A stretch of 64,000 nucleotides of DNA from Methylomonas sp. 11b. Lineage in GTDB: Bacteria > Pseudomonadota > Gammaproteobacteria > Methylococcales > Methylomonadaceae. Below are positions 1 to 64,000 of the stretch, piece by piece (positions within the stretch are counted from its first letter, which is position 1; every line of letters starts with the position of its first letter). Position numbers and translations under genes: made by a program. The stretch spans positions 2,413,741 through 2,477,740 of the forward strand of contig NZ_KI911557.1 in NCBI RefSeq assembly GCF_000515215.1, read 5' to 3'. The notes below the pieces were generated by a model, which was not told the origin of the DNA, did no database searches, and worked only from the letters and a program-made list of their open reading frames with translations.

Positions 1-400
1 AAGACACTGTTTTAATGACCTTATTTCGACAATTGCGGTAAACAAGCATAGATTATTCCAGAAAAAAACAGCGACGAAGTTTGTCTTAACCGGCGCTTGA
101 AAAGCGTTTATTCAGACCTTAATTGAGCAATAAATTGGCAAATTTTTGTGAATCCATTCAAGCTTATCGGCGGAAAACAGCCCACCTAGCGCGACAAACA
201 CGGAATTTCGACTAGCTGTTAAACCAACTCATTTTGCACCTAACTGATCCCAAAAGCCGGCCGCGTCGCATCGTTGTGGTGCAAATACCCCAGCACTAAC
301 GGCGAACATAATCAACTACGCGTTAATGCAAGACTTGCCTTGGCCTTTGCGTTGTATCTTTAGTACACTTCGGCTATCCCTATATTCAGGCACAGAGCAC
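1..400. other. Upstream region with no recognisable gene
   Basis: No open frame with a credible ribosome binding site or recognisable protein is seen here on either strand. It precedes the proteasome-like gene at 401 and probably holds its promoter, but I could not point to a convincing -35/-10 pair. Confidence 0.5.
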
Positions 401-1153
401 ATGACTTACTGTATTGCTGTATCTCTAAAGGACGGATTGGTCTTAACTTCGGATTCCAGAACCAATGCCGGCATCGACAACGTCAGCATTTACGGCAAAA
501 TGCACCCATTTTGTACGGCATCTGACCGGAAAATCGTGCTGCTCAGCGCCGGCAATCTGGCCACCACGCAGGCCGTAATCGACCAGTTGAAGCGCGATAT
601 GAAGGAAGAGACCGAAGTTAATCTGGACACGGTCAACTATCTGTCGGAAGCGGCCGCCTATCTGGGACGGATCAGCGTCGAAAAACAGCGCCGCCATGTG
701 GATGCCGGCCAAAGCAGCTTCAATCCGTCCGCCACTTTTATTTTGGCGGGGCAAATCGGCCAGGAACCGCACGGCGCTTATTTGATTTACCCGGAAGGCA
801 ATTGCATCACTACTTCCAGGCAGACGCCTTATCTGCAAATCGGCGAAAACAAATACGGCAAACCGGTACTGGACCGATTTTTAAAAATCGATACCTCACT
901 GCACGAAGCCGGCCGCTGCTGTTTGATTTCGATGGATTCGACGATGCGCAGCAACGCCAGCGTCGGCGCTCCGGTGGAACTGTTGATCTATCATCGGGAT
1001 ACACTGATACTGGACGAATACTATTGTTTCCAGGAGGACAACGAGTATCTGAGCAAAATCCGCAAGATGTGGCACGAAAAGCTGAAGGAAGCCTTCGCCA
1101 CCTTGCCGCAATTCAGTAAAGAGGATTCTCGTCCGCTACCGGGCTGCATATAA
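401..1153 (+). CDS. Anbu-type (bacterial proteasome-like) peptidase
   Basis: A 250-residue protein starting MTYCIAVSLKDGLVLTSDSR, the hallmark N-terminus of the Anbu / COG3484 proteasome-type proteases related to HslV and 20S beta subunits. After removal of Met1 the exposed Thr2 would be the catalytic nucleophile, followed by the SDSRTNAG segment typical of the Ntn-hydrolase fold. An in-frame ATG lies 75 bases upstream (326), but that extension would bury the catalytic Thr, so the start at 401 is chosen. In other bacteria anbu usually sits with circularly permuted ATP-grasp, alpha-E and transglutaminase-like genes; none of them is visible next to it here. The substrate is not known from sequence. 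The family call is strong. Confidence 0.88.
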   Translation: MTYCIAVSLKDGLVLTSDSRTNAGIDNVSIYGKMHPFCTASDRKIVLLSAGNLATTQAVIDQLKRDMKEETEVNLDTVNYLSEAAAYLGRISVEKQRRHVDAGQSSFNPSATFILAGQIGQEPHGAYLIYPEGNCITTSRQTPYLQIGENKYGKPVLDRFLKIDTSLHEAGRCCLISMDSTMRSNASVGAPVELLIYHRDTLILDEYYCFQEDNEYLSKIRKMWHEKLKEAFATLPQFSKEDSRPLPGCI

Positions 1154-1477
1154 AGTCCGCAATTCATCAGGAACATAGTTCCAAGCCCTTTGATTGATAG
1201 TAATACGCAGTTGAGCATATCGACATTCCGTTCGCCCTGGGCCTGGCGAAGGATGGGCGGGGTGGTGATGTGCTCAGCAACTGCTCCTGCTTTGCTGTAC
1301 TTACTGCATCCCTGCAAGTCGACCACGAACGGTTTGCAAACCCCTCAACTGATTTTTAGGTTTATCGTCGATAACTCGTCACGATAGTCAGTAACCGCTA
1401 CAATTGCCGCCCCTAATCCAATTCCTGCCCGCCGACCAAGCTATGTTGCAGTTCGGCGATCAGAACCGCAGCTGGCG
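1154..1477. other. Intergenic region between anbu-like gene and acyltransferase
   Basis: It holds a degenerate palindromic repeat near 1228-1257 and no convincing gene. A 16-codon frame (1443-1493) ends just inside the next gene; it could be a leader peptide or the tail of a lost gene but has no supporting evidence. Confidence 0.4.
1228..1257. repeat. REP-like dispersed palindrome (degenerate)
   Basis: The segment CCGTTCGCCCTGGGC followed by CTGGCGAAGGATGGG closely resembles the widespread bacterial interspersed palindrome of the form CGTTCG-CCTGAGC-TTGTCGAA-GG. Only one copy is seen, and the arms are imperfect. Confidence 0.4.
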
Positions 1478-2272
1478 ATGGCACAAACTCTAATTCAAAA
1501 ACTTGATTACGGCTGGCGTTTACTGGCCACGGCGATCAGCTTTACCAGCTTCGGGATCGGCGGCGTGATGCTGTGGCTGCTGGTGTTTCCGCTCTTGGCC
1601 ATATGGCCGGGCAGCCGCGCCGAAAAAGCCTGCCGGGCGCAATACACGGTACATCTGAGTTTTTATGTGTTTATAGGCTTGATGCACAGACTGGGCGTCA
1701 TGAGCTATGAAGTGATCGGCCTGGAAAAACTCAACCGTCCCCGCCAGCTGATTGTCGCCAACCACCCAACCTTGGTGGATGTGGTATTTCTGATCAGCCG
1801 AATCAAACAAGCCAACTGCATCGTCAAGGCCAGCCTGTGGCATAACCCGGCGATGCGCGGCCCAATCTTGAATGCCGGCTATATCAGCAACGCCGATTCT
1901 GAAACGATGGTCAATGATTGCGCCACTTGGCTGCAAAACGGCGGCACCATGATCATTTTTCCGGAAGGCACCCGCTCGGTGCCAGGCCGGGCCTATCGAT
2001 TTCAACGCGGCGCGGCGGCCATTGCCTTACAAGCCGATAGTATAATCACGCCGGTAACGCTGACCTGTAAACCCAGCACCCTAACCAAAACCCAAGCCTG
2101 GTACCAAATCCCACAGCGGCGTTTTCATTTGCAAATGATTGTAGGCGAGGATGTCGAATTACAGCCTTTCCGAGAACTGCAACCGCGCTCGATAGCGGTG
2201 CGGCGCTTAACGCAGTATTTACAGGATTATTTTACTCAACAACGAGAACGCCATGAGCGAGATGGAAACTGA
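1478..2272 (+). CDS. Lysophospholipid acyltransferase family protein (PlsC-like)
   Basis: A 264-residue protein with an N-terminal hydrophobic segment (about residues 12-45) and the two hallmark PlsC blocks: NHPTLVD (the HX4D catalytic motif, about residue 90) and FPEGTR (about residue 160). The family transfers acyl groups from acyl-ACP or acyl-CoA at the inner membrane. The stop codon lies 20 bases inside the following acyl carrier protein gene, so the two are translationally coupled and the ACP is the likely acyl donor. This LPLAT-ACP pairing is typical of the first genes of aryl-polyene-type clusters, but no ketosynthase or dehydratase follows, so it is an isolated pair here. Real substrate unknown. 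Confidence 0.85.
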   Translation: MAQTLIQKLDYGWRLLATAISFTSFGIGGVMLWLLVFPLLAIWPGSRAEKACRAQYTVHLSFYVFIGLMHRLGVMSYEVIGLEKLNRPRQLIVANHPTLVDVVFLISRIKQANCIVKASLWHNPAMRGPILNAGYISNADSETMVNDCATWLQNGGTMIIFPEGTRSVPGRAYRFQRGAAAIALQADSIITPVTLTCKPSTLTKTQAWYQIPQRRFHLQMIVGEDVELQPFRELQPRSIAVRRLTQYLQDYFTQQRERHERDGN

Positions 2273-2510
2273 AATAAAACACCTGATTATCGACACACTG
2301 GCGCTGGAAGATGTCGATGTGGCGGATATAGACAGCAATGCCGCGCTGTTCAATGATGGCTTGGGCCTGGATTCCATAGACGCGCTGGAACTGGGCTTGG
2401 CGATTCGCAAAACTTATCAGGTAAAAATCGATGCCGAACGCGACGATGTGGTGAAAATCTTCGGTTCCGTGGCGGCCTTGGCGCAATTTATCGAAGCGGC
2501 GCGGAGTTGA
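2253..2510 (+). CDS. Acyl carrier protein
   Basis: An 85-residue acidic four-helix protein with the phosphopantetheine attachment motif GLDSIDALEL (Ser at about residue 41). Length and motif match stand-alone acyl carrier proteins. It overlaps the end of the PlsC-like gene by 20 bases, which indicates coupled translation and a dedicated carrier role for that acyltransferase. It is not the housekeeping AcpP, which sits in the fab cluster and has a different surrounding motif. What chain it carries cannot be told from the sequence. Confidence 0.88.
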   Translation: MSEMETEIKHLIIDTLALEDVDVADIDSNAALFNDGLGLDSIDALELGLAIRKTYQVKIDAERDDVVKIFGSVAALAQFIEAARS

Positions 2511-2536
2511 GAGGGTTTTGACGAGTCGATGCAATT

Positions 2537-4429
2537 CTAATGTTGTAGCGAAAAACTACAGACCTTATTCCGGCCGCTGTGTTTGGCTTGATACAAACCC
2601 TTATCAGCCAAATTCAGTAAATCGCCGATACTGCTGTTTTTATCCGTCAGGGTAGCCACGCCAATCGATACGGTAAATTGCAATTCAAACCCCGATTCAA
2701 CCGGAATCACGCTGCCGGCCACCACGCTTCGGAGTCGCTCCGCCACCTCAAGGGCTTTAAGCAAGCCGGTTTCCGGTAATAAGATTGCAAATTCTTCGCC
2801 GCCCATGCGGCCGGGAATGTCGATTTCCCGCAAAACTTCCACCAAAATGCAGCCCAGTTTTTGCAAGGCCTGATCGCCGGCCGCATGGCCGTAGTTGTCG
2901 TTGACGGCTTTAAAATAGTCGATGTCCAGCATCAATACCGACAACGGGTTGCCGTAACGATCACTGCGCGCCAACTCCGCTTCGCCCTGCTCCATGAAAT
3001 AACGGCGATTGGCAATCCCGGTCAGATAATCGATGCGCGCCTGGCGCTCCAACTCCGCTTGCAGGGCTTTGCGCTCGCTGATGTCGCGCACGAACGCGCA
3101 GTTATACTCCAGGCCTTCGAAGACCAGATAATTCGCGGCCACTTCCACCGGAATTTCCCGGCCGTCTTTACAGCGATGAATGGCTTCCATTTTTAACGCG
3201 CCTTTTTGTTTGACTTCCTGCCAATGCGCGGGCCAATTTTCCGCTGTTAACTCCTTGTCTATATCCATTACCGAAAATGTCAACAACTCCTCCCGGCTAT
3301 AACCCAATACTTGGCAGGCGGTGTTGTTTACAAATTGGAATCTAGCGTCGGCGGTTATCCAGTACAAACATTCAGTGGCTCTATCCACCGAAAACTGCGT
3401 CAGATGCAAGGCCTTTTCCGCCAGCTTGCGCTCCGTGACATCGTTGTAAATCGAGACGATTTCACCGCCAGGCAATTTATACACATAATTTTCCCGCCAA
3501 CCCTGAATCCGCTCGTCATGGTAATACGACGGCGGAAAAGCCTCCGGCGTTCCGGTTTTGGCCACTCGATGCAAGACTTCGAATAAGCCGAATTCGAATA
3601 CCCCCGGAAACATTTCGGTAAGTTTTTTACCGATCAATTCTTTGCGGGTGATTTTTTCGATTTGCTCGGCGGCTTTGTTGAAACCGATGATAATGAAATC
3701 CCGGCCGTCCTCGCTGGCTCGGTATACCGCCACGCCGCTACTCATGTGTTTGAATAGCGCCGATAAGCGCGCTTCGCTGGCGGCCAAGGCCCGCTTTTCC
3801 AACAGCAGTTGCTGATTGTTTTGAATCAGTTGCTCGGTTCTTTCCTCGACGCGCCGATTCAATTCGTTATTCAGCTCCGCCAATTCCGCAGCCGCCTGCT
3901 TTTGCTGCAACCGATCCGCGCCGTGTTTGGCAAAAGCTTGCGCGAGTTGCGCGTACATTTCGGTGATGGTTTCCAGCCGCTGCTTCGCAATGACCGGTAC
4001 CTTGCTGATGCTTTGCAGATAACTATTTTCTTCGAACCCATAAAGCCGGGCCTGGCGGCGGAAGAACTCCAGATCGGGAGGCTCAATAAAACATTGACCG
4101 GTAAAAATATTGGCGACGTGCTGGCCCTCGACGATAATCGGCATGGCCGAATCCACCAACCCGTTCAGACATTTGTAGATTGCAAACCGCTCACCCTTCA
4201 GCATGCTTTCAACCAATGCCGTATCGCTTTCTATGCAGTTACTGCATGTGTTGTGGTTGACCCGATGAAATTTTACGCAGGCATCTTGCCATCCGGCGTT
4301 GGTGATAACGATGCCGTCGGTATCGATAATCGCGTTTGGTATGCCGACCACCCGGTACAAATCGTCCATCAGCGTTTGCAGACTGGCAAGATCGACAAGT
4401 TGGGCGTATTTGATGGTGTTTTCAGACAT
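2537..4429 (-). CDS. Diguanylate cyclase with PocR and PAS sensor domains
   Basis: A 630-residue cytoplasmic protein. Residues about 10-175 form a PocR-type sensory domain with conserved cysteines (CSNC at about 62-65), a domain seen in one-carbon or diol sensing proteins. A coiled coil covers about 175-225, two PAS domains about 222-340 and 345-460, and a GGDEF domain about 465-628. The active site is GGEEF (about residue 541), a functional variant, and the preceding REID matches the RxxD inhibitory site, so product feedback is expected. No membrane segment is visible. It should make c-di-GMP in response to a small ligand bound by PocR or PAS. It is convergent with the ACP gene and apparently monocistronic. 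Confidence 0.92.
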   Translation of the reverse strand: MSENTIKYAQLVDLASLQTLMDDLYRVVGIPNAIIDTDGIVITNAGWQDACVKFHRVNHNTCSNCIESDTALVESMLKGERFAIYKCLNGLVDSAMPIIVEGQHVANIFTGQCFIEPPDLEFFRRQARLYGFEENSYLQSISKVPVIAKQRLETITEMYAQLAQAFAKHGADRLQQKQAAAELAELNNELNRRVEERTEQLIQNNQQLLLEKRALAASEARLSALFKHMSSGVAVYRASEDGRDFIIIGFNKAAEQIEKITRKELIGKKLTEMFPGVFEFGLFEVLHRVAKTGTPEAFPPSYYHDERIQGWRENYVYKLPGGEIVSIYNDVTERKLAEKALHLTQFSVDRATECLYWITADARFQFVNNTACQVLGYSREELLTFSVMDIDKELTAENWPAHWQEVKQKGALKMEAIHRCKDGREIPVEVAANYLVFEGLEYNCAFVRDISERKALQAELERQARIDYLTGIANRRYFMEQGEAELARSDRYGNPLSVLMLDIDYFKAVNDNYGHAAGDQALQKLGCILVEVLREIDIPGRMGGEEFAILLPETGLLKALEVAERLRSVVAGSVIPVESGFELQFTVSIGVATLTDKNSSIGDLLNLADKGLYQAKHSGRNKVCSFSLQH

Positions 4430-4874
4430 CGGCTGGTTTGGAATCGAGCAGTGAAGTTAACAGTCTGTCGTGTGAGATTGATAATAGCAGCATTCCGATG
4501 AAGCGGAACTGAAAAACACTGGATTTTGGCTAGCGACAAATGCCTGACAAGCCCTATCGGCATGGCATTGACGCGAATGACCGCTTAGCAAGCACGCTAT
4601 GGCGCCTAGACTAGGCCATTTCGCCACCCCACAAAGCACGGTCCAGCCAGCACTTACCTCGCGGCGATCCGGACAAGAACCGCCGAACGCGTCATAAGGC
4701 GTATAAGCAAAACGCTATACGCCATTCCGGAAGACGACGTCTCGTCACAGATTTCCCCCGTGGTAACAGATTCGGAAATAACTCCCGCCCAATCCAAAGG
4801 ATAAACGCGGGCCTGGAGCAACCGATGAAAACGTTATGCATTCCCACGCCGGAGCGTGGGAGCGAGATAAACGT
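4430..4874. other. Intergenic region with two palindromes
   Basis: No gene is recognised. A perfect 8-bp inverted repeat (GGCGTATA at 4698-4705 with TATACGCC at 4716-4723) and a dispersed palindromic repeat at 4839-4867 are the only structures seen. Confidence 0.5.
4839..4867. repeat. Dispersed palindromic repeat
   Basis: Contains TTCCCACGC-CGGA-GCGTGGGAGCGAG, a compact hairpin of the 'TTCCCACGC...GCGTGGGAACGAG' type found between genes in many proteobacteria. It lies 3' of the nuclease gene on the minus strand and may also end its transcript. Confidence 0.5.
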
Positions 4875-5408
4875 CTAATTCGGATGAGTTCTAATGTCAG
4901 GAAAACTCCCCGGGATTAACAGACCCTGTTGAACATACAACGGCCTCTGACTGCCAGACGCGCCGTATATCCAATAGGTAAAATACAAGGAACCGGGGGT
5001 GGCTACCGCGCGTTTCTCCAGCTGCCGGAAAGGACCAATATTGACGGCGCCGAGCTGCGGAACCAAGTTAATATCTGTCGTTCCACCCAGGGTATGCGGG
5101 ATAGAGTGGCCCCGGTGATAATCTGGACCATCACTGAGAGGGTGGCCGGCCATTCGAGAACGGTCGCGGGCACCAGCATGTCGACCGTTGCTAACACCCC
5201 ATGCGGCGATCAATCGTTCAACCGTCACATCGAACAAATACGAAAAGTCGTCAACATTAGTCTCGAAAATTTCACTGCCTTTAATGAAACGTCTGTAGTC
5301 GTCTAGCCAAGTCTCCAGCAGATACGGTATGACGCGCGTTTCAAAGACATGCGATGAATGGATGTTAGTACCGGCCATCATAGACGCCAGCATCGGATAT
5401 ACCGCCAT
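4875..5408 (-). CDS. Putative DNA/RNA non-specific endonuclease-like protein
   Basis: A 177-residue protein without a signal peptide or membrane segment. The start is supported by AGGAG placed 5-6 bases before the ATG at 5408. The C-terminal half holds DYHRGHSIPHTLGG, then NLVPQ, an Asn (VNIG) and RQLEKRA. This order (GH, GG, NLVPQ, N, E) matches the His-Me-finger nucleases of the Endonuclea_NS_2 kind, in which the His is the general base and the Asn/Glu bind metal. The N-terminal ~90 residues are not recognised. Such domains are often toxins, but no obvious immunity gene or secretion domain is adjacent. Family assignment is by motif pattern only. Confidence 0.55.
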   Translation of the reverse strand: MAVYPMLASMMAGTNIHSSHVFETRVIPYLLETWLDDYRRFIKGSEIFETNVDDFSYLFDVTVERLIAAWGVSNGRHAGARDRSRMAGHPLSDGPDYHRGHSIPHTLGGTTDINLVPQLGAVNIGPFRQLEKRAVATPGSLYFTYWIYGASGSQRPLYVQQGLLIPGSFPDIRTHPN

Positions 5409-5547
5409 AAATTCTCCTGATTCGAATTATAAATAAATCCGGTGTTTGAAGCTGAGGATCGTAGGGAGGATAAGCGAAGCGCCAGCCGCCATTCGAGCAT
5501 TGCAACTCTCCATCCATTTCCCCCGCAACATCGCCGCAAAGGTCATG

Positions 5548-6930
5548 TTAACCAACCATTTCCAACGTTCTCGACAACCCCACAACCTCCGCCTTTTTCA
5601 AGGACTTACTCAGCAACATGTAGGTATCCCGATCAAAAGCCGGGCGCCCGCTCTGCAATATCGCCACTATCTCCCCCTCGTTTTTGGCCGAGCCCAAATA
5701 ACACCAGCGGTCGATGATGTGCAGTTCCCCTGCCTCGCGCACGCCGATCGCGCCCGGATACGGCCAAACGGTGAGTTTGAGTTTTTGCATGGCGATCAAC
5801 AGCCGTGCCGCGTGCGCCAAAGGCGCTTCCAAACCGACGCAGGCGCCGCGGCATTTTTTGATCTGGTGGCCAAAGCAAGGCCGGCCGACGGCGGTTTTTT
5901 CCAGGCCCAATACGCTCAGGCACAGGCCGTGCTGCTCGGCGACGCTGCGCAAGGCTTTTTGCGCATCGCGCTGGCTGTGATACAAACCGTATAAATTGTT
6001 CTGCGCCCCAAAATCCAGATTGTCTGCCCAGGTCAAAACCGGGCGTAAATGTTCGCCCTGCTGTTGCAATTGCCAGGCGCACAACGCGCTTTTCCGACGC
6101 AAGCGCTGGTTATGCACCGGCATCATTTGCTTGATCAGTTTGGACTCGGTGAGTAAAGCACCCAACTCGCCGGCGGTTTCGATCCAGTCGATGCGCCGCA
6201 GTTGCTGGGCCAAGCTCATTTCCTTGTTGTTTTTATGATCGGCGCCGAAATGCGCCAACACCCGGTTACGAATATTGACGCTTTTGCCAATGTACAACGG
6301 TAAGTCGTTCTCACCGTAAAACAAATAAACGCCCGGCGTTTCCGGCAAGTCGTGAATCAATAAGGGATCGATATTGGACGGCAAACTAGAACGACCCACC
6401 AAACGCTGCACGGCAGCATCGACGGTTTCGTCGGAAAATTGTTCGTAAGCTTGGGTCCAAAACTGATGAATCAATTGGGCGTCGGCCAAGGCCCGGTGCC
6501 GGTCTTTGGCCTGCAAACCATGCCGTTCGATCAGGCTATCCAGGTTATGCCGGTGAAAATGCGGATACAAAGCCCGCGACAGTTTGACGGTACACAACAC
6601 TTGGGGGCGGAAAGTCATGCCAACCCGGCTGAACTCGTTCTTCAAAAAGCCGTAATCGAAACGGGCGTTGTGGGCGATGAATAAGCGCCCTTCCAGCAAT
6701 TCCGCCACTTCACCGGCCACTTGCGCAAAGCTGGGGGCCTCGGCGACCATTTCGTTGCTGATGCCGGTCAATTGCTCGATAAACAGCGGAATGCGGGTTT
6801 GCGGATTTACTAATTGGTTCCACTCGCGCACGCCGTCCTCGTCAACCAAAACGATACCGATTTCGGTGATGCGGTCTTTGGTAGCTGAGGCGCCGGTGGT
6901 TTCCAGGTCAACAAAAGCCAGGGCTTGCAT
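5548..6930 (-). CDS. DnaQ-like exonuclease fused to GIY-YIG nuclease
   Basis: A 460-residue, two-nuclease protein. Residues 1-175 are a DEDDh 3'-5' exonuclease like DNA polymerase III epsilon (FVDLETTGA at the start, HNARFDYGFL near 90, HRALADAQ near 150). Residues about 195-280 are a GIY-YIG domain like the UvrC N-terminus (PGVYLFYG...LYIGKSVNIRNR). The C-terminal part lacks the UvrC helix-hairpin-helix region. This architecture resembles Cho/UvrC-related repair proteins that incise damaged DNA and trim the ends. It starts 8 bases after the gcvP stop on the same strand, so it may be read from the gcvTP transcript. Confidence 0.88.
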   Translation of the reverse strand: MQALAFVDLETTGASATKDRITEIGIVLVDEDGVREWNQLVNPQTRIPLFIEQLTGISNEMVAEAPSFAQVAGEVAELLEGRLFIAHNARFDYGFLKNEFSRVGMTFRPQVLCTVKLSRALYPHFHRHNLDSLIERHGLQAKDRHRALADAQLIHQFWTQAYEQFSDETVDAAVQRLVGRSSLPSNIDPLLIHDLPETPGVYLFYGENDLPLYIGKSVNIRNRVLAHFGADHKNNKEMSLAQQLRRIDWIETAGELGALLTESKLIKQMMPVHNQRLRRKSALCAWQLQQQGEHLRPVLTWADNLDFGAQNNLYGLYHSQRDAQKALRSVAEQHGLCLSVLGLEKTAVGRPCFGHQIKKCRGACVGLEAPLAHAARLLIAMQKLKLTVWPYPGAIGVREAGELHIIDRWCYLGSAKNEGEIVAILQSGRPAFDRDTYMLLSKSLKKAEVVGLSRTLEMVG

Positions 6931-6938
6931 ATTTGAGT

Positions 6939-9848
6939 TCAGGATGCGGGCTCCATCGGCTCAGCCCAATCGGTCGGGCAACTGCACATCACATTACGAT
7001 CGCCGTAGACGTTGTCGATACGGCCGACCGGCGGCCAGTATTTGTCGTCGTGCTGATGACTATCTGGAAAGAAGGCCTTTTGCCGGGAATATGGTAGCGT
7101 CCATTCTTCGAGCAGCAAACGATGGGTATGCGGCGCATTGTGCAGCACATTATTATGGCTGTCGGCCAAGCCGTCTTCGATTTCTTTAATCTCCTGCCGA
7201 ATCGCAATCAAAGCTGCGCAGAAGCGGTCGATCTCGGTTTTATTCTCGCTTTCGGTCGGTTCTATCATCAAGGTATCGGCCACCGGGAACGACACGGTCG
7301 GGGCGTGGAAACCGTAATCGATCAGGCGTTTGGCAATGTCCTCGACGGTAACATTGGCGGTTTTGCGGAATTGATGGCAATCGATAATACATTCGTGCGC
7401 CACCCAGCCGTTGGCATCGGTGTACAGAATTGGATAATGCGGCGCCAGGCGGCGGGCGATGTAATTGGCATTCATGATGGCCGCCAAGGTAGCCCGGCGT
7501 AAGCCGGTGGCGCCCATCATGGCGATATATGCCCAGGAAATGGTCAAAATGCTGGCCGAGCCCCAGGGTGCGGCGGATACAGTGCCGACCGTGCCGTGCT
7601 CGCCTTTGGCCGGGTTGACACCTTCGACCAGCGGATGATCAGGCAAGTACGGCGCCAGATGTGCACCGACACCTATCGGCCCGACGCCAGGACCACCACC
7701 GCCATGCGGGATACAAAAAGTTTTGTGCAAATTCAGATGCGCGACGTCCGCACCGATTTTCCCCGGCCGGCTGATGCCGACCAAGGCATTGAAATTAGCA
7801 CCATCCATATAGACCTGACCGCCGTGTTGGTGGACGATGTCGCAGATCTCGCGGAAGGCTTGTTCGTAAACGCCGTGTGTAGAAGGATAAGTAATCATCA
7901 GTGCCGCCAGCGTGTCCTGATATTGCAGGGCCTTGGCGCGCAGGTCATCGACGCTGACATTGCCTTGCTCGTCGCAAGCCACAACCACCACGGTCAAGCC
8001 GGCCAAACTGGCGCTGGCCGGATTGGTGCCGTGCGCGGACGCCGGAATCAGACAAATAGTGCGCTGCCCCTGGCCGTTGACCTGGTGATATTTACGGATC
8101 ACTAGCAAGCCGGTGTATTCGCCTTGCGAGCCGGCATTGGGTTGCAGGGAAAACGCATCGAAGCCGGTCAAATCGCAGAGCATGTCTTCCAGCTCCGCGA
8201 ACAATTGCTGATAGCCTTGGGCCTGATACAGCGGTGCAAACGGATGCATGGAATTGAATTCGTAGAACGAAATCGCCTGCATCTCTGTGGCAGCGTTGAG
8301 TTTCATCGTGCACGATCCCAGCGGAATCATCGCTCTGTCCAAGGCAATATCGCGCCGCGCCAGTCGGCGCATGTAACGCATCATCTCGGTTTCCGAGTGA
8401 TACAGACTAAACACCGGATTTTGCAGAATCGGATCGTCGCGCAACAGTGCGTCTGGGATGCATTCATTCAGGGATGCATCCAAGGCGCCGATATCCGGCA
8501 ATTCAGCGATGGGCGAAGCAAACACTTGCCATAAGGTTCGCAAATGCTCGCGGTTGGTGGTTTCGTCCAGGGAAATCCCCAGCGTATCGGCGTCGATAAT
8601 CCGCAGATTGATGTTCACATCAGCCGCCTGCGCGGCGATGCGGCGCGCGCGATTCGGTACGCTAACCACCACGGTGTCGAAATAACATTGGCTATTCACT
8701 TGCTGGCCGCATTGCGCCAAACCCGCAGCCAGAATCTGTGCGTAGCGATGCACCCGGCTGGCGATTAGGCGCAGCCCGTCCGCCCCGTGATAGACCGCAT
8801 AAAAACCGGCAATTACGGCCAGCAGAACCTGCGAAGTACAAATATTGCTAGTAGCCTTGTCGCGGCGGATATGTTGTTCGCGGGTCTGTAAAGCCATCCG
8901 CAAGGCGATCTGGCCGTGGCTATCCTTGGACACACCGATCAAACGGCCCGGCATAGAGCGCTTGAAGTCGTCGCGGGTGGCAAAAAAAGCCGCGTGCGGC
9001 CCGCCGTAACCCATCGGCACACCAAAACGCTGGGCGCTGCCCACGGCGATGTCGGCATCAAAAGCAGCCGGCGGTTTTAGTAACACCAAACTCAGCAAGT
9101 CGGCGGCCACCGTCACCAGTGCTTGTTTGCTGTGAGCAATTGCGGTGGCTTCGCTAAGATCGCGGATTTCGCCGCTGGAACCTGGGTATTGCAGAATCAA
9201 GGCAAAGAAATCGTGTTGGGCCAGATTGTCGAAGGGATCGGCGACTACGACTTCATAGCCCAAGGAGCCGGCTCGGGTCTGCACCACCGCGATGGTTTGC
9301 GGATGGCAGTCTTTATCGATCAATACCTTGTTGGAGGAGCTTTTCGCCAGGCGCCGCGACATGGTCATCGCTTCCGCCGCCGCGGTCGCTTCGTCCAGTA
9401 AGGAGGCGTTGGCGATGTCCATGCCGGTCAAATCGATGATCATTTGCTGAAAATTCAACAAGGCCTCCAGCCGGCCCTGCCCCACTTCCGCTTGATACGG
9501 GGTGTAGGCGGTGTACCAGCCGGGATTTTCCAATACGTTGCGCTTGATCACCGCCGGCATGATGGTGTCGTAATAGCCCATGCCCATCATCGACACCAGC
9601 ACCTTGTTACGCTCGCGCATCTTGCGCAGGTATTTGATCACCGCTCGTTCACTGATCGTCCCGGTGAGTTTTAAGGGTTCGTGGTTAAGAATATTGGCGG
9701 GAATGACTTGACCGACGATATCTTCCAGGTCTCTCAAGCCCAACTCGGCTAGCATTTCCTGAGTCTGCTGCGGATTGGGACCGATATGGCGCTGGATGAA
9801 ATTACCGCGCATTTCCAGTTGGTCGAGGCGGGGGCTTTTTGCAGACAT
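6939..9848 (-). CDS. gcvP: Glycine dehydrogenase (decarboxylating), P protein
   Basis: A 969-residue protein, the full length for single-chain P protein of the glycine cleavage system. It decarboxylates glycine and passes the aminomethyl group to lipoyl-GcvH. N-terminal residues FIQRHIGP and the C-terminal PLP-lysine block ([16 protein letters not shown], Lys at about residue 710) are intact, as is the glycine-rich region after it. It starts 4 bases after the gcvT stop, so gcvT-gcvP form an operon. No gcvH is in the window. No glycine riboswitch-like sequence was seen upstream of the operon. Confidence 0.97.
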
Positions 9849-9852
9849 GGGC

Positions 9853-10950
9853 TTATCTTCTTAGGTAACGATGGGGAACAAAAGGTAGCGAAGTGACCGT
9901 GACACTAATCGGCGAGTTCCGCACCATTGCGGTTAATGTCGTGCCGAGCCCGGCAAACCGGCGATCCAGCAAGGCCATCGCTACCGGCCGGTTCAGGCTG
10001 GGCGAGAAACTGCCGCTAGTCGCATAGCCGATTTGCTGGTCTTGATGAACGATCTCACAACCATCCCGTACCGGAATTCGGCCATCCACCAACAAACCGA
10101 CCCGCACTCGTTCTGCACCGGTTTGCCGTTGCGCCAGAATTTTCTCGGCGCCGGGAAAATCGCCATGACCTTTTTTAAATACCCATTGCAAGCCCGCCTC
10201 TATCGGCGTGATCGTTTCGTTCAGTTCATGGCCATACAAACAAAGCCCGGCTTCCAAGCGCAAGGTATCGCGGGCGCCCAAACCAATCGGTTCGACAGCC
10301 TCGTCCGCCAAAAACAAACGTGCGATTCGTTCCGCGTCGGCTTGCGGCAAAGAAATCTCGAAGCCATCTTCACCGGTGTACCCGCTACGGCTAATATGGC
10401 ATGCGCTCCCGGCAATGTCGGTGGCACAAGCCTGCATAAATTTTAGTCCGCCAGCCTCGGTCGAAAACTTAGCCATTACCGCCGCTGCGCCCGGTCCTTG
10501 TATGGCAAATAAAGCTAAATCGTTTGATGGTTCGAACAAGCAATTGACCGGTAACTGGCTGCGTAGATAAGCAAAATCTTTGTCCTTGCAGCCGGCATTG
10601 ACGATGAGGGATAAGCCCGCTTCAATGCGGGTAACGATAATGTCGTCGACTACACCGCCCTCGGCATTGGTCAATACCGTGTATTTCTGCGCACCCGGCT
10701 TTAAATCGACGATGCCACCGGGCGTGAGCTTTTCTAAGGCGTCTGCTGCGTGTTCGCCCACTATCCGGCATTGGCCCATGTGCGAAATATCGAAGAATCC
10801 GGCCTGACTGCGGCAGTGCAAATGCTCGTGAATGATGCCGTTTTTATATTGCACTGGCATTTGGTAGCCGGCAAACGTAGTCATCTTGGCACCAAGTTGC
10901 AGGTGTAGATCGTATAAGGGCGTTTGCTTTGAACTAGTCACCATGACCAT
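9853..10950 (-). CDS. gcvT: Aminomethyltransferase, T protein of the glycine cleavage system
   Basis: A 365-residue folate-dependent enzyme that takes the aminomethyl group from GcvH and yields methylene-tetrahydrofolate and ammonia. Family blocks seen include [15 protein letters not shown] near residue 55, a GYTGEDGFE block near residue 195 and the C-terminal barrel. The start may be at 10950 or the second ATG at 10944 (MVMVTSS); the two cannot be separated. It is the first gene of gcvT-gcvP. In a one-carbon-using organism this operon feeds or drains the C1-folate pool. Confidence 0.96.
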
Positions 10951-11019
10951 CCTATACTGTTTAGGGATTTCATTAGTCTAGCGCCGGGCCGGATCTCCAA
11001 CCAAGTAAATTTACAAACG

Positions 11020-11093
11020 GCTGATTTGCCCGTTCAAATTTCAGCCAAGTGCGTTTAATGTATCGAACGGGCCTTGGCAACTTGTAAATCAGC
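11020..11093. repeat. Inverted repeat with asymmetric insertion upstream of gcvT
   Basis: GCTGATTTGCCCGTTC at 11020-11035 is matched on the other side by GAACGGGC (11065-11072) and AAATCAGC (11086-11093), i.e. its exact complement split by 13 extra bases. It lies in the divergent region between gcvT and the acyltransferase gene and could form a bulged stem or be a decayed mobile-element end. Confidence 0.5.
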
Positions 11094-11161
11094 TGCGTTT
11101 CTTGGCGTGTAGTTTAATCGCCTTTACCCTCTACCCTGCTTTAATGAGCTAAGCAAACACT

Positions 11162-12256
11162 ATGATAACTATCGCAAGTTGGATCCGTAATACTTTCGAA
11201 ATATCCCATGTTGGCCATAACGCCATTCGCTCGATGGAAGGTATACGCGGTTTTGCAGTGTTTCTGGTATTTCTGGTTCACTATGTGACATTAATAGAAC
11301 CGTGGTTGCTGACAAATTCGATTACTCACGAAATCGCGAAAAACATCCATACCATAGGCAATACCGGCGTCGATTTATTTTTTGTATTAAGTGGCTATTT
11401 GATTTACGGCATGCTGATAAAAAAGCCCACCGAATTCAAAAAATATTTATACCGCAGAATTCAGAGAATTTATCCTACCTTTACCGTGGTATTTATTATT
11501 TATCTGGCGCTTTCGTTTGCTTTTCCGTCCGAATCTAAAATTCCTGTCGACTGGAAAAGCGGATTTATTTTCGTAACACAAAATTATTTGCTGATGCCCG
11601 GTCTGTTCGATATTACTCCCATCATCACCGTGGCCTGGTCATTGAGCTATGAATTTTTTTACTACCTGCTGATTCCGCTACTAATAACCACGCTCAAGCT
11701 ACGAGCCTGGCCGAGAAAATACAGGATATTATTATTTTTATCGGCATCGCTGATATTATTCGGCTATTTTTATAGTCATGATGGCCCTATCCGCTTATTA
11801 ATGTTTGTTGCCGGAATAATTTTATACGAAACCGTCGAAATCGGCTATTTAAAACGCTTCCCGCCTATAGGCTTGTTAGCTTTAATATTGGCTATTACAT
11901 CATTCGGGATAACCAGCTATTACCCCATCAATATTTCACTTAAGTACTTATTACTTTACGCCCTGTTTTTTATTTTCTGTCTGGAATGTTTTTGTACTTC
12001 AGGATTTACCAACTATTTATTTACCTTACCCTACCTTAGATGGCTGGGCAACATGAGTTACTCTTATTATTTAATTCATGGCCTGTCATTAAAAGCCATT
12101 TTCATGGCATTTGCCAAATTACTTCCCCCACATCACGGTAGCGAACTACTATTCTGGATAGGTTTAGCGCCGATATTCCTGGTTACCTTATTACCCTCGG
12201 CCGCATTATTTTGCTGGATAGAAAAGCCGTTTTCCTTGCAAAGACGACATAAATAG
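11162..12256 (+). CDS. Membrane acyltransferase 3 family protein (OafA/NodX-like)
   Basis: A 364-residue polytopic protein with about ten hydrophobic segments. It begins with the family block SMEGIRGFAVFLVFLVH, contains DLFFVLSGYLI near residue 78 and a SLSYEFFYYLL segment near residue 160. Acyltransferase-3 proteins move acetyl or other acyl groups onto extracytoplasmic sugars. No dedicated sugar pathway is adjacent apart from the secreted glycosidase gene that converges from the right. The gene is visibly richer in A+T than its neighbours, which suggests acquisition by transfer. The ATG at 11162 has no strong ribosome binding site. Confidence 0.87.
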   Translation: MITIASWIRNTFEISHVGHNAIRSMEGIRGFAVFLVFLVHYVTLIEPWLLTNSITHEIAKNIHTIGNTGVDLFFVLSGYLIYGMLIKKPTEFKKYLYRRIQRIYPTFTVVFIIYLALSFAFPSESKIPVDWKSGFIFVTQNYLLMPGLFDITPIITVAWSLSYEFFYYLLIPLLITTLKLRAWPRKYRILLFLSASLILFGYFYSHDGPIRLLMFVAGIILYETVEIGYLKRFPPIGLLALILAITSFGITSYYPINISLKYLLLYALFFIFCLECFCTSGFTNYLFTLPYLRWLGNMSYSYYLIHGLSLKAIFMAFAKLLPPHHGSELLFWIGLAPIFLVTLLPSAALFCWIEKPFSLQRRHK

Positions 12257-12264
12257 CCCAGCTA

Positions 12265-15200
12265 TTAATCGCGAATCAAATTTAGATAATCAGCGCGCGG
12301 TAACACATAGATAGGGCTGGATGAAATGGAAACAAAGGCTTGGCCCGCGGCACCGACGGCCAAGTCTTCCGCATGCCCGACTACATCCACCGCCACCCAG
12401 GCTTTCTTCGGCTCTAGCTGCATGGTCCAGACGCTGCGGGTTTCATCTGTGCGCCAAACCATAAAGGTATCGCCAAAATAGGCGGCCTGAATATTGCTTT
12501 CCTGGGTATCGACAGCACGGTACGGCAATCCGTCGATCAGCGCGCTGGCGGTATACATCGCCGCTTCGCCGGGCTTGTGACCCAAGGAATAGTCCCAGAT
12601 GCGGCCATAAGCCAAGTCATATTCATGAGCGATGCAAAACGCCACACCCAGATAATCCTGACGACTATTCACCCAGGCGATGATTTTCGCCACCTGCTCG
12701 GCCTGCCAGCGCCGGCCATTGGGACCGTGCATGGCCTTGGCGCCGGTTTCGCCTAGCCAGAACGGCAATTTGTTGCTGCGGCCCAGGCTGGCGTAGGTTG
12801 CCAGCACACCGCGCTCATCTTCGTTTGAACCATTACCAATGGGTCCGCCGAAACGCGGCGGCTGTTGCGGATAAGCGTGGACGTCCCAGGCGTCCTGATA
12901 ATTATCCAAACCTAGCTGCAACACCTGTTTAAACCAATCGCCCTCGCCCGGCCTGACCAGGCTGCCGCCGACAACATGCGCATCGCTGCGCGCTTGATGG
13001 GCCAACTGGTATTCCCATTTCGCCCGTTCGACCCAGTGCGCCGGCTCGCGCAGCTTTTGCCAATCGGCTTCATGGCGAATGTCTATTTCGTTCGTGGCTT
13101 TGAAATAGCGGGTGTAAGCGGCCGCAGAATTGATGAAGTTTTGGCCGTCAGTAGGCTGGTCGTTCAACCAATTGCTATCGCCGGAGGAATCGGCGAATAG
13201 CTGCAAGCCACGCTGCTTGGCTTGGTTCCACAGAGGCTTATATTCGGGATCAAAGCCCGGATAGCTACCGTAGCTTCTGAAAATCCCCATTCGTTCCAGC
13301 CAGGCAAAATAGCCGCCAGACTGTCTAAAACTTTTATCGCCGTCGGCCAGCGCGTAGTAATCGTTGTTCCAGAGTTTCTTTTGCGGCAGCCGTTGCTTTT
13401 GGGCGGCATTGCCGCCGACCACACTAAAGCCGTCGGCCGGATAATGCATGATCAAGCGGCCGTCGTTCGTATACAAGGACGGATAAACCGCGTAATAACC
13501 CGCCTCATGAAGCTTGCCAAAATCGGCTTCGACCTGACCGGGAAAGGTATCAGTGACTTCCCGTTCGGCGATTTGTTTACCGCTGTAATCAACCAGGCGC
13601 AGGCGTAACTTTGCCGGAAAGCGCAGTAGCGGCACCGGTAAAGTTGTTTCTTCCAAAATCGGCTGCCAGCGTAAATCCACCTTTAACCTCATCGAGTCCC
13701 CCGGATGCGGCAAATTGGCCGGAGCATCGACGAACATTATTGACCGCAATTTGGCGGCGATGCGTTGCAAAGCCAAATCGACATCGGGATCGGCGATTTG
13801 AGTTTTCAAGCCCGACAGCGACCGCTCGGCGGGATCGGTAAACAGACCGGAAAAATAAAAGCGCTGCCCTTGCTCATGTTGCATCACCAGTTTCAGCAGC
13901 AAGCTATGCCAGCCGGGTGTCAGGTTTAGCATCGCCACTTGCGGGGACTGCGTGCGCTCCGCTGATGCAGTTGCCGGCAAGCCTTCGGTGGTCAAACCGT
14001 GCAATAGAGCATTGGCTCGGGTGCCGATGGAGTTGGCAAACCCAGCCGGCGGGGTTGGATCATCGCTAAACGTAACAGGCTGACCATCCAGCCAGCCGAG
14101 GGATTTGATACCGGAATGTCGCAAATGCAAAAGCGTTTGAGTTGCCCGTTCGGCGTAAACGTAAAGCTGGGCATACCCAGTGCCGCGCGACCAGCCATAG
14201 GCGTGCTGGGTGCTGGCTTCAATATCGGTCTCACCGTTGGCCTGAGTTAGTGCGATGCGCCAATCGCGCATTTTGCCGCCCATCATTTCCAGACTCAGAT
14301 ACGGTTGTTCTGGATTGGGCCTTGAGACAGTTTCAGTGTCCAAGCCAAACACCGACAGGCCGGCCTGCCCATCCTGCAAGCCGCCGACCAGCCACGCTGA
14401 TGGCACGCCATTGTTCAGCGAAGTTGGCTGCGAGGGAGCAACTGGAGCTGGTTTCGGCATCGTGCCGAATTTGGCGGGTTCGGACAGAAATTTGAGCACC
14501 TCCGTTTCGTTCCTAGGCTGCGTGAATACCCCGAGCACGGTGAAATGATCGTCGGTGATTACCGCTGCGGGCAGAACCTCGATATTCAATCGCCTGGCCA
14601 TTGTTTCGGCTTCCGGGCCAATCAAATAGGTCACCGGCAAATTTTCATAGAATGGCCGCACCACATCCGCAGCCAACCCGCGAAACAACATCTCGGCGTT
14701 TTCACCTTTGCCATCCAACAGATAAAGGCGTCGCGGGCCTGCGGCGGCAGGCTTGGTCAACGCCAAGAAACGATTTCTGGCTTGAGCCTGCTCGACGGAC
14801 ATCCAATCGCCCAGCGGCTTATCCAGTTTTAATAAAAAGGCATCGAAGACTTTGGCACCGTCCGCCTTGCCGCTATTTTCGATGTCCAACCAACGGTCGC
14901 CGGGTAGCAAGTTGATAGTCGTAGGCGCCGGCAACCATTGGTATTCCCACGGCGTGGTATTGGTCAGCGCAAACTCGGCGCGAGTCGCCAACTCCTCAGG
15001 CTTGGCTCCGGCCTTGACGATGAAGCTTTGTTTGACCTGCGACACCTCGCCGCCGCTTTTATAGCGGGCCAATAGCTGGTATTGTCCAGGCTTAAGCGCT
15101 GTCGGTAATTCAAAGCGAAAACGTCCACCCCACTCACCAAAGCCCTGATGAAACAATAATGCTTCATCCTGCTCGGTGGCCAGTGCGCCGGTATTGCGGC

Positions 15201-15948
15201 CCGCCGTGGCACTGCCTGTAACAACGTCAAGATAGCGCGGCTTGGGCAACGCTGCCAAAGCCGGCGCTTTGCCCAATTCCAACAGCACCGCCGGTTGATC
15301 AACACTACCCGCAAACGGCAATACCGCCCACGGCGACGCCAATAAAAACGCGTCGAACACTTTAGCATCGTGACCGTTGCCGCTATTACGAATCTCGATC
15401 ACCCTATCGCCGGCTTGGAGAGGCACCGACTTATCGCCGGTCATCCAGGCATATTCCCAGCCCTTGGGTTTTAGCGACAAACTACCGCGCAGCGCCAACC
15501 GGCCGGCATCCGGTCCCGCCCAGATGTCAAAAGTCTGTATGCAAACATTCGGATCGCCGCCCTGCCGCCAGCGCGCCCAAAATTTAAAATCACCCGCGAC
15601 AGACTGAGTTAAGTTGAAACGAAAAGCTGCTGACCATGCGCCAAAGCCTGAATGCAGCACATTGACGGCTTCAGGCTCGACTTGCCAACTGACGACGGCT
15701 TGCGGCTCTTGCAGCGCTTGACCCTGTATGAATTGAACTCCGGGTAAGGAGCGAGACTGTGCGTGAGGTGCGCTGCCCAACTCGAGCAAGAAGGCCGGGT
15801 GCTGTGGCGTAGGATGAATGGGGAGATTATTAGTTGCGTCATTTAATCCGGCGTGGGACACACCAAGCTCAGTTATTGCCAGCAGGCAAGCAAAAATGAA
15901 GCGCGCGGAGGCCGAAAACAGCCGAATGGATACAGTGCGGGGAAGCAT
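12265..15948 (-). CDS. Secreted multidomain glycosidase-like protein (clan GH-A type fold)
   Basis: A 1227-residue protein with an N-terminal signal peptide (hydrophobic stretch to about residue 33, SHA cleavage-like site). Two related beta-sandwich-like repeats follow (about 50-210 and 220-380), each ending in KVFDAFLL after a D-R-ENSG-type strand. About 385-500 look like a thioredoxin-fold segment without cysteines (a LPAAVI cis-Pro-like loop). The C-terminal ~400 residues resemble a TIM-barrel glycoside hydrolase: a TNEID acid/base block near residue 954 and GETG, a nucleophile-like Glu, near residue 1065, with a DVHAYP block between them. The spacing fits GH39/GH5-like families. Substrate unknown; exported polysaccharide is a reasonable guess. 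Confidence 0.6.
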   Translation of the reverse strand: MLPRTVSIRLFSASARFIFACLLAITELGVSHAGLNDATNNLPIHPTPQHPAFLLELGSAPHAQSRSLPGVQFIQGQALQEPQAVVSWQVEPEAVNVLHSGFGAWSAAFRFNLTQSVAGDFKFWARWRQGGDPNVCIQTFDIWAGPDAGRLALRGSLSLKPKGWEYAWMTGDKSVPLQAGDRVIEIRNSGNGHDAKVFDAFLLASPWAVLPFAGSVDQPAVLLELGKAPALAALPKPRYLDVVTGSATAGRNTGALATEQDEALLFHQGFGEWGGRFRFELPTALKPGQYQLLARYKSGGEVSQVKQSFIVKAGAKPEELATRAEFALTNTTPWEYQWLPAPTTINLLPGDRWLDIENSGKADGAKVFDAFLLKLDKPLGDWMSVEQAQARNRFLALTKPAAAGPRRLYLLDGKGENAEMLFRGLAADVVRPFYENLPVTYLIGPEAETMARRLNIEVLPAAVITDDHFTVLGVFTQPRNETEVLKFLSEPAKFGTMPKPAPVAPSQPTSLNNGVPSAWLVGGLQDGQAGLSVFGLDTETVSRPNPEQPYLSLEMMGGKMRDWRIALTQANGETDIEASTQHAYGWSRGTGYAQLYVYAERATQTLLHLRHSGIKSLGWLDGQPVTFSDDPTPPAGFANSIGTRANALLHGLTTEGLPATASAERTQSPQVAMLNLTPGWHSLLLKLVMQHEQGQRFYFSGLFTDPAERSLSGLKTQIADPDVDLALQRIAAKLRSIMFVDAPANLPHPGDSMRLKVDLRWQPILEETTLPVPLLRFPAKLRLRLVDYSGKQIAEREVTDTFPGQVEADFGKLHEAGYYAVYPSLYTNDGRLIMHYPADGFSVVGGNAAQKQRLPQKKLWNNDYYALADGDKSFRQSGGYFAWLERMGIFRSYGSYPGFDPEYKPLWNQAKQRGLQLFADSSGDSNWLNDQPTDGQNFINSAAAYTRYFKATNEIDIRHEADWQKLREPAHWVERAKWEYQLAHQARSDAHVVGGSLVRPGEGDWFKQVLQLGLDNYQDAWDVHAYPQQPPRFGGPIGNGSNEDERGVLATYASLGRSNKLPFWLGETGAKAMHGPNGRRWQAEQVAKIIAWVNSRQDYLGVAFCIAHEYDLAYGRIWDYSLGHKPGEAAMYTASALIDGLPYRAVDTQESNIQAAYFGDTFMVWRTDETRSVWTMQLEPKKAWVAVDVVGHAEDLAVGAAGQAFVSISSSPIYVLPRADYLNLIRD

Positions 15949-15973
15949 CGAAAATCCTTGTCAGTTATAAACA

Positions 15974-16048
15974 CCCGAGTCCAGCCCGGGAGCAACACAT
16001 CCTTGTTGACACCATGATAAAACAGCTTGGCAAAAATTTCCGCTTTAG
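15974..16048. repeat. Direct repeat copy A bracketing the Mrr/IS110 relic island
   Basis: Starts CCCGAGTCCAGCCC and ends AATTTCCGCTTTAG. A second copy with roughly three quarters to four fifths identity lies at 17936-18011 in the same orientation, about 1.96 kb away. Confidence 0.7.
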
Positions 16049-16365
16049 CTTGACCGGCACCGCCGATAGCTTTTGGCTAACGCAAATTCTTTAGCCCGAG
16101 GACTAATGACAGGGTGTTGTGCTGAAACAGTAAAGCCTAACTGCGACGCAATAGGGTATCGCCTAGTGGAATTACAGATTAGGCCTTAACCTTTTGATGT
16201 TGGCTTACGAGGGAAGACAGACTTCGGCCAATAGCGGAAATTCAAATTTTTTAACATATGGCGGCTACAAATCAGAAAACTGTCGTTCAACGTCAATAGG
16301 GTGTGGTGGGTTTCCGGACCGCATCAATCGCGAATGATACGGTGCACGTTGTCCAGCAAGTCCTA

Positions 16366-16525
16366 CGGCTCTTCCATCCCAGTCAAACACGGCGGCAGGT
16401 TGGAAAAGTTCCTACAGCATGCCGCGCGAAACTGTCATTTTAAGCATAGTCTTGCTTTGGGCATCGGTACTGTGCAAACTCAACGTATTCTTAGCCAAGT
16501 CGATTCCAATGGTCATATTCGTCAT
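16366..16525 (-). pseudogene. IS110-family transposase, N-terminal relic
   Basis: From the ATG at 16525 the minus strand reads MTNMTIGIDLAKNTLSLHST, the N-terminal block of IS110 transposases, where the Asp of GIDLAK is the first catalytic acid of the DEDD site. The frame hits TAG after about 37 codons, continues ELFQ, then needs a frameshift to read NLPPCLTGMEEP, which matches the next conserved IS110 segment. Homology is lost beyond about 16366. An SD-like GGAG precedes the ATG. It is a dead fragment with a stop, a frameshift and a 3' deletion; no intact element remains. Confidence 0.8.
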
Positions 16526-16646
16526 GTCGGATTCTCCTATTTTTGATTGGTCGGGTTATGACCCTTCAATCTCGCATTTTTTCGCCATTTGAGGCGGTAG
16601 AGTCCATTTCATTCGTTAGGTTTTCACAATTGCCAAAAGAGATGCA

Positions 16647-17795
16647 ATGAATCAGAACAAAGAAATTATTTCGCAGATTGCAGGCATTGAAAATTGGAGC
16701 GAATTCGAAGAATTTGTAAAGGGCCTTTACGCTCAAAACGAAGGCACCATTCACGTTGAGCGCAATTACAAAGCCAAAGGAGCATCCGGAAGGAACAGAG
16801 AAGTTGACGTGCTGGTAAAGTTTGGATTCAATCCGCATATTATTACTCTTGGTATTGAATGCAAATATTGGGCTTAGAAAGTAGACGGCGATATCATCGA
16901 TATTGCTTTCGCGAAGAAGGAAGACCTCAAGCTAGATAAGTATGCTGTCATAACAACAATAGGTTTTGAAGCTGGAGCGGAGCTTTACGCAAAAAGCAAA
17001 GGCATCGATCTATTCATCGTACGACCATCGAAGGATGACGATTTTGGATATTCAGGTCGAATAATTAAATTCAGAATGCATACACAAGGATCTAGACCTA
17101 TATGCATTAACTTCAACGCCAGTATTATTGCCGAACAAGGAGCCCAAGCCAACGCATCAGAGTATGTCCAATCGAAGCTTTCAAACATCACGTTGTCAGA
17201 AATCGATGCGGACTTGAATTCCGAAATTGATTTATATCGATACACGATTGAAACAATGCCTAATGGCATAACTTCGTACATCAGGGGGAGCTACGTCAAT
17301 AATCTAGCAAAACTAATTTTGGAAACTTGGCGAACGGGAAACACCAATTTCTGGAACAAGCGGCCGTCGAGCATTGCTCAGAAAATAATTTTTGAAAAAC
17401 CCACCGCAATATTCTTCTCCAATCGCATTGTTGTATTAGTGAATGAAATTGATTTCAAAATACAATATTTGCGATGCGAGAGCGAGTTTGAAATAGACAG
17501 AGGCGCGCAGTACCCATTGATTTTAGAAAACGTTATAGAGAATGCGGTAACGCCATTGAGCACATCGCCGCCAAGTGCATCTGTTAAATTCAAAATGTGC
17601 GAATCCTCGCCAAAACTCGAAATCAATCTCGCGGACAAACCAGATGACGTCGTTGGTCGTGATGGAGTGACTATACATATCCAGTGCAACGTCCCAATGA
17701 GCATTCTCGAATCCGATCCAACATCCATATATTATGAATTTGCAGGCAATGAAAATGGTGTTGTTTGGGAGCCAATACGCAACCAATCCGAATAA
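16647..17795 (+). pseudogene. Mrr-like (PD-(D/E)XK) endonuclease gene interrupted by one amber codon
   Basis: One reading frame of 382 codons runs from ATG 16647 to TAA 17795 with a single TAG at 16875-16877. The first 76 codons hold the nuclease core: a SEFEEFVKGLY helix, REVDVLVKFG (catalytic Asp) and IECKYW (ExK). After the amber codon the frame continues KVDGDIIDIAFAKKEDLK, the expected next helix of the Mrr_cat fold, then ITTIGFEAGAELYA. The rest (to residue 382) is an unrecognised C-terminal domain. The family usually acts as a type IV or solitary restriction endonuclease. The simplest ancestral codon is CAG (Gln). No other lesion was noticed, so the break looks recent, or suppression is possible. 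Confidence 0.75.
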
Positions 17796-18099
17796 TCCAA
17801 TATGAGAACCTAGCTCTGGCGTTGAATGACGGCTTAGGGCGTAGCTGCGGACATTAGGCAGAAAGCTTTGAATGTCTCTGAAGGGTCGAATTTGATCAGT
17901 CAGCACCTACTTTGTTCTTGATCGATTGTAAATCGCCCGAGCCCAGCCCAGGAACCACCACATCCTTACAGGTACCATGGTGTCAAACAGCGGCACAAAT
18001 TTCCGCTTTAGTCAGCCATTCGGACGCATTGAGATCGACCTTAGAAATAACGGATCTGCACTTTTTTTGCGCAGGTCAGTTTGATTACCAGGCCAGGCA
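17796..18099. other. Intergenic region containing direct repeat copy B
   Basis: No intact gene seen. It holds repeat copy B (17936-18011) and otherwise unremarkable sequence. Confidence 0.5.
17936..18011. repeat. Direct repeat copy B bracketing the Mrr/IS110 relic island
   Basis: Starts CCCGAGCCCAGCCC and ends AATTTCCGCTTTAG; same orientation as copy A at 15974-16048, with several substitutions and a one-base length difference. Confidence 0.7.
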
Positions 18100-18519
18100 T
18101 CACATGACGATACATAGATGGACCGTGTTTGACTGCGCTGCGGCACGTTCAAGCTCGGACTTAAAATCGGTAAGCTCGTCAATGACATCGTCTTGCTTCC
18201 AGCCGTCTGCGGTCGTTAACGCGTTAGGATTGGTTTGCAGGTGGTCCAATATCACGGATACCGAAGACAATACGGCTGCGGCCGGAAACCAATTGGCGGC
18301 TGATGCCGACCAGCCTTCTTCGCAGTCTTCAAACTCGCCGGTTTCGTCCATGTTATAGCGAACGTCAGTATCATCATAAAAGGCGCTAAGCAGGGTGACA
18401 TTGAGTTTGTCAGCCAACGCATCCAGTGGCTCTTGCAGGTAGAAGACAGCGGAATGATCTTCGCCGTTGCTCTCGTAAGTTTCGCCGTTACGGATGTTCA
18501 ACCAAAGCGTCATACTCAT
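18100..18519 (-). CDS. Hypothetical acidic protein
   Basis: A 139-residue acidic soluble protein not recognised with certainty. The start at 18519 is supported by AAGGAAA about 6 bases before the ATG. It has no signal peptide or membrane segment; the middle part is rich in Asp/Glu (DDTDVRYNMDETGEFEDCEE) and the C-terminal part is helical. Size, acidity and lone position beside a decayed restriction-type gene are compatible with an immunity-type or antitoxin protein, but nothing in the sequence proves it. Confidence 0.6.
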   Translation of the reverse strand: MSMTLWLNIRNGETYESNGEDHSAVFYLQEPLDALADKLNVTLLSAFYDDTDVRYNMDETGEFEDCEEGWSASAANWFPAAAVLSSVSVILDHLQTNPNALTTADGWKQDDVIDELTDFKSELERAAAQSNTVHLCIVM

Positions 18520-18650
18520 CGTTGTTTCCTTGTGGTGGTGGGTAGAATTGAATGGGGTGCTCCGGTATATGTCGCTAGGTTCGAGCCCAGGACCGTTTAA
18601 GGGTGCAAGATACCCAGTGTTATCGAAGCTACCGAATTAAATCAGACCTA

Positions 18651-20348
18651 TCAATTAACGGCCTGAGATATTTGTAACAGCGGCGGGCTGAAGTCGAAAC
18701 CGAAATGCTTAGGGTCTTCACCTATTACTGCCGCCGAGACGATGTAAAACACATAGTCGTAGGTTTCCAGCGGAATTTCGTATTGTTGAATGAATTTCCA
18801 GAAGTTGCGGTCGCGCGGATTGTCGGGCATTTTTTCCACCATGCCGCGCACTTTATTGTGGCCGTAGTTATAGCTGGCCATCACTAACAATCCCGATGCT
18901 TGCGCTTGCTTGCTGTAGATGTATTTCAGGTATTTGGCGCCGGCTTGGGTGGCCTGCGCAAAGTCGAAACGCGCGTCCTGCTCGTCGTATTCCCTGACAT
19001 TCGCCAACGGACCCGGCGGTAAACCGTATTCCTGTCCGGTGGTGGCTAAAAATTGCCAGGCACCCTTGGCAATGCCAAAACGCGTCTCCGGCCCTATCGC
19101 CTTGGTGTCGTAATTGCTTTCCTGCAGCGGCAAATACATAAAATAAGCCGGCAGCCCTTCCTTATCCAGCGCATCCAAGACCATCACGCCATATTGGTTA
19201 TCTTGCATATTTTTAATAGCTACGCGCAACCGACCAGTGTCCTGCCAGTTCTTGATGTATTGCCGCACTTGCGTGACAAACTCGTCCGGCAATTCCAACT
19301 CGCTTTCGCCGAAACCCCTGACCACGCGGGTGATCAACTCGCGTTCGTATTGTTCATCGGTCGGAAAGCTCAGGCGCAGAAAATCGATTTCCTTTAGATA
19401 CTCCTGATATTTGGCTTTCATCAATTTCAGCTTTTGCCGTTCCTCTGCTAAGCGTTTTTTCTCTTCCAGAATTTTTGCCTGCTCGGCTTTGATGCGCTCT
19501 TGCGAGACTTTTAATTTTTCGTCCTTTAATTCTTCAAAAGCTTTGGCCAAGGACTCGACATTCTCCGCCAGTCGCATGTCGGCTTGCGACAAACTGACTT
19601 CCAAGGTTTTTACATCGTAAAACATATTGATCGCCAGCTTGCGGGCATTGTCCAGCGCCAGATATTGATAAGTGACCAAACCGACGGCTATCACAAACAA
19701 GATTCCCAAGGACCAAATCAGTTTTTTGTAATTTTTGGTTCTGACCGTTCTATCCTCGCGGATCACCCGCCGCACCATGCGGGTGTAATCGCCCATATCC
19801 GCCGATTCTTCTTCGGACAAAAGGCGATTCTTGATGGCATCGGCCGATAAATTCTGCTGCGGTTGGGGAGGCGGGGCTTTGGGCTGATTTAAAACAGGCG
19901 TTGGCGCGGCGGCAAATAAGGTGACATCGTCTTTTGGCGTGGGTAAAACAGGCTTTGCATTTACGGAGGCGATTTTTAGTTCAAACGGCGAAACGCCCAG
20001 ACCCAACAACACCGGCAAATGCAACTTGGTTTTAGCAGCCAGCCGTTGTTTGTCCAGATACACGCCGTGCGTGCTGTTTAAGTCATACACCCACCAACCA
20101 TCGGACTCACGCTTGATTTCCAGATGATGCCGGCTTATGGATTGATCGTTGACAACCACCGAATTCTCTTGGGCACGACCAACACTGAAACTGTTTTCGA
20201 ACGCATAACTGGCGATCACTTGTCCGCTGATATTCAGTAACTCAACCAGAAGCGTTTCCGGCTTGGCCAATACGGTGCGATCAGCATCCGCTTCCGGTGC
20301 TTTAAACGGACTGACTCCCATGAAAACGGTTTTATCGTCTTCCATCAA
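18651..20348 (-). CDS. FHA-domain membrane lytic transglycosylase (SLT/MltD-like)
   Basis: A 565-residue protein that combines signalling and wall cleavage. Residues about 35-125 form a forkhead-associated domain (SVGRAQENSVVV, then SISRHHLEI), which binds phosphothreonine peptides. A single membrane segment lies at about 207-228, preceded by a basic stretch, so FHA is cytoplasmic. A coiled coil covers about 245-320. The periplasmic C-terminal part (about 385-555) is a lytic transglycosylase SLT domain with LPLQESNYD (catalytic Glu) followed by GAWQFL and MASYNYG. It would cut glycan strands under control of a phosphorylated partner. A Ser/Thr kinase gene is not in the window. Confidence 0.87.
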   Translation of the reverse strand: MMEDDKTVFMGVSPFKAPEADADRTVLAKPETLLVELLNISGQVIASYAFENSFSVGRAQENSVVVNDQSISRHHLEIKRESDGWWVYDLNSTHGVYLDKQRLAAKTKLHLPVLLGLGVSPFELKIASVNAKPVLPTPKDDVTLFAAAPTPVLNQPKAPPPQPQQNLSADAIKNRLLSEEESADMGDYTRMVRRVIREDRTVRTKNYKKLIWSLGILFVIAVGLVTYQYLALDNARKLAINMFYDVKTLEVSLSQADMRLAENVESLAKAFEELKDEKLKVSQERIKAEQAKILEEKKRLAEERQKLKLMKAKYQEYLKEIDFLRLSFPTDEQYERELITRVVRGFGESELELPDEFVTQVRQYIKNWQDTGRLRVAIKNMQDNQYGVMVLDALDKEGLPAYFMYLPLQESNYDTKAIGPETRFGIAKGAWQFLATTGQEYGLPPGPLANVREYDEQDARFDFAQATQAGAKYLKYIYSKQAQASGLLVMASYNYGHNKVRGMVEKMPDNPRDRNFWKFIQQYEIPLETYDYVFYIVSAAVIGEDPKHFGFDFSPPLLQISQAVN

Positions 20349-20447
20349 CTTGCCTCATCGTCACATTACTCGCGCCAAAGCTTGCTATCCAGCATTAATC
20401 TTGTTTTGAAGATTCACTTGATTAATCGCTCATTTCAGACATCGAAT

Positions 20448-21551
20448 TCAGAAAACCGCTTTGGCTTTCAATCCTGAAACCAGCTGTTCGGTAAAAGCCT
20501 GCTTATCTCGCACATCCAAATGCGAGCCGTCCGGCAATGTAAAGTTTAACGCCGGATAATCCTGAGAATTAAAAGTAATTGCTCGGCTATGGGCGGCGAA
20601 TACATCCCAGCCGAATTCGCGCGGGCTGCGGTGCTCGTCAATGGCGAAAATCAATCCCGTCATCGGGAAATTGATAAAGGCGATTTTGCCGCCACGGCCC
20701 AGAATCCGGTCGGTTAGGCGATTGACGTAGAAAAACTGCTCAGGCGCATAATGGGTCGGCGCCGATTGTTGCAAGGCGTCGATCACCAAGTGTTCGAAAT
20801 CGGCTTGCGAAGCCACTTTAGCAAGATCGACCGTTTGCCCAAGGTTGCGTAACACCCGCTGAATATAAAACATCGGTTGTTCGACCAATTGATAATCGGC
20901 GTCGCGTTGCCGATTGGGTTTAGTACTGAGATAAAGCGGCCTAACTTTGCCGGGCGTGATCAAGCGTATCAGCAGGTCGCTGGCCGGCAAGCCGCTGGCA
21001 TATAACGCCGACCATTGTTGCACTCGACTTTTCAATAGCGTTTCCAGCTTGGGTGCTACCAGGTCTTTGTATTCTGTGTGGTAAAAGCTGATCCATTCGT
21101 TGGCGCGGTCGGTGTGCGACTTTTCGACCAATTTCCAGACATCGCCGGACACCAGGACGGTGCCGGTGATACCTTCATCAGCGGCCAAATCGGCCAACAC
21201 CGGTAAAAACTCCGAACCGTCTATGGCCAGTTGTACCGGCGTTAAACCGGTTGTGGCAGCCAAGACATCCAGATCCATATCCAGTTGCATGCGCGAGTCG
21301 CCAACCAAAATTAGTGCCTGCTTACCCAACAAAGCGGCTTTGCTACGCTCGGTGGCCCAAAGCTCCTTGCTGTCCTGCACAGTGGGCTGGAAACCGATTT
21401 GCCTTAATCTTAGCTCGACAACCGCCAACAGCAGCACAGCAATAACTAGCCCGGCCAGACAGCTACGTTTAAGCGCTTGCTGAGGCAAGCGATCGCTAGA
21501 ATTGGAAGTAGATGAATGCACGGCTGTCACCAGTAGAAAAAATACCCACAC
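20448..21551 (-). CDS. SGNH-type O-acetyltransferase partner (AlgJ/AlgX/PatB-like)
   Basis: A 367-residue protein with one N-terminal membrane anchor (about residues 28-48) and a periplasmic SGNH-like domain. Block I reads VGDSRMQLDMD (catalytic Ser) near residue 92, and the C-terminal DGSH near residue 342 supplies the Asp/His pair. Its gene overlaps the MBOAT gene by 56 bases on the same strand. The pair fits the MBOAT plus SGNH systems in which acetyl is passed through the membrane and placed on alginate, cellulose or peptidoglycan. The target is not shown by sequence; the nearby wall genes make peptidoglycan worth considering. The start could be later (a GTG about 10 codons in). Confidence 0.75.
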   Translation of the reverse strand: MWVFFLLVTAVHSSTSNSSDRLPQQALKRSCLAGLVIAVLLLAVVELRLRQIGFQPTVQDSKELWATERSKAALLGKQALILVGDSRMQLDMDLDVLAATTGLTPVQLAIDGSEFLPVLADLAADEGITGTVLVSGDVWKLVEKSHTDRANEWISFYHTEYKDLVAPKLETLLKSRVQQWSALYASGLPASDLLIRLITPGKVRPLYLSTKPNRQRDADYQLVEQPMFYIQRVLRNLGQTVDLAKVASQADFEHLVIDALQQSAPTHYAPEQFFYVNRLTDRILGRGGKIAFINFPMTGLIFAIDEHRSPREFGWDVFAAHSRAITFNSQDYPALNFTLPDGSHLDVRDKQAFTEQLVSGLKAKAVF

Positions 21552-22908
21552 AAACTATCAACAAGGCGATGACGCTGGTTTTCACCATGGGTGAGAAATT
21601 GTCGAATCGTTGTTCAAGCCTGATCTCCCGGCTGGCGATGTGCCAAATCAACGTTGTCGCCATTACCGCCACGACTACAATCCTGCTGAGCATGGCTAAT
21701 TCGCTACTGCCAATCGTATTGGTCAGCGACCCTAGCACTGCCGCTAAATTGTCGAAGCCTTGGGCGCGAAACGGTATCCAGGTCAACGACACGATGACAA
21801 ATGTCACCAAGATCAAAACCAACTTCGGCGCCAGCCCAACCGGGCGATAAGCCGTGATTTGCTTGATACCGTGCTCGATAACCAGAAACAAGCCGTGCAA
21901 ACACCCCCAGACCGCAAAAGTCCAGGCAGCACCGTGCCACAATCCACCCAAAATCATCACCAACACCAGATTGAACGCAGTCCTGACCGGCTTACCGCGA
22001 CTACCGCCCAAACTAAAATACAGGTAATCCCGCAGCCAACTGGACAGCGAAATATGCCAGCGCTTCCAGAAATCCGAAAAGCCAAGCGCGCCGTATGGAC
22101 AATGAAAATTGTCGGGCAAGCTAAAACCCAAGGTCAGCGCAGCACCAATTGCGCATAGGGAATAACCGGCAAAGTCGAAAAAGATTTGCCCGGAAAACGC
22201 CAACACACCCAGCCAGACATCCAGACCGGCAAACGCGGTGGGTTTGGCGTAAATCTGATCAACTACCGGCGCCAAGGCGGTATCGGCCAAAATGGCTTTA
22301 GCGAAAACGCCGAATAAAAACAGCGTTAATCCCCAAACAAATTGTTGACTACTGGCTTTTTGCGGGGTTTTACACTGGGGTAAGAACTGTGGTGCGCGGA
22401 CAATCGGCCCGGCGACCAGTTGCGGAAAAAAGGTCACGAATAAGGAAAAATCCAGAAAACTGCTCTCGGCCGGCGTTTTGCGCTGGTAAACGTCTAGCGT
22501 GTATGACAAAGTTTGGAAGGTGTAAAAGGAAATACCGATCGGCAACACAATGCCCAAAGGCTGCGGTTGATAGGCGATGCCGACCAATCCGAGCAGGCCG
22601 GCAAAACTTTGATTCAAGAAATCCGCGTATTTGAAAAATCCCAAAAAACCAAGATTTACCAACAAACTAATCGTCAGCAAGCCCTTGCGGCGTTCTTGGC
22701 TTTTCGCCGCCGCCATAGTTTTGGCCAGCCAAAAATCCACGGTCGTGGAAATCCACAGCAACACCACGAATGGCGGATTCCAGGCCGCGTAGAATAGATA
22801 ACTGGCGATTAGCAGAACTATTTTTTGCGCTCGCCAATTGCTTATCGAGTAATGCAGGGCTAAAACGACTAACCAAAAAATCAGAAATAAAAACGAATCA
22901 AATTGCAT
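21496..22908 (-). CDS. MBOAT family O-acyltransferase (AlgI/PatA-like)
   Basis: A 470-residue polytopic protein starting MQFDSFLFLIFWLVVL, typical of AlgI-like proteins. An upstream in-frame ATG at 22950 would add 14 residues without similarity, so 22908 is preferred. Family blocks include FPQLVAGPIVR near residue 175, FWKRWHISLSSWLRDYLY near residue 285, and GGLWHGAAW, whose His is the invariant MBOAT residue. It should import acetyl groups across the inner membrane and hand them to the SGNH partner encoded immediately downstream with overlap. Confidence 0.9.
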   Translation of the reverse strand: MQFDSFLFLIFWLVVLALHYSISNWRAQKIVLLIASYLFYAAWNPPFVVLLWISTTVDFWLAKTMAAAKSQERRKGLLTISLLVNLGFLGFFKYADFLNQSFAGLLGLVGIAYQPQPLGIVLPIGISFYTFQTLSYTLDVYQRKTPAESSFLDFSLFVTFFPQLVAGPIVRAPQFLPQCKTPQKASSQQFVWGLTLFLFGVFAKAILADTALAPVVDQIYAKPTAFAGLDVWLGVLAFSGQIFFDFAGYSLCAIGAALTLGFSLPDNFHCPYGALGFSDFWKRWHISLSSWLRDYLYFSLGGSRGKPVRTAFNLVLVMILGGLWHGAAWTFAVWGCLHGLFLVIEHGIKQITAYRPVGLAPKLVLILVTFVIVSLTWIPFRAQGFDNLAAVLGSLTNTIGSSELAMLSRIVVVAVMATTLIWHIASREIRLEQRFDNFSPMVKTSVIALLIVCVGIFSTGDSRAFIYFQF

Positions 22909-23030
22909 AGGCCCGCTGCCAAGTGAAACAGGGCCGATAGCATCGACCATGTAAAGTCAGATATAAGCGCTACTAGCAAGTTTGGTTTTGCCAGTGCCGG
23001 ACAAGAATAGTCCATCAATGGCAGTCATGC

Positions 23031-24017
23031 TTAAGAAGCCTTACGGGCGGCAATGGCTTGGCTTAGTTGATAGACAGCCATCGCGTAAAGCGGGCTGTGG
23101 TTGTAGCGGGTAATCACATAGAAGTTATGCAGGCCTACCCATAAATCTTCGCCAACCTGCTGCTGGTAAGCCAACAGCTTGACAGTTTCGCTAGAGGCTA
23201 ATTGTGTCGGTACATCCACCCCTAAGCGGCGCAATTCGCCGACATTAGTATCGGGTTTAACGCCCTTGCCTAGCGCTTGCCGATAAGCGCCGCCGCGCGC
23301 AGTGACCGGGTAAGCCACAGCCCCGCCGGGTCGCCATTGGTTGCGGACGAAATAATTGGCCACGCTGGCAATCGCATCGGCACTATTGGTCCAGATATTC
23401 CGTTTACCGTCCAGATCAAAATCCTTGGCATAACCGCGAAAACTGCTAGGCATGAATTGCGGCAAACCCATCGCCCCGGCGTAAGACCCCATAGGTTGCA
23501 ACGGGTCCATATGCTCTTCGCGCGCCAGAACCAGGAATTGCTCCAGTTCTTTCAGGAAAAATTCGCTACGCGGCGGATAGGCAAAACCCAAGGTCGCCAA
23601 CGCATCGATCACCCGATATTTGCCGGTATGCGCGCCGTATTTGGTTTCTACGCCGATGATGGCGATGATGATTTCCGCCGGCACGCCGTATTGGCTTTCC
23701 ACGGCTTTCAAAGCTGCTTCGTTGTCTTTCCAGAACTGCACGCCGCCGGCAATCCGGGCTTCAGTCATGAAGATCTCGCGATACTGAAACCAGGGCTTGC
23801 CTTCCGCCGGCTTGGACATCGCGTCCAAAATCGGCTGCTGGATTTGCACGGCTTTGAACAGGCTGCGCAACTCAGCTTCGTTGAAATGCTGTTGTTTAAC
23901 CAGGTTATGGATAAATTGTTTGAAACTGTCGGTTTCGGCGATTTCAGCCGACGCCGAGCCGGCAGCAAACAACGTGACGGCCAATAGCCAGGCGAATTTA
24001 TTCTTGTTAATTTTCAT
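23031..24017 (-). CDS. mltB: Lytic murein transglycosylase B
   Basis: A 328-residue periplasmic enzyme with a signal peptide (MKINKNKFAWLL...SASA, about 24 residues). The catalytic Glu is in AIIGVETKYGAHTG near residue 120, followed by YPPRSEFFLKELEQF and GAMGLPQFMPSSFR, which are diagnostic for the MltB/SltB family. It cleaves glycan strands to 1,6-anhydromuropeptides. No lipobox cysteine is seen, so it is probably soluble. It starts 7 bases after the rodA stop, so it is the last gene of the mreC-mreD-mrdA-rodA-mltB transcript. Confidence 0.95.
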   Translation of the reverse strand: MKINKNKFAWLLAVTLFAAGSASAEIAETDSFKQFIHNLVKQQHFNEAELRSLFKAVQIQQPILDAMSKPAEGKPWFQYREIFMTEARIAGGVQFWKDNEAALKAVESQYGVPAEIIIAIIGVETKYGAHTGKYRVIDALATLGFAYPPRSEFFLKELEQFLVLAREEHMDPLQPMGSYAGAMGLPQFMPSSFRGYAKDFDLDGKRNIWTNSADAIASVANYFVRNQWRPGGAVAYPVTARGGAYRQALGKGVKPDTNVGELRRLGVDVPTQLASSETVKLLAYQQQVGEDLWVGLHNFYVITRYNHSPLYAMAVYQLSQAIAARKAS

Positions 24018-24024
24018 AAGCCAA

Positions 24025-25155
24025 TTAGACGGGTAGTAATTTACGGTGGGTATGGATAGACATCAGAATACCGAAGCCGGCCATCAGCGTCACCATCGAA
24101 GTGCCGCCATAGCTGATCAACGGCAGCGGCACACCGACCACCGGCAATACACCGATCACCATACCGATATTCACAAATACGTAGACAAAAAAAGTAAACG
24201 CCAAACTGCCGGCTAACAAGCGCGAGTAAGTATCCTGAGCTTGCACCGCAATATAAAAACAGCGGCTGATGACCAATAAATATAAAACGAGCAAGCCTAC
24301 GCAGCCGAATAAGCCGAATTCTTCGGCAAACACCGCAAAAATAAAGTCAGTGGAGCTTTCCGGTAAAAAATCCAGCTCAGCTTGACTACTGCCCAACCAG
24401 CCCTTGCCGTTAATGCCGCCGGAACCAATGGCGATCTTCGACTGGATGATGTGGTAACCGGCGCCCATCGGATCGGCTTCCGGATTCATAAACGTCAATA
24501 CTCTATTCCGTTGGTATTCGCGCATGAAGTGCCACAGCACCGGTGTCAAAGACGCCAGCAAAGCCACAATGCCCAGCATGAACCACCAGGATAAGCCGGC
24601 AAAGAACAATACCGCCGCCCCGGAGCTAGCAACCAGCAAGGAGGTACCCAAGTCCGGTTGTTTAGCGATCAGCAAAACCGGCACGATCAAAAGCGTCGCC
24701 GCGCCTAACACGTGCTTGGGCTTGGGCGGCAAGGCGCGCTCCGATAGATACCAGGCCACCATCATCGGCGCGCTGATTTTGGTAAATTCGGAAGGCTGAA
24801 AGCGAAAAACACCTAGATCCAGCCAGCGCTGAGCGCCCATACTTATCTGCCCCATCACCGCTACCGCCAACAATAACAGCACACAAATGGTGAAGAGGGC
24901 CACTGAAAAACTTTGGAAGCGGCGCGGGTTGATATGAGCCAAGACGATCATCAATAAAATGGCGAAACCCATGCGGGTAGCGTGCCGAATCAATAACGGC
25001 AATTCTTGCCCGCCGGCGCTGTATAAAATCACAAAACTGGTGGCGCAAATCAGTAACAAGCCGATGAACAGCGGGATGTCGATATGCAGCTTTCTGAGTA
25101 AATTGCCAAGCAGCGACGGCGGCTGAAACTGCTCATTGCGCATTTCGGTTCTCAT
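24025..25155 (-). CDS. rodA: Rod shape-determining SEDS glycosyltransferase
   Basis: A 376-residue polytopic SEDS protein that polymerises lipid II into glycan for side-wall elongation. Conserved parts include GAQRWLDLG, FQPSEFTKI near residue 125, the FLPESSTDFIFAV block near residue 280 (catalytic-loop Asp region) and a PLISYGGTSM end. Its start overlaps the mrdA stop by four bases (ATGA-type overlap at 25152-25155), so synthesis of RodA and PBP2 is coupled. Confidence 0.97.
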   Translation of the reverse strand: MRTEMRNEQFQPPSLLGNLLRKLHIDIPLFIGLLLICATSFVILYSAGGQELPLLIRHATRMGFAILLMIVLAHINPRRFQSFSVALFTICVLLLLAVAVMGQISMGAQRWLDLGVFRFQPSEFTKISAPMMVAWYLSERALPPKPKHVLGAATLLIVPVLLIAKQPDLGTSLLVASSGAAVLFFAGLSWWFMLGIVALLASLTPVLWHFMREYQRNRVLTFMNPEADPMGAGYHIIQSKIAIGSGGINGKGWLGSSQAELDFLPESSTDFIFAVFAEEFGLFGCVGLLVLYLLVISRCFYIAVQAQDTYSRLLAGSLAFTFFVYVFVNIGMVIGVLPVVGVPLPLISYGGTSMVTLMAGFGILMSIHTHRKLLPV

Positions 25156-27002
25156 GGCTGCGGCTCCTTTTTCTGATTCAGATAGGCATCAATGATTTCG
25201 CCGGCAATCGGCGCCGCTACCGAGCCGCCGTGACCGCCGTGTTCGGCAATAATCGCCACCGCGATTTGCGGGTCATGCACCGGCGCGAAGGCGATGAATA
25301 AGGCGTGATCGCGCATTTTAAAATCGATGGCGTCTTCGTTGTATTTCTCTTCCTGCTTGATGGTAAATACCTGTGCGGTACCGGTCTTGCCGGCAATTTG
25401 ATAAGTAATGGCCTTGGCCAAGCGACCGGCGGTACCCCTGGAACCGTGCACCACGTTGGTCATGCCTTTGATGATATTTTCGACATTCTGCGTTTTCAAC
25501 GGGATCAACGCATCGGCTTTGCCGCCAATCATGTCGGCGTAATCGGCACTGATAATGCTGTGCACCAGATGGGGGGTGATCACCTTGCCATAGTTCGCCA
25601 AAGTAGCCGTAGCGTGCGCCAGTTGCAGCGGCGTAGCTTGCGTGTAACCCTGGCCGATGCCGGTAATCAGCGTTTCGCCGGGAAACCAGGCCTGACTGCG
25701 GTAATGTTTTTTCCATTCCTTGGACGGCATCAAGCCGTCAACTTCACCGACCAAATCGATCCCGGTTTTCCGGCCGAAACTGAACTTGTCCATGAACGCG
25801 TGCATTTTATCGATGCCTAGCGCCAGCGCCAGATCGTAGAAATATACATCGCAGGACTGAGTAATCGCATCGTTCATGTCCACCATGCCGTGTCCCCATT
25901 TTTTCCAGTCCCGGTATTTGTGATCGACATTCGGTAGCTTGTAATAGCCAGGACAAAACAAGCGATGGTTGAATTCAGTCACACCGTATTCCAGACCGGC
26001 CAAGGCCAAAAACGGTTTCACCGTCGAGCCGGGCGGATACTGGCCGCGCAAGGCTCGGTTATATAAAGGCTGATCCGGCGAGTCCTGCAAAGCTTTGTAT
26101 TCTTTACCGGAAATCCCCGAAACAAACGGATTGGGATCAAAACCGGGCCGGCTGGCGAACACCAGTACGCCGCCGGTCTTGATCTCAATCGCCACCGCCG
26201 CGCCGTTATACTCAGACAACGCATCGTAGGCGATTTTTTGTAGGTCGATGTCCAAGGTCAGATAGATATTGGACCCGGCTACCGGCTCCACCGTGGCCAC
26301 GGTATTCACCGCCCTGGCCTGGGCATTGGTTTCTATTTCTTCATAGCCGGCGGTACCCAGCAGATGCTCCTCGTAGGTTTTTTCGATGCCGGTTTTACCG
26401 ATGTGATTGGTCCCCCGATATTTCGCCAGCGGCAAGGTTTGCATTTCCTTCTCGTTGATCCGGCCCACGTAGCCGACCACATGAGAAGCCAAATCGCCGT
26501 AAGGGTAATGCCGCACCAAGCGGGCGTAGACATCGACGCCGGGAAAATACGGTCTGACCACCGCGAATTTGGCGACTTCTTCGTCACTCAGATTCTGCAG
26601 TAACGGCGTGCTGGTAAAGGATTTGTTGCGCTTACGCTGCTTTTGAAACAGATCGATTTTTTCTTCGGAAATGTCCAGCAGCTTTTGCAACCGCAACAGG
26701 GTGTCATCGAGATTTTCGATCTGCTCCGGAATCAGCTCCAAACTGTAGGTCGGCACATTTTCCGCGAGCATCCGACCCTTGCGGTCGTAAATCACCCCGC
26801 GCGTGGGCGGCAACGGCGAAATCTTGATGCGGTTATCCTTGGATAGAGTCGCATAATGTTCGTGACCGACCACCTGCAAATACACCAAGCGCACCACCAA
26901 ACCGGCGATCAAAAACAGGATCAAGATAAACGCCGCGACGATGCGGCTCAGGAACAAGCGGCTCTCCGCTAGCGGATCCTTGATGGCGAATTTTCTATCC
27001 AT
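25152..27002 (-). CDS. mrdA: Penicillin-binding protein 2 (transpeptidase of the elongasome)
   Basis: A 616-residue bitopic class B PBP. A membrane anchor lies at about residues 19-42, a dimerisation/pedestal domain up to about 240, and the transpeptidase domain after. Active-site motifs are PGSTVKPF (SxxK Ser near residue 327), SCD in the SxN position near residue 381, and KTGTAQ near residue 540. It cross-links side-wall peptidoglycan with RodA. Gene order mreD-mrdA-rodA with 6-base and overlapping junctions is the standard gammaproteobacterial arrangement. Confidence 0.97.
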   Translation of the reverse strand: MDRKFAIKDPLAESRLFLSRIVAAFILILFLIAGLVVRLVYLQVVGHEHYATLSKDNRIKISPLPPTRGVIYDRKGRMLAENVPTYSLELIPEQIENLDDTLLRLQKLLDISEEKIDLFQKQRKRNKSFTSTPLLQNLSDEEVAKFAVVRPYFPGVDVYARLVRHYPYGDLASHVVGYVGRINEKEMQTLPLAKYRGTNHIGKTGIEKTYEEHLLGTAGYEEIETNAQARAVNTVATVEPVAGSNIYLTLDIDLQKIAYDALSEYNGAAVAIEIKTGGVLVFASRPGFDPNPFVSGISGKEYKALQDSPDQPLYNRALRGQYPPGSTVKPFLALAGLEYGVTEFNHRLFCPGYYKLPNVDHKYRDWKKWGHGMVDMNDAITQSCDVYFYDLALALGIDKMHAFMDKFSFGRKTGIDLVGEVDGLMPSKEWKKHYRSQAWFPGETLITGIGQGYTQATPLQLAHATATLANYGKVITPHLVHSIISADYADMIGGKADALIPLKTQNVENIIKGMTNVVHGSRGTAGRLAKAITYQIAGKTGTAQVFTIKQEEKYNEDAIDFKMRDHALFIAFAPVHDPQIAVAIIAEHGGHGGSVAAPIAGEIIDAYLNQKKEPQP

Positions 27003-27008
27003 GCCCCG

Positions 27009-27497
27009 TTAAAAGATGCGCGCCATCACCCGGATATAGCGCAACACCACAAACACCAGCGGCCATACCAAAGTCCCGGATAACACCGGATACCAGAACG
27101 ACAGCGACAAGCGGTTGCCGGCTTGCATGCTTTCCGTGCCGAAAATAATGCTCTGCGACGCAAACAAACACAAAAACACAAACAAGCATTGCTGCACCAT
27201 CGGAAATTGCCGCAAACGCCGATGCTCGTTGATACTGAAATAGCAAATCAGCGCATAGATCAAGGCGTACTGGCCCAGCAAGCGACCGGTCAACACGTCA
27301 GTCAACAAGCCTATCGACCATGCACTGAATACGCCAAACCGTTCCGGCAAGGCAATGGACCAATAAATCAACACCAGTACGATCCAGTCCGGATTGAACA
27401 CATCCATGCTGGGAAACAGCGACATTACCCGCAGCACCATCGCCGCGCCTATGGTAGCGATGAAGTAAACGGTGGCGGCAAAATCAAGGCGCGACAT
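27009..27497 (-). CDS. mreD: Rod shape-determining protein MreD
   Basis: A 162-residue integral membrane protein with about five hydrophobic segments, normal for MreD. The start at 27497 (MSRLDFAATVYFI) is preferred because AAGGA lies 8 bases before it; an ATG three codons upstream (27506) is also possible. Either start lies inside the 3' end of mreC, giving a short overlap. It links MreC to PBP2 in the elongation complex. Confidence 0.92.
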   Translation of the reverse strand: MSRLDFAATVYFIATIGAAMVLRVMSLFPSMDVFNPDWIVLVLIYWSIALPERFGVFSAWSIGLLTDVLTGRLLGQYALIYALICYFSINEHRRLRQFPMVQQCLFVFLCLFASQSIIFGTESMQAGNRLSLSFWYPVLSGTLVWPLVFVVLRYIRVMARIF

Positions 27498-28380
27498 GTT
27501 CTGCATCCTTGGATTCAGGTTCGACCGCGGCTTTCGCCGACTCCCCTAGCACAACCGGGGTGGAGTGGCTCCAAACGATCAAAAATTCGCGACTTTTATC
27601 TAGTTCCGCCTTTGGCGTGGCGTAAATATTGGCAAAGGATTTGTCCGGCCTGGCTTCGAACTTATCCACCACCGCCACCGGATAACCGGCCGGAAACACC
27701 CCGCCAAGCCCAGAGGTAACCAACAAATCACCCGGCACAATATCGGCGTTATTCGCCAGAAACGGCAAATGCAGACGGTTGGGTTGGCCGGTACCGAAAG
27801 CGATGGTACGCAAGCCGTTGCGGTTGACTTGTACCGGGATGGCATGATCGGGATCGGTGATCAGCATCACTTCCGAGCTGGACGGTAAGGCCCGCACCAC
27901 TTGGCCGACGATGCCGTTGGCATCCAAAACAGGTTGTTCCGGATGCACACCAAAACGCGAGCCTTTGTTGACTACCACCGTATGTTCGTAAGGCGCCAAT
28001 TTTACCGAAACCAGTTCGGCTACCAGCACCTGCTCGCCAAGCTGAAAGGAGTTTTCCAGCAACATCCGCAGACGAGTGTTTTCCTTTTCCAAGGCCGCGA
28101 ACTTCAACAATTTCGCATCGTTGACGAACTGAGCTTCTTTCAAGCGGCGGTTTTCTTTTTGCAGTTCCACAAAAGAAATGACCGTTCCGGACACTGTCTG
28201 GTAAAAATCCACCGGCAGACTGGCCAGCGACTGTAATGGATAAGTGAACACCGATAACAAGGAGCGCAACCGGTCCAGACGCTCGCTACGATAATCAATC
28301 ACTAACATCGAAATTGATACCAGCAATGCCACCAGTAAACGGGTATTAAGTGAAGGGCCTTTAGCAAATAAGAGTTTTAT
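27484..28380 (-). CDS. mreC: Rod shape-determining protein MreC, apparently starting at AUA
   Basis: A bitopic periplasmic scaffold protein: N-terminal anchor, coiled coil (about 75-110) and the double beta-barrel domain with PVLDANGIVGQVV and LPSSSEVMLITD. The first ATG/GTG in frame with any support is GTG 28332, but the 16 codons before it read KLLFAKGPSLNTRLL after an ATA, and this is exactly the conserved MreC N-terminus (LFAKGPSL) seen in relatives. AGAGG lies 6 bases before the ATA at 28380-28378 and a stop codon lies just upstream. The natural start thus seems to be AUA, giving 298 residues. It begins its own cluster after the mreB terminator. Confidence 0.88.
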   Translation of the reverse strand: MKLLFAKGPSLNTRLLVALLVSISMLVIDYRSERLDRLRSLLSVFTYPLQSLASLPVDFYQTVSGTVISFVELQKENRRLKEAQFVNDAKLLKFAALEKENTRLRMLLENSFQLGEQVLVAELVSVKLAPYEHTVVVNKGSRFGVHPEQPVLDANGIVGQVVRALPSSSEVMLITDPDHAIPVQVNRNGLRTIAFGTGQPNRLHLPFLANNADIVPGDLLVTSGLGGVFPAGYPVAVVDKFEARPDKSFANIYATPKAELDKSREFLIVWSHSTPVVLGESAKAAVEPESKDAEHVAP

Positions 28381-28483
28381 GGCAAACCTCTAACAATCAA
28401 GACCGGCGTCAATTGACGCGAAAGTAAGCATATGGACTTCCGCTTCAAGGCACTTTCATCGCCGAGCGGCACAAATTTCGTAG

Positions 28484-28526
28484 AAAAGGCCGCTGTAACC
28501 GCTTTTCGCGATTACAGCGGCCTTTT
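28484..28526 (-). terminator. Rho-independent-like terminator after mreB
   Basis: A perfect 15-bp inverted repeat, AAAAGGCCGCTGTAA with TTACAGCGGCCTTTT, separated by 13 bases. It sits 22 bases after the mreB stop and ends in a short U run on the minus strand. It separates mreB from mreC, so mreC-mreD-mrdA-rodA-mltB depend on read-through or their own promoter. Confidence 0.8.
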
Positions 28527-28547
28527 AGAGATACTTCAGCTCAGCGC

Positions 28548-29627
<1,080 letters not shown>

Positions 29628-29705
29628 CTACTTTAACAATCAAGCAGGTATTTGAGCAAGATATAAAGTATCATAGTTTTACTAAGAAAACCTGGAGTTA
29701 GAAGA

Positions 29706-29993
29706 ATGTCGTTAACGGCGAATGACGTTAAAAAAATCGCTCACCTGGCAAGGCTGGGCATTGCTGAACAAGATGTCGAACACTATGCAAAAGACCTATC
29801 CGGCGTACTGGAATTAATGACCCAGATGGGCCAGTTAAACACCGACGGCGTAACGCCAATGGCGCATCCCTTGGATCAAATGCAACGTCTGCGCGAAGAT
29901 GCGGTGACAGAGACCGACCAACGCGACCATTTCCAATCCATAGCCCCGCAAACCGAAGCCGGATTGTACCTGGTTCCGAAAGTCATCGATTAA
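29706..29993 (+). CDS. gatC: Aspartyl/glutamyl-tRNA amidotransferase subunit C
   Basis: A 95-residue subunit that stabilises GatA-GatB. It shows the family pattern [11 protein letters not shown] at the start, [10 protein letters not shown] in the middle and [16 protein letters not shown] at the end. GGAG precedes the ATG. It is the first gene of gatC-gatA-uma2-gatB and is followed by gatA after 8 bases. Confidence 0.95.
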
Positions 29994-30001
29994 GGACGAT
30001 T

Positions 30002-31453
30002 ATGCACAAAAAAAACCTTAGCGAACTGGCAGCCGGGCTGCGCAGTAAAGAATTTTCCAGCGTTGAACTCACCCAATTCTTCTTGGACCGCATAAGCCAG
30101 CACCAAGACCTAAATGCGTTTATCACCGTTAGCGCAGAAAGCGCCTTGTTACAAGCGAGAGCCGCCGATCAACTGCTGGCCACTGGCAACGCCGGACCAC
30201 TTGCCGGCATCCCCATCGCCCAAAAAGACATTTTCTGCACGCTAGGCACTAAAACCAGCTGCGGCTCGAAAATGTTGGACAATTTTATCGCACCCTACAA
30301 CGCCACCGTTGTTGATCACTTCAACAGCGCCGGTGCGGTGATGCTGGGCAAATTGAACATGGACGAATTTGCGATGGGTTCGTCCAACGAAACCAGCTTT
30401 TACGGCCCGGTGCGCAACCCTTGGGCGACCGATTGCGTCCCCGGCGGCTCGTCCGGCGGCTCGGCGGCGGCAGTCGCGGCGCGTCTGGCGCCTGCCGTGA
30501 CAGGCACCGACACCGGCGGCTCGATTCGCCAACCGGCGGCGCTGTGCGGTATCACCGGCTTAAAACCGACATACGGCCGCGTATCGCGTTACGGCATGAT
30601 CGCCTACGCGTCCAGTCTGGACCAAGGCGGACCAATGGCCCGTAGCGCGGAAGATGCAGCCCTGTTATTACAAGTCATGGCCGGCTTCGACCCCAAAGAT
30701 TCCACCAGTGTCGATCAAGCTGTGCCCGACTACAGCGCCAGCCTGAACGATAGCCTGCAAGGCTTGAAAATCGGCCTGCCGAAACAGTTTTTCAGCGCGG
30801 AGCTCGACAGCCAAATGGCCTCTACGATTCAGGCCGCCATCGCCGAATATCAAAAGCTGGGCGCGGAAGTCAAAGAAGTGGACATGCCTAAATTGAATCT
30901 AGCGATCCCTGCCTATTACGTGATCGCCTCGGCCGAATGCTCGTCCAACCTGTCGCGCTACGACGGTGTGCGCTTTGGTTACCGCTGCCAAAATCCGGCA
31001 GACTTGACTGACCTGTACACTCGCTCGCGCGGCGAAGCCTTCGGCGCGGAAGTCAAACGCCGTATCCTGATGGGCACCTATGCGCTGTCGGCCGGCTATT
31101 ACGATGCTTACTATTTGAAAGCGCAACAAGTGCGCCGCCTGATCAGCGACGACTTCAAACGGGCTTTGAGCGAAGTCGATGTGTTGATGGGCCCGGTCAC
31201 GCCCAGTACCGCCTTCCGCATCGGCGAAAAAACCAGCGATCCGATTCGGATGTATCTGGAAGACATTTACACGATAGCCATCAACCTGGCCGGCCTGCCG
31301 GCGATGTCAATTCCGGCCGGCTGTATTGACGGCAAACCGGTTGGCCTGCATGTGATCGGCAATTATTTCAGCGAAGCCAAATTGCTGAATGTCGGCCATC
31401 GCTACCAACAAGTGACCGACTGGCACGTGCAAATACCCAAGGGCTTCGAATAA
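30002..31453 (+). CDS. gatA: Aspartyl/glutamyl-tRNA amidotransferase subunit A (amidase)
   Basis: A 483-residue amidase-signature enzyme that frees ammonia from glutamine for conversion of mischarged Glu-tRNA(Gln) or Asp-tRNA(Asn). The Ser-cisSer-Lys triad is visible: IPIAQKD (Lys near residue 76), [11 protein letters not shown] near 150 and [12 protein letters not shown] near 170. An AAGGA precedes the ATG. Normal length, no lesion seen. Confidence 0.97.
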
Positions 31454-31466
31454 CACGGGAGGCAAA

Positions 31467-32069
31467 ATGGCGCCAATCACGCAATTATCGCAACTAGACC
31501 CCAACGGCATCTACAGCTACGCCGACTATTTGACTTGGCAGCTCGAAGAATCTGTCGAGCTAATCAAGGGTAAGATCATGGCGATGTCGCCCGCGCCAAA
31601 TGTCAAGCATCAAAGGATTGCGCTTAAGTTGCTGCGGCCAATTGACAACTACTTCTTGCACAAAAATTGTGAAGTCTTTATTGCCCCCTTCGACGTGAAA
31701 CTTTACGACCGCCGGAAATCGCTGCTCAAAAATGGTGAAGCGTTTAGTGTCGTGCAACCCGACCTGTGCTTGATTTGCGATAAGGACAAACTGACCGAGC
31801 AAGGCTGCGACGGCGCACCCGATTGGATCATTGAAGTGCTGTCGCCGGGCAATAGCCGCAAAGAAGTTCGCCTGAAATACGATTTATACGAAGAAAGCGG
31901 TGTCAGCGAATATTGGCTAGTGTTCCCCTACGAACAAATCGTCCAGCAATTTGTACTAGACGAGCAGGGCAAATACCAATTGCGCGGCCTGTATCCCGGC
32001 AACGAAATCGCCACCCCGCATTTATTCCCCGACCTGCAAATCGACCTGAACGACGTTTTTGCCGAATAA
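31467..32069 (+). CDS. Uma2 family (DUF820) putative endonuclease
   Basis: A 200-residue protein of the Uma2/DUF820 family, which has a PD-(D/E)XK-like fold: QPDLCLICD near residue 98 and DWIIEVLSPGNSRKE near residue 118 supply the Asp and ExK-like residues. GGGAGG precedes the ATG. The family is mostly known from cyanobacteria and is mobile; real function is unclear. It lies between gatA and gatB with short gaps (13 and 18 bases) on the same strand, so it is an insertion in an essential operon that keeps translation continuity. Confidence 0.85.
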   Translation: MAPITQLSQLDPNGIYSYADYLTWQLEESVELIKGKIMAMSPAPNVKHQRIALKLLRPIDNYFLHKNCEVFIAPFDVKLYDRRKSLLKNGEAFSVVQPDLCLICDKDKLTEQGCDGAPDWIIEVLSPGNSRKEVRLKYDLYEESGVSEYWLVFPYEQIVQQFVLDEQGKYQLRGLYPGNEIATPHLFPDLQIDLNDVFAE

Positions 32070-32087
32070 GTTTTAAAGGAACCACGA

Positions 32088-33527
32088 ATGAACTCACAAT
32101 GGGAAGCCGTTATCGGCTTGGAAATCCACACCCAACTCTCGACGAAATCCAAAATCTTCTCCGGCGCCGCCACCGCTTATGGCGCCGAGCCTAACACTCA
32201 GGCGTGTGCAGTGGATTTAGGCTTGCCCGGTGTATTGCCGGTGCTGAACAAAGACGCGGTCCGCAAGGCCGTGACCTTCGGCTTAGCCATCGACGCAGAC
32301 ATCGCTCCGCACTCGGTGTTCGCCCGCAAAAACTACTTCTACCCGGACTTGCCGAAAGGCTACCAGATCAGCCAGTTCGAGTTACCCATCGTCGGCAACG
32401 GCCATCTCGACATCGAAGTCGATGGCGTGACCAAACGTATCGGCATCACCCGCGCCCATCTGGAAGAAGACGCCGGTAAATCGCTGCACGAAGACTTTCA
32501 CGGCCTGACCGGCATAGACTTGAACCGGGCTGGCACACCGCTGTTGGAAATCGTTTCCGAGCCGGACATGCGCTCCGCCAAAGAAGCCGTGGCTTATATG
32601 CGCAAACTGCACGAACTGGTGCGCTACCTGGAAATCTGCGACGGCAATATGCAGGAAGGGTCGTTCCGCTGCGACGCCAACGTCTCGGTGCGCCCAAAAG
32701 GCCAAGCTGAATTCGGCACCCGCGCCGAAATCAAAAACATCAACTCCTTCAAGTTCGTCGAAAAAGCCATCAACCACGAAATCGAGCGACAAATCGATGT
32801 GATCGAAGGTGGCGGCAAAGTCGTTCAGGAAACCCGTTTGTACGACGCCAACAAAGACGAAACCCGTTCCATGCGCAGCAAGGAAGAAGCCAACGACTAC
32901 CGTTACTTCCCGGATCCTGATCTGTTGCCCGTGTTGATTGAAGAATCGTTAAAAAACGAAATTCGTGCCACGCTACCGGAATTGCCGGATGCCAAGAAAC
33001 AGCGTTTTATCGAACAATACGGCCAGGATGGCGAAAGCGCCGCGACCTTAACTTCATCTCGCGAACTGGCCGATTTCTACGAAACTGTTGTCAAAGCCTC
33101 CGGCGGCGAAGCCAAACTGGCTGGTAATTGGATTACCGGTGACGTTCTAGGCGCGTTGAACAAAACTGGCTTGGAAATCGGCGATTGCCCGGTAAGCTCC
33201 GAACGTCTGGCCGGCCTAATCAAACGCATTGCCGACAACACTATTTCCGGCAAAACCGCCAAACAGGTATTCGACAAACTCTGGAACGGCAACGACAGCG
33301 CCGACGAGATCATCGAGAAAGAAGGCTTGAAGCAGATCACCGACAGCGGCGCGATAGAAACGATCGTCGACAAAGTCATCGCCGCCAACCCGGTACCAGT
33401 CGAACAATACCGGGCCGGCAAGGACAAGGCTTTGATGGCCTTAGTTGGGCAAATCATGAAAGAAACCCAAGGCAAGGCCAATCCGGGCGAAGTGAACAAA
33501 ATGCTGATCGCCAAGCTGAAAAACTAA
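32088..33527 (+). CDS. gatB: Aspartyl/glutamyl-tRNA amidotransferase subunit B
   Basis: A 479-residue GatB, full length. It phosphorylates the mischarged aminoacyl-tRNA and completes amidation with ammonia from GatA. Family blocks: [12 protein letters not shown] at the start, the [15 protein letters not shown] block near residue 150, and a C-terminal YqeY-like tail ([13 protein letters not shown]). AAGGAACC precedes the ATG. Confidence 0.97.
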
Positions 33528-33556
33528 GTTCGGCGACTCTCGGATTGCTGAATTAA

Positions 33557-33627
33557 TCGTCATCCCCGCGCAAGCGGGGGTCCAGAGTGTTGACTCTCCT
33601 GGGTTCCCGCCTGCGCGGGAACGACGA
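33557..33627. repeat. Dispersed inverted repeat, possible terminator of gatB
   Basis: Two nested hairpins within outer arms TCGTCATCCCCGCG and CGCGGGAACGACGA: CCCCGCGCAAGCGGGG and TTCCCGCCTGCGCGGGAA. This is the widespread 'GTCATTCCCGCG' type proteobacterial repeat. It lies between the convergent gatB and helicase genes and could end both transcripts. Confidence 0.65.
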
Positions 33628-33644
33628 AATCTCTGCCGAAAAGC

Positions 33645-36600
33645 CTAGGTCTTTCCGACGTTTGCGCGCGGTAAATATAGAATTTCCGGCAACACCACTT
33701 CCCAACGCTCGCATCGCAGACTCTCAGAGTCCCCCGCTGTCTTATGCCTAACCGAAATCGCCGCAACCCGTACCTTGAGGATACTGCCTTTTGGCGGGGT
33801 AAAGGCCTGTGCCATCCGAGTCACAGCCACGCCATTTAAATCGGCTAATTCCCAACCGATTTGGCGGTCGCTTCTGGCCCGCAAAATCAATTCGCTACCC
33901 ACATCCAACGCGGCAATCCCCCGGTGAATCGGCTTGTCGGCAGCGAAATAGCCGGGCCAGGACAACACGACTTGCCCCAAACCGGCCAGCCATGTGCGTT
34001 GCTCTAATTGCTGAAAACCCGCTGTATATTGCGGTTGGGTTTTGACGCAAAGCATCTCGCAATCCTTGATAAAAGCGTGCTTTCCGCCCCGCTTGGCGCA
34101 CAAAGTCAGCGTTTTGCGGGCGCGCGTCATCGCCACATAAAACAGCCGCCGCTCTTCGTCGCTGGCTTGCTGCCAGCCGCCGCCATCCAGAATCAGGACA
34201 TGATCGAACTCCAAACCCTTGGCTCGATGCGCTGTCAATAACAGCAGCGGCGCATGCCGGCTATCGTTTTCCCCGGACTGGCTGCCGGAACCGAATTCGT
34301 AGAGTGCATCGACAAGGTTGCTGACCACCTGCTGGCAACCCGGCGCGGCGACCTCGGCGGCGATGATGAATTGCGCCAGCATGGCTAGATAAGGATGTTC
34401 GATCAGCTCATTCACATTTTGCCGATAGCGGCGTTTGAACCAGCGCGACAACGATCCCCAACGCAGCAACACCCTTGGTTTGCGGGCCGTTCGCCTTTGC
34501 TTATTCAACAGGGCCAGCAAACTATGGCCTTCCCTAGTGGCATGCAAATTCAGCAAATAATCGTCGCGCATCAGCCTTACCGGAATGCCTCGCAACCGAC
34601 ACAATTCTGCCAGCGGCTCCAGCGTGTCCCAATGTCTAGCAATCACCGCAAAGCGGCCCCAGTGGCTGGTTTCCCCCAAATTCGCCAGCCTGTTCAGCCG
34701 CACTAACTCGCCCAACGCTACCTCGACTTCGCCGTGCAGCAGCGCCGGGGTTTCCAGAATATGTACGCGGCCTTGAGTCAAACTATCCAGCTCGGCAAAC
34801 TCTCCGCCCTCCGCTGCCTCGCGGCGCGCGTAGTTAATTTGGATGGCCTGCTTAATTTTCATCCGCTCCCGCACCGGCGCAATTACCCGGTTCGCGCAAT
34901 AGATGATCTGTGCCGTGGAGCGGTAATTTTCGATTAGGTAGTAGGTTTTTGCCTGATAGTCCACGGCAAACTGTTTGATGAAACGCACATTCGCGCCGCC
35001 AAAAGCATAGATGTTTTGATCATCGTCACCCACCGCCAACAAGGACAATTTATCGTCCTCGCTATTGATGGCTCTACCGGCCAGCGCGCTGATTAGCTCG
35101 TAATGCTCGGCGTTGATGTCCTGATATTCGTCAACCAATAAATAACGCAAACCGGACAGCAAGCGGTCACGTTGGATGCCCGGCCCAAGTTCGTCGCCCT
35201 GCTCCGCTTGTTTTAACAGCGCGGTGGCGTTTTTGATCACCGCTGAAAAATCAACGCTCTCACCATGTTCGGCAGCCACCGCATAACTGGTGCCGGTCAA
35301 GCGCATTGCCAAACCGTGCAAGGTTTGCACGGTGACGCCGGCGGCATCGGCACCAATCAAAGCCCACAAGCGTTTGCGAATTTCAAGCGCCGCTGAACGG
35401 TTATAACTCAGCACCATGATGTCTTCCGGCAACACCATACATTCGCGCAGTAACCAGGCCACCCGATGCACAATCACCTTGGTCTTGCCGGAACCGGGGC
35501 CGGCCAGCACCAATTGGCTGCCTTCCGGCGGTGCGGCGACGATGGCTTGCTGCTCGGGACTTTGCAGATCGGTGAGGATGCGCCGATGCGCGGCTTCGGT
35601 GGTGGCCATTTCCAGAATATCCTGGCGGCCGGCAAAATAGCGGCGCACGAATTCGGGTCTGTCCATGGCAAAGTAATCGACGATAAACGCCATCGCCGCC
35701 TGAATCTTGCCCAGCGCCAGCCGGGCGTATTCCGCCATCACATGCACCTGGATGATCTTGTCCTTGTAATGCAAAGCCAGCTCGGCATAATCGGATTTTT
35801 TAAATTGCCGACGCCGGGCTTCGGCATTGAGTTGGATACTCATCGCCGCCCGAAATACTGCCTTGCCGCGCGCCAGATGCAACACCTCGTTGCTGTCCAA
35901 ATAGATTAGCGCTGCTGCCAAAGCCACCTGCCAATCGCGCACCTCCAGATCCTGCAAGGTCAGATCGGCTTGCAAAGCCGCTTCCAAATCGCCTTGTTTG
36001 CAGGTAACCAGCAGATTATTGCCTTGACGTTGCGCCAGAAAGAAATTCAGCAAGGCCTGAGCCAGCCGCATGCGTTTATGCCGAATCAGGTCGATGTCCT
36101 GCCAGCTGCGCAGCAATTTAAGATAGCGATTATCCTGACCGGCCGGACGCAACGCGAAAAAACCACGCTGGCTGCTACTGTCGCCAAAGGCTTCGGCAAA
36201 CGATTTCATCAAGCGAGTCAATTTGTCCGGCGTCAGTTCCACGCCGGCATCGCGGCGCAAGGTATCGCACAGCCGCCGCACATTCAAAATCTGCCACTGC
36301 TCCCTATCCGCATCCGGCGCCGCCTCGCGCAGACTGGCAATCAATGTATCTTCCAGCTTACGCAAGTCTGCCAGCCGTTCTGCCGTGTCGGGATCGCGGT
36401 AAAGGGTCACACCGATTTCGGTATCGTTGGACACCAGTTTAAAGCGGTCCAACTCGCGTAGCATGCTCTGCACTTCGTGAGAGTTGCGGCCGGTAGCCAG
36501 CATCAGGTCGTCGGTACTAATGCCTTCGTCGTCTTCGCTGTAAAACAACTGCGACAACAGCGCCATGTACGGCTCAATGTTCGTATTCGGCCCCAGCGTC

Positions 36601-38807
36601 TTCTGCAGCAAAACTTGGGCTTCTTCAAGACTAGCCACTTGCAAGCTACCAGGGAACACCCGCGTATGATTTTCCTCGCGCTCCAGCAAGCGCGCCTCTT
36701 CCAGCCAGGCCACGGCGATGCGGACTTTGGTGTCGGCATCGGCGGCGTCGGGATCGATGCCGTGCTTGTCCGGAATTTCCAGCAATATTTCGCCGCTAGT
36801 GACCACCACCGAACCTTCGCTGCGGTCTTTGCGCTCGATGCTGCGCAGCGCTTTTAAAATCGCGGAAATATCGTGTTGCGTCAGCTTGGAATTACGCAGC
36901 AAGCGAAACTGCACATCCAGGTCGGCATCGTCATACAGCAACACACAACGCGCAGGATCTTGATCACGACCGGCCCGACCCGCTTCCTGCAAATAGTTTT
37001 CCAGCGAGCCCGGCGTATCCAAATGAATCACCAAACGCACGTCGGCCTTATCCACGCCCATACCAAAGGCATTGGTGGCGGCGATCACCCGTAGTTCGCC
37101 AGCAATGAAGTCTTCCTGCACTTGGCGTTTTTGCTCGGGCTGCATGCCGCCGTGGAAATAACCGCAATCCAGGCCAGCCTGTTTCAAAAATTCCGCCATT
37201 TCCTCCACGGTCTTCTGCCGCGCGCAGAACACGATAGCCCCGCCCTCATCGCGCAAGCTTTGCTCCAGCAAGCGCAGCACTTCCGGGTATTTAGCTTGGG
37301 CGGGCACTGCATGCACTTCGTACAGCAGGTTTTCGCGGTTGACGCCGCCGGTCAAACACACAAGCGTAATCCCCAAGCGCTTGCGAAAATGCTCCACAAT
37401 GTCTTGCACCACGTCCGGCTTGGCGGTGGCGGTAAAGCAAAACACCGGCGACGGCTTGTCCTTTTGCCGGGTCTTGATAAAGCGCGACACGTATAAATAA
37501 TCAGGTCGGAAATCATGCCCCCATTTGGATAAACAATGCGCCTCGTCGAACACCCAGGCCCCGATTTCCCGATGTTGCAAAGCCTTGGCAAATGCGCGGC
37601 TGCGAAATTGTTCCGGCGCGACAAAGATCAAACCCAAATCGCCCAAGCGCAACTTATCCAGCATCACCTGCCGTTCCAGCGGATTCAGCAGACTGTTGAT
37701 GTAGCCGGCACAGGTGATGCCGCGCGCTTCCAGGTTATCGACCTGGTCCTTCATCAAGGATTGCAGCGGCGAGATAATCACCGTCAGGCTGCCGTTGCGA
37801 TAAAAACGCGCCAGCGCCGGCAATTGATAACACAAGGATTTGCCGCCACCAGTTGGCAGAATCGCCAGGGTCGGCGTGCCGGCAAAGCCGTGTTCGACGA
37901 TGACTTGCTGTAAGGACCGACCATCCTCGGTAGTCGGCATCGGCCGGAACTGGGTGATGCCAGGAAAATAACGAGGCAACAATTGCGACAGATCATGCTG
38001 CTCCCGACACCAGTCGCACTCGGCATCACCACAAGGCACATCGCGCAAGATCGCGATTAACTCCCGCGTTTTCGGGAAGGACAAACTCACCCAAGGCGGC
38101 AGCACGGAATTGCCACCCGCCACCCGCAGCCAGGCCAACACATAAGCCAAAGACTTATGCCAAGCAGGATCAGGCAAATAGTGATGAACGATTTTTTGCT
38201 GCCCGGCGCGGCACCCCTTACCCTCGGTAGCGCGTTGCCAGGCTGCTTGGGCATCAGGCAAGGAAGGCCGCAACGCGGCGCGCAAGCTGGCAAAAAAATT
38301 CGCCACGCCCTTACCGTTTTCCGGAGCCAATAAAAAATGCAGACACAGCGCTTCGTCAGGATGCTCGGCCACCCGCTGCCGCAAGGCCTCGGCCTGATCC
38401 AGAAACAGCTCGTAAGCCAGTTCCGCGTCCCGAACCGGATCGTTGCGAGTCGTGGTACAGAGTTTGTAGTCCTTCACCAAGCGGTGATAGGGATTTTGCG
38501 GAAAAGCCACCGGCGACAGTTCCAGCGTATCGACCAAGGGCAAACGATGCAGCGCCAAATCCGGATGCAATACCGATAGAGCAGGTTGATCGAAGGCAAT
38601 CACGTTATGCCCCAACACAAACGCCGCGCCTTCGCTGATCTGATCCAGCTTTTGCCGCAAGTCGGCAGCTTTACCTGATAAGCGCAAGCGGGCATCGGTG
38701 TCCGGGCGATACGCACCAATCTCCCGCAGCTTTAAGCTATCCTGCCTCGCGGTTTCTATGTCTATGCAAAGGCACTTGGCTCGAATTCTGTCGGGTGGTT
38801 GAGCCAT
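33645..38807 (-). CDS. Exonuclease-RecQ-UvrD fusion helicase
   Basis: A 1720-residue protein with three catalytic units. Residues about 10-170: DnaQ-like exonuclease core (CIDIETA with Asp16/Glu18, LGHNVIAFD near 66-73, RDAELAYELF near 126). Residues about 300-690: RecQ-type SF2 helicase (LPTGGGKSLCYQLPA near 317-331, FDEAHCLSKWGHDFRPDY near 425, QEAGRAGRD near 610), with a Cys cluster at about 259-267 just before. Residues about 1095-1600: SF1 UvrD-like helicase (LAGPGSGKTKV near 1100, VDEYQDINAEHY near 1229, GDDDQNIYAFGGAN near 1257, FYVAMTRARKTL near 1560). It should unwind and trim DNA in repair, recombination or defence; the exact role is unknown. Confidence 0.87.
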   Translation of the reverse strand: MAQPPDRIRAKCLCIDIETARQDSLKLREIGAYRPDTDARLRLSGKAADLRQKLDQISEGAAFVLGHNVIAFDQPALSVLHPDLALHRLPLVDTLELSPVAFPQNPYHRLVKDYKLCTTTRNDPVRDAELAYELFLDQAEALRQRVAEHPDEALCLHFLLAPENGKGVANFFASLRAALRPSLPDAQAAWQRATEGKGCRAGQQKIVHHYLPDPAWHKSLAYVLAWLRVAGGNSVLPPWVSLSFPKTRELIAILRDVPCGDAECDWCREQHDLSQLLPRYFPGITQFRPMPTTEDGRSLQQVIVEHGFAGTPTLAILPTGGGKSLCYQLPALARFYRNGSLTVIISPLQSLMKDQVDNLEARGITCAGYINSLLNPLERQVMLDKLRLGDLGLIFVAPEQFRSRAFAKALQHREIGAWVFDEAHCLSKWGHDFRPDYLYVSRFIKTRQKDKPSPVFCFTATAKPDVVQDIVEHFRKRLGITLVCLTGGVNRENLLYEVHAVPAQAKYPEVLRLLEQSLRDEGGAIVFCARQKTVEEMAEFLKQAGLDCGYFHGGMQPEQKRQVQEDFIAGELRVIAATNAFGMGVDKADVRLVIHLDTPGSLENYLQEAGRAGRDQDPARCVLLYDDADLDVQFRLLRNSKLTQHDISAILKALRSIERKDRSEGSVVVTSGEILLEIPDKHGIDPDAADADTKVRIAVAWLEEARLLEREENHTRVFPGSLQVASLEEAQVLLQKTLGPNTNIEPYMALLSQLFYSEDDEGISTDDLMLATGRNSHEVQSMLRELDRFKLVSNDTEIGVTLYRDPDTAERLADLRKLEDTLIASLREAAPDADREQWQILNVRRLCDTLRRDAGVELTPDKLTRLMKSFAEAFGDSSSQRGFFALRPAGQDNRYLKLLRSWQDIDLIRHKRMRLAQALLNFFLAQRQGNNLLVTCKQGDLEAALQADLTLQDLEVRDWQVALAAALIYLDSNEVLHLARGKAVFRAAMSIQLNAEARRRQFKKSDYAELALHYKDKIIQVHVMAEYARLALGKIQAAMAFIVDYFAMDRPEFVRRYFAGRQDILEMATTEAAHRRILTDLQSPEQQAIVAAPPEGSQLVLAGPGSGKTKVIVHRVAWLLRECMVLPEDIMVLSYNRSAALEIRKRLWALIGADAAGVTVQTLHGLAMRLTGTSYAVAAEHGESVDFSAVIKNATALLKQAEQGDELGPGIQRDRLLSGLRYLLVDEYQDINAEHYELISALAGRAINSEDDKLSLLAVGDDDQNIYAFGGANVRFIKQFAVDYQAKTYYLIENYRSTAQIIYCANRVIAPVRERMKIKQAIQINYARREAAEGGEFAELDSLTQGRVHILETPALLHGEVEVALGELVRLNRLANLGETSHWGRFAVIARHWDTLEPLAELCRLRGIPVRLMRDDYLLNLHATREGHSLLALLNKQRRTARKPRVLLRWGSLSRWFKRRYRQNVNELIEHPYLAMLAQFIIAAEVAAPGCQQVVSNLVDALYEFGSGSQSGENDSRHAPLLLLTAHRAKGLEFDHVLILDGGGWQQASDEERRLFYVAMTRARKTLTLCAKRGGKHAFIKDCEMLCVKTQPQYTAGFQQLEQRTWLAGLGQVVLSWPGYFAADKPIHRGIAALDVGSELILRARSDRQIGWELADLNGVAVTRMAQAFTPPKGSILKVRVAAISVRHKTAGDSESLRCERWEVVLPEILYLPRANVGKT

Positions 38808-39129
38808 TGTGTCGAGGAATGTGGATGGACTTAGATGTTTAGGTTAGCGACGACTGATAATTGCTTAGTGCTATTCGGCCAACCCGCTATACGAAACTAT
38901 TGGGCCGGAGGAAGCGGGCATTAACCATAGCGCAACAAACGGGTCTTGCCTAGCTTAGCTTAGCCAATCGCGCTGACATCCTGACTTTCCGGAATTATTC
39001 CCTAAAAAAGTGGGCGTAGACTGTTTAATGTAATCAAACAAAGTTGAAATGATGTCTCTCATTGTAGTACTACAGCATCCCTCAAAATTAAATTGCCTCC
39101 ATCGAAAGCGTGATTTTTGGTCTCGCTGA
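38808..39129. other. Intergenic region without recognised features
   Basis: Upstream region of the helicase gene and downstream of the NIT-like gene. No gene, RNA or clear repeat was seen. Confidence 0.5.
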
Positions 39130-40110
39130 TTAAGAAACCCCATGCTTCAATACCAACGAAGCCAGTAAAAAAACCAAGCTTACCAACACGATAGCGAAAG
39201 ACTGATTGCTACTACGTCTGGCACTTGCCAGTTGGTTTTGCAAGGCATGGCTTGTAATCACTTCGCCCTGATCGTAAAGAGCAAAAATACTGTTCAATGT
39301 CCCCGTGGCGGTGTCAAAGAAGGCCACCGGATCGATCGCCGGCTTATCCACAGTCAGCAATTTTTGTTCGATATGGCCAATTAAACTGGTAATGTGCACA
39401 TGAACCGCAGCCGAAGACTGCTGAAAGCGGTTATCGGCAACCATGGATATATCGGTGTTGCCCATGCCGGCTTCAACCCGTTCGATGGCCTGACGGATAC
39501 GCGTAATCAGAAAACCCAGCTTGATCCTATCAGTGATCCGACAGCGGCCAGCCGCGGCCACGCCGGTGCCGATAGCGCGTGCCTGACCTATCGCCTCCGC
39601 GGTATCCGGCAATAGATGCCATAGAATTTCTATAAAGCTGAACGGACAAATACTTTCCTGATGTAATTGGCTATGCTCCGCTATATCTCTTATCAAATTG
39701 AGAATAGTACCGGCCAATACACAGTGCCGTTCGAAACTTACTTCCTTGGTCAGATGCAATGCGGAAGGGTGTAGTTGCTTCCAGGCATCGCGAATGTCAA
39801 CGAACGACTGACACGATTCCGGCGACCGCTTGAACTGCCCAGAGAGTTGATCGAGCTGCCGATCAATGTCGGATTGCAAGACCGTGATTTTGTATTTAAA
39901 GCTCAGATCGCCGTTCAAATAAGCGCTCACCATGCCGCGATGTTGTTGTATCTGCGTCAATAGGTTTTTCAAAGCGCCGGTGATTTCCAGACTATGCAAT
40001 TGCCCACGTAGATGGTCAAGGCGCGTCTGGCGATTTTTGTAGCACATAAATGCAGCAGCACTGGCGATCACCGCCGCCAATAAAAACAATACAGAAACGT
40101 AATCGGGCAC
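39130..40110 (-). CDS. NIT-like sensory protein, membrane bound
   Basis: A 326-residue protein with membrane segments at both ends (about residues 4-22 and 300-318) and a helical domain between them that looks like the nitrate/nitrite-sensing (NIT) module: paired long helices with LTQIQQHRGMVSAYLNGD near residue 55, similar to the QKERG-type NIT motif. No output domain (HAMP, kinase, MA) is present. It follows the chemoreceptor gene by 22 bases on the same strand, so it may act as a detached sensor subunit for it. Ligand not provable from sequence; the NIT call is by pattern only. Confidence 0.6.
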   Translation of the reverse strand: MPDYVSVLFLLAAVIASAAAFMCYKNRQTRLDHLRGQLHSLEITGALKNLLTQIQQHRGMVSAYLNGDLSFKYKITVLQSDIDRQLDQLSGQFKRSPESCQSFVDIRDAWKQLHPSALHLTKEVSFERHCVLAGTILNLIRDIAEHSQLHQESICPFSFIEILWHLLPDTAEAIGQARAIGTGVAAAGRCRITDRIKLGFLITRIRQAIERVEAGMGNTDISMVADNRFQQSSAAVHVHITSLIGHIEQKLLTVDKPAIDPVAFFDTATGTLNSIFALYDQGEVITSHALQNQLASARRSSNQSFAIVLVSLVFLLASLVLKHGVS

Positions 40111-40132
40111 GTCTAATTCCCCTTTAAATTGG

Positions 40133-41305
40133 TTAATGAGCGACGATTTGCGCCAATTTAGCCAAATGCCTGGCTATTTCCGCTGATTCCTGGGCCGCAT
40201 TGCTGTTTTGTTCAACGCTTTGAGCAATCGTCTCGATGTTGCGGCCGATTTCCTGGCTTACCTGGGTTTGCTGTTCGGCGCTGGTTGCTATCATCGTTAC
40301 GTTATTTAAGGCTTGATCCGCATACAGCCGAATCTCGGCCAGCGATTGTTCAACTTCGAAGGCTTTGTCAATGCCTTTTTCCGTTTGATCCCGAGTGGCG
40401 GCGATGGACTGCGCGGCCAGATAAATTTTTTCCCTGACGGCTTCGGTGGTACCGGTTATTTCCTCGGCCGATTGCCGCACCCGTTGCGCCAGCGAGCGAA
40501 CTTCGTCGGCCACCACGGCAAAGCCGCGACCGTATTCTCCGGCTCGTGCGGCTTCTATCGCTGCATTCAGAGCCAGAAGGTTGGTCTGATCGGAAATGGC
40601 TTTAATCACTTCCGAGATACTGGCGACCTGCTGGGAATGCAATTCCAGATTTCGCATCAATTGAGCCAAGTCCTGAATTTCGCCGAACAACGCCTTCATA
40701 TCGGCAATAAAGCTTTCGATGGCGCGATGGCCTTGCTGGGAAAGCTGCTGCGTGGTAGACGATATTTTTTCAGCGTCCCGGCATTGCCCCGCCACGCCCA
40801 TGATACTGGCTGACATTTGTTCAATGGCCGCCGCCATCATCGTGGTTCTTTCGCGTTGGTTATCGAGTTTTTCGGCTACGAAACCGGCACCCTGGTTGAG
40901 TTGGTCGGCGGCATAGGTCACTTCTTGAATAGACGCATGCACATCGCCTAGGCGCCGGCCCAACGCTTTGGCGGTTTCGTTAAAACCGCTATACAACTGC
41001 GACAGCTCATCCTGACCGGTAATCTGCAGACGCATATTGAAGTTGCCAAGCTCTAACTGCCTGTGTGCGCCGATCAATGCCGCAATCGCACCCGAAAGGG
41101 AAGAATAAAATGCTAACAACGCCACTATCCAAGCCAGATTAGCGGAGACTATCACCAGCCATTGTGACCCGGAAATTGACAGACCCGCATCGACGAGCAT
41201 AATCAAGGTCAGCACGCCGGCCAAAACAATCAGCGTAAATATCAGCGCAAACTTACTTTTTAGCTTGAAGCGACCGAGAAACGAGTTAATCAGCAATACG
41301 GACAT
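40133..41305 (-). CDS. Methyl-accepting chemotaxis protein without ligand domain
   Basis: A 390-residue receptor with two membrane helices near residues 18-70 joined by only about ten residues, so there is no periplasmic sensing domain. A HAMP-like stretch follows (about 72-125), then a signalling domain with the invariant hairpin tip, [20 protein letters not shown], near residue 240. The tip contacts CheA/CheW. Lacking its own sensor, it probably takes input from the next gene product, a NIT-like membrane protein. No che genes are in the window. Confidence 0.9.
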
Positions 41306-41510
41306 TTTGATGCGCCTTCAGTTGAGACATGCCGATTTGCCAGCAATTTTCTCGCCAGCGATATTGCTCAATGCCGCCCAAGCCAAATAGACGCGAGACG
41401 CACCAAAAGGACGAACTTCCCGTTGGAGTTCACAAAAATACGCACCAAGTTGACTCAAAATCGACAGCGAATTGACCAGGGCCAGGTACCGAAATCCATT
41501 CGGTGGCGTA

Positions 41511-44500
41511 TTAGCTCAAACTCCAAGCCTCACTGAGTACCTCGGCTTGCTTTAGACACAACTCAACCGCTTCGTCGGCTTTATCGGGTGGATACTTCCA
41601 GCGCCGCAAAGCCCTTCTGACCAGATTCCGCAATCGGGCCCGCACGCTATCGCGTTTGGCCCAATCGACCGTCGTGCTATTGCGTAATTGTTCGGTAATA
41701 TATTTCGCCAGTTCGCGTAGATTGTTATCACCCAACTCACGCACGGCCGATTCATTTTGAATCAAGGCCCGGTAAAAGGCTATTTCGTCTGGATTTAAAC
41801 CCAGTTTTTCCGCTTGCGCCCAATCCGCCTGCATGTCTTTGGCAATCGCAATCAGCTCTTCAATTACCTGAGCGGTTTCGATGGCGCGGTTGTGGTATTT
41901 GCGCAAAGACTCCAGAATGCGCTCAGAGTATTTTTTCTCGGATACTACATCGGTTTTCATCCGCGCGTTCACTTCATCGCGCAGCAAACGTTCCAGCAAA
42001 TCCACCGCCAGATTTTTTTCCTTCAGTTGGGCGACATCATCCATAAATTCTGGCGACAGCAAGCCAATATTGGGCTTGTCCAAACCCACCAAGCTAAAAA
42101 TATCATCAACGCCTTCGGCGACAATCGCGTTATCAATGATCTGCTTTAGCGCCGAGTTTTTCTCTTCATCACTTAAGCGTTTATCCACTGTGGTGTTTTT
42201 AGTTAACGAGGCTTTCACCGCGCTTAAAAAGGCAATTTCCATTTTAAGCGGGGCGACTTCATCCAGCGTGCTACATAAGCTATACGCTTTGACTAATAAG
42301 GTCATTACCTCGAAAAAACGCTTTTTACCGTCTAACTCACCATTACTGCCTTGCAAACTCAAAATATGATTCATCGCCCCCGGCAATAAATGCAAAGCCT
42401 GGGTGGCAAAGGCACTGTAATCAAAGCCCTGCATCATGCCATGCACAATATCCAGCTTTTCGAGTAGCAGTGCATAGGCCTCGTGCGTATCCAACGTGGG
42501 CGCGCCTTTGCCTTTGGAATCGGTGTAGGTTTTTAATGCTTGCTTTAACTCACTGGCAATGCCGATATAGTCCACCACCAAGCCACCGGGCTTGTCTTTA
42601 AACACCCGGTTCACCCGTGCAATGGCTTGCATCAGGTTGTGGCCTTTCATCGGCTTGTCGATGTACATGGTATGACAACACGGCGCATCAAAACCCGTCA
42701 GCCACATATCGCGCACAATCACCAATTGCAGCGGGTCGCTCGCGTCTTTAAAACGTTTTTCAAACAGCTTTTTGGTGGTTTTGCTGTAAATATGCGGCTG
42801 TAGCTTGGCATGATCAGAAGCCGAACCGGTCATGACAATTTTAATCGTGCCCTTGTTGGGGTCGGCATCGTGCCATTCGGGCTTAAGCGCCACAATGGCG
42901 TTATACAGCTCCACACAAATATCCCGGCTCATGCACACGATCATGGCTTTGCCTGGCATGCTGGCAATGCGGGTTGCAAAATGACTCACCAAATCCTTAG
43001 CCACCTGTTCCACACGCGGCGCACTGCCCACCAGCTTTTCCAAGGCCGCCCATTTAGATTTGGTATTTTCGCGGCTGGCGATGTCTTCTTCGTCTTCAAT
43101 GACTTCGTCCACTTCCGCATTCAAGGCTTCGATGTCTGCCGTGTTGATGTCCAGCTTGGCCAGGCGCGATTCATAATAAATCGGCACCGTCGCGCCATCA
43201 TCCACCGCGTCCTGAATATCGTAAATCGACACGTAATCGCCAAACACCGCGCGCGTATCTTTATCTTGCGCGGCAATCGGCGTGCCGGTAAAGCCAATAA
43301 AACTGGCGCTGGGCAAGGCATCGCGCAAATGCTTGGAATATCCAAAGGTATATTGGCCTTTGGCATTTAACTTGGCTTTATCGCCATACTGGCTGCGGTG
43401 TGCTTCATCGCTAATCACCACGATATTGTGGCGATTGCTTAATACCGGATGACTGGTTTCATCGGCCAGCAAGGCAAACTTTTGGATGGTGGTAAAAATA
43501 ATCCCACCCGCTTGGCGTGCGGCCAACATCTCGCGCAAATCATCACGGTCACCGGCCTGCACCGGGGTTTGTTTCAACGTTTCGACTGCCATGCTAAAGG
43601 TATTAAACAGCTGGCCGTCCAGATCGTTTCTATCGGTCACCACCACGATGGTGGGATTATTCATCTCCGGCTGCGCCAATAACTTACTGGCATAACACAC
43701 CATCGAAATCGACTTGCCCGAACCCTGGGTATGCCACACCACCCCCGCTTTCCCAGAACCCGGCACCACCCGTTGCGCGTAATCGGCGCGGGGTTCGGCA
43801 GCACGGTCGTCTATCTGTTGCGCAGCAATGACCGTGGCTTTTACCGCCTCGCGCACCGCATGAAACTGATGATAACCGGCAATCTTTTTAATCAGCTGGC
43901 CGTCGTCCTGCTCAAACAAAATAAAGTAATGCAGATAATCTAAAAACAATTCCGGCTGAAAAAAGCCCTTCACCAAGGTTTCCAAACGGTATTGAAACAA
44001 CGGCTTGTCGTCTTCACTCGCCAGAGTGCGCCACGGCAGAAACCGTTCTTTATTGGCCGTCAGCGAACCCACCCGCGCATGCAAACCATCACTCACCACC
44101 AGCGCTGCGTTAAAAATGAATAAATCGCTAATTTCATCTTTATACGTTTGCAACTGCTGATAAGCCGCCCAAATATCGGCATTTTGATCGACCGGATTTT
44201 TCAGCTCCAGCACCGCCAACGGCAAGCCATTCACAAATACCAGCACATCCGGGCGGCGATGGCCTTTGCTGCCGGCAATCGTGTATTGATTCACCACCAA
44301 AAACTGGTTATTGCTGACCGTGGCAAAATCCAGCAGCGCCACATAATCGGTTTTTTCTTCGCCATCGATTTTAAAATCAACCTTCACGCCCTCTAATAAC
44401 AGGCGATGAAACACATGGTTGCTTTTGATTAACACCGGCGATTCCGGTTTGGCGATTTGCTGGGAGACGCGTTCTAAAACATCAAAGGGGATATGCGGGT

Positions 44501-44669
44501 TGATTTTTTGGAGCTGGTTGAGCAAGCGTTCAAACAGTACCACTTGCCGGTAATCGACCCGTTCTGGATGCTCAGCATCGGGCGCAATGTCATAGCCATT
44601 CACATAGTGATAGCCAATGTCTGTAAACCAATCGAGGCAAAGCTGTTCCAGTTGGTCTTCCGTGATCAT
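41511..44669 (-). CDS. hsdR: Type I restriction enzyme, R subunit
   Basis: A 1052-residue HsdR of usual length. The N-terminal nuclease core has [13 protein letters not shown] and AVLELKNP (PD-(D/E)XK). The translocase has [11 protein letters not shown] (Walker A near residue 318), [11 protein letters not shown] (DEAD-like), FIGFTGTP and the LTGFDAP and QAIARVNR blocks of helicase domain 2. A helical C-terminal part anchors it to HsdM2S. It is the last gene of the cluster, about 360 bases downstream of the BECR-like gene. The gene appears intact, but the specificity subunit here is frameshifted. Confidence 0.95.
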
Positions 44670-45026
44670 TTGTAACCTACTTCGATTTGCGATGAAATAA
44701 AATAATCGTTAATTATCAGAACCCTATCCATAAAGCATGACTCCACTTGTATTTGCAACGAAATAACAGCTTTCATGGATGGGTAAATTTATAAAACCTT
44801 GTTTTACCTAGCCTTTAGTCCGTCCAATTGCTGGTCAAAGTACCGTCCAATTGCCGATTAAGGACAAAAAATAATCCTGCCATAGTTGGTTTTCTGCGAT
44901 CATAAAGAATCAAAGTGTTCGAAAGTTTTACTTGTAAATAATGGTACACATGCAATAATTGCTCCGCTTCATTCACCATGTGTGAACAGAACGTTCGGGC
45001 CCGATTCATGGCAACATGTGTCGGGT
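44670..45026. other. Intergenic region upstream of hsdR
   Basis: AT-rich, no gene recognised. It contains a pair of 12-bp direct repeats (44820-44831 and 44843-44854) and probably the hsdR promoter. Confidence 0.5.
44820..44854. repeat. Pair of 12-bp direct repeats
   Basis: CCGTCCAATTGC occurs twice, at 44820-44831 and 44843-44854, a 23-base period. Close repeats like this occur at ends of IS21-type elements or as protein binding sites; neither is proven here. Confidence 0.6.
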
Positions 45027-45506
45027 CTAGTTTTTTCTGGGCTTTGCATATTTAGCTCGATTCCTCTCTAACTGCTTTATTTTTCCACTTTTTGTCGCAA
45101 GATAAGATGTTTTAAGCAGCCAATAATCCCTACGTTCAGACAACACGACAACGTATTGCTCTGCCTCAATCCAAATCACAATCTCATTCTGGTTATCTCT
45201 TTTCTCCACCCACCAACTGATTTCTGAATTCTCAATACAATTTTCTATTACCCAACTGACCCAGCCTATCCGTTCACACCGCCGTAAGTCAGGCGTCCTT
45301 TCTTCCTCAACATCACCCTCTTGCACCATATGCTAAAAGCCAAAGTGTTTACCCTTGGTTTCAGGTGTGTAACGGGGGCGCACGGGTAAATTATTAAAAC
45401 GTAAATTGCTCTGAATGATCGTCTCAAAATATACAGAATAAACCCTATCTTCGTAAGCTTGCCAGTCTCCGCAAAAGAGAACCAAATCTGGCAAATCCAT
45501 TGCCAT
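45027..45506 (-). pseudogene. BECR-fold nuclease-like gene interrupted by one amber codon
   Basis: One frame from ATG 45506 to TAA 45027 with TAG at 45335-45333. The first part (57 codons) ends TPETKGKHFGF, the amber codon follows, and the frame resumes HMVQEGDVEEERTPDLRRCERIGWV without shift. The downstream part includes ERIGWVSWVIENC, WWVEKRDNQNEIVIWIEAE and YWLLKTSYL, which I recognise as the phage/plasmid-borne nuclease-like family of the barnase-EndoU-colicinE5-RelE (BECR) group, where this junction normally reads GFWH. So TGG (Trp) to TAG is the simplest lesion. The start overlaps the DUF3800 stop (TAATG), with GGAGG 7 bases before. It could also be expressed as two pieces (second start ATG 45329). 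Confidence 0.65.
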
Positions 45507-46204
45507 TAGCTTGCCTCCCACACAAAAACATTGAATTTCCTTTCGGATGGCAAGGTACTGTAAATCAAACTTTTACCAGAACGTTGTTTTATACGGTCGA
45601 TGACCGCCAGCTTGCCTGCATTAGTATTTAATCCGCGATGCACATAAGCCAATGCGCCAATAAACAGGTCGGTTAACTGCAACTGCGCCATTTCATACGA
45701 GCGAACATGTTGAATATTTTCAATCGCTTTACGATCAAAATCATAGTGGGCGTTATGTAATACTTTCTTCAAGTCATCAATTTTTTCACGCCCTAACGTA
45801 TCTTTAATATCCAAATAAATATGGTAGCAATTGCCGTTTTCTAAAATGTTGCGCAACACATAAAAAAACATTTTGTAATAAAACAGATTATGGTCTTGAG
45901 CAAACTCGCCATGTTTCAGTTTTGATTTATCGGGTACTACCAGGCCACGAAAATGCAGGTCGGGATGGCTAAAAAAGTAATCAACGATTTCGCAATAAAA
46001 AGCCTGCTTACCAAGAGATATTTTTGTCCACTTAATCTCAAAGTCTGCCTTTAAACCATGCTTAACCTGTATTGCCCGAATATCTCGTGCGATTTTTCCG
46101 CTGATAGCTTGCGGACACCACACTGCCCCTAAAACCATGACGGGGATATTATCGCCTTCTAAATGACAGGACTCGTCGCAATAGACATTAAATAGTTCAC
46201 TCAT
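45506..46204 (-). CDS. DUF3800 family protein
   Basis: A 232-residue soluble protein of the DUF3800 family: N-terminal FNVYCDESCH with the conserved Asp-Glu, a central HIYLDIKDTLG strand and a C-terminal QLQLTDLFIGAL helix. The acidic residues resemble an RNase H-like fold, so a nuclease role is often assumed, but no biochemistry is certain. It starts inside the hsdS stop region (4-base overlap, 46201-46204) and ends with TAATG overlap into the BECR-like gene, so hsdS, DUF3800 and the BECR-like gene form one translationally coupled unit inside the type I RM operon. Confidence 0.8.
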   Translation of the reverse strand: MSELFNVYCDESCHLEGDNIPVMVLGAVWCPQAISGKIARDIRAIQVKHGLKADFEIKWTKISLGKQAFYCEIVDYFFSHPDLHFRGLVVPDKSKLKHGEFAQDHNLFYYKMFFYVLRNILENGNCYHIYLDIKDTLGREKIDDLKKVLHNAHYDFDRKAIENIQHVRSYEMAQLQLTDLFIGALAYVHRGLNTNAGKLAVIDRIKQRSGKSLIYSTLPSERKFNVFVWEAS

Positions 46205-47618
46205 ATCGCCTCCTGTAAGGAGGGTGATTCTGGATTAACGGGGAGCTCACCTGAAAGTAGCTTCGGTAATAATGTATCTCTTAGCTCTTGCAACGAATAT
46301 ATTACATCTATGTTTATTGACATATTTCTTTGCAAGTCAGCAACAATATATTGAAACTTGTCCGAAACCACCTTACTTGGCGCTAATAACTTAATCTTTC
46401 GTAAGTTTGTGACAGGCATTGCAATGGAAGGCACACCAACTTGAGATTTGTGCGCTAATAATTCATGTTGCCCTACATCAGATTTAAAATAATAAATCAT
46501 GAATAATGGAGAAACAACTTCTCTATCTGGCCTTATGTAACATTGGCTTTGAGAAACAATATAGCGCTCATATTTTGACCCTTCAGGAATAATACTTACC
46601 TGACCTAATGTGCCGCGATGCGTAATTACAATATCTCCTCTATAAACATTAGATTTAATTAGTTTATCAGCGTGCTCATAAGTTAAAAACTTGTTATCTC
46701 CGTCCTCTAACATAGTGCCTTTAAGTTGTTGACCATTGATAATCGGGACACCTTCATCAACGAAAGTTTCTACCTTTATGTTTGACCCGAAAGGACCCAT
46801 TGCTATAGTTGAAGATAGTTTTTCTAGAGTTTTTACTTCCCACCCCTCCGGTATTTCCCCTAGCTCAGAATCCACCAAAGCATCGGGGAATAAGGCGGCG
46901 GTGGTTTTGAGTTGTTGCAGGGTTTGCGGGTCGAGTTGGGCGAGTTGTTCCGGGGTTTTGCCGCTGATGGCGCAGATGGCGGCTTGTTCGATTAGCTCAA
47001 CACTGGCGCCAGCTTGTTTGGCGGCCATTTTGGCTTTCACCGGCTCAAAATCGACAAACCAGCTTTTAAAAATAGCTTGGGCGATTTGTTCCAGGGTTTG
47101 GTTGGTTTGGCGGTTGAGTTCGATTTTGTCATCAATCGACCTTAATATCACTGCAATTTCCTTTTGTTCAGACAAGCTAGGTGCTTCAAAGGAGATTTTT
47201 TCAAATGAAGATTTTTTAAGAATTGGAGTTCGGGTACATGTCGCACCTAAATTGAATATTTCTTTTCTCTTGGAACTTAGAACATAGTAAAGAAAATAAA
47301 AATCTACTTTGTCTTCATCAGGAATAACTGTATTAATTTGCTGGTTAGTAGCAGCAAGTTTTTTGATAATAGCAGACTTTCCCATTTGCCAGCCAATGCA
47401 GGAAACAGCAATACCTTTATCGAATAAAATTCGACTTAATACTTTTTCACATTTATGGAAAGCGTTCTTTGTGTTTCAGTAATTTCTCTAAAATCACCCA
47501 TATCAGTTGGAGTAATAAACAACGTTTTACCATTAAAATATTTTTCGTCAGTTCCTGGTGGAGTTTTACCTGTAATTACTTTAGCAACATCAGAAATTTG
47601 GTACTTAGTCCATTTCAT
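46201..47618 (-). pseudogene. hsdS: Type I restriction enzyme specificity subunit, frameshifted
   Basis: The N-terminal part (ATG 47618, GGAAG 7 bases before) reads MKWTKYQISDVAKVITGKTP and reaches TAA at 47438-47436 after SINVKKY. In the next frame the sequence continues SRILFDKGIAVSCIGWQMGK and runs intact to 46201. One missing base (TATTAAGT where TATTTAAGT is expected) explains the break. The second part has the rest of target domain 1, the central conserved helices (NQTLEQIAQAIFKSWFVDFEP), target domain 2 and the final helix. A protein from ATG 47385 (394 residues) would lack about half of the first recognition domain. The region is AT-rich relative to hsdM and hsdR. Confidence 0.85.
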
Positions 47619-47681
47619 TTGCATACTTCCATTAAACAGCATAACCACCAGCTAAAATACATTACGGTTTGTTTCAACAAA

Positions 47682-49526
47682 TTAGACATCGTAACCTAAC
47701 CCAGCCAAATTCTTCTTAATCTCCGTTTCCAGCTTGTCACTCTGCTCAAACTGGCTTTTAAGCTGTGCGGTCAAGCGCGCCATTTTCTCGGCGAAGGCTT
47801 CGCCATCGTCCACAACATCCGCCGCGCCGACGTAACGGCCTGGGGTCAACACGTAATCGTGTTTTTGGATTTCGGCCAGGGTGGCGGATTTACAAAAAGC
47901 CGGAATGTCGGTGTAGGTTGGGGTGACGTTAGGAACCCCAACAGATTCGGCCACTTGGGCTTGTTGGGCATCGCGTTGCTCGGCAATTGCTCCCTGCATT
48001 GCTCTACCTCCTGAATCCATGCAGTCGTCAGCCCAACCTACGGTTTGCCAACAATGAAAGGTCTCGGTGACTTTGTTTAAATCGTCCTGCGTAAAGTCGC
48101 GCAATACACGGTCTTTCATGTAGCCCAGATTGCGGGCATCGATAAACAAAATTTTGCCTTTGCGATCCCGTAATGTCCTGCCGCTGGCGGACGTGCGTTG
48201 GCCTTTGTTTTTGGTTAAAAACCAGATGCAGGCGGGGATTTGGGTGTTGGTGAACAATTGGCCGGGCAAGGCGACCATACATTCCACCAAGTCGTTTTCA
48301 ATCAGCGCTTTGCGGATTTCGCCTTCGTTATTGGTGTTGGAGCTCATGGAGCCGTTGGCCAGCAACAAGCCCATGCTGCCATTGGGCGCAAGGTGATACA
48401 GCATGTGTTGCAACCAGGCAAAGTTGGCGTTGCCGCTGGGCGGTTTGCCGTATACCCAGCGCGGGTCGTCGTCACTGACACCGGTATCCCACTCGCGCAT
48501 GTTGAACGGCGGATTGGCCATGACAAAGTCGGCACGTAAATCGGGGTGCTGGTCGTTGGTGTAGGTATTGGCGGGTTCTTTGCCGAAGTTAAAATCAATA
48601 CCGCGAATCACCATGTTCATGGCGGCCAGCTGCCAGGTAGTGTGGTTGTATTCTTGTCCGTAAATGGAAACGTCGCCGATACGGCCTTGATGCTCGCGGA
48701 TAAAGTTTTCCGATTGCACAAAAAAGCCACCGCTGCCCATCGCCGGGTCGTAGACGCGGCCTTTGAAGGGTTCCAGCATTTGCACAATCAGACTGACGAT
48801 GGATTTGGGCGTGTAAAATTGGCCGCCTTTCTTGCCTTCGGCCAAGGCAAATTGGCCGAGAAAGTATTCGTAAACATGGCCGAGAATGTCTTTACTGCTG
48901 AGGCTGGCGTGTTTAAACGGGATGGTGGCGATTAAGTCGATGAGTTCGCCCAGTTTGGCGGGGTCGATTTGCAAGCTGGTGTAGCGTTTGTTGAGGATGC
49001 CTTTGAGTTTGGCGTTGTCGTGTTCGATGGCTTCCAGCGCGTGGTCGATTAACTGACCGACGGAGCTGATGCGGGTGCAAAGGCGTTTTTCGGTGTCATC
49101 TTCCGGCGCTTGGGTCAGTACGTCACCGGCTTTAGTCAGCCAAATAACGCTGTTAATGACGACTTTGTTCTGATTTTGCAAAAACTCCCAGCGCGCCACT
49201 TTCGGCACCCAAAATACATTGGTTTCGGCGTAGTAGTCGCGTTGTTCCAGTTCGGCGTTGATTTCAGCTTGGTAGTCGGCGCTGTCCTCGCCGCCAACGT
49301 CGGCGGGGTCTAGGTAGTATTCGTGGTCCGGATTTTTAAACTGGCAGGTGAGTTCTGCGCGGCGAATATCAAACGAGTCGCTGACGTATTTTAAAAAGAT
49401 TAAGCCGAGTACCGTGTGTTTGTATTGCGAGGCGTCCAGGGTGGAGCGCAGCTTGTCGGCGCTGGTCCAGAGTTTTTTATCGAGGTTGTTTAAAAACTGT
49501 TGTTCGTCATCATTGACCATGGGCAT
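47682..49526 (-). CDS. hsdM: Type I restriction enzyme, M subunit (N6-adenine methyltransferase)
   Basis: A 614-residue methyltransferase. The N-terminal helical domain (NNLDKKLWTSADKLRSTLD) is typical of HsdM; SAM binding is at GRVYDPAMGSGGFFV near residue 250 and the catalytic motif IV is NPPF (in FVMANPPFNM) near residue 338. It methylates the host target and forms M2S with HsdS. It is first in the RM operon (hsdM-hsdS-DUF3800-BECR-hsdR). The protein is longer than the common ~500 residues because of a C-terminal extension. Confidence 0.95.
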   Translation of the reverse strand: MPMVNDDEQQFLNNLDKKLWTSADKLRSTLDASQYKHTVLGLIFLKYVSDSFDIRRAELTCQFKNPDHEYYLDPADVGGEDSADYQAEINAELEQRDYYAETNVFWVPKVARWEFLQNQNKVVINSVIWLTKAGDVLTQAPEDDTEKRLCTRISSVGQLIDHALEAIEHDNAKLKGILNKRYTSLQIDPAKLGELIDLIATIPFKHASLSSKDILGHVYEYFLGQFALAEGKKGGQFYTPKSIVSLIVQMLEPFKGRVYDPAMGSGGFFVQSENFIREHQGRIGDVSIYGQEYNHTTWQLAAMNMVIRGIDFNFGKEPANTYTNDQHPDLRADFVMANPPFNMREWDTGVSDDDPRWVYGKPPSGNANFAWLQHMLYHLAPNGSMGLLLANGSMSSNTNNEGEIRKALIENDLVECMVALPGQLFTNTQIPACIWFLTKNKGQRTSASGRTLRDRKGKILFIDARNLGYMKDRVLRDFTQDDLNKVTETFHCWQTVGWADDCMDSGGRAMQGAIAEQRDAQQAQVAESVGVPNVTPTYTDIPAFCKSATLAEIQKHDYVLTPGRYVGAADVVDDGEAFAEKMARLTAQLKSQFEQSDKLETEIKKNLAGLGYDV

Positions 49527-49582
49527 TAGGCTTTTTAAATTGATTCTGGCGTCTAGCGGGATTTATCGGGGTTTGCCAATCA

Positions 49583-50041
49583 CTACAAATAAGGTTGGAC
49601 AAAACGTTTTACGGCATCCAACACATCAAGAAGGGAAGCTGTTAGATCAAGCGCCTTGTTGATGATTTCTGCTTTGAGTTCAGGATCATCAGGGTAATCG
49701 TGTGCAAAGGTGTTTCTGACTTCACGCAGCAGCAACCAATCATCTGCCGATGGAATCGCACCTATTTTTTCAAGGCGATTCAACTTGTCTATAAATGCTT
49801 TTAACTCACCCGGTTCTTTTGTCAGCTCCAACACCGCCGGGAACAGCTTAGCGCCCATTGCTTCCTGCAATTTCCCAAATCGCACGAAAAACTGATCCAA
49901 AACGGCAATCTCAGTATCGGTCAGACGACTTAAACCATGTTCGTCAAATGGGGCATGGCATTGCAGTTGACTTACAGCCCAACGCAACCTATCGGCATGA
50001 CGGTCACAGATTTTTAGGATCTCTTGTATGGCTGTAATCAT
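49583..50041 (-). CDS. HepT-like HEPN ribonuclease toxin
   Basis: A 152-residue all-helical protein with the HEPN catalytic motif RNTFAHDY near residue 122, i.e. RX4HXY, where Arg and His form the RNase site and the Tyr is the residue AMPylated by MntA in studied systems. Its start overlaps the antitoxin stop by 4 bases (50038-50041), the usual MntA-HepT coupling. It would act as a growth-arresting RNase if released from control. It sits between ssrA and the type I RM operon. Confidence 0.82.
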   Translation of the reverse strand: MITAIQEILKICDRHADRLRWAVSQLQCHAPFDEHGLSRLTDTEIAVLDQFFVRFGKLQEAMGAKLFPAVLELTKEPGELKAFIDKLNRLEKIGAIPSADDWLLLREVRNTFAHDYPDDPELKAEIINKALDLTASLLDVLDAVKRFVQPYL

Positions 50042-50346
50042 TGCAACTGAATCCCGGCCTGTTTAGCAATTTGATAAATAGGTAAGTCAACCGAGCCATT
50101 GGTCTTACGCAACACGACGTCGATTTTTTGATCCCCGAGCCTTTTGTGTAAATCACGTAGAAACTTCAATTTACTGTTGATTAAGTCCGCTGCCGATTGC
50201 GCTTGGACCTCAATATAAAGATCGATGTCGCCACCTTTTTCGTCATCCCGTACTCTTGAGCCGAACAACCAGACATGGGCATCTTCACCGAAGTTGCTTA
50301 AGTCACTTTCACGTATTGTTTGGGCTTGATATTGTGATAACCGCAT
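50038..50346 (-). CDS. MntA-like minimal nucleotidyltransferase antitoxin
   Basis: A 102-residue protein of the minimal nucleotidyltransferase family: WLFGSRVRDDEKGGDIDLYI near residue 30 carries the GS...DxD site that binds Mg-ATP. In characterised HEPN/MNT pairs this enzyme neutralises HepT by adding AMP to its conserved Tyr. It precedes and overlaps the HEPN gene. Promoter not resolved; the gene starts about 95 bases after the ssrA terminator in the same direction. Confidence 0.85.
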   Translation of the reverse strand: MRLSQYQAQTIRESDLSNFGEDAHVWLFGSRVRDDEKGGDIDLYIEVQAQSAADLINSKLKFLRDLHKRLGDQKIDVVLRKTNGSVDLPIYQIAKQAGIQLQ

Positions 50347-50441
50347 GGTTTATTGCTCCTTCAACAGCATTTGCAAGACTTTCAGCCATATACTCAGGTA
50401 AACGAACGGGTACTGTGATTTTAGTAGACTTTACCAGACAT

Positions 50442-50476
50442 AAAAAACCCCGCGAAGTCTTGAAACTCGCAGGGTT
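50442..50476 (-). terminator. Rho-independent terminator of ssrA
   Basis: On the minus strand the RNA reads AACCCTGCGA, an 11-base loop, TCGCGGGGTT, then UUUUAU. It is a strong stem with U tract and ends 33 bases past the tmRNA 3' end. Confidence 0.85.
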
Positions 50477-50508
50477 CGGTACATCTTAGGACTTTTAATA
50501 CTCATTCT

Positions 50509-50889
50509 TGGTGGAGGCGGCGGGAATTGAACCCGCGTCCGCAAGCACTCCGCCACAAGCTCTACATGCTTATCCCGCGCTTTTAATTTAACTGTTGACT
50601 ACCCGTCGGGCCAAGAGGATCAACAGCGATTTCGATTGGATTTAGCGCTTCGGGCTCCGAACTAAGCCTTGGCGCGAGCTTATGTAATATGATCCCTGAG
50701 CGCCCCCCGAAAGAGACTCCAGACGCATAAGTACATCTGGTCAGAGAAGTGGTGCAGGTTTTAAGCTGCTAAGGCCACTGAGTAGTTTTCGTCGTTTGCG
50801 AATACTTGTTTTCAGTAGGTTTTACGAGCTGTACTGTGCTCGGCATGCACCTGAGGTTTTGCTACCCACGTCGAAGCCATGTCGCCCCC
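50509..50889 (-). ncRNA. ssrA: Transfer-messenger RNA (tmRNA)
   Basis: The minus strand starts GGGGGCGACATGGCTTCGAC, the highly conserved tmRNA 5' end, and finishes in a tRNA-like acceptor with TTCAATTCCCGCC and encoded CCA (50509). The tag frame (50799 down to 50761) reads ANDENYSVALAA then TAA, with GCA as resume codon. Total 381 nt, one piece. It rescues stalled ribosomes by trans-translation with SmpB and marks products for proteolysis. The T-arm/acceptor 3' end is a common integration site for genomic islands. Confidence 0.97.
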
Positions 50890-50899
50890 AAGAAGTTGT

Positions 50900-50929
50900 A
50901 TCTTATCAAATCGATAAAATAATTGTCAG
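50900..50929 (-). promoter_or_regulatory. Probable sigma-70 promoter of ssrA
   Basis: Minus strand CTGACA at 50929-50924 (-35 like) and TAAGAT at 50905-50900 (-10 like) with an 18-base spacer, ending 10 bases before the tmRNA 5' end at 50889. Placement fits, the boxes are imperfect. Confidence 0.5.
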
Positions 50930-51149
50930 CTATATAGGTTTTAAATCAATTATTTCAAGAGGGCCTTTTTCCCAATCGCCTGAACAGTAATGCCGCAAAT
51001 TAAACCTTGATCTGCGGCAACTCAAACCCTATATCGTTCGATGTTGCTAAACCTTGTTTTATAAGTTGTCGGAGGCCCGGCTATCCGCTATAAGTCATAG
51101 ACAACCATAACGCCCAAGCCCTCGTCACAGCATCAACAGGAGCCATTGC

Positions 51150-52094
51150 GTGCAATATAAAGATTATTATCAAATTCTCGGCGTGAGTCGCGATGCGGTG
51201 CTGGCAGACATCAAAAAAGCTTACCGCAAGCTGGCCCGCAAGTTTCATCCCGATGTTTCGAAGGAACCGAATGCCGAGGCGCGCATGAAGGAACTTAACG
51301 AAGCCTATGCCGTGCTGTCCGACACGGAAAAACGCGCGGCTTACGATCAATTGGGACGCGGCTATCAACCGGGCCAGGAGTTTCATCCACCGCCGAACTG
51401 GGATGCCGGCTTCGAGTTTTCCAGCACCGATACGGCCGATTTCGGCGACTTTTTCAGCGAATTATTCGGCAAGATGGGCGCCGGCCGAGCTCGCGGCGGG
51501 CCCTTTGAGGGCCAAGCCGGCTTTCATGCCCAAGGCGAAGATCATCACGCCAAAGTACTGCTGGATATAGCCGACGCCTTTAACGGCGCGGCCAGGCAAA
51601 TCAGCTTGCGGGTGCCGCGTATGGATGCCGGCGGCCATGTGGTTTTGGATACGCGCACCTTGAACGTCAAAATCCCCAAGGGTGTCTACGAAGGCCAGAT
51701 TATTCGTTTGGCCGGCCAGGGCGCGCCGGGCATGGGCAGCGGTAAACCCGGCGACTTGCTGCTGGAGGTGCATTTCAATCCGCATCCGCGTTTGCGGGTG
51801 GACGGCAGCAACCTGCATATGAGTCTGCCGGTCACACCTTGGGAAGCGGCGCTGGGGGCGATGGTGCCGGTGAATTTATTCGATACCGGTCTAAAAGTAC
51901 GCATCCCGGAAGGCACGCAAAGCGGTCAACAATTGCGACTGCGCGGCAAGGGCATTCCCAGCGCGACGCCCGGCGATTTGCTGCTGGATATTCAGGTGGT
52001 ATTACCGCCCGCCAGTTCGCCCAAAGCCCGAGCACTTTATGAAACCATGGCGCGCGAACTGGCTTTCGATCCGCGCGCTCAGCACAGGAGTTAA
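51150..52094 (+). CDS. cbpA: Curved DNA-binding J-protein CbpA
   Basis: A 314-residue type II DnaJ homologue without zinc fingers. Residues 1-70 are the J domain with the HPD motif (KFHPDVSKE) for DnaK stimulation; a Gly/Phe-rich linker follows and two beta-rich C-terminal client domains (about 120-300). It starts at GTG with AGGAG 7 bases upstream. It is followed after 3 bases by its modulator gene, the usual cbpA-cbpM arrangement. Confidence 0.93.
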
Positions 52095-52097
52095 AGC

Positions 52098-52406
52098 ATG
52101 CCATCAGCCGAGAACTTGATAGACGCCGTTATGGAAGACAGCGGCCTGACCTTGCAGCAGCTGGCGGCCATCTGCGCGGTAGAGCCGGAATGGATTACCC
52201 GGCATATTGAAGAAGGCTTACTCAACCCGCTACCGCAGCAGCAAAGCGAATGGCGTTTTTCCAGTGCGCATCTGGTGCGGGTGCGACGCATCGTCAGCCT
52301 GGAACGCAATTTCGAAGCGGTACCGGAGCTGGCCGCGCTGGTGGCGGATATGCAGGAAGAGATCGACGAATTGCGCCGCCGCTTGCGCCGGGCCGGCCTG
52401 GAGTAG
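52098..52406 (+). CDS. cbpM: Chaperone modulator CbpM
   Basis: A 102-residue MerR-like helical protein that binds the CbpA J domain and inhibits its co-chaperone action. The pattern of VEPEWITRHIEEGLL followed by a W-F-S-A-H-L-VRVRRI segment and a C-terminal coiled coil (DMQEEIDELRRRLRRAG) fits the family. CAGGAG lies upstream of the ATG at 52098, within the end of cbpA. Confidence 0.9.
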   Translation: MPSAENLIDAVMEDSGLTLQQLAAICAVEPEWITRHIEEGLLNPLPQQQSEWRFSSAHLVRVRRIVSLERNFEAVPELAALVADMQEEIDELRRRLRRAGLE

Positions 52407-52409
52407 GCT

Positions 52410-53363
52410 ATGCAGAGCATCGAATGGCATCGTCATAGCTGGCTCAACCGGCTGCAAACATTGCTATTAATGTTGGCGCTACTGGCAATCTGCACCTTGG
52501 CCGGCAGCCTATTGTTCGGGGAAGAAGGCATCTGGATCGCCTTGGCGACCGGCGTATTTGCACTGATCTTCGAACCGGCGGCGGCTTGGCGCTTGACGCT
52601 AAGTCTTTATCGCGCGCGGCCTATCCATCCGCAAGAAGCGCCGGCGCTGTGGCAAATGCTACAGGTGCTGGCCAAACGCGCCGAACTGCCCAGCGTCCCA
52701 GCGCCGTATTACATTCCCAGCCCGCTTATCAACGCCTTTGCGGTCGGCAGCAGCCAACAATCGGCCATCGCCTTGACCGATGGATTATTCAAGCAACTTA
52801 ACTCGCGGGAACTGGCCGGCGTGTTGGCGCACGAAATGGCGCATATCGCCAATAACGATTTGCGGGTGATGGGCTTGGCCGATGCGATTAGCCGGATTAC
52901 CGCTTTATTCGCCGCCACCGGACAGTTGTTTTTGTTGCTGTCCATCCCTTTGCTGCTGTTCGGCGAAATCAGCTTTCAGATCAATTGGCCGGGCTTGTTG
53001 CTGCTGTTGTTTTCGCCGCATTTGGCCTTATTGATGCAGTTGGGCTTATCGCGCATCCGCGAATACGATGCCGACCTGAATGCGGCGGCGCTGACCGGCG
53101 ATCCACTGGGTTTGGCGACAGCCTTGGCGCATATCGAACAAGTCAGCGGTGGTTGGAAGTCGATACTACTGCCAGGCTGGGGCAATCCGGAACCGTCCTG
53201 GCTGCGCACACATCCGCCGACCGCTGAACGGGTACGCCGCCTGCAAGCCTTGAGCCCAAGCCGGCCGCAAACCCTTTGGCACGAACCGTTCATCGCGCCG
53301 GCTTACGGTAGCCGGGTGATTGTCCGGCCAGCGCGTTGGCGCATCGGCGGTTTTTGGCGATAA
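52410..53363 (+). CDS. M48 family membrane zinc metalloprotease (HtpX-like)
   Basis: A 317-residue membrane protein. Two N-terminal hydrophobic segments (about 12-55), a zinc site HEMAHIANND near residue 140 (HExxH), and two more hydrophobic segments after it, with EYDADLNAAAL near residue 220 giving the third ligand Glu. Such proteases degrade misfolded membrane proteins. It starts 3 bases after cbpM, so it belongs to the cbpA-cbpM unit and fits a proteostasis role. Not certain to be HtpX itself, which has different flanking segments. Confidence 0.88.
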   Translation: MQSIEWHRHSWLNRLQTLLLMLALLAICTLAGSLLFGEEGIWIALATGVFALIFEPAAAWRLTLSLYRARPIHPQEAPALWQMLQVLAKRAELPSVPAPYYIPSPLINAFAVGSSQQSAIALTDGLFKQLNSRELAGVLAHEMAHIANNDLRVMGLADAISRITALFAATGQLFLLLSIPLLLFGEISFQINWPGLLLLLFSPHLALLMQLGLSRIREYDADLNAAALTGDPLGLATALAHIEQVSGGWKSILLPGWGNPEPSWLRTHPPTAERVRRLQALSPSRPQTLWHEPFIAPAYGSRVIVRPARWRIGGFWR

Positions 53364-53419
53364 TCGCTTAATTTTGACGGGCGAATCAATTCGCCGATAC
53401 TTATATTCGAGAACACAAT

Positions 53420-53854
53420 ATGAGCGAATCCCTACATTTAGTCTGCCCAAATTGCCAAGCAGTAAACCGCCTACCGGCGGCCCGTCTGTCGCAAAGCCCA
53501 AAATGTGGACAATGCCACCAAGAATTATTCAGCGGCCATCCTTTGGCGTTGACTGCGAAAAGCTTTGAAATACATCTGGCGCGCAATGATATTCCACTCC
53601 TGGTGGATTTTTGGGCAGACTGGTGTGGACCGTGCAAAATGATGGCGCCGGCTTTTGCCCAAGCCGCTCAGGTTTTGGAACCACGGATTCGGTTGGGTAA
53701 AGTCGACACCGAAGCGGAGCAACAGCTCAGCGCCCGTTACAACATTCGCAGTATTCCCACTCTGATTTTGTTTAAAGGCGGTCGAGAACTGGCCAGACAA
53801 GCCGGCGCACTGAGCTCGCAAGACATCGTGCGCTGGGTCACTAGTCAGCTATAA
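53420..53854 (+). CDS. trxC: Thioredoxin 2 (TrxC type, zinc-binding N-terminus)
   Basis: A 144-residue thioredoxin with an N-terminal zinc ribbon (LVCPNCQAVNR and PKCGQCHQ, residues about 8-35) and the active site WADWCGPCKMM near residue 74; cis-Pro in RSIPTLILF. This layout is TrxC, which reduces disulfides under oxidative stress. It follows the M48 gene by 56 bases and converges with the GT41 gene, overlapping its end by 6 bases. Confidence 0.95.
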   Translation: MSESLHLVCPNCQAVNRLPAARLSQSPKCGQCHQELFSGHPLALTAKSFEIHLARNDIPLLVDFWADWCGPCKMMAPAFAQAAQVLEPRIRLGKVDTEAEQQLSARYNIRSIPTLILFKGGRELARQAGALSSQDIVRWVTSQL

Positions 53855-55219
53855 GCGCGGCTCGGTTTGGCCGATGGCTATCGGCAAATCGCCGGCGACG
53901 TGCCGCTGCCACATGGTTTTGTACAAGGCTTCCAAATGTCGGGTATAAGCCTTGATATCGAACAGTGGTGTGCTTAAGCGATTGTCTGCCAATTTTTGCC
54001 TGACTTCGCTTAAGCGTGCCGGGTTGGTCGCCAGTTCCAGGGCCAAATCGTAATAGCCTTCCAAATCGGCGGCTATCAATTCCGGCAAACCGATCGCATG
54101 CAGCAAACTGCCGGCCACCCGCGACGCAAAGGTATCGCCGACGCAAGTGATTATCGGCACCCCCACCCATAAGGCATCGCTGGCGGTGGTGTGCGCATTG
54201 TAAGGCTGAGTATCCAGCACCAAATCGGCCAAGGCCAGGCGGCCCAAGTGTTCGACCTGCGGCAAATCGTCGGCAAATATCAACCTGTCCGGCGCAATGC
54301 CGCGTTGATACGCTTCATTTCTAAGCCGGCCTTTGGCTTTGGAATTTTTTAACAACCACAACACGCTACCCGGCACGCTATACAACAGTCTGCACCAAAT
54401 ATCGAACACTTCCGGGGTAATTTTATAGGCCTGGTTGAAACAGCAAAAGACGAAGCTGTGCTCGTCCAAACCATGTTGCGCGCGCTTGGTGGGCTTACCG
54501 ATTTCGGCATGCCGACCGTGCGGTTGATAGCTGTCGGGCAAGTAAGCAAAGGCTTCGCTGTAATCGGCGGCGCTGGCGGCTGGCGTCAGGTAAGGATCGG
54601 TAATGATGTAGTCGCAAAAATCGCCGCCCAAAGTGCCGGGATAACCCAGATAGTTGACCTGAATCGGCGCCGGCCGGTAGCTGAGGATTTCGGTACGGGT
54701 GCCGCGGGTATAGCCTTTTAGATCGATCAGAATATCGATGTTATCTCGGTGGATGGCTTGGGCGGCTTCGGATAAAGACAGTGCTTGCAGATCGACAAAG
54801 CTATCGAAAAACTCGCAGAGCCGTTGGCGCATGCCCAAGCCGTCGTCCGGCCCATACGAATAGGCATACACCTCGAATTGCTCTCGATCATGCGCCTCGA
54901 ACAATTCTGCAAGCAAAAAAGCCGTGGCATGCTCATGAAAATCGCAAGACAAATATCCCAGACGAATTTTGGGCCGGCTGCTGGCAGCGTAGCTAAATGC
55001 CAGATCGGCCCGCTCCACCGCAGTAGCATCGATGCGATCTTTCAACCATAGATCGGCGCAAAGCCGCTGCTCCGCAGCCGACACACCCTGTATAGACAAC
55101 AAATGAAACGGCGACACTTTATTACTTTCCTGAGCGGCCAAGCTGACGCGCATTTTCTCGCGCCATTCCTCAACCCGCTCCCACTCGCAAAGGCTGCGAC
55201 TGCGATCATAGAATTTCAT
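53849..55219 (-). CDS. GT41 (SPINDLY/OGT-like) glycosyltransferase without TPRs
   Basis: A 456-residue protein from ATG 55219. It starts almost at the catalytic domain: SRSLCEWERVEEW, then VSPFHLLSI, LGYLSCDFHEHATAFL (N-terminal Rossmann lobe), RAPIQVNYLGYPGT-like block near residue 205, FNQAYKITPEVFDIW near 270 and the C-terminal UDP-binding lobe (YNAHTTASDALWVGVPIIT). Relatives nearly always carry many tetratricopeptide repeats in front, which choose the protein target. Upstream there is an imperfect inverted repeat and another gene, so the TPR part is absent here. An in-frame extension to 55438 shows no TPR and looks non-coding. It may be a truncated or TPR-less glycosyltransferase. Confidence 0.75.
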   Translation of the reverse strand: MKFYDRSRSLCEWERVEEWREKMRVSLAAQESNKVSPFHLLSIQGVSAAEQRLCADLWLKDRIDATAVERADLAFSYAASSRPKIRLGYLSCDFHEHATAFLLAELFEAHDREQFEVYAYSYGPDDGLGMRQRLCEFFDSFVDLQALSLSEAAQAIHRDNIDILIDLKGYTRGTRTEILSYRPAPIQVNYLGYPGTLGGDFCDYIITDPYLTPAASAADYSEAFAYLPDSYQPHGRHAEIGKPTKRAQHGLDEHSFVFCCFNQAYKITPEVFDIWCRLLYSVPGSVLWLLKNSKAKGRLRNEAYQRGIAPDRLIFADDLPQVEHLGRLALADLVLDTQPYNAHTTASDALWVGVPIITCVGDTFASRVAGSLLHAIGLPELIAADLEGYYDLALELATNPARLSEVRQKLADNRLSTPLFDIKAYTRHLEALYKTMWQRHVAGDLPIAIGQTEPRL

Positions 55220-55282
55220 CTGCCCAACTCCGTCGCCATCCTGCCCAATGGCCCGCGAAGATGCGCGGGACCTGAACCTCAT

Positions 55283-55324
55283 GGTACCCCAAATCCGTCG
55301 CAGTGCCGGATTTATCGGGGTGCC
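55283..55324. repeat. Imperfect inverted repeat between GT41 gene and hypothetical gene
   Basis: GGTACCCC-AAATCCG and CGGATTTATCGGGGTGCC can pair around a short loop. A related string (GGGATTTATCGGGGTTTGCC) occurs at about 49558-49577 near hsdM, suggesting a dispersed repeat family. Confidence 0.5.
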
Positions 55325-55334
55325 GACTAAAGCG

Positions 55335-55757
55335 CTACAGCATTTGCAACAGCGGCTTGAGCGGAATAGCGAATTTCTGGCGGGCGATGTCGCCGACCAC
55401 CCCGGTATAACTGCGCTGCAAATATAAATCCACACCACAGACCCTGGCGATCATCGAGCAGCGGCCGCTGAGCGCAAACTGCTCGCCTTGCAGGCGATAA
55501 GTCAACGGCACGCAATCGTTGCGCAGTATCGGCCCGGCGACGACCAAATCGATACGCTGATCGAACATCTCGTATTCAATGCCGCCGGGCAACAAATCCA
55601 GCTCCGCCAGCAATACCCTGTCGTCATCGCCGATAGTGCCGTAAATACTGCAACGGCACTGGTGCAAATCGGTCAGCAATAGCTCGGCCAGTATTTGCGC
55701 ATTTAGTCGCCCCGGCTGTTGCTCTACCAATTTTTCCAGTCCGTGTATCTGTCTCAT
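55335..55757 (-). CDS. Hypothetical protein
   Basis: A 140-residue soluble protein not recognised. No signal peptide or membrane segment. It has a helical start (MRQIHGLEKLVEQQPGRLNA) and a mixed alpha/beta rest with ERxxxx-type strands (RNDCVPLTYRLQGEQF). It is divergent from cysD with about 90 bases between, and on the same strand as the GT41 gene, 115 bases upstream of it. Codon-level character looks like that of the neighbours. No function is proposed. Confidence 0.65.
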   Translation of the reverse strand: MRQIHGLEKLVEQQPGRLNAQILAELLLTDLHQCRCSIYGTIGDDDRVLLAELDLLPGGIEYEMFDQRIDLVVAGPILRNDCVPLTYRLQGEQFALSGRCSMIARVCGVDLYLQRSYTGVVGDIARQKFAIPLKPLLQML

Positions 55758-55847
55758 AAGCTTTGCCGATAGCGTAGATGGGGGTTTGCCTTTAAAATAG
55801 CGGGCTTACACTTCACTGCAAACATGGCCGTGCGCCCCGGATATTTG

Positions 55848-56756
55848 ATGACCGATTATAAATTAACCCATCTGAAACAGCTCGAAGCAGAAAGCATCCA
55901 TATCATTCGCGAAGTGGCGGCGGAATTTGAAAAGCCGGTCATGCTGTATTCAATCGGCAAGGATTCCGCAGTGATGCTGCATCTGACGCGCAAAGCTTTC
56001 TTCCCCGGCAAACCGCCCTTCCCCTTATTGCATGTCGATACCACCTGGAAATTTCGGGAGATGATCGAGTTTCGCAACAACATGGCGAAAGATCTGGGCT
56101 GGGATTTAATCGTGCATATCAACGAAGAAGGTGTCGCCCAAGGCATAGGCCCGTTCACGCACGGCAGTAAAAAACATACCGACGTGATGAAAACCGACGG
56201 CTTGAAACAAGCCCTAAACAAATACCAGTTCGACGCAGCCTTCGGCGGGGCGCGCCGCGACGAGGAAAAATCCCGCGCCAAGGAACGGGTGTATTCGTTT
56301 CGCGATAAAAATCACCGTTGGGACCCGAAAAATCAACGCCCGGAACTCTGGAACATCTACAACGGCAAAGTCGATAAGGGCGAGTCTATCCGCGTCTTCC
56401 CGCTATCCAACTGGACCGAACTGGATATTTGGCAATATATTCATCTGGAAAATATCCCCATCGTACCTTTGTATTTTGCCAAAGAGCGGCCAGTGGTCGA
56501 AAAAGACGGCATGCTGATCATGGTCGATGACGAGCGCATGCCGATCGGCCCGAATGATAAAGTTGAAATGAAAATGGTCCGTTTCCGCACGCTGGGTTGT
56601 TACCCCTTGACCGGTGCGGTTGAATCGACTGCGACCACCCTGCCGGAAATCATTCAGGAAATGCTGCTGACCACCACGTCCGAACGTCAGGGCCGCTTGA
56701 TTGATCATGATCAGGCAGGTTCGATGGAACAGAAGAAGCGCGAAGGCTACTTCTAG
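55848..56756 (+). CDS. cysD: Sulfate adenylyltransferase subunit 2
   Basis: A 302-residue PP-loop ATP sulfurylase subunit that makes APS from sulfate and ATP with GTPase CysN. The ATG at 55848 ([20 protein letters not shown]) is the family start; an upstream in-frame ATG at 55824 would add eight atypical residues. The PP-loop is [10 protein letters not shown] near residue 32. It ends in TAG. The gene normally sits directly beside cysN, but here about 1.1 kb with three other genes separates them. Confidence 0.96.
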
Positions 56757-56783
56757 CAGCCCGGCACTGCGTTGACAGCGAAC

Positions 56784-57215
56784 ATGGCGATCAAAAGTTT
56801 GTTATTGGTGTTTATCGTTCTGTATGCGGCGGATAGCTTAGGCGCAGTTTATAAATGCACCGATACAAATGGCCGCATCGTCTATTCAGACACCGCTTGC
56901 GATACCAAAGTTGATCGCAAGACCGCGAATTTGAAGCCGCTTGCAGAAGTCAAAGCCGAGCAACAGCCTGTGTCCAAAATAACCGATAAGGTTAAGAGCT
57001 TTTTCCGTAACGGTTCAAACTCAGAGCAAGCGGATGCTGCGCCAACTGGCAATGCCGCGGAGCAACGTTCACAAAAATATGTATGCGATGGCCGCACTTA
57101 TTGCTCGCAAATGACTTCTTGCGAGGAAGCGACTTTTTTCATCAACAACTGTCCGGACACAAAAATGGATGGCAACAATGACGGCATTCCCTGTGAAAAG
57201 CAGTGGTGTCGATAA
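56784..57215 (+). CDS. DUF4124 / excalibur domain exported protein
   Basis: A 143-residue exported protein. A signal peptide (MAIKSLLLVFIVLYAADSLG) is followed by a DUF4124-like stretch (AVYKCTDTNGRIVYSDTACD) and a C-terminal excalibur calcium-binding domain with paired cysteines and DGNNDGIPCE, an EF-hand-like loop. A TTG start at 56772 is also possible; ATG at 56784 fits the signal peptide best. It follows cysD by 27 bases. Excalibur domains are found in secreted nucleases and hydrolases, but no catalytic domain is present here, so role unknown. Confidence 0.75.
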   Translation: MAIKSLLLVFIVLYAADSLGAVYKCTDTNGRIVYSDTACDTKVDRKTANLKPLAEVKAEQQPVSKITDKVKSFFRNGSNSEQADAAPTGNAAEQRSQKYVCDGRTYCSQMTSCEEATFFINNCPDTKMDGNNDGIPCEKQWCR

Positions 57216-57234
57216 GTCTTTTAGCGAGTTACTC

Positions 57235-57438
57235 ATGCAATTACATGAAGAAATACAGCAGCATCTTGTGAGACTCGAGCCCCGTCTGCAAGCCGAGGTT
57301 TTGGATTTCGTATTGTTTTTGGAACAAAAACAGCAGGAATCATTAGGCAAGCCAGCAATTGACGATGAAGAAGCCTTAAATATCCATGCACAATTGATGG
57401 ATCAATATGCAGACGCCTTTGCAAAATTGGCGCAGTAA
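57235..57438 (+). CDS. Probable antitoxin paired with Doc toxin
   Basis: A 67-residue helical acidic protein, MQLHEEIQQHLVRLEPRLQA onward, with a LEVLDFVLFLEQKQQ-type helix similar to DUF2281-like antitoxins. It is only 2 bases ahead of the Doc gene, the usual antitoxin position. The frame opens upstream into the previous gene, but the ATG at 57235 is the only reasonable start. Its family is not certain. Confidence 0.65.
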   Translation: MQLHEEIQQHLVRLEPRLQAEVLDFVLFLEQKQQESLGKPAIDDEEALNIHAQLMDQYADAFAKLAQ

Positions 57439-57440
57439 CA

Positions 57441-57818
57441 ATGCCCGACTTGTTTTATATCTCGAAAACCCTGGCATTAACGATACATCAACAACAAATA
57501 GAACGCTTCGGCGGTACGCATGGAATTAGAGATGAATCATTGCTGGAATCGGCGCTCGACGCAGCCCAACAAACCTGGCATTACAGCGGCGACATTTTTC
57601 AAACTGCCGCTCAATATTGCTATTCGCTCGCCAATAACCACCCGTTTCTGGACGGCAACAAGCGAGCCGCCGCTGCTTGTATGCTGGTTTTTCTGGCTGC
57701 CAACCATAAACAACCGGCGATGGACAACACCCAGCTCTACGAATGGGTAATTAATGTAGCAACCCGGCAATTGAGTCGTGACGAACTAGCCGACTTATTA
57801 AAACAATATTGCAAGTAA
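57441..57818 (+). CDS. Death-on-curing (Doc/Fic) family toxin
   Basis: A 125-residue Fic-fold protein with the signature NHPFLDGNKRAAA near residue 68, i.e. the HxFx(D)GNKR site that binds phosphate; the His is catalytic. The N-terminal part (LALTIHQQQIERFGGTHGIRDESLLESAL) is typical of Doc proteins. Doc phosphorylates EF-Tu in the P1 model. It lies between cysD and cysN after its antitoxin gene and ends about 56 bases before cysN. Confidence 0.9.
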   Translation: MPDLFYISKTLALTIHQQQIERFGGTHGIRDESLLESALDAAQQTWHYSGDIFQTAAQYCYSLANNHPFLDGNKRAAAACMLVFLAANHKQPAMDNTQLYEWVINVATRQLSRDELADLLKQYCK

Positions 57819-57874
57819 GCGCTTTATAAAAAAAGCGCGGCACCTTTTAAACAAATAAGGCACTTAGGAATCCC

Positions 57875-59500
57875 ATGTCCCACCAATCCGACTTAATCAG
57901 CACCGACATCAACGCCTATCTGGCGCAACACGAACGCAAAGAATTGCTGCGGTTTTTAACCTGCGGCAATGTCGACGACGGCAAGAGCACCTTGATTGGT
58001 CGTTTGCTGCACGACTCGAAAATGATTTACGAAGACCAACTGGCGGCAGTGCAGGCCGACAGCGTCAAGTCCGGCACCACCGGCGCCGGCAAGATCGATT
58101 TGGCCTTGCTGGTTGACGGCTTGCAGGCCGAGCGCGAGCAAGGCATCACCATCGACGTGGCTTACCGTTACTTTTCGACCTCTACTCGCAAATTCATCAT
58201 CGCCGACACCCCCGGACACGAGCAATACACCCGCAATATGGCCACCGGCGCTTCGACCTGCGACTTAGCGGTCATTCTGATCGACGCCCGCTACGGCGTG
58301 CAAACCCAAACCAAACGCCACAGTTTCATAGCCTCGCTGTTGGGCCTGAAACACATCATCGTCGCTATCAACAAAATGGACTTGGTGGGTTATAGCGAAG
58401 AGACTTACCGGAAAATTCAGGACGACTATCTGGCCTTCGTGAAAACCCTGGATCTGCACGACGTACATTTCATCCCGATGTCGGCATTGGACGGCGATAA
58501 CGTGGTCAACCCCAGCGAAAATATGCCCTGGTTTACCGGCATGCCGATGATGGAACTGCTGAACAGCATCGAAATCGCCAGCGACCACAATTTCGACGAC
58601 GCCCGTTTTCCGGTGCAATACGTCAACCGCCCCAACCTGGATTTTCGCGGCTTTTGCGGCACTGTCGCTTCCGGCGTATTCAAAAAAGGTGATCAAATCA
58701 CGGCATTGCCATCAGGTAAAACCAGCAAAATCAAATCCATCGTTACTTTCGACGGTGACTTGGAGCAAGCTTTTGCGTCTATGGCCGTAACCTTGACTTT
58801 GGAAGACGAAATCGACGTCAGCCGTGGCGACATCATCCTGGGTCAACAGCAAGCCGCACCCAGCATCGCCGACAAATTCAAAGCCACTATCGTCTGGATG
58901 ACTGAGCAAGCCATGGTCCCAGGCCGGCAGTATGTGATCAAACTGGCGACGCGCAGCGTGTCCGGCTCGGTGTCGATGATTCATCACCGCATCGACGTGA
59001 ATACGCTGGAACACCACGATGCCATGGAATTAAAGCTAAACGAAATCGGCTCCTGCACTGTGACGGTCAATGCGCCGGTGGTGTTCGACCCTTACAAACG
59101 CAATAAAACCACTGGTTCGTTCATCGTCATAGACCGCCTGACTAACGTCACGGTCGGCGCCGGCATGATTACCGGCGACGCCAGCGCGGAAGACTGGTCG
59201 CCGGTGTCCGCGGCCGAGCGGGCGATACGTTTCAGCCAAACCGCCAGCATCATCGCCTTGAACGGAGCCAATGCCAAACAAGTGGCTTACCAGCTAGAAC
59301 GCAAACTGTTCGACACCGGCCATGCCACGACGGTGTTGGAACAAGCGAACGATGCTCTGGCTAATGCGATCAAAAACGCCGGCTTGTTGTGCTTGTGTCT
59401 TGATGAAAAACCGACTTCAGCCGATCTTAGCTTTGATTGCGATCAATACAACGTCGATGAGATTTACGTTGCGTTGAAAAATCGGGAAGTGATTCGATAA
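57875..59500 (+). CDS. cysN: Sulfate adenylyltransferase subunit 1, with degenerate APS-kinase-like tail
   Basis: A 541-residue GTPase subunit of ATP sulfurylase: [14 protein letters not shown] (G1), [13 protein letters not shown] (G3) and NKMDLV (G4), then EF-Tu-like domains 2 and 3. CysN alone is about 475 residues, a CysN-CysC fusion about 620. The extra ~80 residues (about 455-541) resemble a shrunken APS kinase: [23 protein letters not shown] aligns with the P-loop and following helix of CysC (GLSGxGKST...LE..L...GH), but the GxxGxGKS motif is lost, and the end resembles the last CysC strand and helix. So kinase activity is not expected. Confidence 0.9.
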
Positions 59501-59506
59501 TGAGGA

Positions 59507-59529
59507 CTCACCGTCGGCTTGACGGTGAG
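59507..59529 (+). terminator. Hairpin after cysN
   Basis: Perfect 9-bp stem CTCACCGTC / GACGGTGAG with a 5-base loop, 7 bases after the cysN stop. No clear U run follows, so terminator function is probable rather than certain. Confidence 0.6.
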
Positions 59530-59557
59530 CAGGATGAGGATTTTAGCGATTAAGTGG

Positions 59558-59586
59558 GCGGAAACCTCGAATACAGAGGTTTCCGC
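59558..59586 (-). terminator. Hairpin between cysN and the Ala/Lys-rich gene
   Basis: Perfect 11-bp stem GCGGAAACCTC / GAGGTTTCCGC with a 7-base loop. It lies 15 bases past the stop of the minus-strand gene at 59602 and can end its transcript; no long U run. Confidence 0.6.
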
Positions 59587-59601
59587 GTCAAGCTACGGTT
59601 G

Positions 59602-60048
59602 TTATTTCAATAGATCCAGCGCTTTTTCGGCGGCTTTTTCTTTAGCCTTGCCTTTTACTACACTGGCCGCTTCGCCGGTTGATTTAGGTGCAGCATCGAC
59701 TTTGCCTTTCAGATCCGTTGCCGCTTCCTTGCCGGCTTTCAAGGTTTCCACGCCTTGCTTGGCTTCCGCCGGCACCGCCTGCTCCACTTTTTGCTGCGCG
59801 GCGTCTTTCACCGCATCCTGGGCCTGATCCTTAACCACGCCAGGCGCTGTTTGTACAGCCTGTTTTGCCGCGCCCGCGGATTCGACAGCCTGGACTGCCG
59901 TTGTCGCGCCCGGCACCGCAGTCGGCACTGCCGCTGTGGCGGCGTTGGTCGCGGCTTGCTTGGCAATACCGCCTAAAACAGAGCTTTCGGCGAAAGCGGA
60001 GCCAGAAATTAACAACAGTGAAGCCAAAAATACATTTTTGTGTTGCAT
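59602..60048 (-). CDS. Exported Ala/Lys-rich low-complexity protein
   Basis: A 148-residue protein with a clear signal peptide (MQHKNVFLASLLLISGSAFA) and a mature part made of Ala, Lys, Val, Gln and Glu with short helix-forming units such as VKDAAQQKVEQAV and GKAKEKAAEKALDLL. This composition resembles LEA-like or membrane-associated amphipathic helix proteins; no domain is recognised. GGAG lies upstream of the ATG. Function unknown; periplasmic location is the only supported statement. Confidence 0.75.
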   Translation of the reverse strand: MQHKNVFLASLLLISGSAFAESSVLGGIAKQAATNAATAAVPTAVPGATTAVQAVESAGAAKQAVQTAPGVVKDQAQDAVKDAAQQKVEQAVPAEAKQGVETLKAGKEAATDLKGKVDAAPKSTGEAASVVKGKAKEKAAEKALDLLK

Positions 60049-60146
60049 GGTGAAACTCCTTAGTAATAGTTATTAACGCGGGGACAGAATACCCCAGCCA
60101 AACTTAACGGCTGATTAACGCTATTACTGACGTGCCATACAATTTC

Positions 60147-61568
60147 TCAAACCCCGGCAATCCGTTTTAACGTGGAACTAACCAGTGATTCAGCGCGCGC
60201 CATGTCGTCGGCTTCAACATAACAACGCAGTTCCGGCGCATTGCCGGAGGGGCGCAGATGGACAATCTCGCTATTGGCAAAAGTCAACCTTAGCCCGTCT
60301 GTAGTATCGCGACTTACCGGCGCACCAAGCTCATCGCCCCATAGGCTACGATAAGCCGTGGCCTCCGCCTGCAAACGTTCCAGCAAGGCCCGACTGTTAG
60401 CGACCGGAAACTCTTGGATACGGTCGCTGGCGGTGTAACGTTGCGGCAAGCCTTTCAACAGTCCCGATAACTTCACGCCTTGGGTACTAGCCATCGCCAG
60501 TAACGCCAAGGCCGGCAGCAGCGAATCGCGAGTCGGCAATGGTGCCAAGGCGTTGCCGTTCACGGACAAGCCGTTCCCAGCCAGAAAGCCGCCGTTGGCT
60601 TCAAATCCGGCCACGCCACCGCTTGGCACTTGCTCCATGCCCGCAATCACGTAAGGCGAACCGATTCGCGTGCGGATTACCTGCTTGAACCAACCGGACG
60701 CCTCGATGGCTGTATTGCAGCTCACCGGCGTCACCACAGTATCGGCCCCGAGAAACTTCGCGCACAGCAAGCCGACAATATCGCCGCGCAGCCATTCGCC
60801 GGTTTCGTCGCCGATCAAAGGCCTATCGCCGTCGCCGTCGGTGGAAATCAGCGCATCCAGTTTATATTCGGCAGCCCAGTTGCGGCCGCGTTGCCGATCC
60901 GCCTCGCCGACCGCTTCGGTATCAATAGGTACGAAGGTATCTGTGCGCTCCAAACCGATTACCTCAGCGCCCAATTCCGCCAGCACGTCTTTCAATACAT
61001 CGCGGGCGGCGCTGGAATGTTCGTAAACGCCGACTCGCCAGCCGTTTAGCAAATCGTGACCGAATAGGCTGGTGTAACGTTGCCGAAATTGCGTCAGCGC
61101 AGCCGGATTGACTGGCGGCAGCTCGGCGGAAACAGTTTGCACGTCCACTGTTGCGCTAGTCATCGCTGCTTCGTCCGCCTTGCTGATCTCGCCGTCGGCC
61201 CGATAAAACTTGATGCCGTTGCGGTCGAACGGAATATGACTGCCGGTAACCATAATCGCCGGCAGACCGTTCGCCAACGCATACAAGGCCAGCGCCGGCG
61301 TCGGCAACACGCCGCAAAAATCCACTTCGCAGCCCGCCTGACGAATGCCGGCCACGCACGCTTGGGCAATGTCCGGACTGGACGGCCTGAGGTCCATACC
61401 CAATGCTATTTTTTGACCAGGCCGCGCCAAATTTAAACCTTGGATAAACGCCAGCGTATAAGCCGCGCAGACTTCGCCGGTCATTTGACTAACCAGGCCG
61501 CGCGCGCCGCTGGTGCCGAACGCCACGCCGCTGTCGGCCATCATTTGTTGGATGTTGATTGTTGTCAT
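60147..61568 (-). CDS. Phosphohexomutase (phosphomannomutase/phosphoglucosamine mutase family)
   Basis: A 473-residue alpha-D-phosphohexomutase. The active-site phosphoserine loop is VTGSHIPFDRNG near residue 107 and the metal loop STDGDGDRPLI near residue 240; the C-terminal RPSGNAPELRCYVEA block binds sugar phosphate. It interconverts hexose 1- and 6-phosphates. The N-terminal FGTSGARGLV and the TGSHIP (rather than SASHNP) version set it apart from GlmM; closer assignment (Man, Glc or GlcN) is not possible by eye. Confidence 0.9.
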   Translation of the reverse strand: MTTINIQQMMADSGVAFGTSGARGLVSQMTGEVCAAYTLAFIQGLNLARPGQKIALGMDLRPSSPDIAQACVAGIRQAGCEVDFCGVLPTPALALYALANGLPAIMVTGSHIPFDRNGIKFYRADGEISKADEAAMTSATVDVQTVSAELPPVNPAALTQFRQRYTSLFGHDLLNGWRVGVYEHSSAARDVLKDVLAELGAEVIGLERTDTFVPIDTEAVGEADRQRGRNWAAEYKLDALISTDGDGDRPLIGDETGEWLRGDIVGLLCAKFLGADTVVTPVSCNTAIEASGWFKQVIRTRIGSPYVIAGMEQVPSGGVAGFEANGGFLAGNGLSVNGNALAPLPTRDSLLPALALLAMASTQGVKLSGLLKGLPQRYTASDRIQEFPVANSRALLERLQAEATAYRSLWGDELGAPVSRDTTDGLRLTFANSEIVHLRPSGNAPELRCYVEADDMARAESLVSSTLKRIAGV

Positions 61569-61686
61569 GAGTCAGGAGCAGTTGAGAGTCGATGAAATGA
61601 AAATACCGGCAATTCTACCGGTCAAATTGGACATGATAGAGAAAACCTGATTTTCGGCAACCCGAATCGTAGCGTTACCGGAAATC

Positions 61687-62373
61687 TCACTGCGGCAGGC
61701 AATGCATCCGCCGAATAAAGTCCTGCAAGGTTTGCCCGGCGTCGTCGGTAAATACTTCATCCAGTACCAAGGCCTGCTGGATACGATCCAGCCGGAAATT
61801 GCGAAAGTCGCCGCGTAGTTCGCACCAACCCACCAAGGTCCAGACATTGCCCCAAAAATATAAGCCCAGCGGCCTGATCCGCCGCTGGCTGAAGGTACCG
61901 TCGGCACGGCGGTAATCCATGGATAGCAAACGCTTGCCGTCCAGCGCCTTGCGGCAAATATCCATGGTCACATCCAAATCTTCGCGCGGCGAAAAACGCA
62001 GCGCGAATAATTTGCTGCGCTCCAGTTGTTCGCGCAATTCCGTAGGCACTACCGCCGTCACTTTGTCCAGCACCGACTGCGCGGAATGTCCCAACTCCTT
62101 GCCGGCCCAGGTTTTCACCATCCGCGCGCCGATTACCAAGGCTTCCAGTTCGGCGGCGCTGAACATGATGGGCGGAATATCCAGACTGTGACGGAGCATG
62201 TAACCGACGCCGGCCTCACCTTCGATAGGAATGCCGGACAGGCTTAACACTTGGATGTCGCGATAGATGGTGCGTTCGGATACTTCCAGGCGCTCGGCGA
62301 GCGCTTTGGCGGTAACCAGCCTTCGATTACGCAGGATTTGGACGATTTGAAACAGACGGTCAGCGCGGCGCAT
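61687..62373 (-). CDS. WYL-domain transcriptional regulator (YafY type)
   Basis: A 228-residue regulator: N-terminal HTH_11-like DNA-binding domain (residues 1-60, with LAERLEVSERTIYRDIQVL as recognition unit) and a C-terminal WYL domain (about 140-220, LSMDYRRADGTF and LYFWGNVWTLVGWCELR) that binds small ligands or nucleic acid. It is 49 bases downstream of the VOC gene on the same strand, so the two may share a transcript. Confidence 0.92.
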   Translation of the reverse strand: MRRADRLFQIVQILRNRRLVTAKALAERLEVSERTIYRDIQVLSLSGIPIEGEAGVGYMLRHSLDIPPIMFSAAELEALVIGARMVKTWAGKELGHSAQSVLDKVTAVVPTELREQLERSKLFALRFSPREDLDVTMDICRKALDGKRLLSMDYRRADGTFSQRRIRPLGLYFWGNVWTLVGWCELRGDFRNFRLDRIQQALVLDEVFTDDAGQTLQDFIRRMHCLPQ

Positions 62374-62422
62374 TTGCAGAACGGGCAGTCATATTCGAGA
62401 CTGCCCGCCGTTTTATTTTCCG

Positions 62423-62797
62423 TTAAGATGGGGAATACAGTCCAACTCGGTTACCTTCGCTATCGAGCAGCATCGCAAAGTAGCCGCATTCGCCGTCGTG
62501 AATGGGGGTTTTCGGCATCAATATGCTGCCGCCATTTGCTTCCACTTTGGCCAGCGGCTCATTTAAGTCGGTGCCGCCGTTGAAATACACCACCGCGCCG
62601 GTCGCGCTAGGCTGATAATGTTCGCCCAATACCAGCATACCGCTGACGGCACCTTCATCGGCATCGAAAATCCCCAGTTGATAGCCGCTCATTTCCTCCT
62701 CCTTGAACGATGCATTTAAAACGCCGCAATAAAACTCCTGTGCGCGCGGCATATCAATGACGGGTAATTCAAACCAAGTGGCTAAGTTGTTGATCAT
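62423..62797 (-). CDS. VOC family protein (glyoxalase/bleomycin-resistance-like)
   Basis: A 124-residue vicinal-oxygen-chelate protein, with two beta-alpha-beta-beta-beta units: FELPVIDMPRAQEFYCGVL at the start and GYFAMLLDSEGNRVGLYSP at the end, a common small-family pattern (PhnB/predicted enzyme related to lactoylglutathione lyase). Substrate unknown. It lies just upstream of the WYL regulator. Confidence 0.9.
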   Translation of the reverse strand: MINNLATWFELPVIDMPRAQEFYCGVLNASFKEEEMSGYQLGIFDADEGAVSGMLVLGEHYQPSATGAVVYFNGGTDLNEPLAKVEANGGSILMPKTPIHDGECGYFAMLLDSEGNRVGLYSPS

Positions 62798-62879
62798 GAT
62801 GTGGTCCTCGTTGTGGTTAAAAGAGCCGTTATCCTAAAACAGCCCTCCTGACAGCGTTATGTCAGCAATGTTTTAGGCC

Positions 62880-64000
62880 TTAGCGCCGACCACCTAATAA
62901 CGAGCCCAACACGCCGCGAATAATTTGCTTGCCCACTTCCTGGCCGATACTGCGGGCGGCGCTTTTCGCGGCCGCTTCCAGCACACTTTGCCCGCCGCTG
63001 CGACCGCGCCGCGATTTGGTAGCCGCGCCCACGCCGCCCAGCAATACTTCGCCCCAATTGAAACCTGAGCCGGAACCACCATTCTCGGCGGCGGGCTCAG
63101 GCGGAGCGACTTTTTCCGCGCGGCCTTTCAGAATTTCGTAGGCCGATTCGCGATCGACCTGTTTTTCGTAATGGCCGGCAATGACGGAGGTACTGATCGA
63201 TTCCTGGCGTTCGGCATCGCTGGCAGGGCCGACTCGGGAACTAGGCGGCTTGATCATTGCTCGCTCTACCGGCATCGGCGTACCTTTTTCGTCGAGGAAA
63301 GACACCAAGGCTTCGCCAACGCTCAGCTCGGTGATGGCTGTTTCAACATCCAAACCTGGATTCGCCCGGAAGGTTTCCGCCGCCGCTTTCACGGCTTTTT
63401 GGTCGCGCGGCGTAAACGCCCGCAAGGCATGCTGCACCCGATTGCCGAGCTGGCCGAGAATCACGTCAGGAATATCCAAGGGATTTTGACTGACAAAATA
63501 CACACCCACGCCCTTGGAACGGATCAAGCGCACCACTTGTTCGATTTTTTGCAGCAGCGCGGACGGTGCGTCGTTAAACAATAGATGTGCTTCGTCAAAG
63601 AAGAATACCAATTTAGGCTTATCCAAATCGCCAGCTTCCGGCAGATTTTCGAACAATTCGGACAACAGCCACAACAACAAGGTGGCGTAGACGCGCGGCG
63701 AGTTATACAAGGTGTCCGCCGCCAGAATATTGATCACGCCCTTACCGCCGTCGGTTTGCAGAAAGTCGTTGAAATCCAAAGCCGGCTCGCCGAACAAATT
63801 CTCACCACCCTCATGCTCGAGTTGCAGCAAACCGCGCTGGATCGCGCCGACGCTGGCCGCCGAGATACTGCCGTATTCGCCGGACAACTCGGAGGCATTT
63901 TCGGACGCGTATTGCAGCAAGGCCCGCAAGTCTTTCAAATCCAACAACAGCCAGCCGTTATCGTCGGCAATCTTGAACGCGGCGGTAAGCACGCCGCTTT
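62880..64000 (-). CDS. HerA-like ATPase, DUF853 family (partial, 5' end outside window)
   Basis: The C-terminal ~373 codons of a DUF853/HerA-type ATPase; the frame is still open at the window edge ([20 protein letters not shown]), so the N-terminal part with Walker A lies beyond 64000. Visible blocks: [14 protein letters not shown] (Walker B), [13 protein letters not shown] (sensor) and [16 protein letters not shown]. The C-terminal tail is Gly/Arg-rich ([13 protein letters not shown] and [17 protein letters not shown]), as usual for this family. Function is uncertain, related to DNA-translocating HerA ATPases. Confidence 0.9.

Follow-up and report, generated by a model that had tools for sequence, protein, structure and literature searches.

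A candidate two-RNase cassette homologous to phage P1 RlfA and RlfB lies between hsdS and hsdR of a Methylomonas type I restriction operon

The type I restriction operon of Methylomonas sp. 11b carries, between hsdS and hsdR, two genes homologous to the PADLOC candidate defence pair PDC-M04 and to rlfA and rlfB of phage P1. With moderate confidence, we read the pair as a mobile accessory anti-phage cassette of two predicted RNases that occupies a cargo slot in the operon. What the analysis shows is the homology of the two genes, their predicted folds and conservation, their placement in the operon, transfer between unrelated restriction systems, and broken alleles in the window, the 64,000-nucleotide stretch of DNA that was analysed. 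It ties together an unvalidated PADLOC candidate, two uncharacterised P1 genes and the cargo slot beside hsdS in type I operons, a combination for which no publication was found in the one open-access library searched. New here are the connection with P1 RlfAB, the assignment of folds, the control on the cargo slot and the evidence of exchange between unrelated systems.

Open reading frames and Pfam matches confirmed the minus-strand order of the original prediction: MntA, HepT, hsdM, hsdS, a DUF3800 gene, a small gene and hsdR. The MntA-like nucleotidyltransferase gene (50038..50346; Pfam NTP_transf_2 31.2 bits against a cut-off of 21, NCBIfam MntA 22.5 bits, short of the required 60) overlaps by 4 bases a HepT-like gene (49583..50041) that gave no match in the Pfam, PADLOC and NCBIfam libraries at the limits used. 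We assign the latter to the HEPN proteins from its mntA neighbour and its RNTFAH sequence, which we take to be a HEPN motif. These two genes are a putative flanking toxin–antitoxin pair outside the PDC-M04 cassette. The type I restriction-modification set is present in full by Pfam, comprising hsdM, the methyltransferase subunit (47682..49526; N6_Mtase 360 bits, HsdM_N 67 bits), hsdS (46201..47648, with its 5′ end at about 47648) and hsdR, the restriction subunit (41511..44669; HSDR_N, SWI2_SNF2 and T1RH-like_C, with PADLOC REase_I at 1154 bits). Between the last two lie the DUF3800 gene (45506..46204; PF12686, 7.8e-13), here called M04A, and a smaller gene, M04B (45027..45506), in which no Pfam domain matched. 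No Rfam DUF3800 RNA motif reached the gathering score beside the DUF3800 gene. Both proposed junctions are real: hsdS runs 4 bases into M04A (46201-46204), and the M04A stop and M04B start share one base within TAATG (45504-45508).

The island starts adjoining ssrA (tmRNA; 50509..50889, minus strand; ARAGORN, Rfam RF00023 at 206 bits), the gene before mntA and a known integration site. The idea that a repeat of the ssrA 3′ end bounds the island was rejected, as no second copy occurs within the window. Near the island, a 1720-aa ORF (33645-38807) resembles, by eye, an exonuclease–RecQ–UvrD helicase fusion.

Two genes of the operon are interrupted, a feature absent from the original prediction. 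A frameshift divides hsdS into two ORFs (47436-47648 and 46201-47385) that lie in different frames, each with a Methylase_S match, and M04B contains one in-frame TAG (45333-45335) that was seen again in a whole-genome search. The hsdM, hsdR, M04A, MntA and HepT ORFs are open. The type I system of the window thus has an interrupted specificity subunit, and its PDC-M04 homologues, although adjacent, do not form an intact pair; the cassette is probably inactive in this strain. Both genes are intact in a same-family relative (locus L011, on the same contig as L002), the M04A of which is 87% identical.

The original prediction knew of no described system with this gene set, yet the pair is already listed twice. 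It matches PDC-M04 (304 bits for M04A; 178 bits for M04B, its stop read as X), and P1 RlfA is 65.6% identical to the DUF3800 protein of the window. RlfB was compared through the intact methanotroph M04B of L011 rather than the broken M04B of the window: the B protein of an E. coli plasmid copy, identical in DNA to P1 rlfAB, is 50.7% identical to it. Both P1 proteins are therefore homologous to those of the window, their genes stand in the same order, and rlfA and rlfB also share one base. According to PMC12988326, which cites a 2024 preprint by Payne et al., the PDC families were obtained by a guilt-by-embedding screen; genes that sit within defence operons, this candidate pair included, have thus already been catalogued. 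In the open-access library searched, no paper named PDC-M04, and papers retrieved for rlfA and rlfB were for the most part unrelated.

Structure prediction bears on the proposal that both proteins are nuclease-like and the second BECR-like. The predicted fold of M04A is clearly of the RNase HII type, within the RNase H superfamily, and D10, E11, D132/D135 and D179 are conserved as a DE..D..D set; these acidic residues may correspond to those of the RNase HII active site. Among solved structures, sequence matches of M04A to a designed protein (5e-6 over 48 positions) and weaker ones were not accepted as relatives. M04B was modelled from the L011 relative (pLDDT 94.4), and its predicted fold weakly resembles the RNase toxins colicin D, RelE and HigB; compared with solved structures by sequence, M04B gave chance-level matches only. 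The models thus point to an RNase HII-like first protein and make a BECR-like second one plausible, the latter through a weak match.

The pair recurs widely. A peptide-pattern scan across 84,980 species returned 345 stretches, 245 of them M04B relatives, and the best 80 of these 245 supplied genome loci, a choice from one pattern that biases the sample towards the query. By record title, these 80 belong to Pseudomonadota, Chloroflexi, an Acidimicrobiaceae bacterium, Cyanobacteria, Nitrospirae, Spirochaetes, Bacteroidetes, an archaeon and others. M04A is present at 85 of the 90 loci scanned and scored adjacent to M04B at 83, with a 4-base overlap between the two at 57; the genes overlap in L035 and L065 as well, where the longest-ORF rule had missed it. 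After removal of two duplicate contigs, hsdS, at a distance of no more than 400 bases, is the next gene upstream of the pair at 38 of 88 loci (ten more end at contig edges), and hsdR the next gene downstream at 20, as judged with profiles built by iteration from the window genes, which miss distant hsd types. At 29 of the 38 hsdS junctions the overlap with M04A is 4 bases, a count helped by choosing, for M04 and control cargo alike, the start codon nearest the 4-base position. The search that the original prediction proposed for DUF3800 and BECR-like genes together thus reveals a recurring module with conserved order and overlaps in dozens of loci, and this wide recurrence rules out a random insertion unique to the window genome. 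Two viral contigs from IMG/VR (L091 and L092) carry the pair, L092 with hsdS directly upstream, and in L121 (294-4389) the order is hsdM, M04A, M04B, hsdS, placing the pair before hsdS instead of behind it.

A less biased sample of 398 Pseudomonadota genomes contained M04A matches in 26, of which 20 were fetched, leaving out the genome of the window itself and five with 50 bits or less. Fourteen of the 20 fetched loci reached at least 135 bits with the M04A profile, 13 of them with M04B; the other six are weaker DUF3800 genes, at which no M04B was found. Six of the 14 lie within ~1 kb of hsd genes and eight have no recognised hsd gene nearby: one of these eight stands by an Eco57I-type methylase, three follow a protein with an RNDIEH motif, and at four nothing telling was recognised. 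The RNDIEH protein (L125 9053-10087, L126 1592-2629 and L127 7060-8064) is a conserved 334-345 aa product encoded directly upstream of the pair, its motif HEPN-like and its zinc-ribbon matches below threshold, which suggests a three-gene variant without hsd genes.

The place between hsdS and hsdR proved to be a general one. The same 398 genomes gave 59 matches to the HsdR family of the window; 37 upstream regions were read, some cut short at contig ends, and 30 showed hsdS. In 29 of these 30 operons at least one ORF lies between hsdS and hsdR, cargo being counted as plus-strand ORFs of at least 100 aa, which are not proven genes (the single one in L148 matched the hsdR profile as well). Fic (6), RhuM (5), Abi_C (3), TIR (2) and AAA proteins occur among the 49 cargo proteins, as judged from the 25 of 50 families listed. 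The 37 regions contained no M04 ORF and hence no full pair; two genomes with M04 beside hsdR (G591 and G385) had been fetched earlier and fall outside them. In L158, at about 6153-6233 (G563:C1:543952-544032), a 27-residue start of M04A (30.5 bits) is flanked by two other cargo ORFs within the hsdS–hsdR slot, probably a relic of a lost cassette. Other cargo, SIR2-like, RhuM and KwaB-like by Pfam counts and by eye, stands directly upstream of the pair in L011 (118-1601), L010 and L033, indicating that cassettes stack in the slot.

This control alters how the overlaps are read. A 4-base overlap between hsdS and the first cargo ORF occurs in 13 of 29 operons, compared with 29 of 38 junctions between hsdS and M04A (Fisher p 0.011). 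Because the sequences are related, the Fisher and Mantel values are approximate. Tight coupling is usual in the slot and only somewhat stronger for M04, so the overlap alone is weak evidence for joint function. The argument of the original prediction, that tight coupling suggests such a function, is accordingly weakened, and overlap as proof of it is ruled out.

Distances between the proteins indicate that the pair co-varies as a unit. Across 81 loci, the correlation between M04A and M04B distances is 0.83; it is 0.50 for M04A and hsdM (37), against 0.99 for hsdM and hsdR (34). In L071 and L078, M04A is 81% identical, whereas hsdM, hsdS and hsdR are 19%, 15% and 16% identical and the gene orders differ; M04A overlaps the end of hsdS in both, by 23 and 4 bases, respectively. 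The contrast between these two loci, together with the correlations, indicates that the cassette moves between unrelated type I systems and repeatedly settles behind hsdS. The view that the pair is not random cargo thus holds insofar as it is a recurring, co-varying module often found behind hsdS, but the slot itself takes many unrelated genes.

Under the reading we prefer, the PDC-M04 or RlfA–RlfB cassette is parked between hsdS and hsdR, overlapping hsdS. RlfA-type proteins would be metal-dependent RNases with an RNase HII fold and RlfB-type proteins small RNases with a RelE/colicin D-like (BECR) fold, as the models predict. Acting together as an accessory effector, the two would most likely damage the RNA of infected cells, possibly tRNA or mRNA, and so supplement the restriction enzyme, much as the anticodon nuclease PrrC does within a type IC operon. 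By that analogy, the cassette possibly follows a PrrC-like logic, and an abortive role of the pair is plausible. RNase activity, toxicity, the role against phages and any regulation through the restriction complex are what we infer from these comparisons.

The same pair could instead be a toxin–antitoxin unit that hitch-hikes in defence operons and phages, with M04B as RNase toxin and M04A as an enzyme-type antitoxin, a reading we hold to be possible but doubtful. The overlapping order of A then B, the strong co-variation of the two, their many contexts, the weakly toxin-like predicted fold of M04B and the loss of B with A kept in the window are all consistent with it; the conserved nuclease-like acidic set of M04A would be unusual in an antitoxin.

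A restriction guard in the strict PrrC sense appears unlikely. Here an HsdS-containing complex would hold M04B or the pair inactive until inhibition by a phage releases it, and loss of hsdS would select for loss of M04B. Repeated placement behind hsdS in unrelated systems speaks for such a guard, as does a second locus resembling the window, L023 (8050-10490), in which both hsdS and M04B contain in-frame stops and M04A is open. M04B is damaged in two of three loci with broken hsdS (the window, L023 and L028) versus one of 36 other loci that have hsdS as the next gene upstream (p 0.012), in a tiny, hand-counted comparison of related sequences with a test picked after the data had been seen. This co-loss would be consistent with a toxin that becomes harmful when its restriction partner is lost. 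However, one of the three cases is contrary, L028 having broken hsdS and full-length M04B; L023 and L028 are MAGs, in which assembly errors can mimic breaks; M04B is full-length in L020, L070 and L085, where hsdR is in pieces; and P1 carries the pair without hsd genes. A wider proposal, that RlfA and RlfB are a new type of two-RNase effector recruited repeatedly behind hsdS as an antirestriction guard, freed when the HsdS complex is blocked and co-opted by P1 against rival phages, strikes us as similarly improbable.

In P1, the pair sits behind repL and a C1 operator with no hsd genes in the 14 kb stretch read, and RapA is the P7 counterpart of its first gene. Matches to P1 rlfAB occur in 121 of 5426 E. 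coli genomes, 123 of 127 places being on plasmids. P1, P1-like plasmids and the eight of 14 loci without a recognised hsd gene partly bear out the objection, anticipated in the original prediction, that the pair might occur apart from restriction genes; the P1 copy in particular implies that hsd genes are not always needed. Its P1 position, the RNase HII fold predicted for M04A and a slot that accepts many unrelated genes would suit a helper in RNA processing or replication, as the P1 annotation has it, with RlfAB removing RNA from hybrids or aiding lytic replication and its place in restriction operons incidental. We give this little credence, since the pair has been placed behind hsdS again and again in unrelated restriction systems, and the rlfAB region is described as variable among P1-like phage-plasmids (PMC9603915) and as deleted in one (PMC6906374), which suits an optional function. 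Knocking down rlfA or rlfB left P1 plating undiminished (efficiencies of 1.3 and 0.88; PMC10695390, Table 2), a weak argument against the helper because the same screen missed the known essential repL next door. For the function of the pair, P1, a classic laboratory phage, offers a ready test system, and the predicted folds indicate the activities to assay.

Among known systems, PDC-M04 is closest, with the same two genes in the same order and clear homology; its PADLOC models come without function or structure, and in the window both M04B and hsdS are broken. PrrC, an RNase whose gene lies within the type IC operon EcoprrI, is released when restriction is inhibited, as described in PMC12707154 and PMC3506569. 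The M04 pair is alike in placing an effector gene inside such an operon, its RNase role being predicted, but PrrC combines an ABC NTPase domain and a HEPN-type nuclease in a single polypeptide, whereas M04 consists of two proteins. Pfam found no NTPase domain in either M04 gene (only DUF3800 in the first and no domain in the second), which rules out a PrrC or RloC homologue. Campylobacter rloA and rloB are reported as extra, sometimes overlapping genes within hsd operons (PMC2928727); together with the RhuM, Fic and Abi_C cargo, they resemble M04 in their placement in hsd operons and differ from it in protein family.
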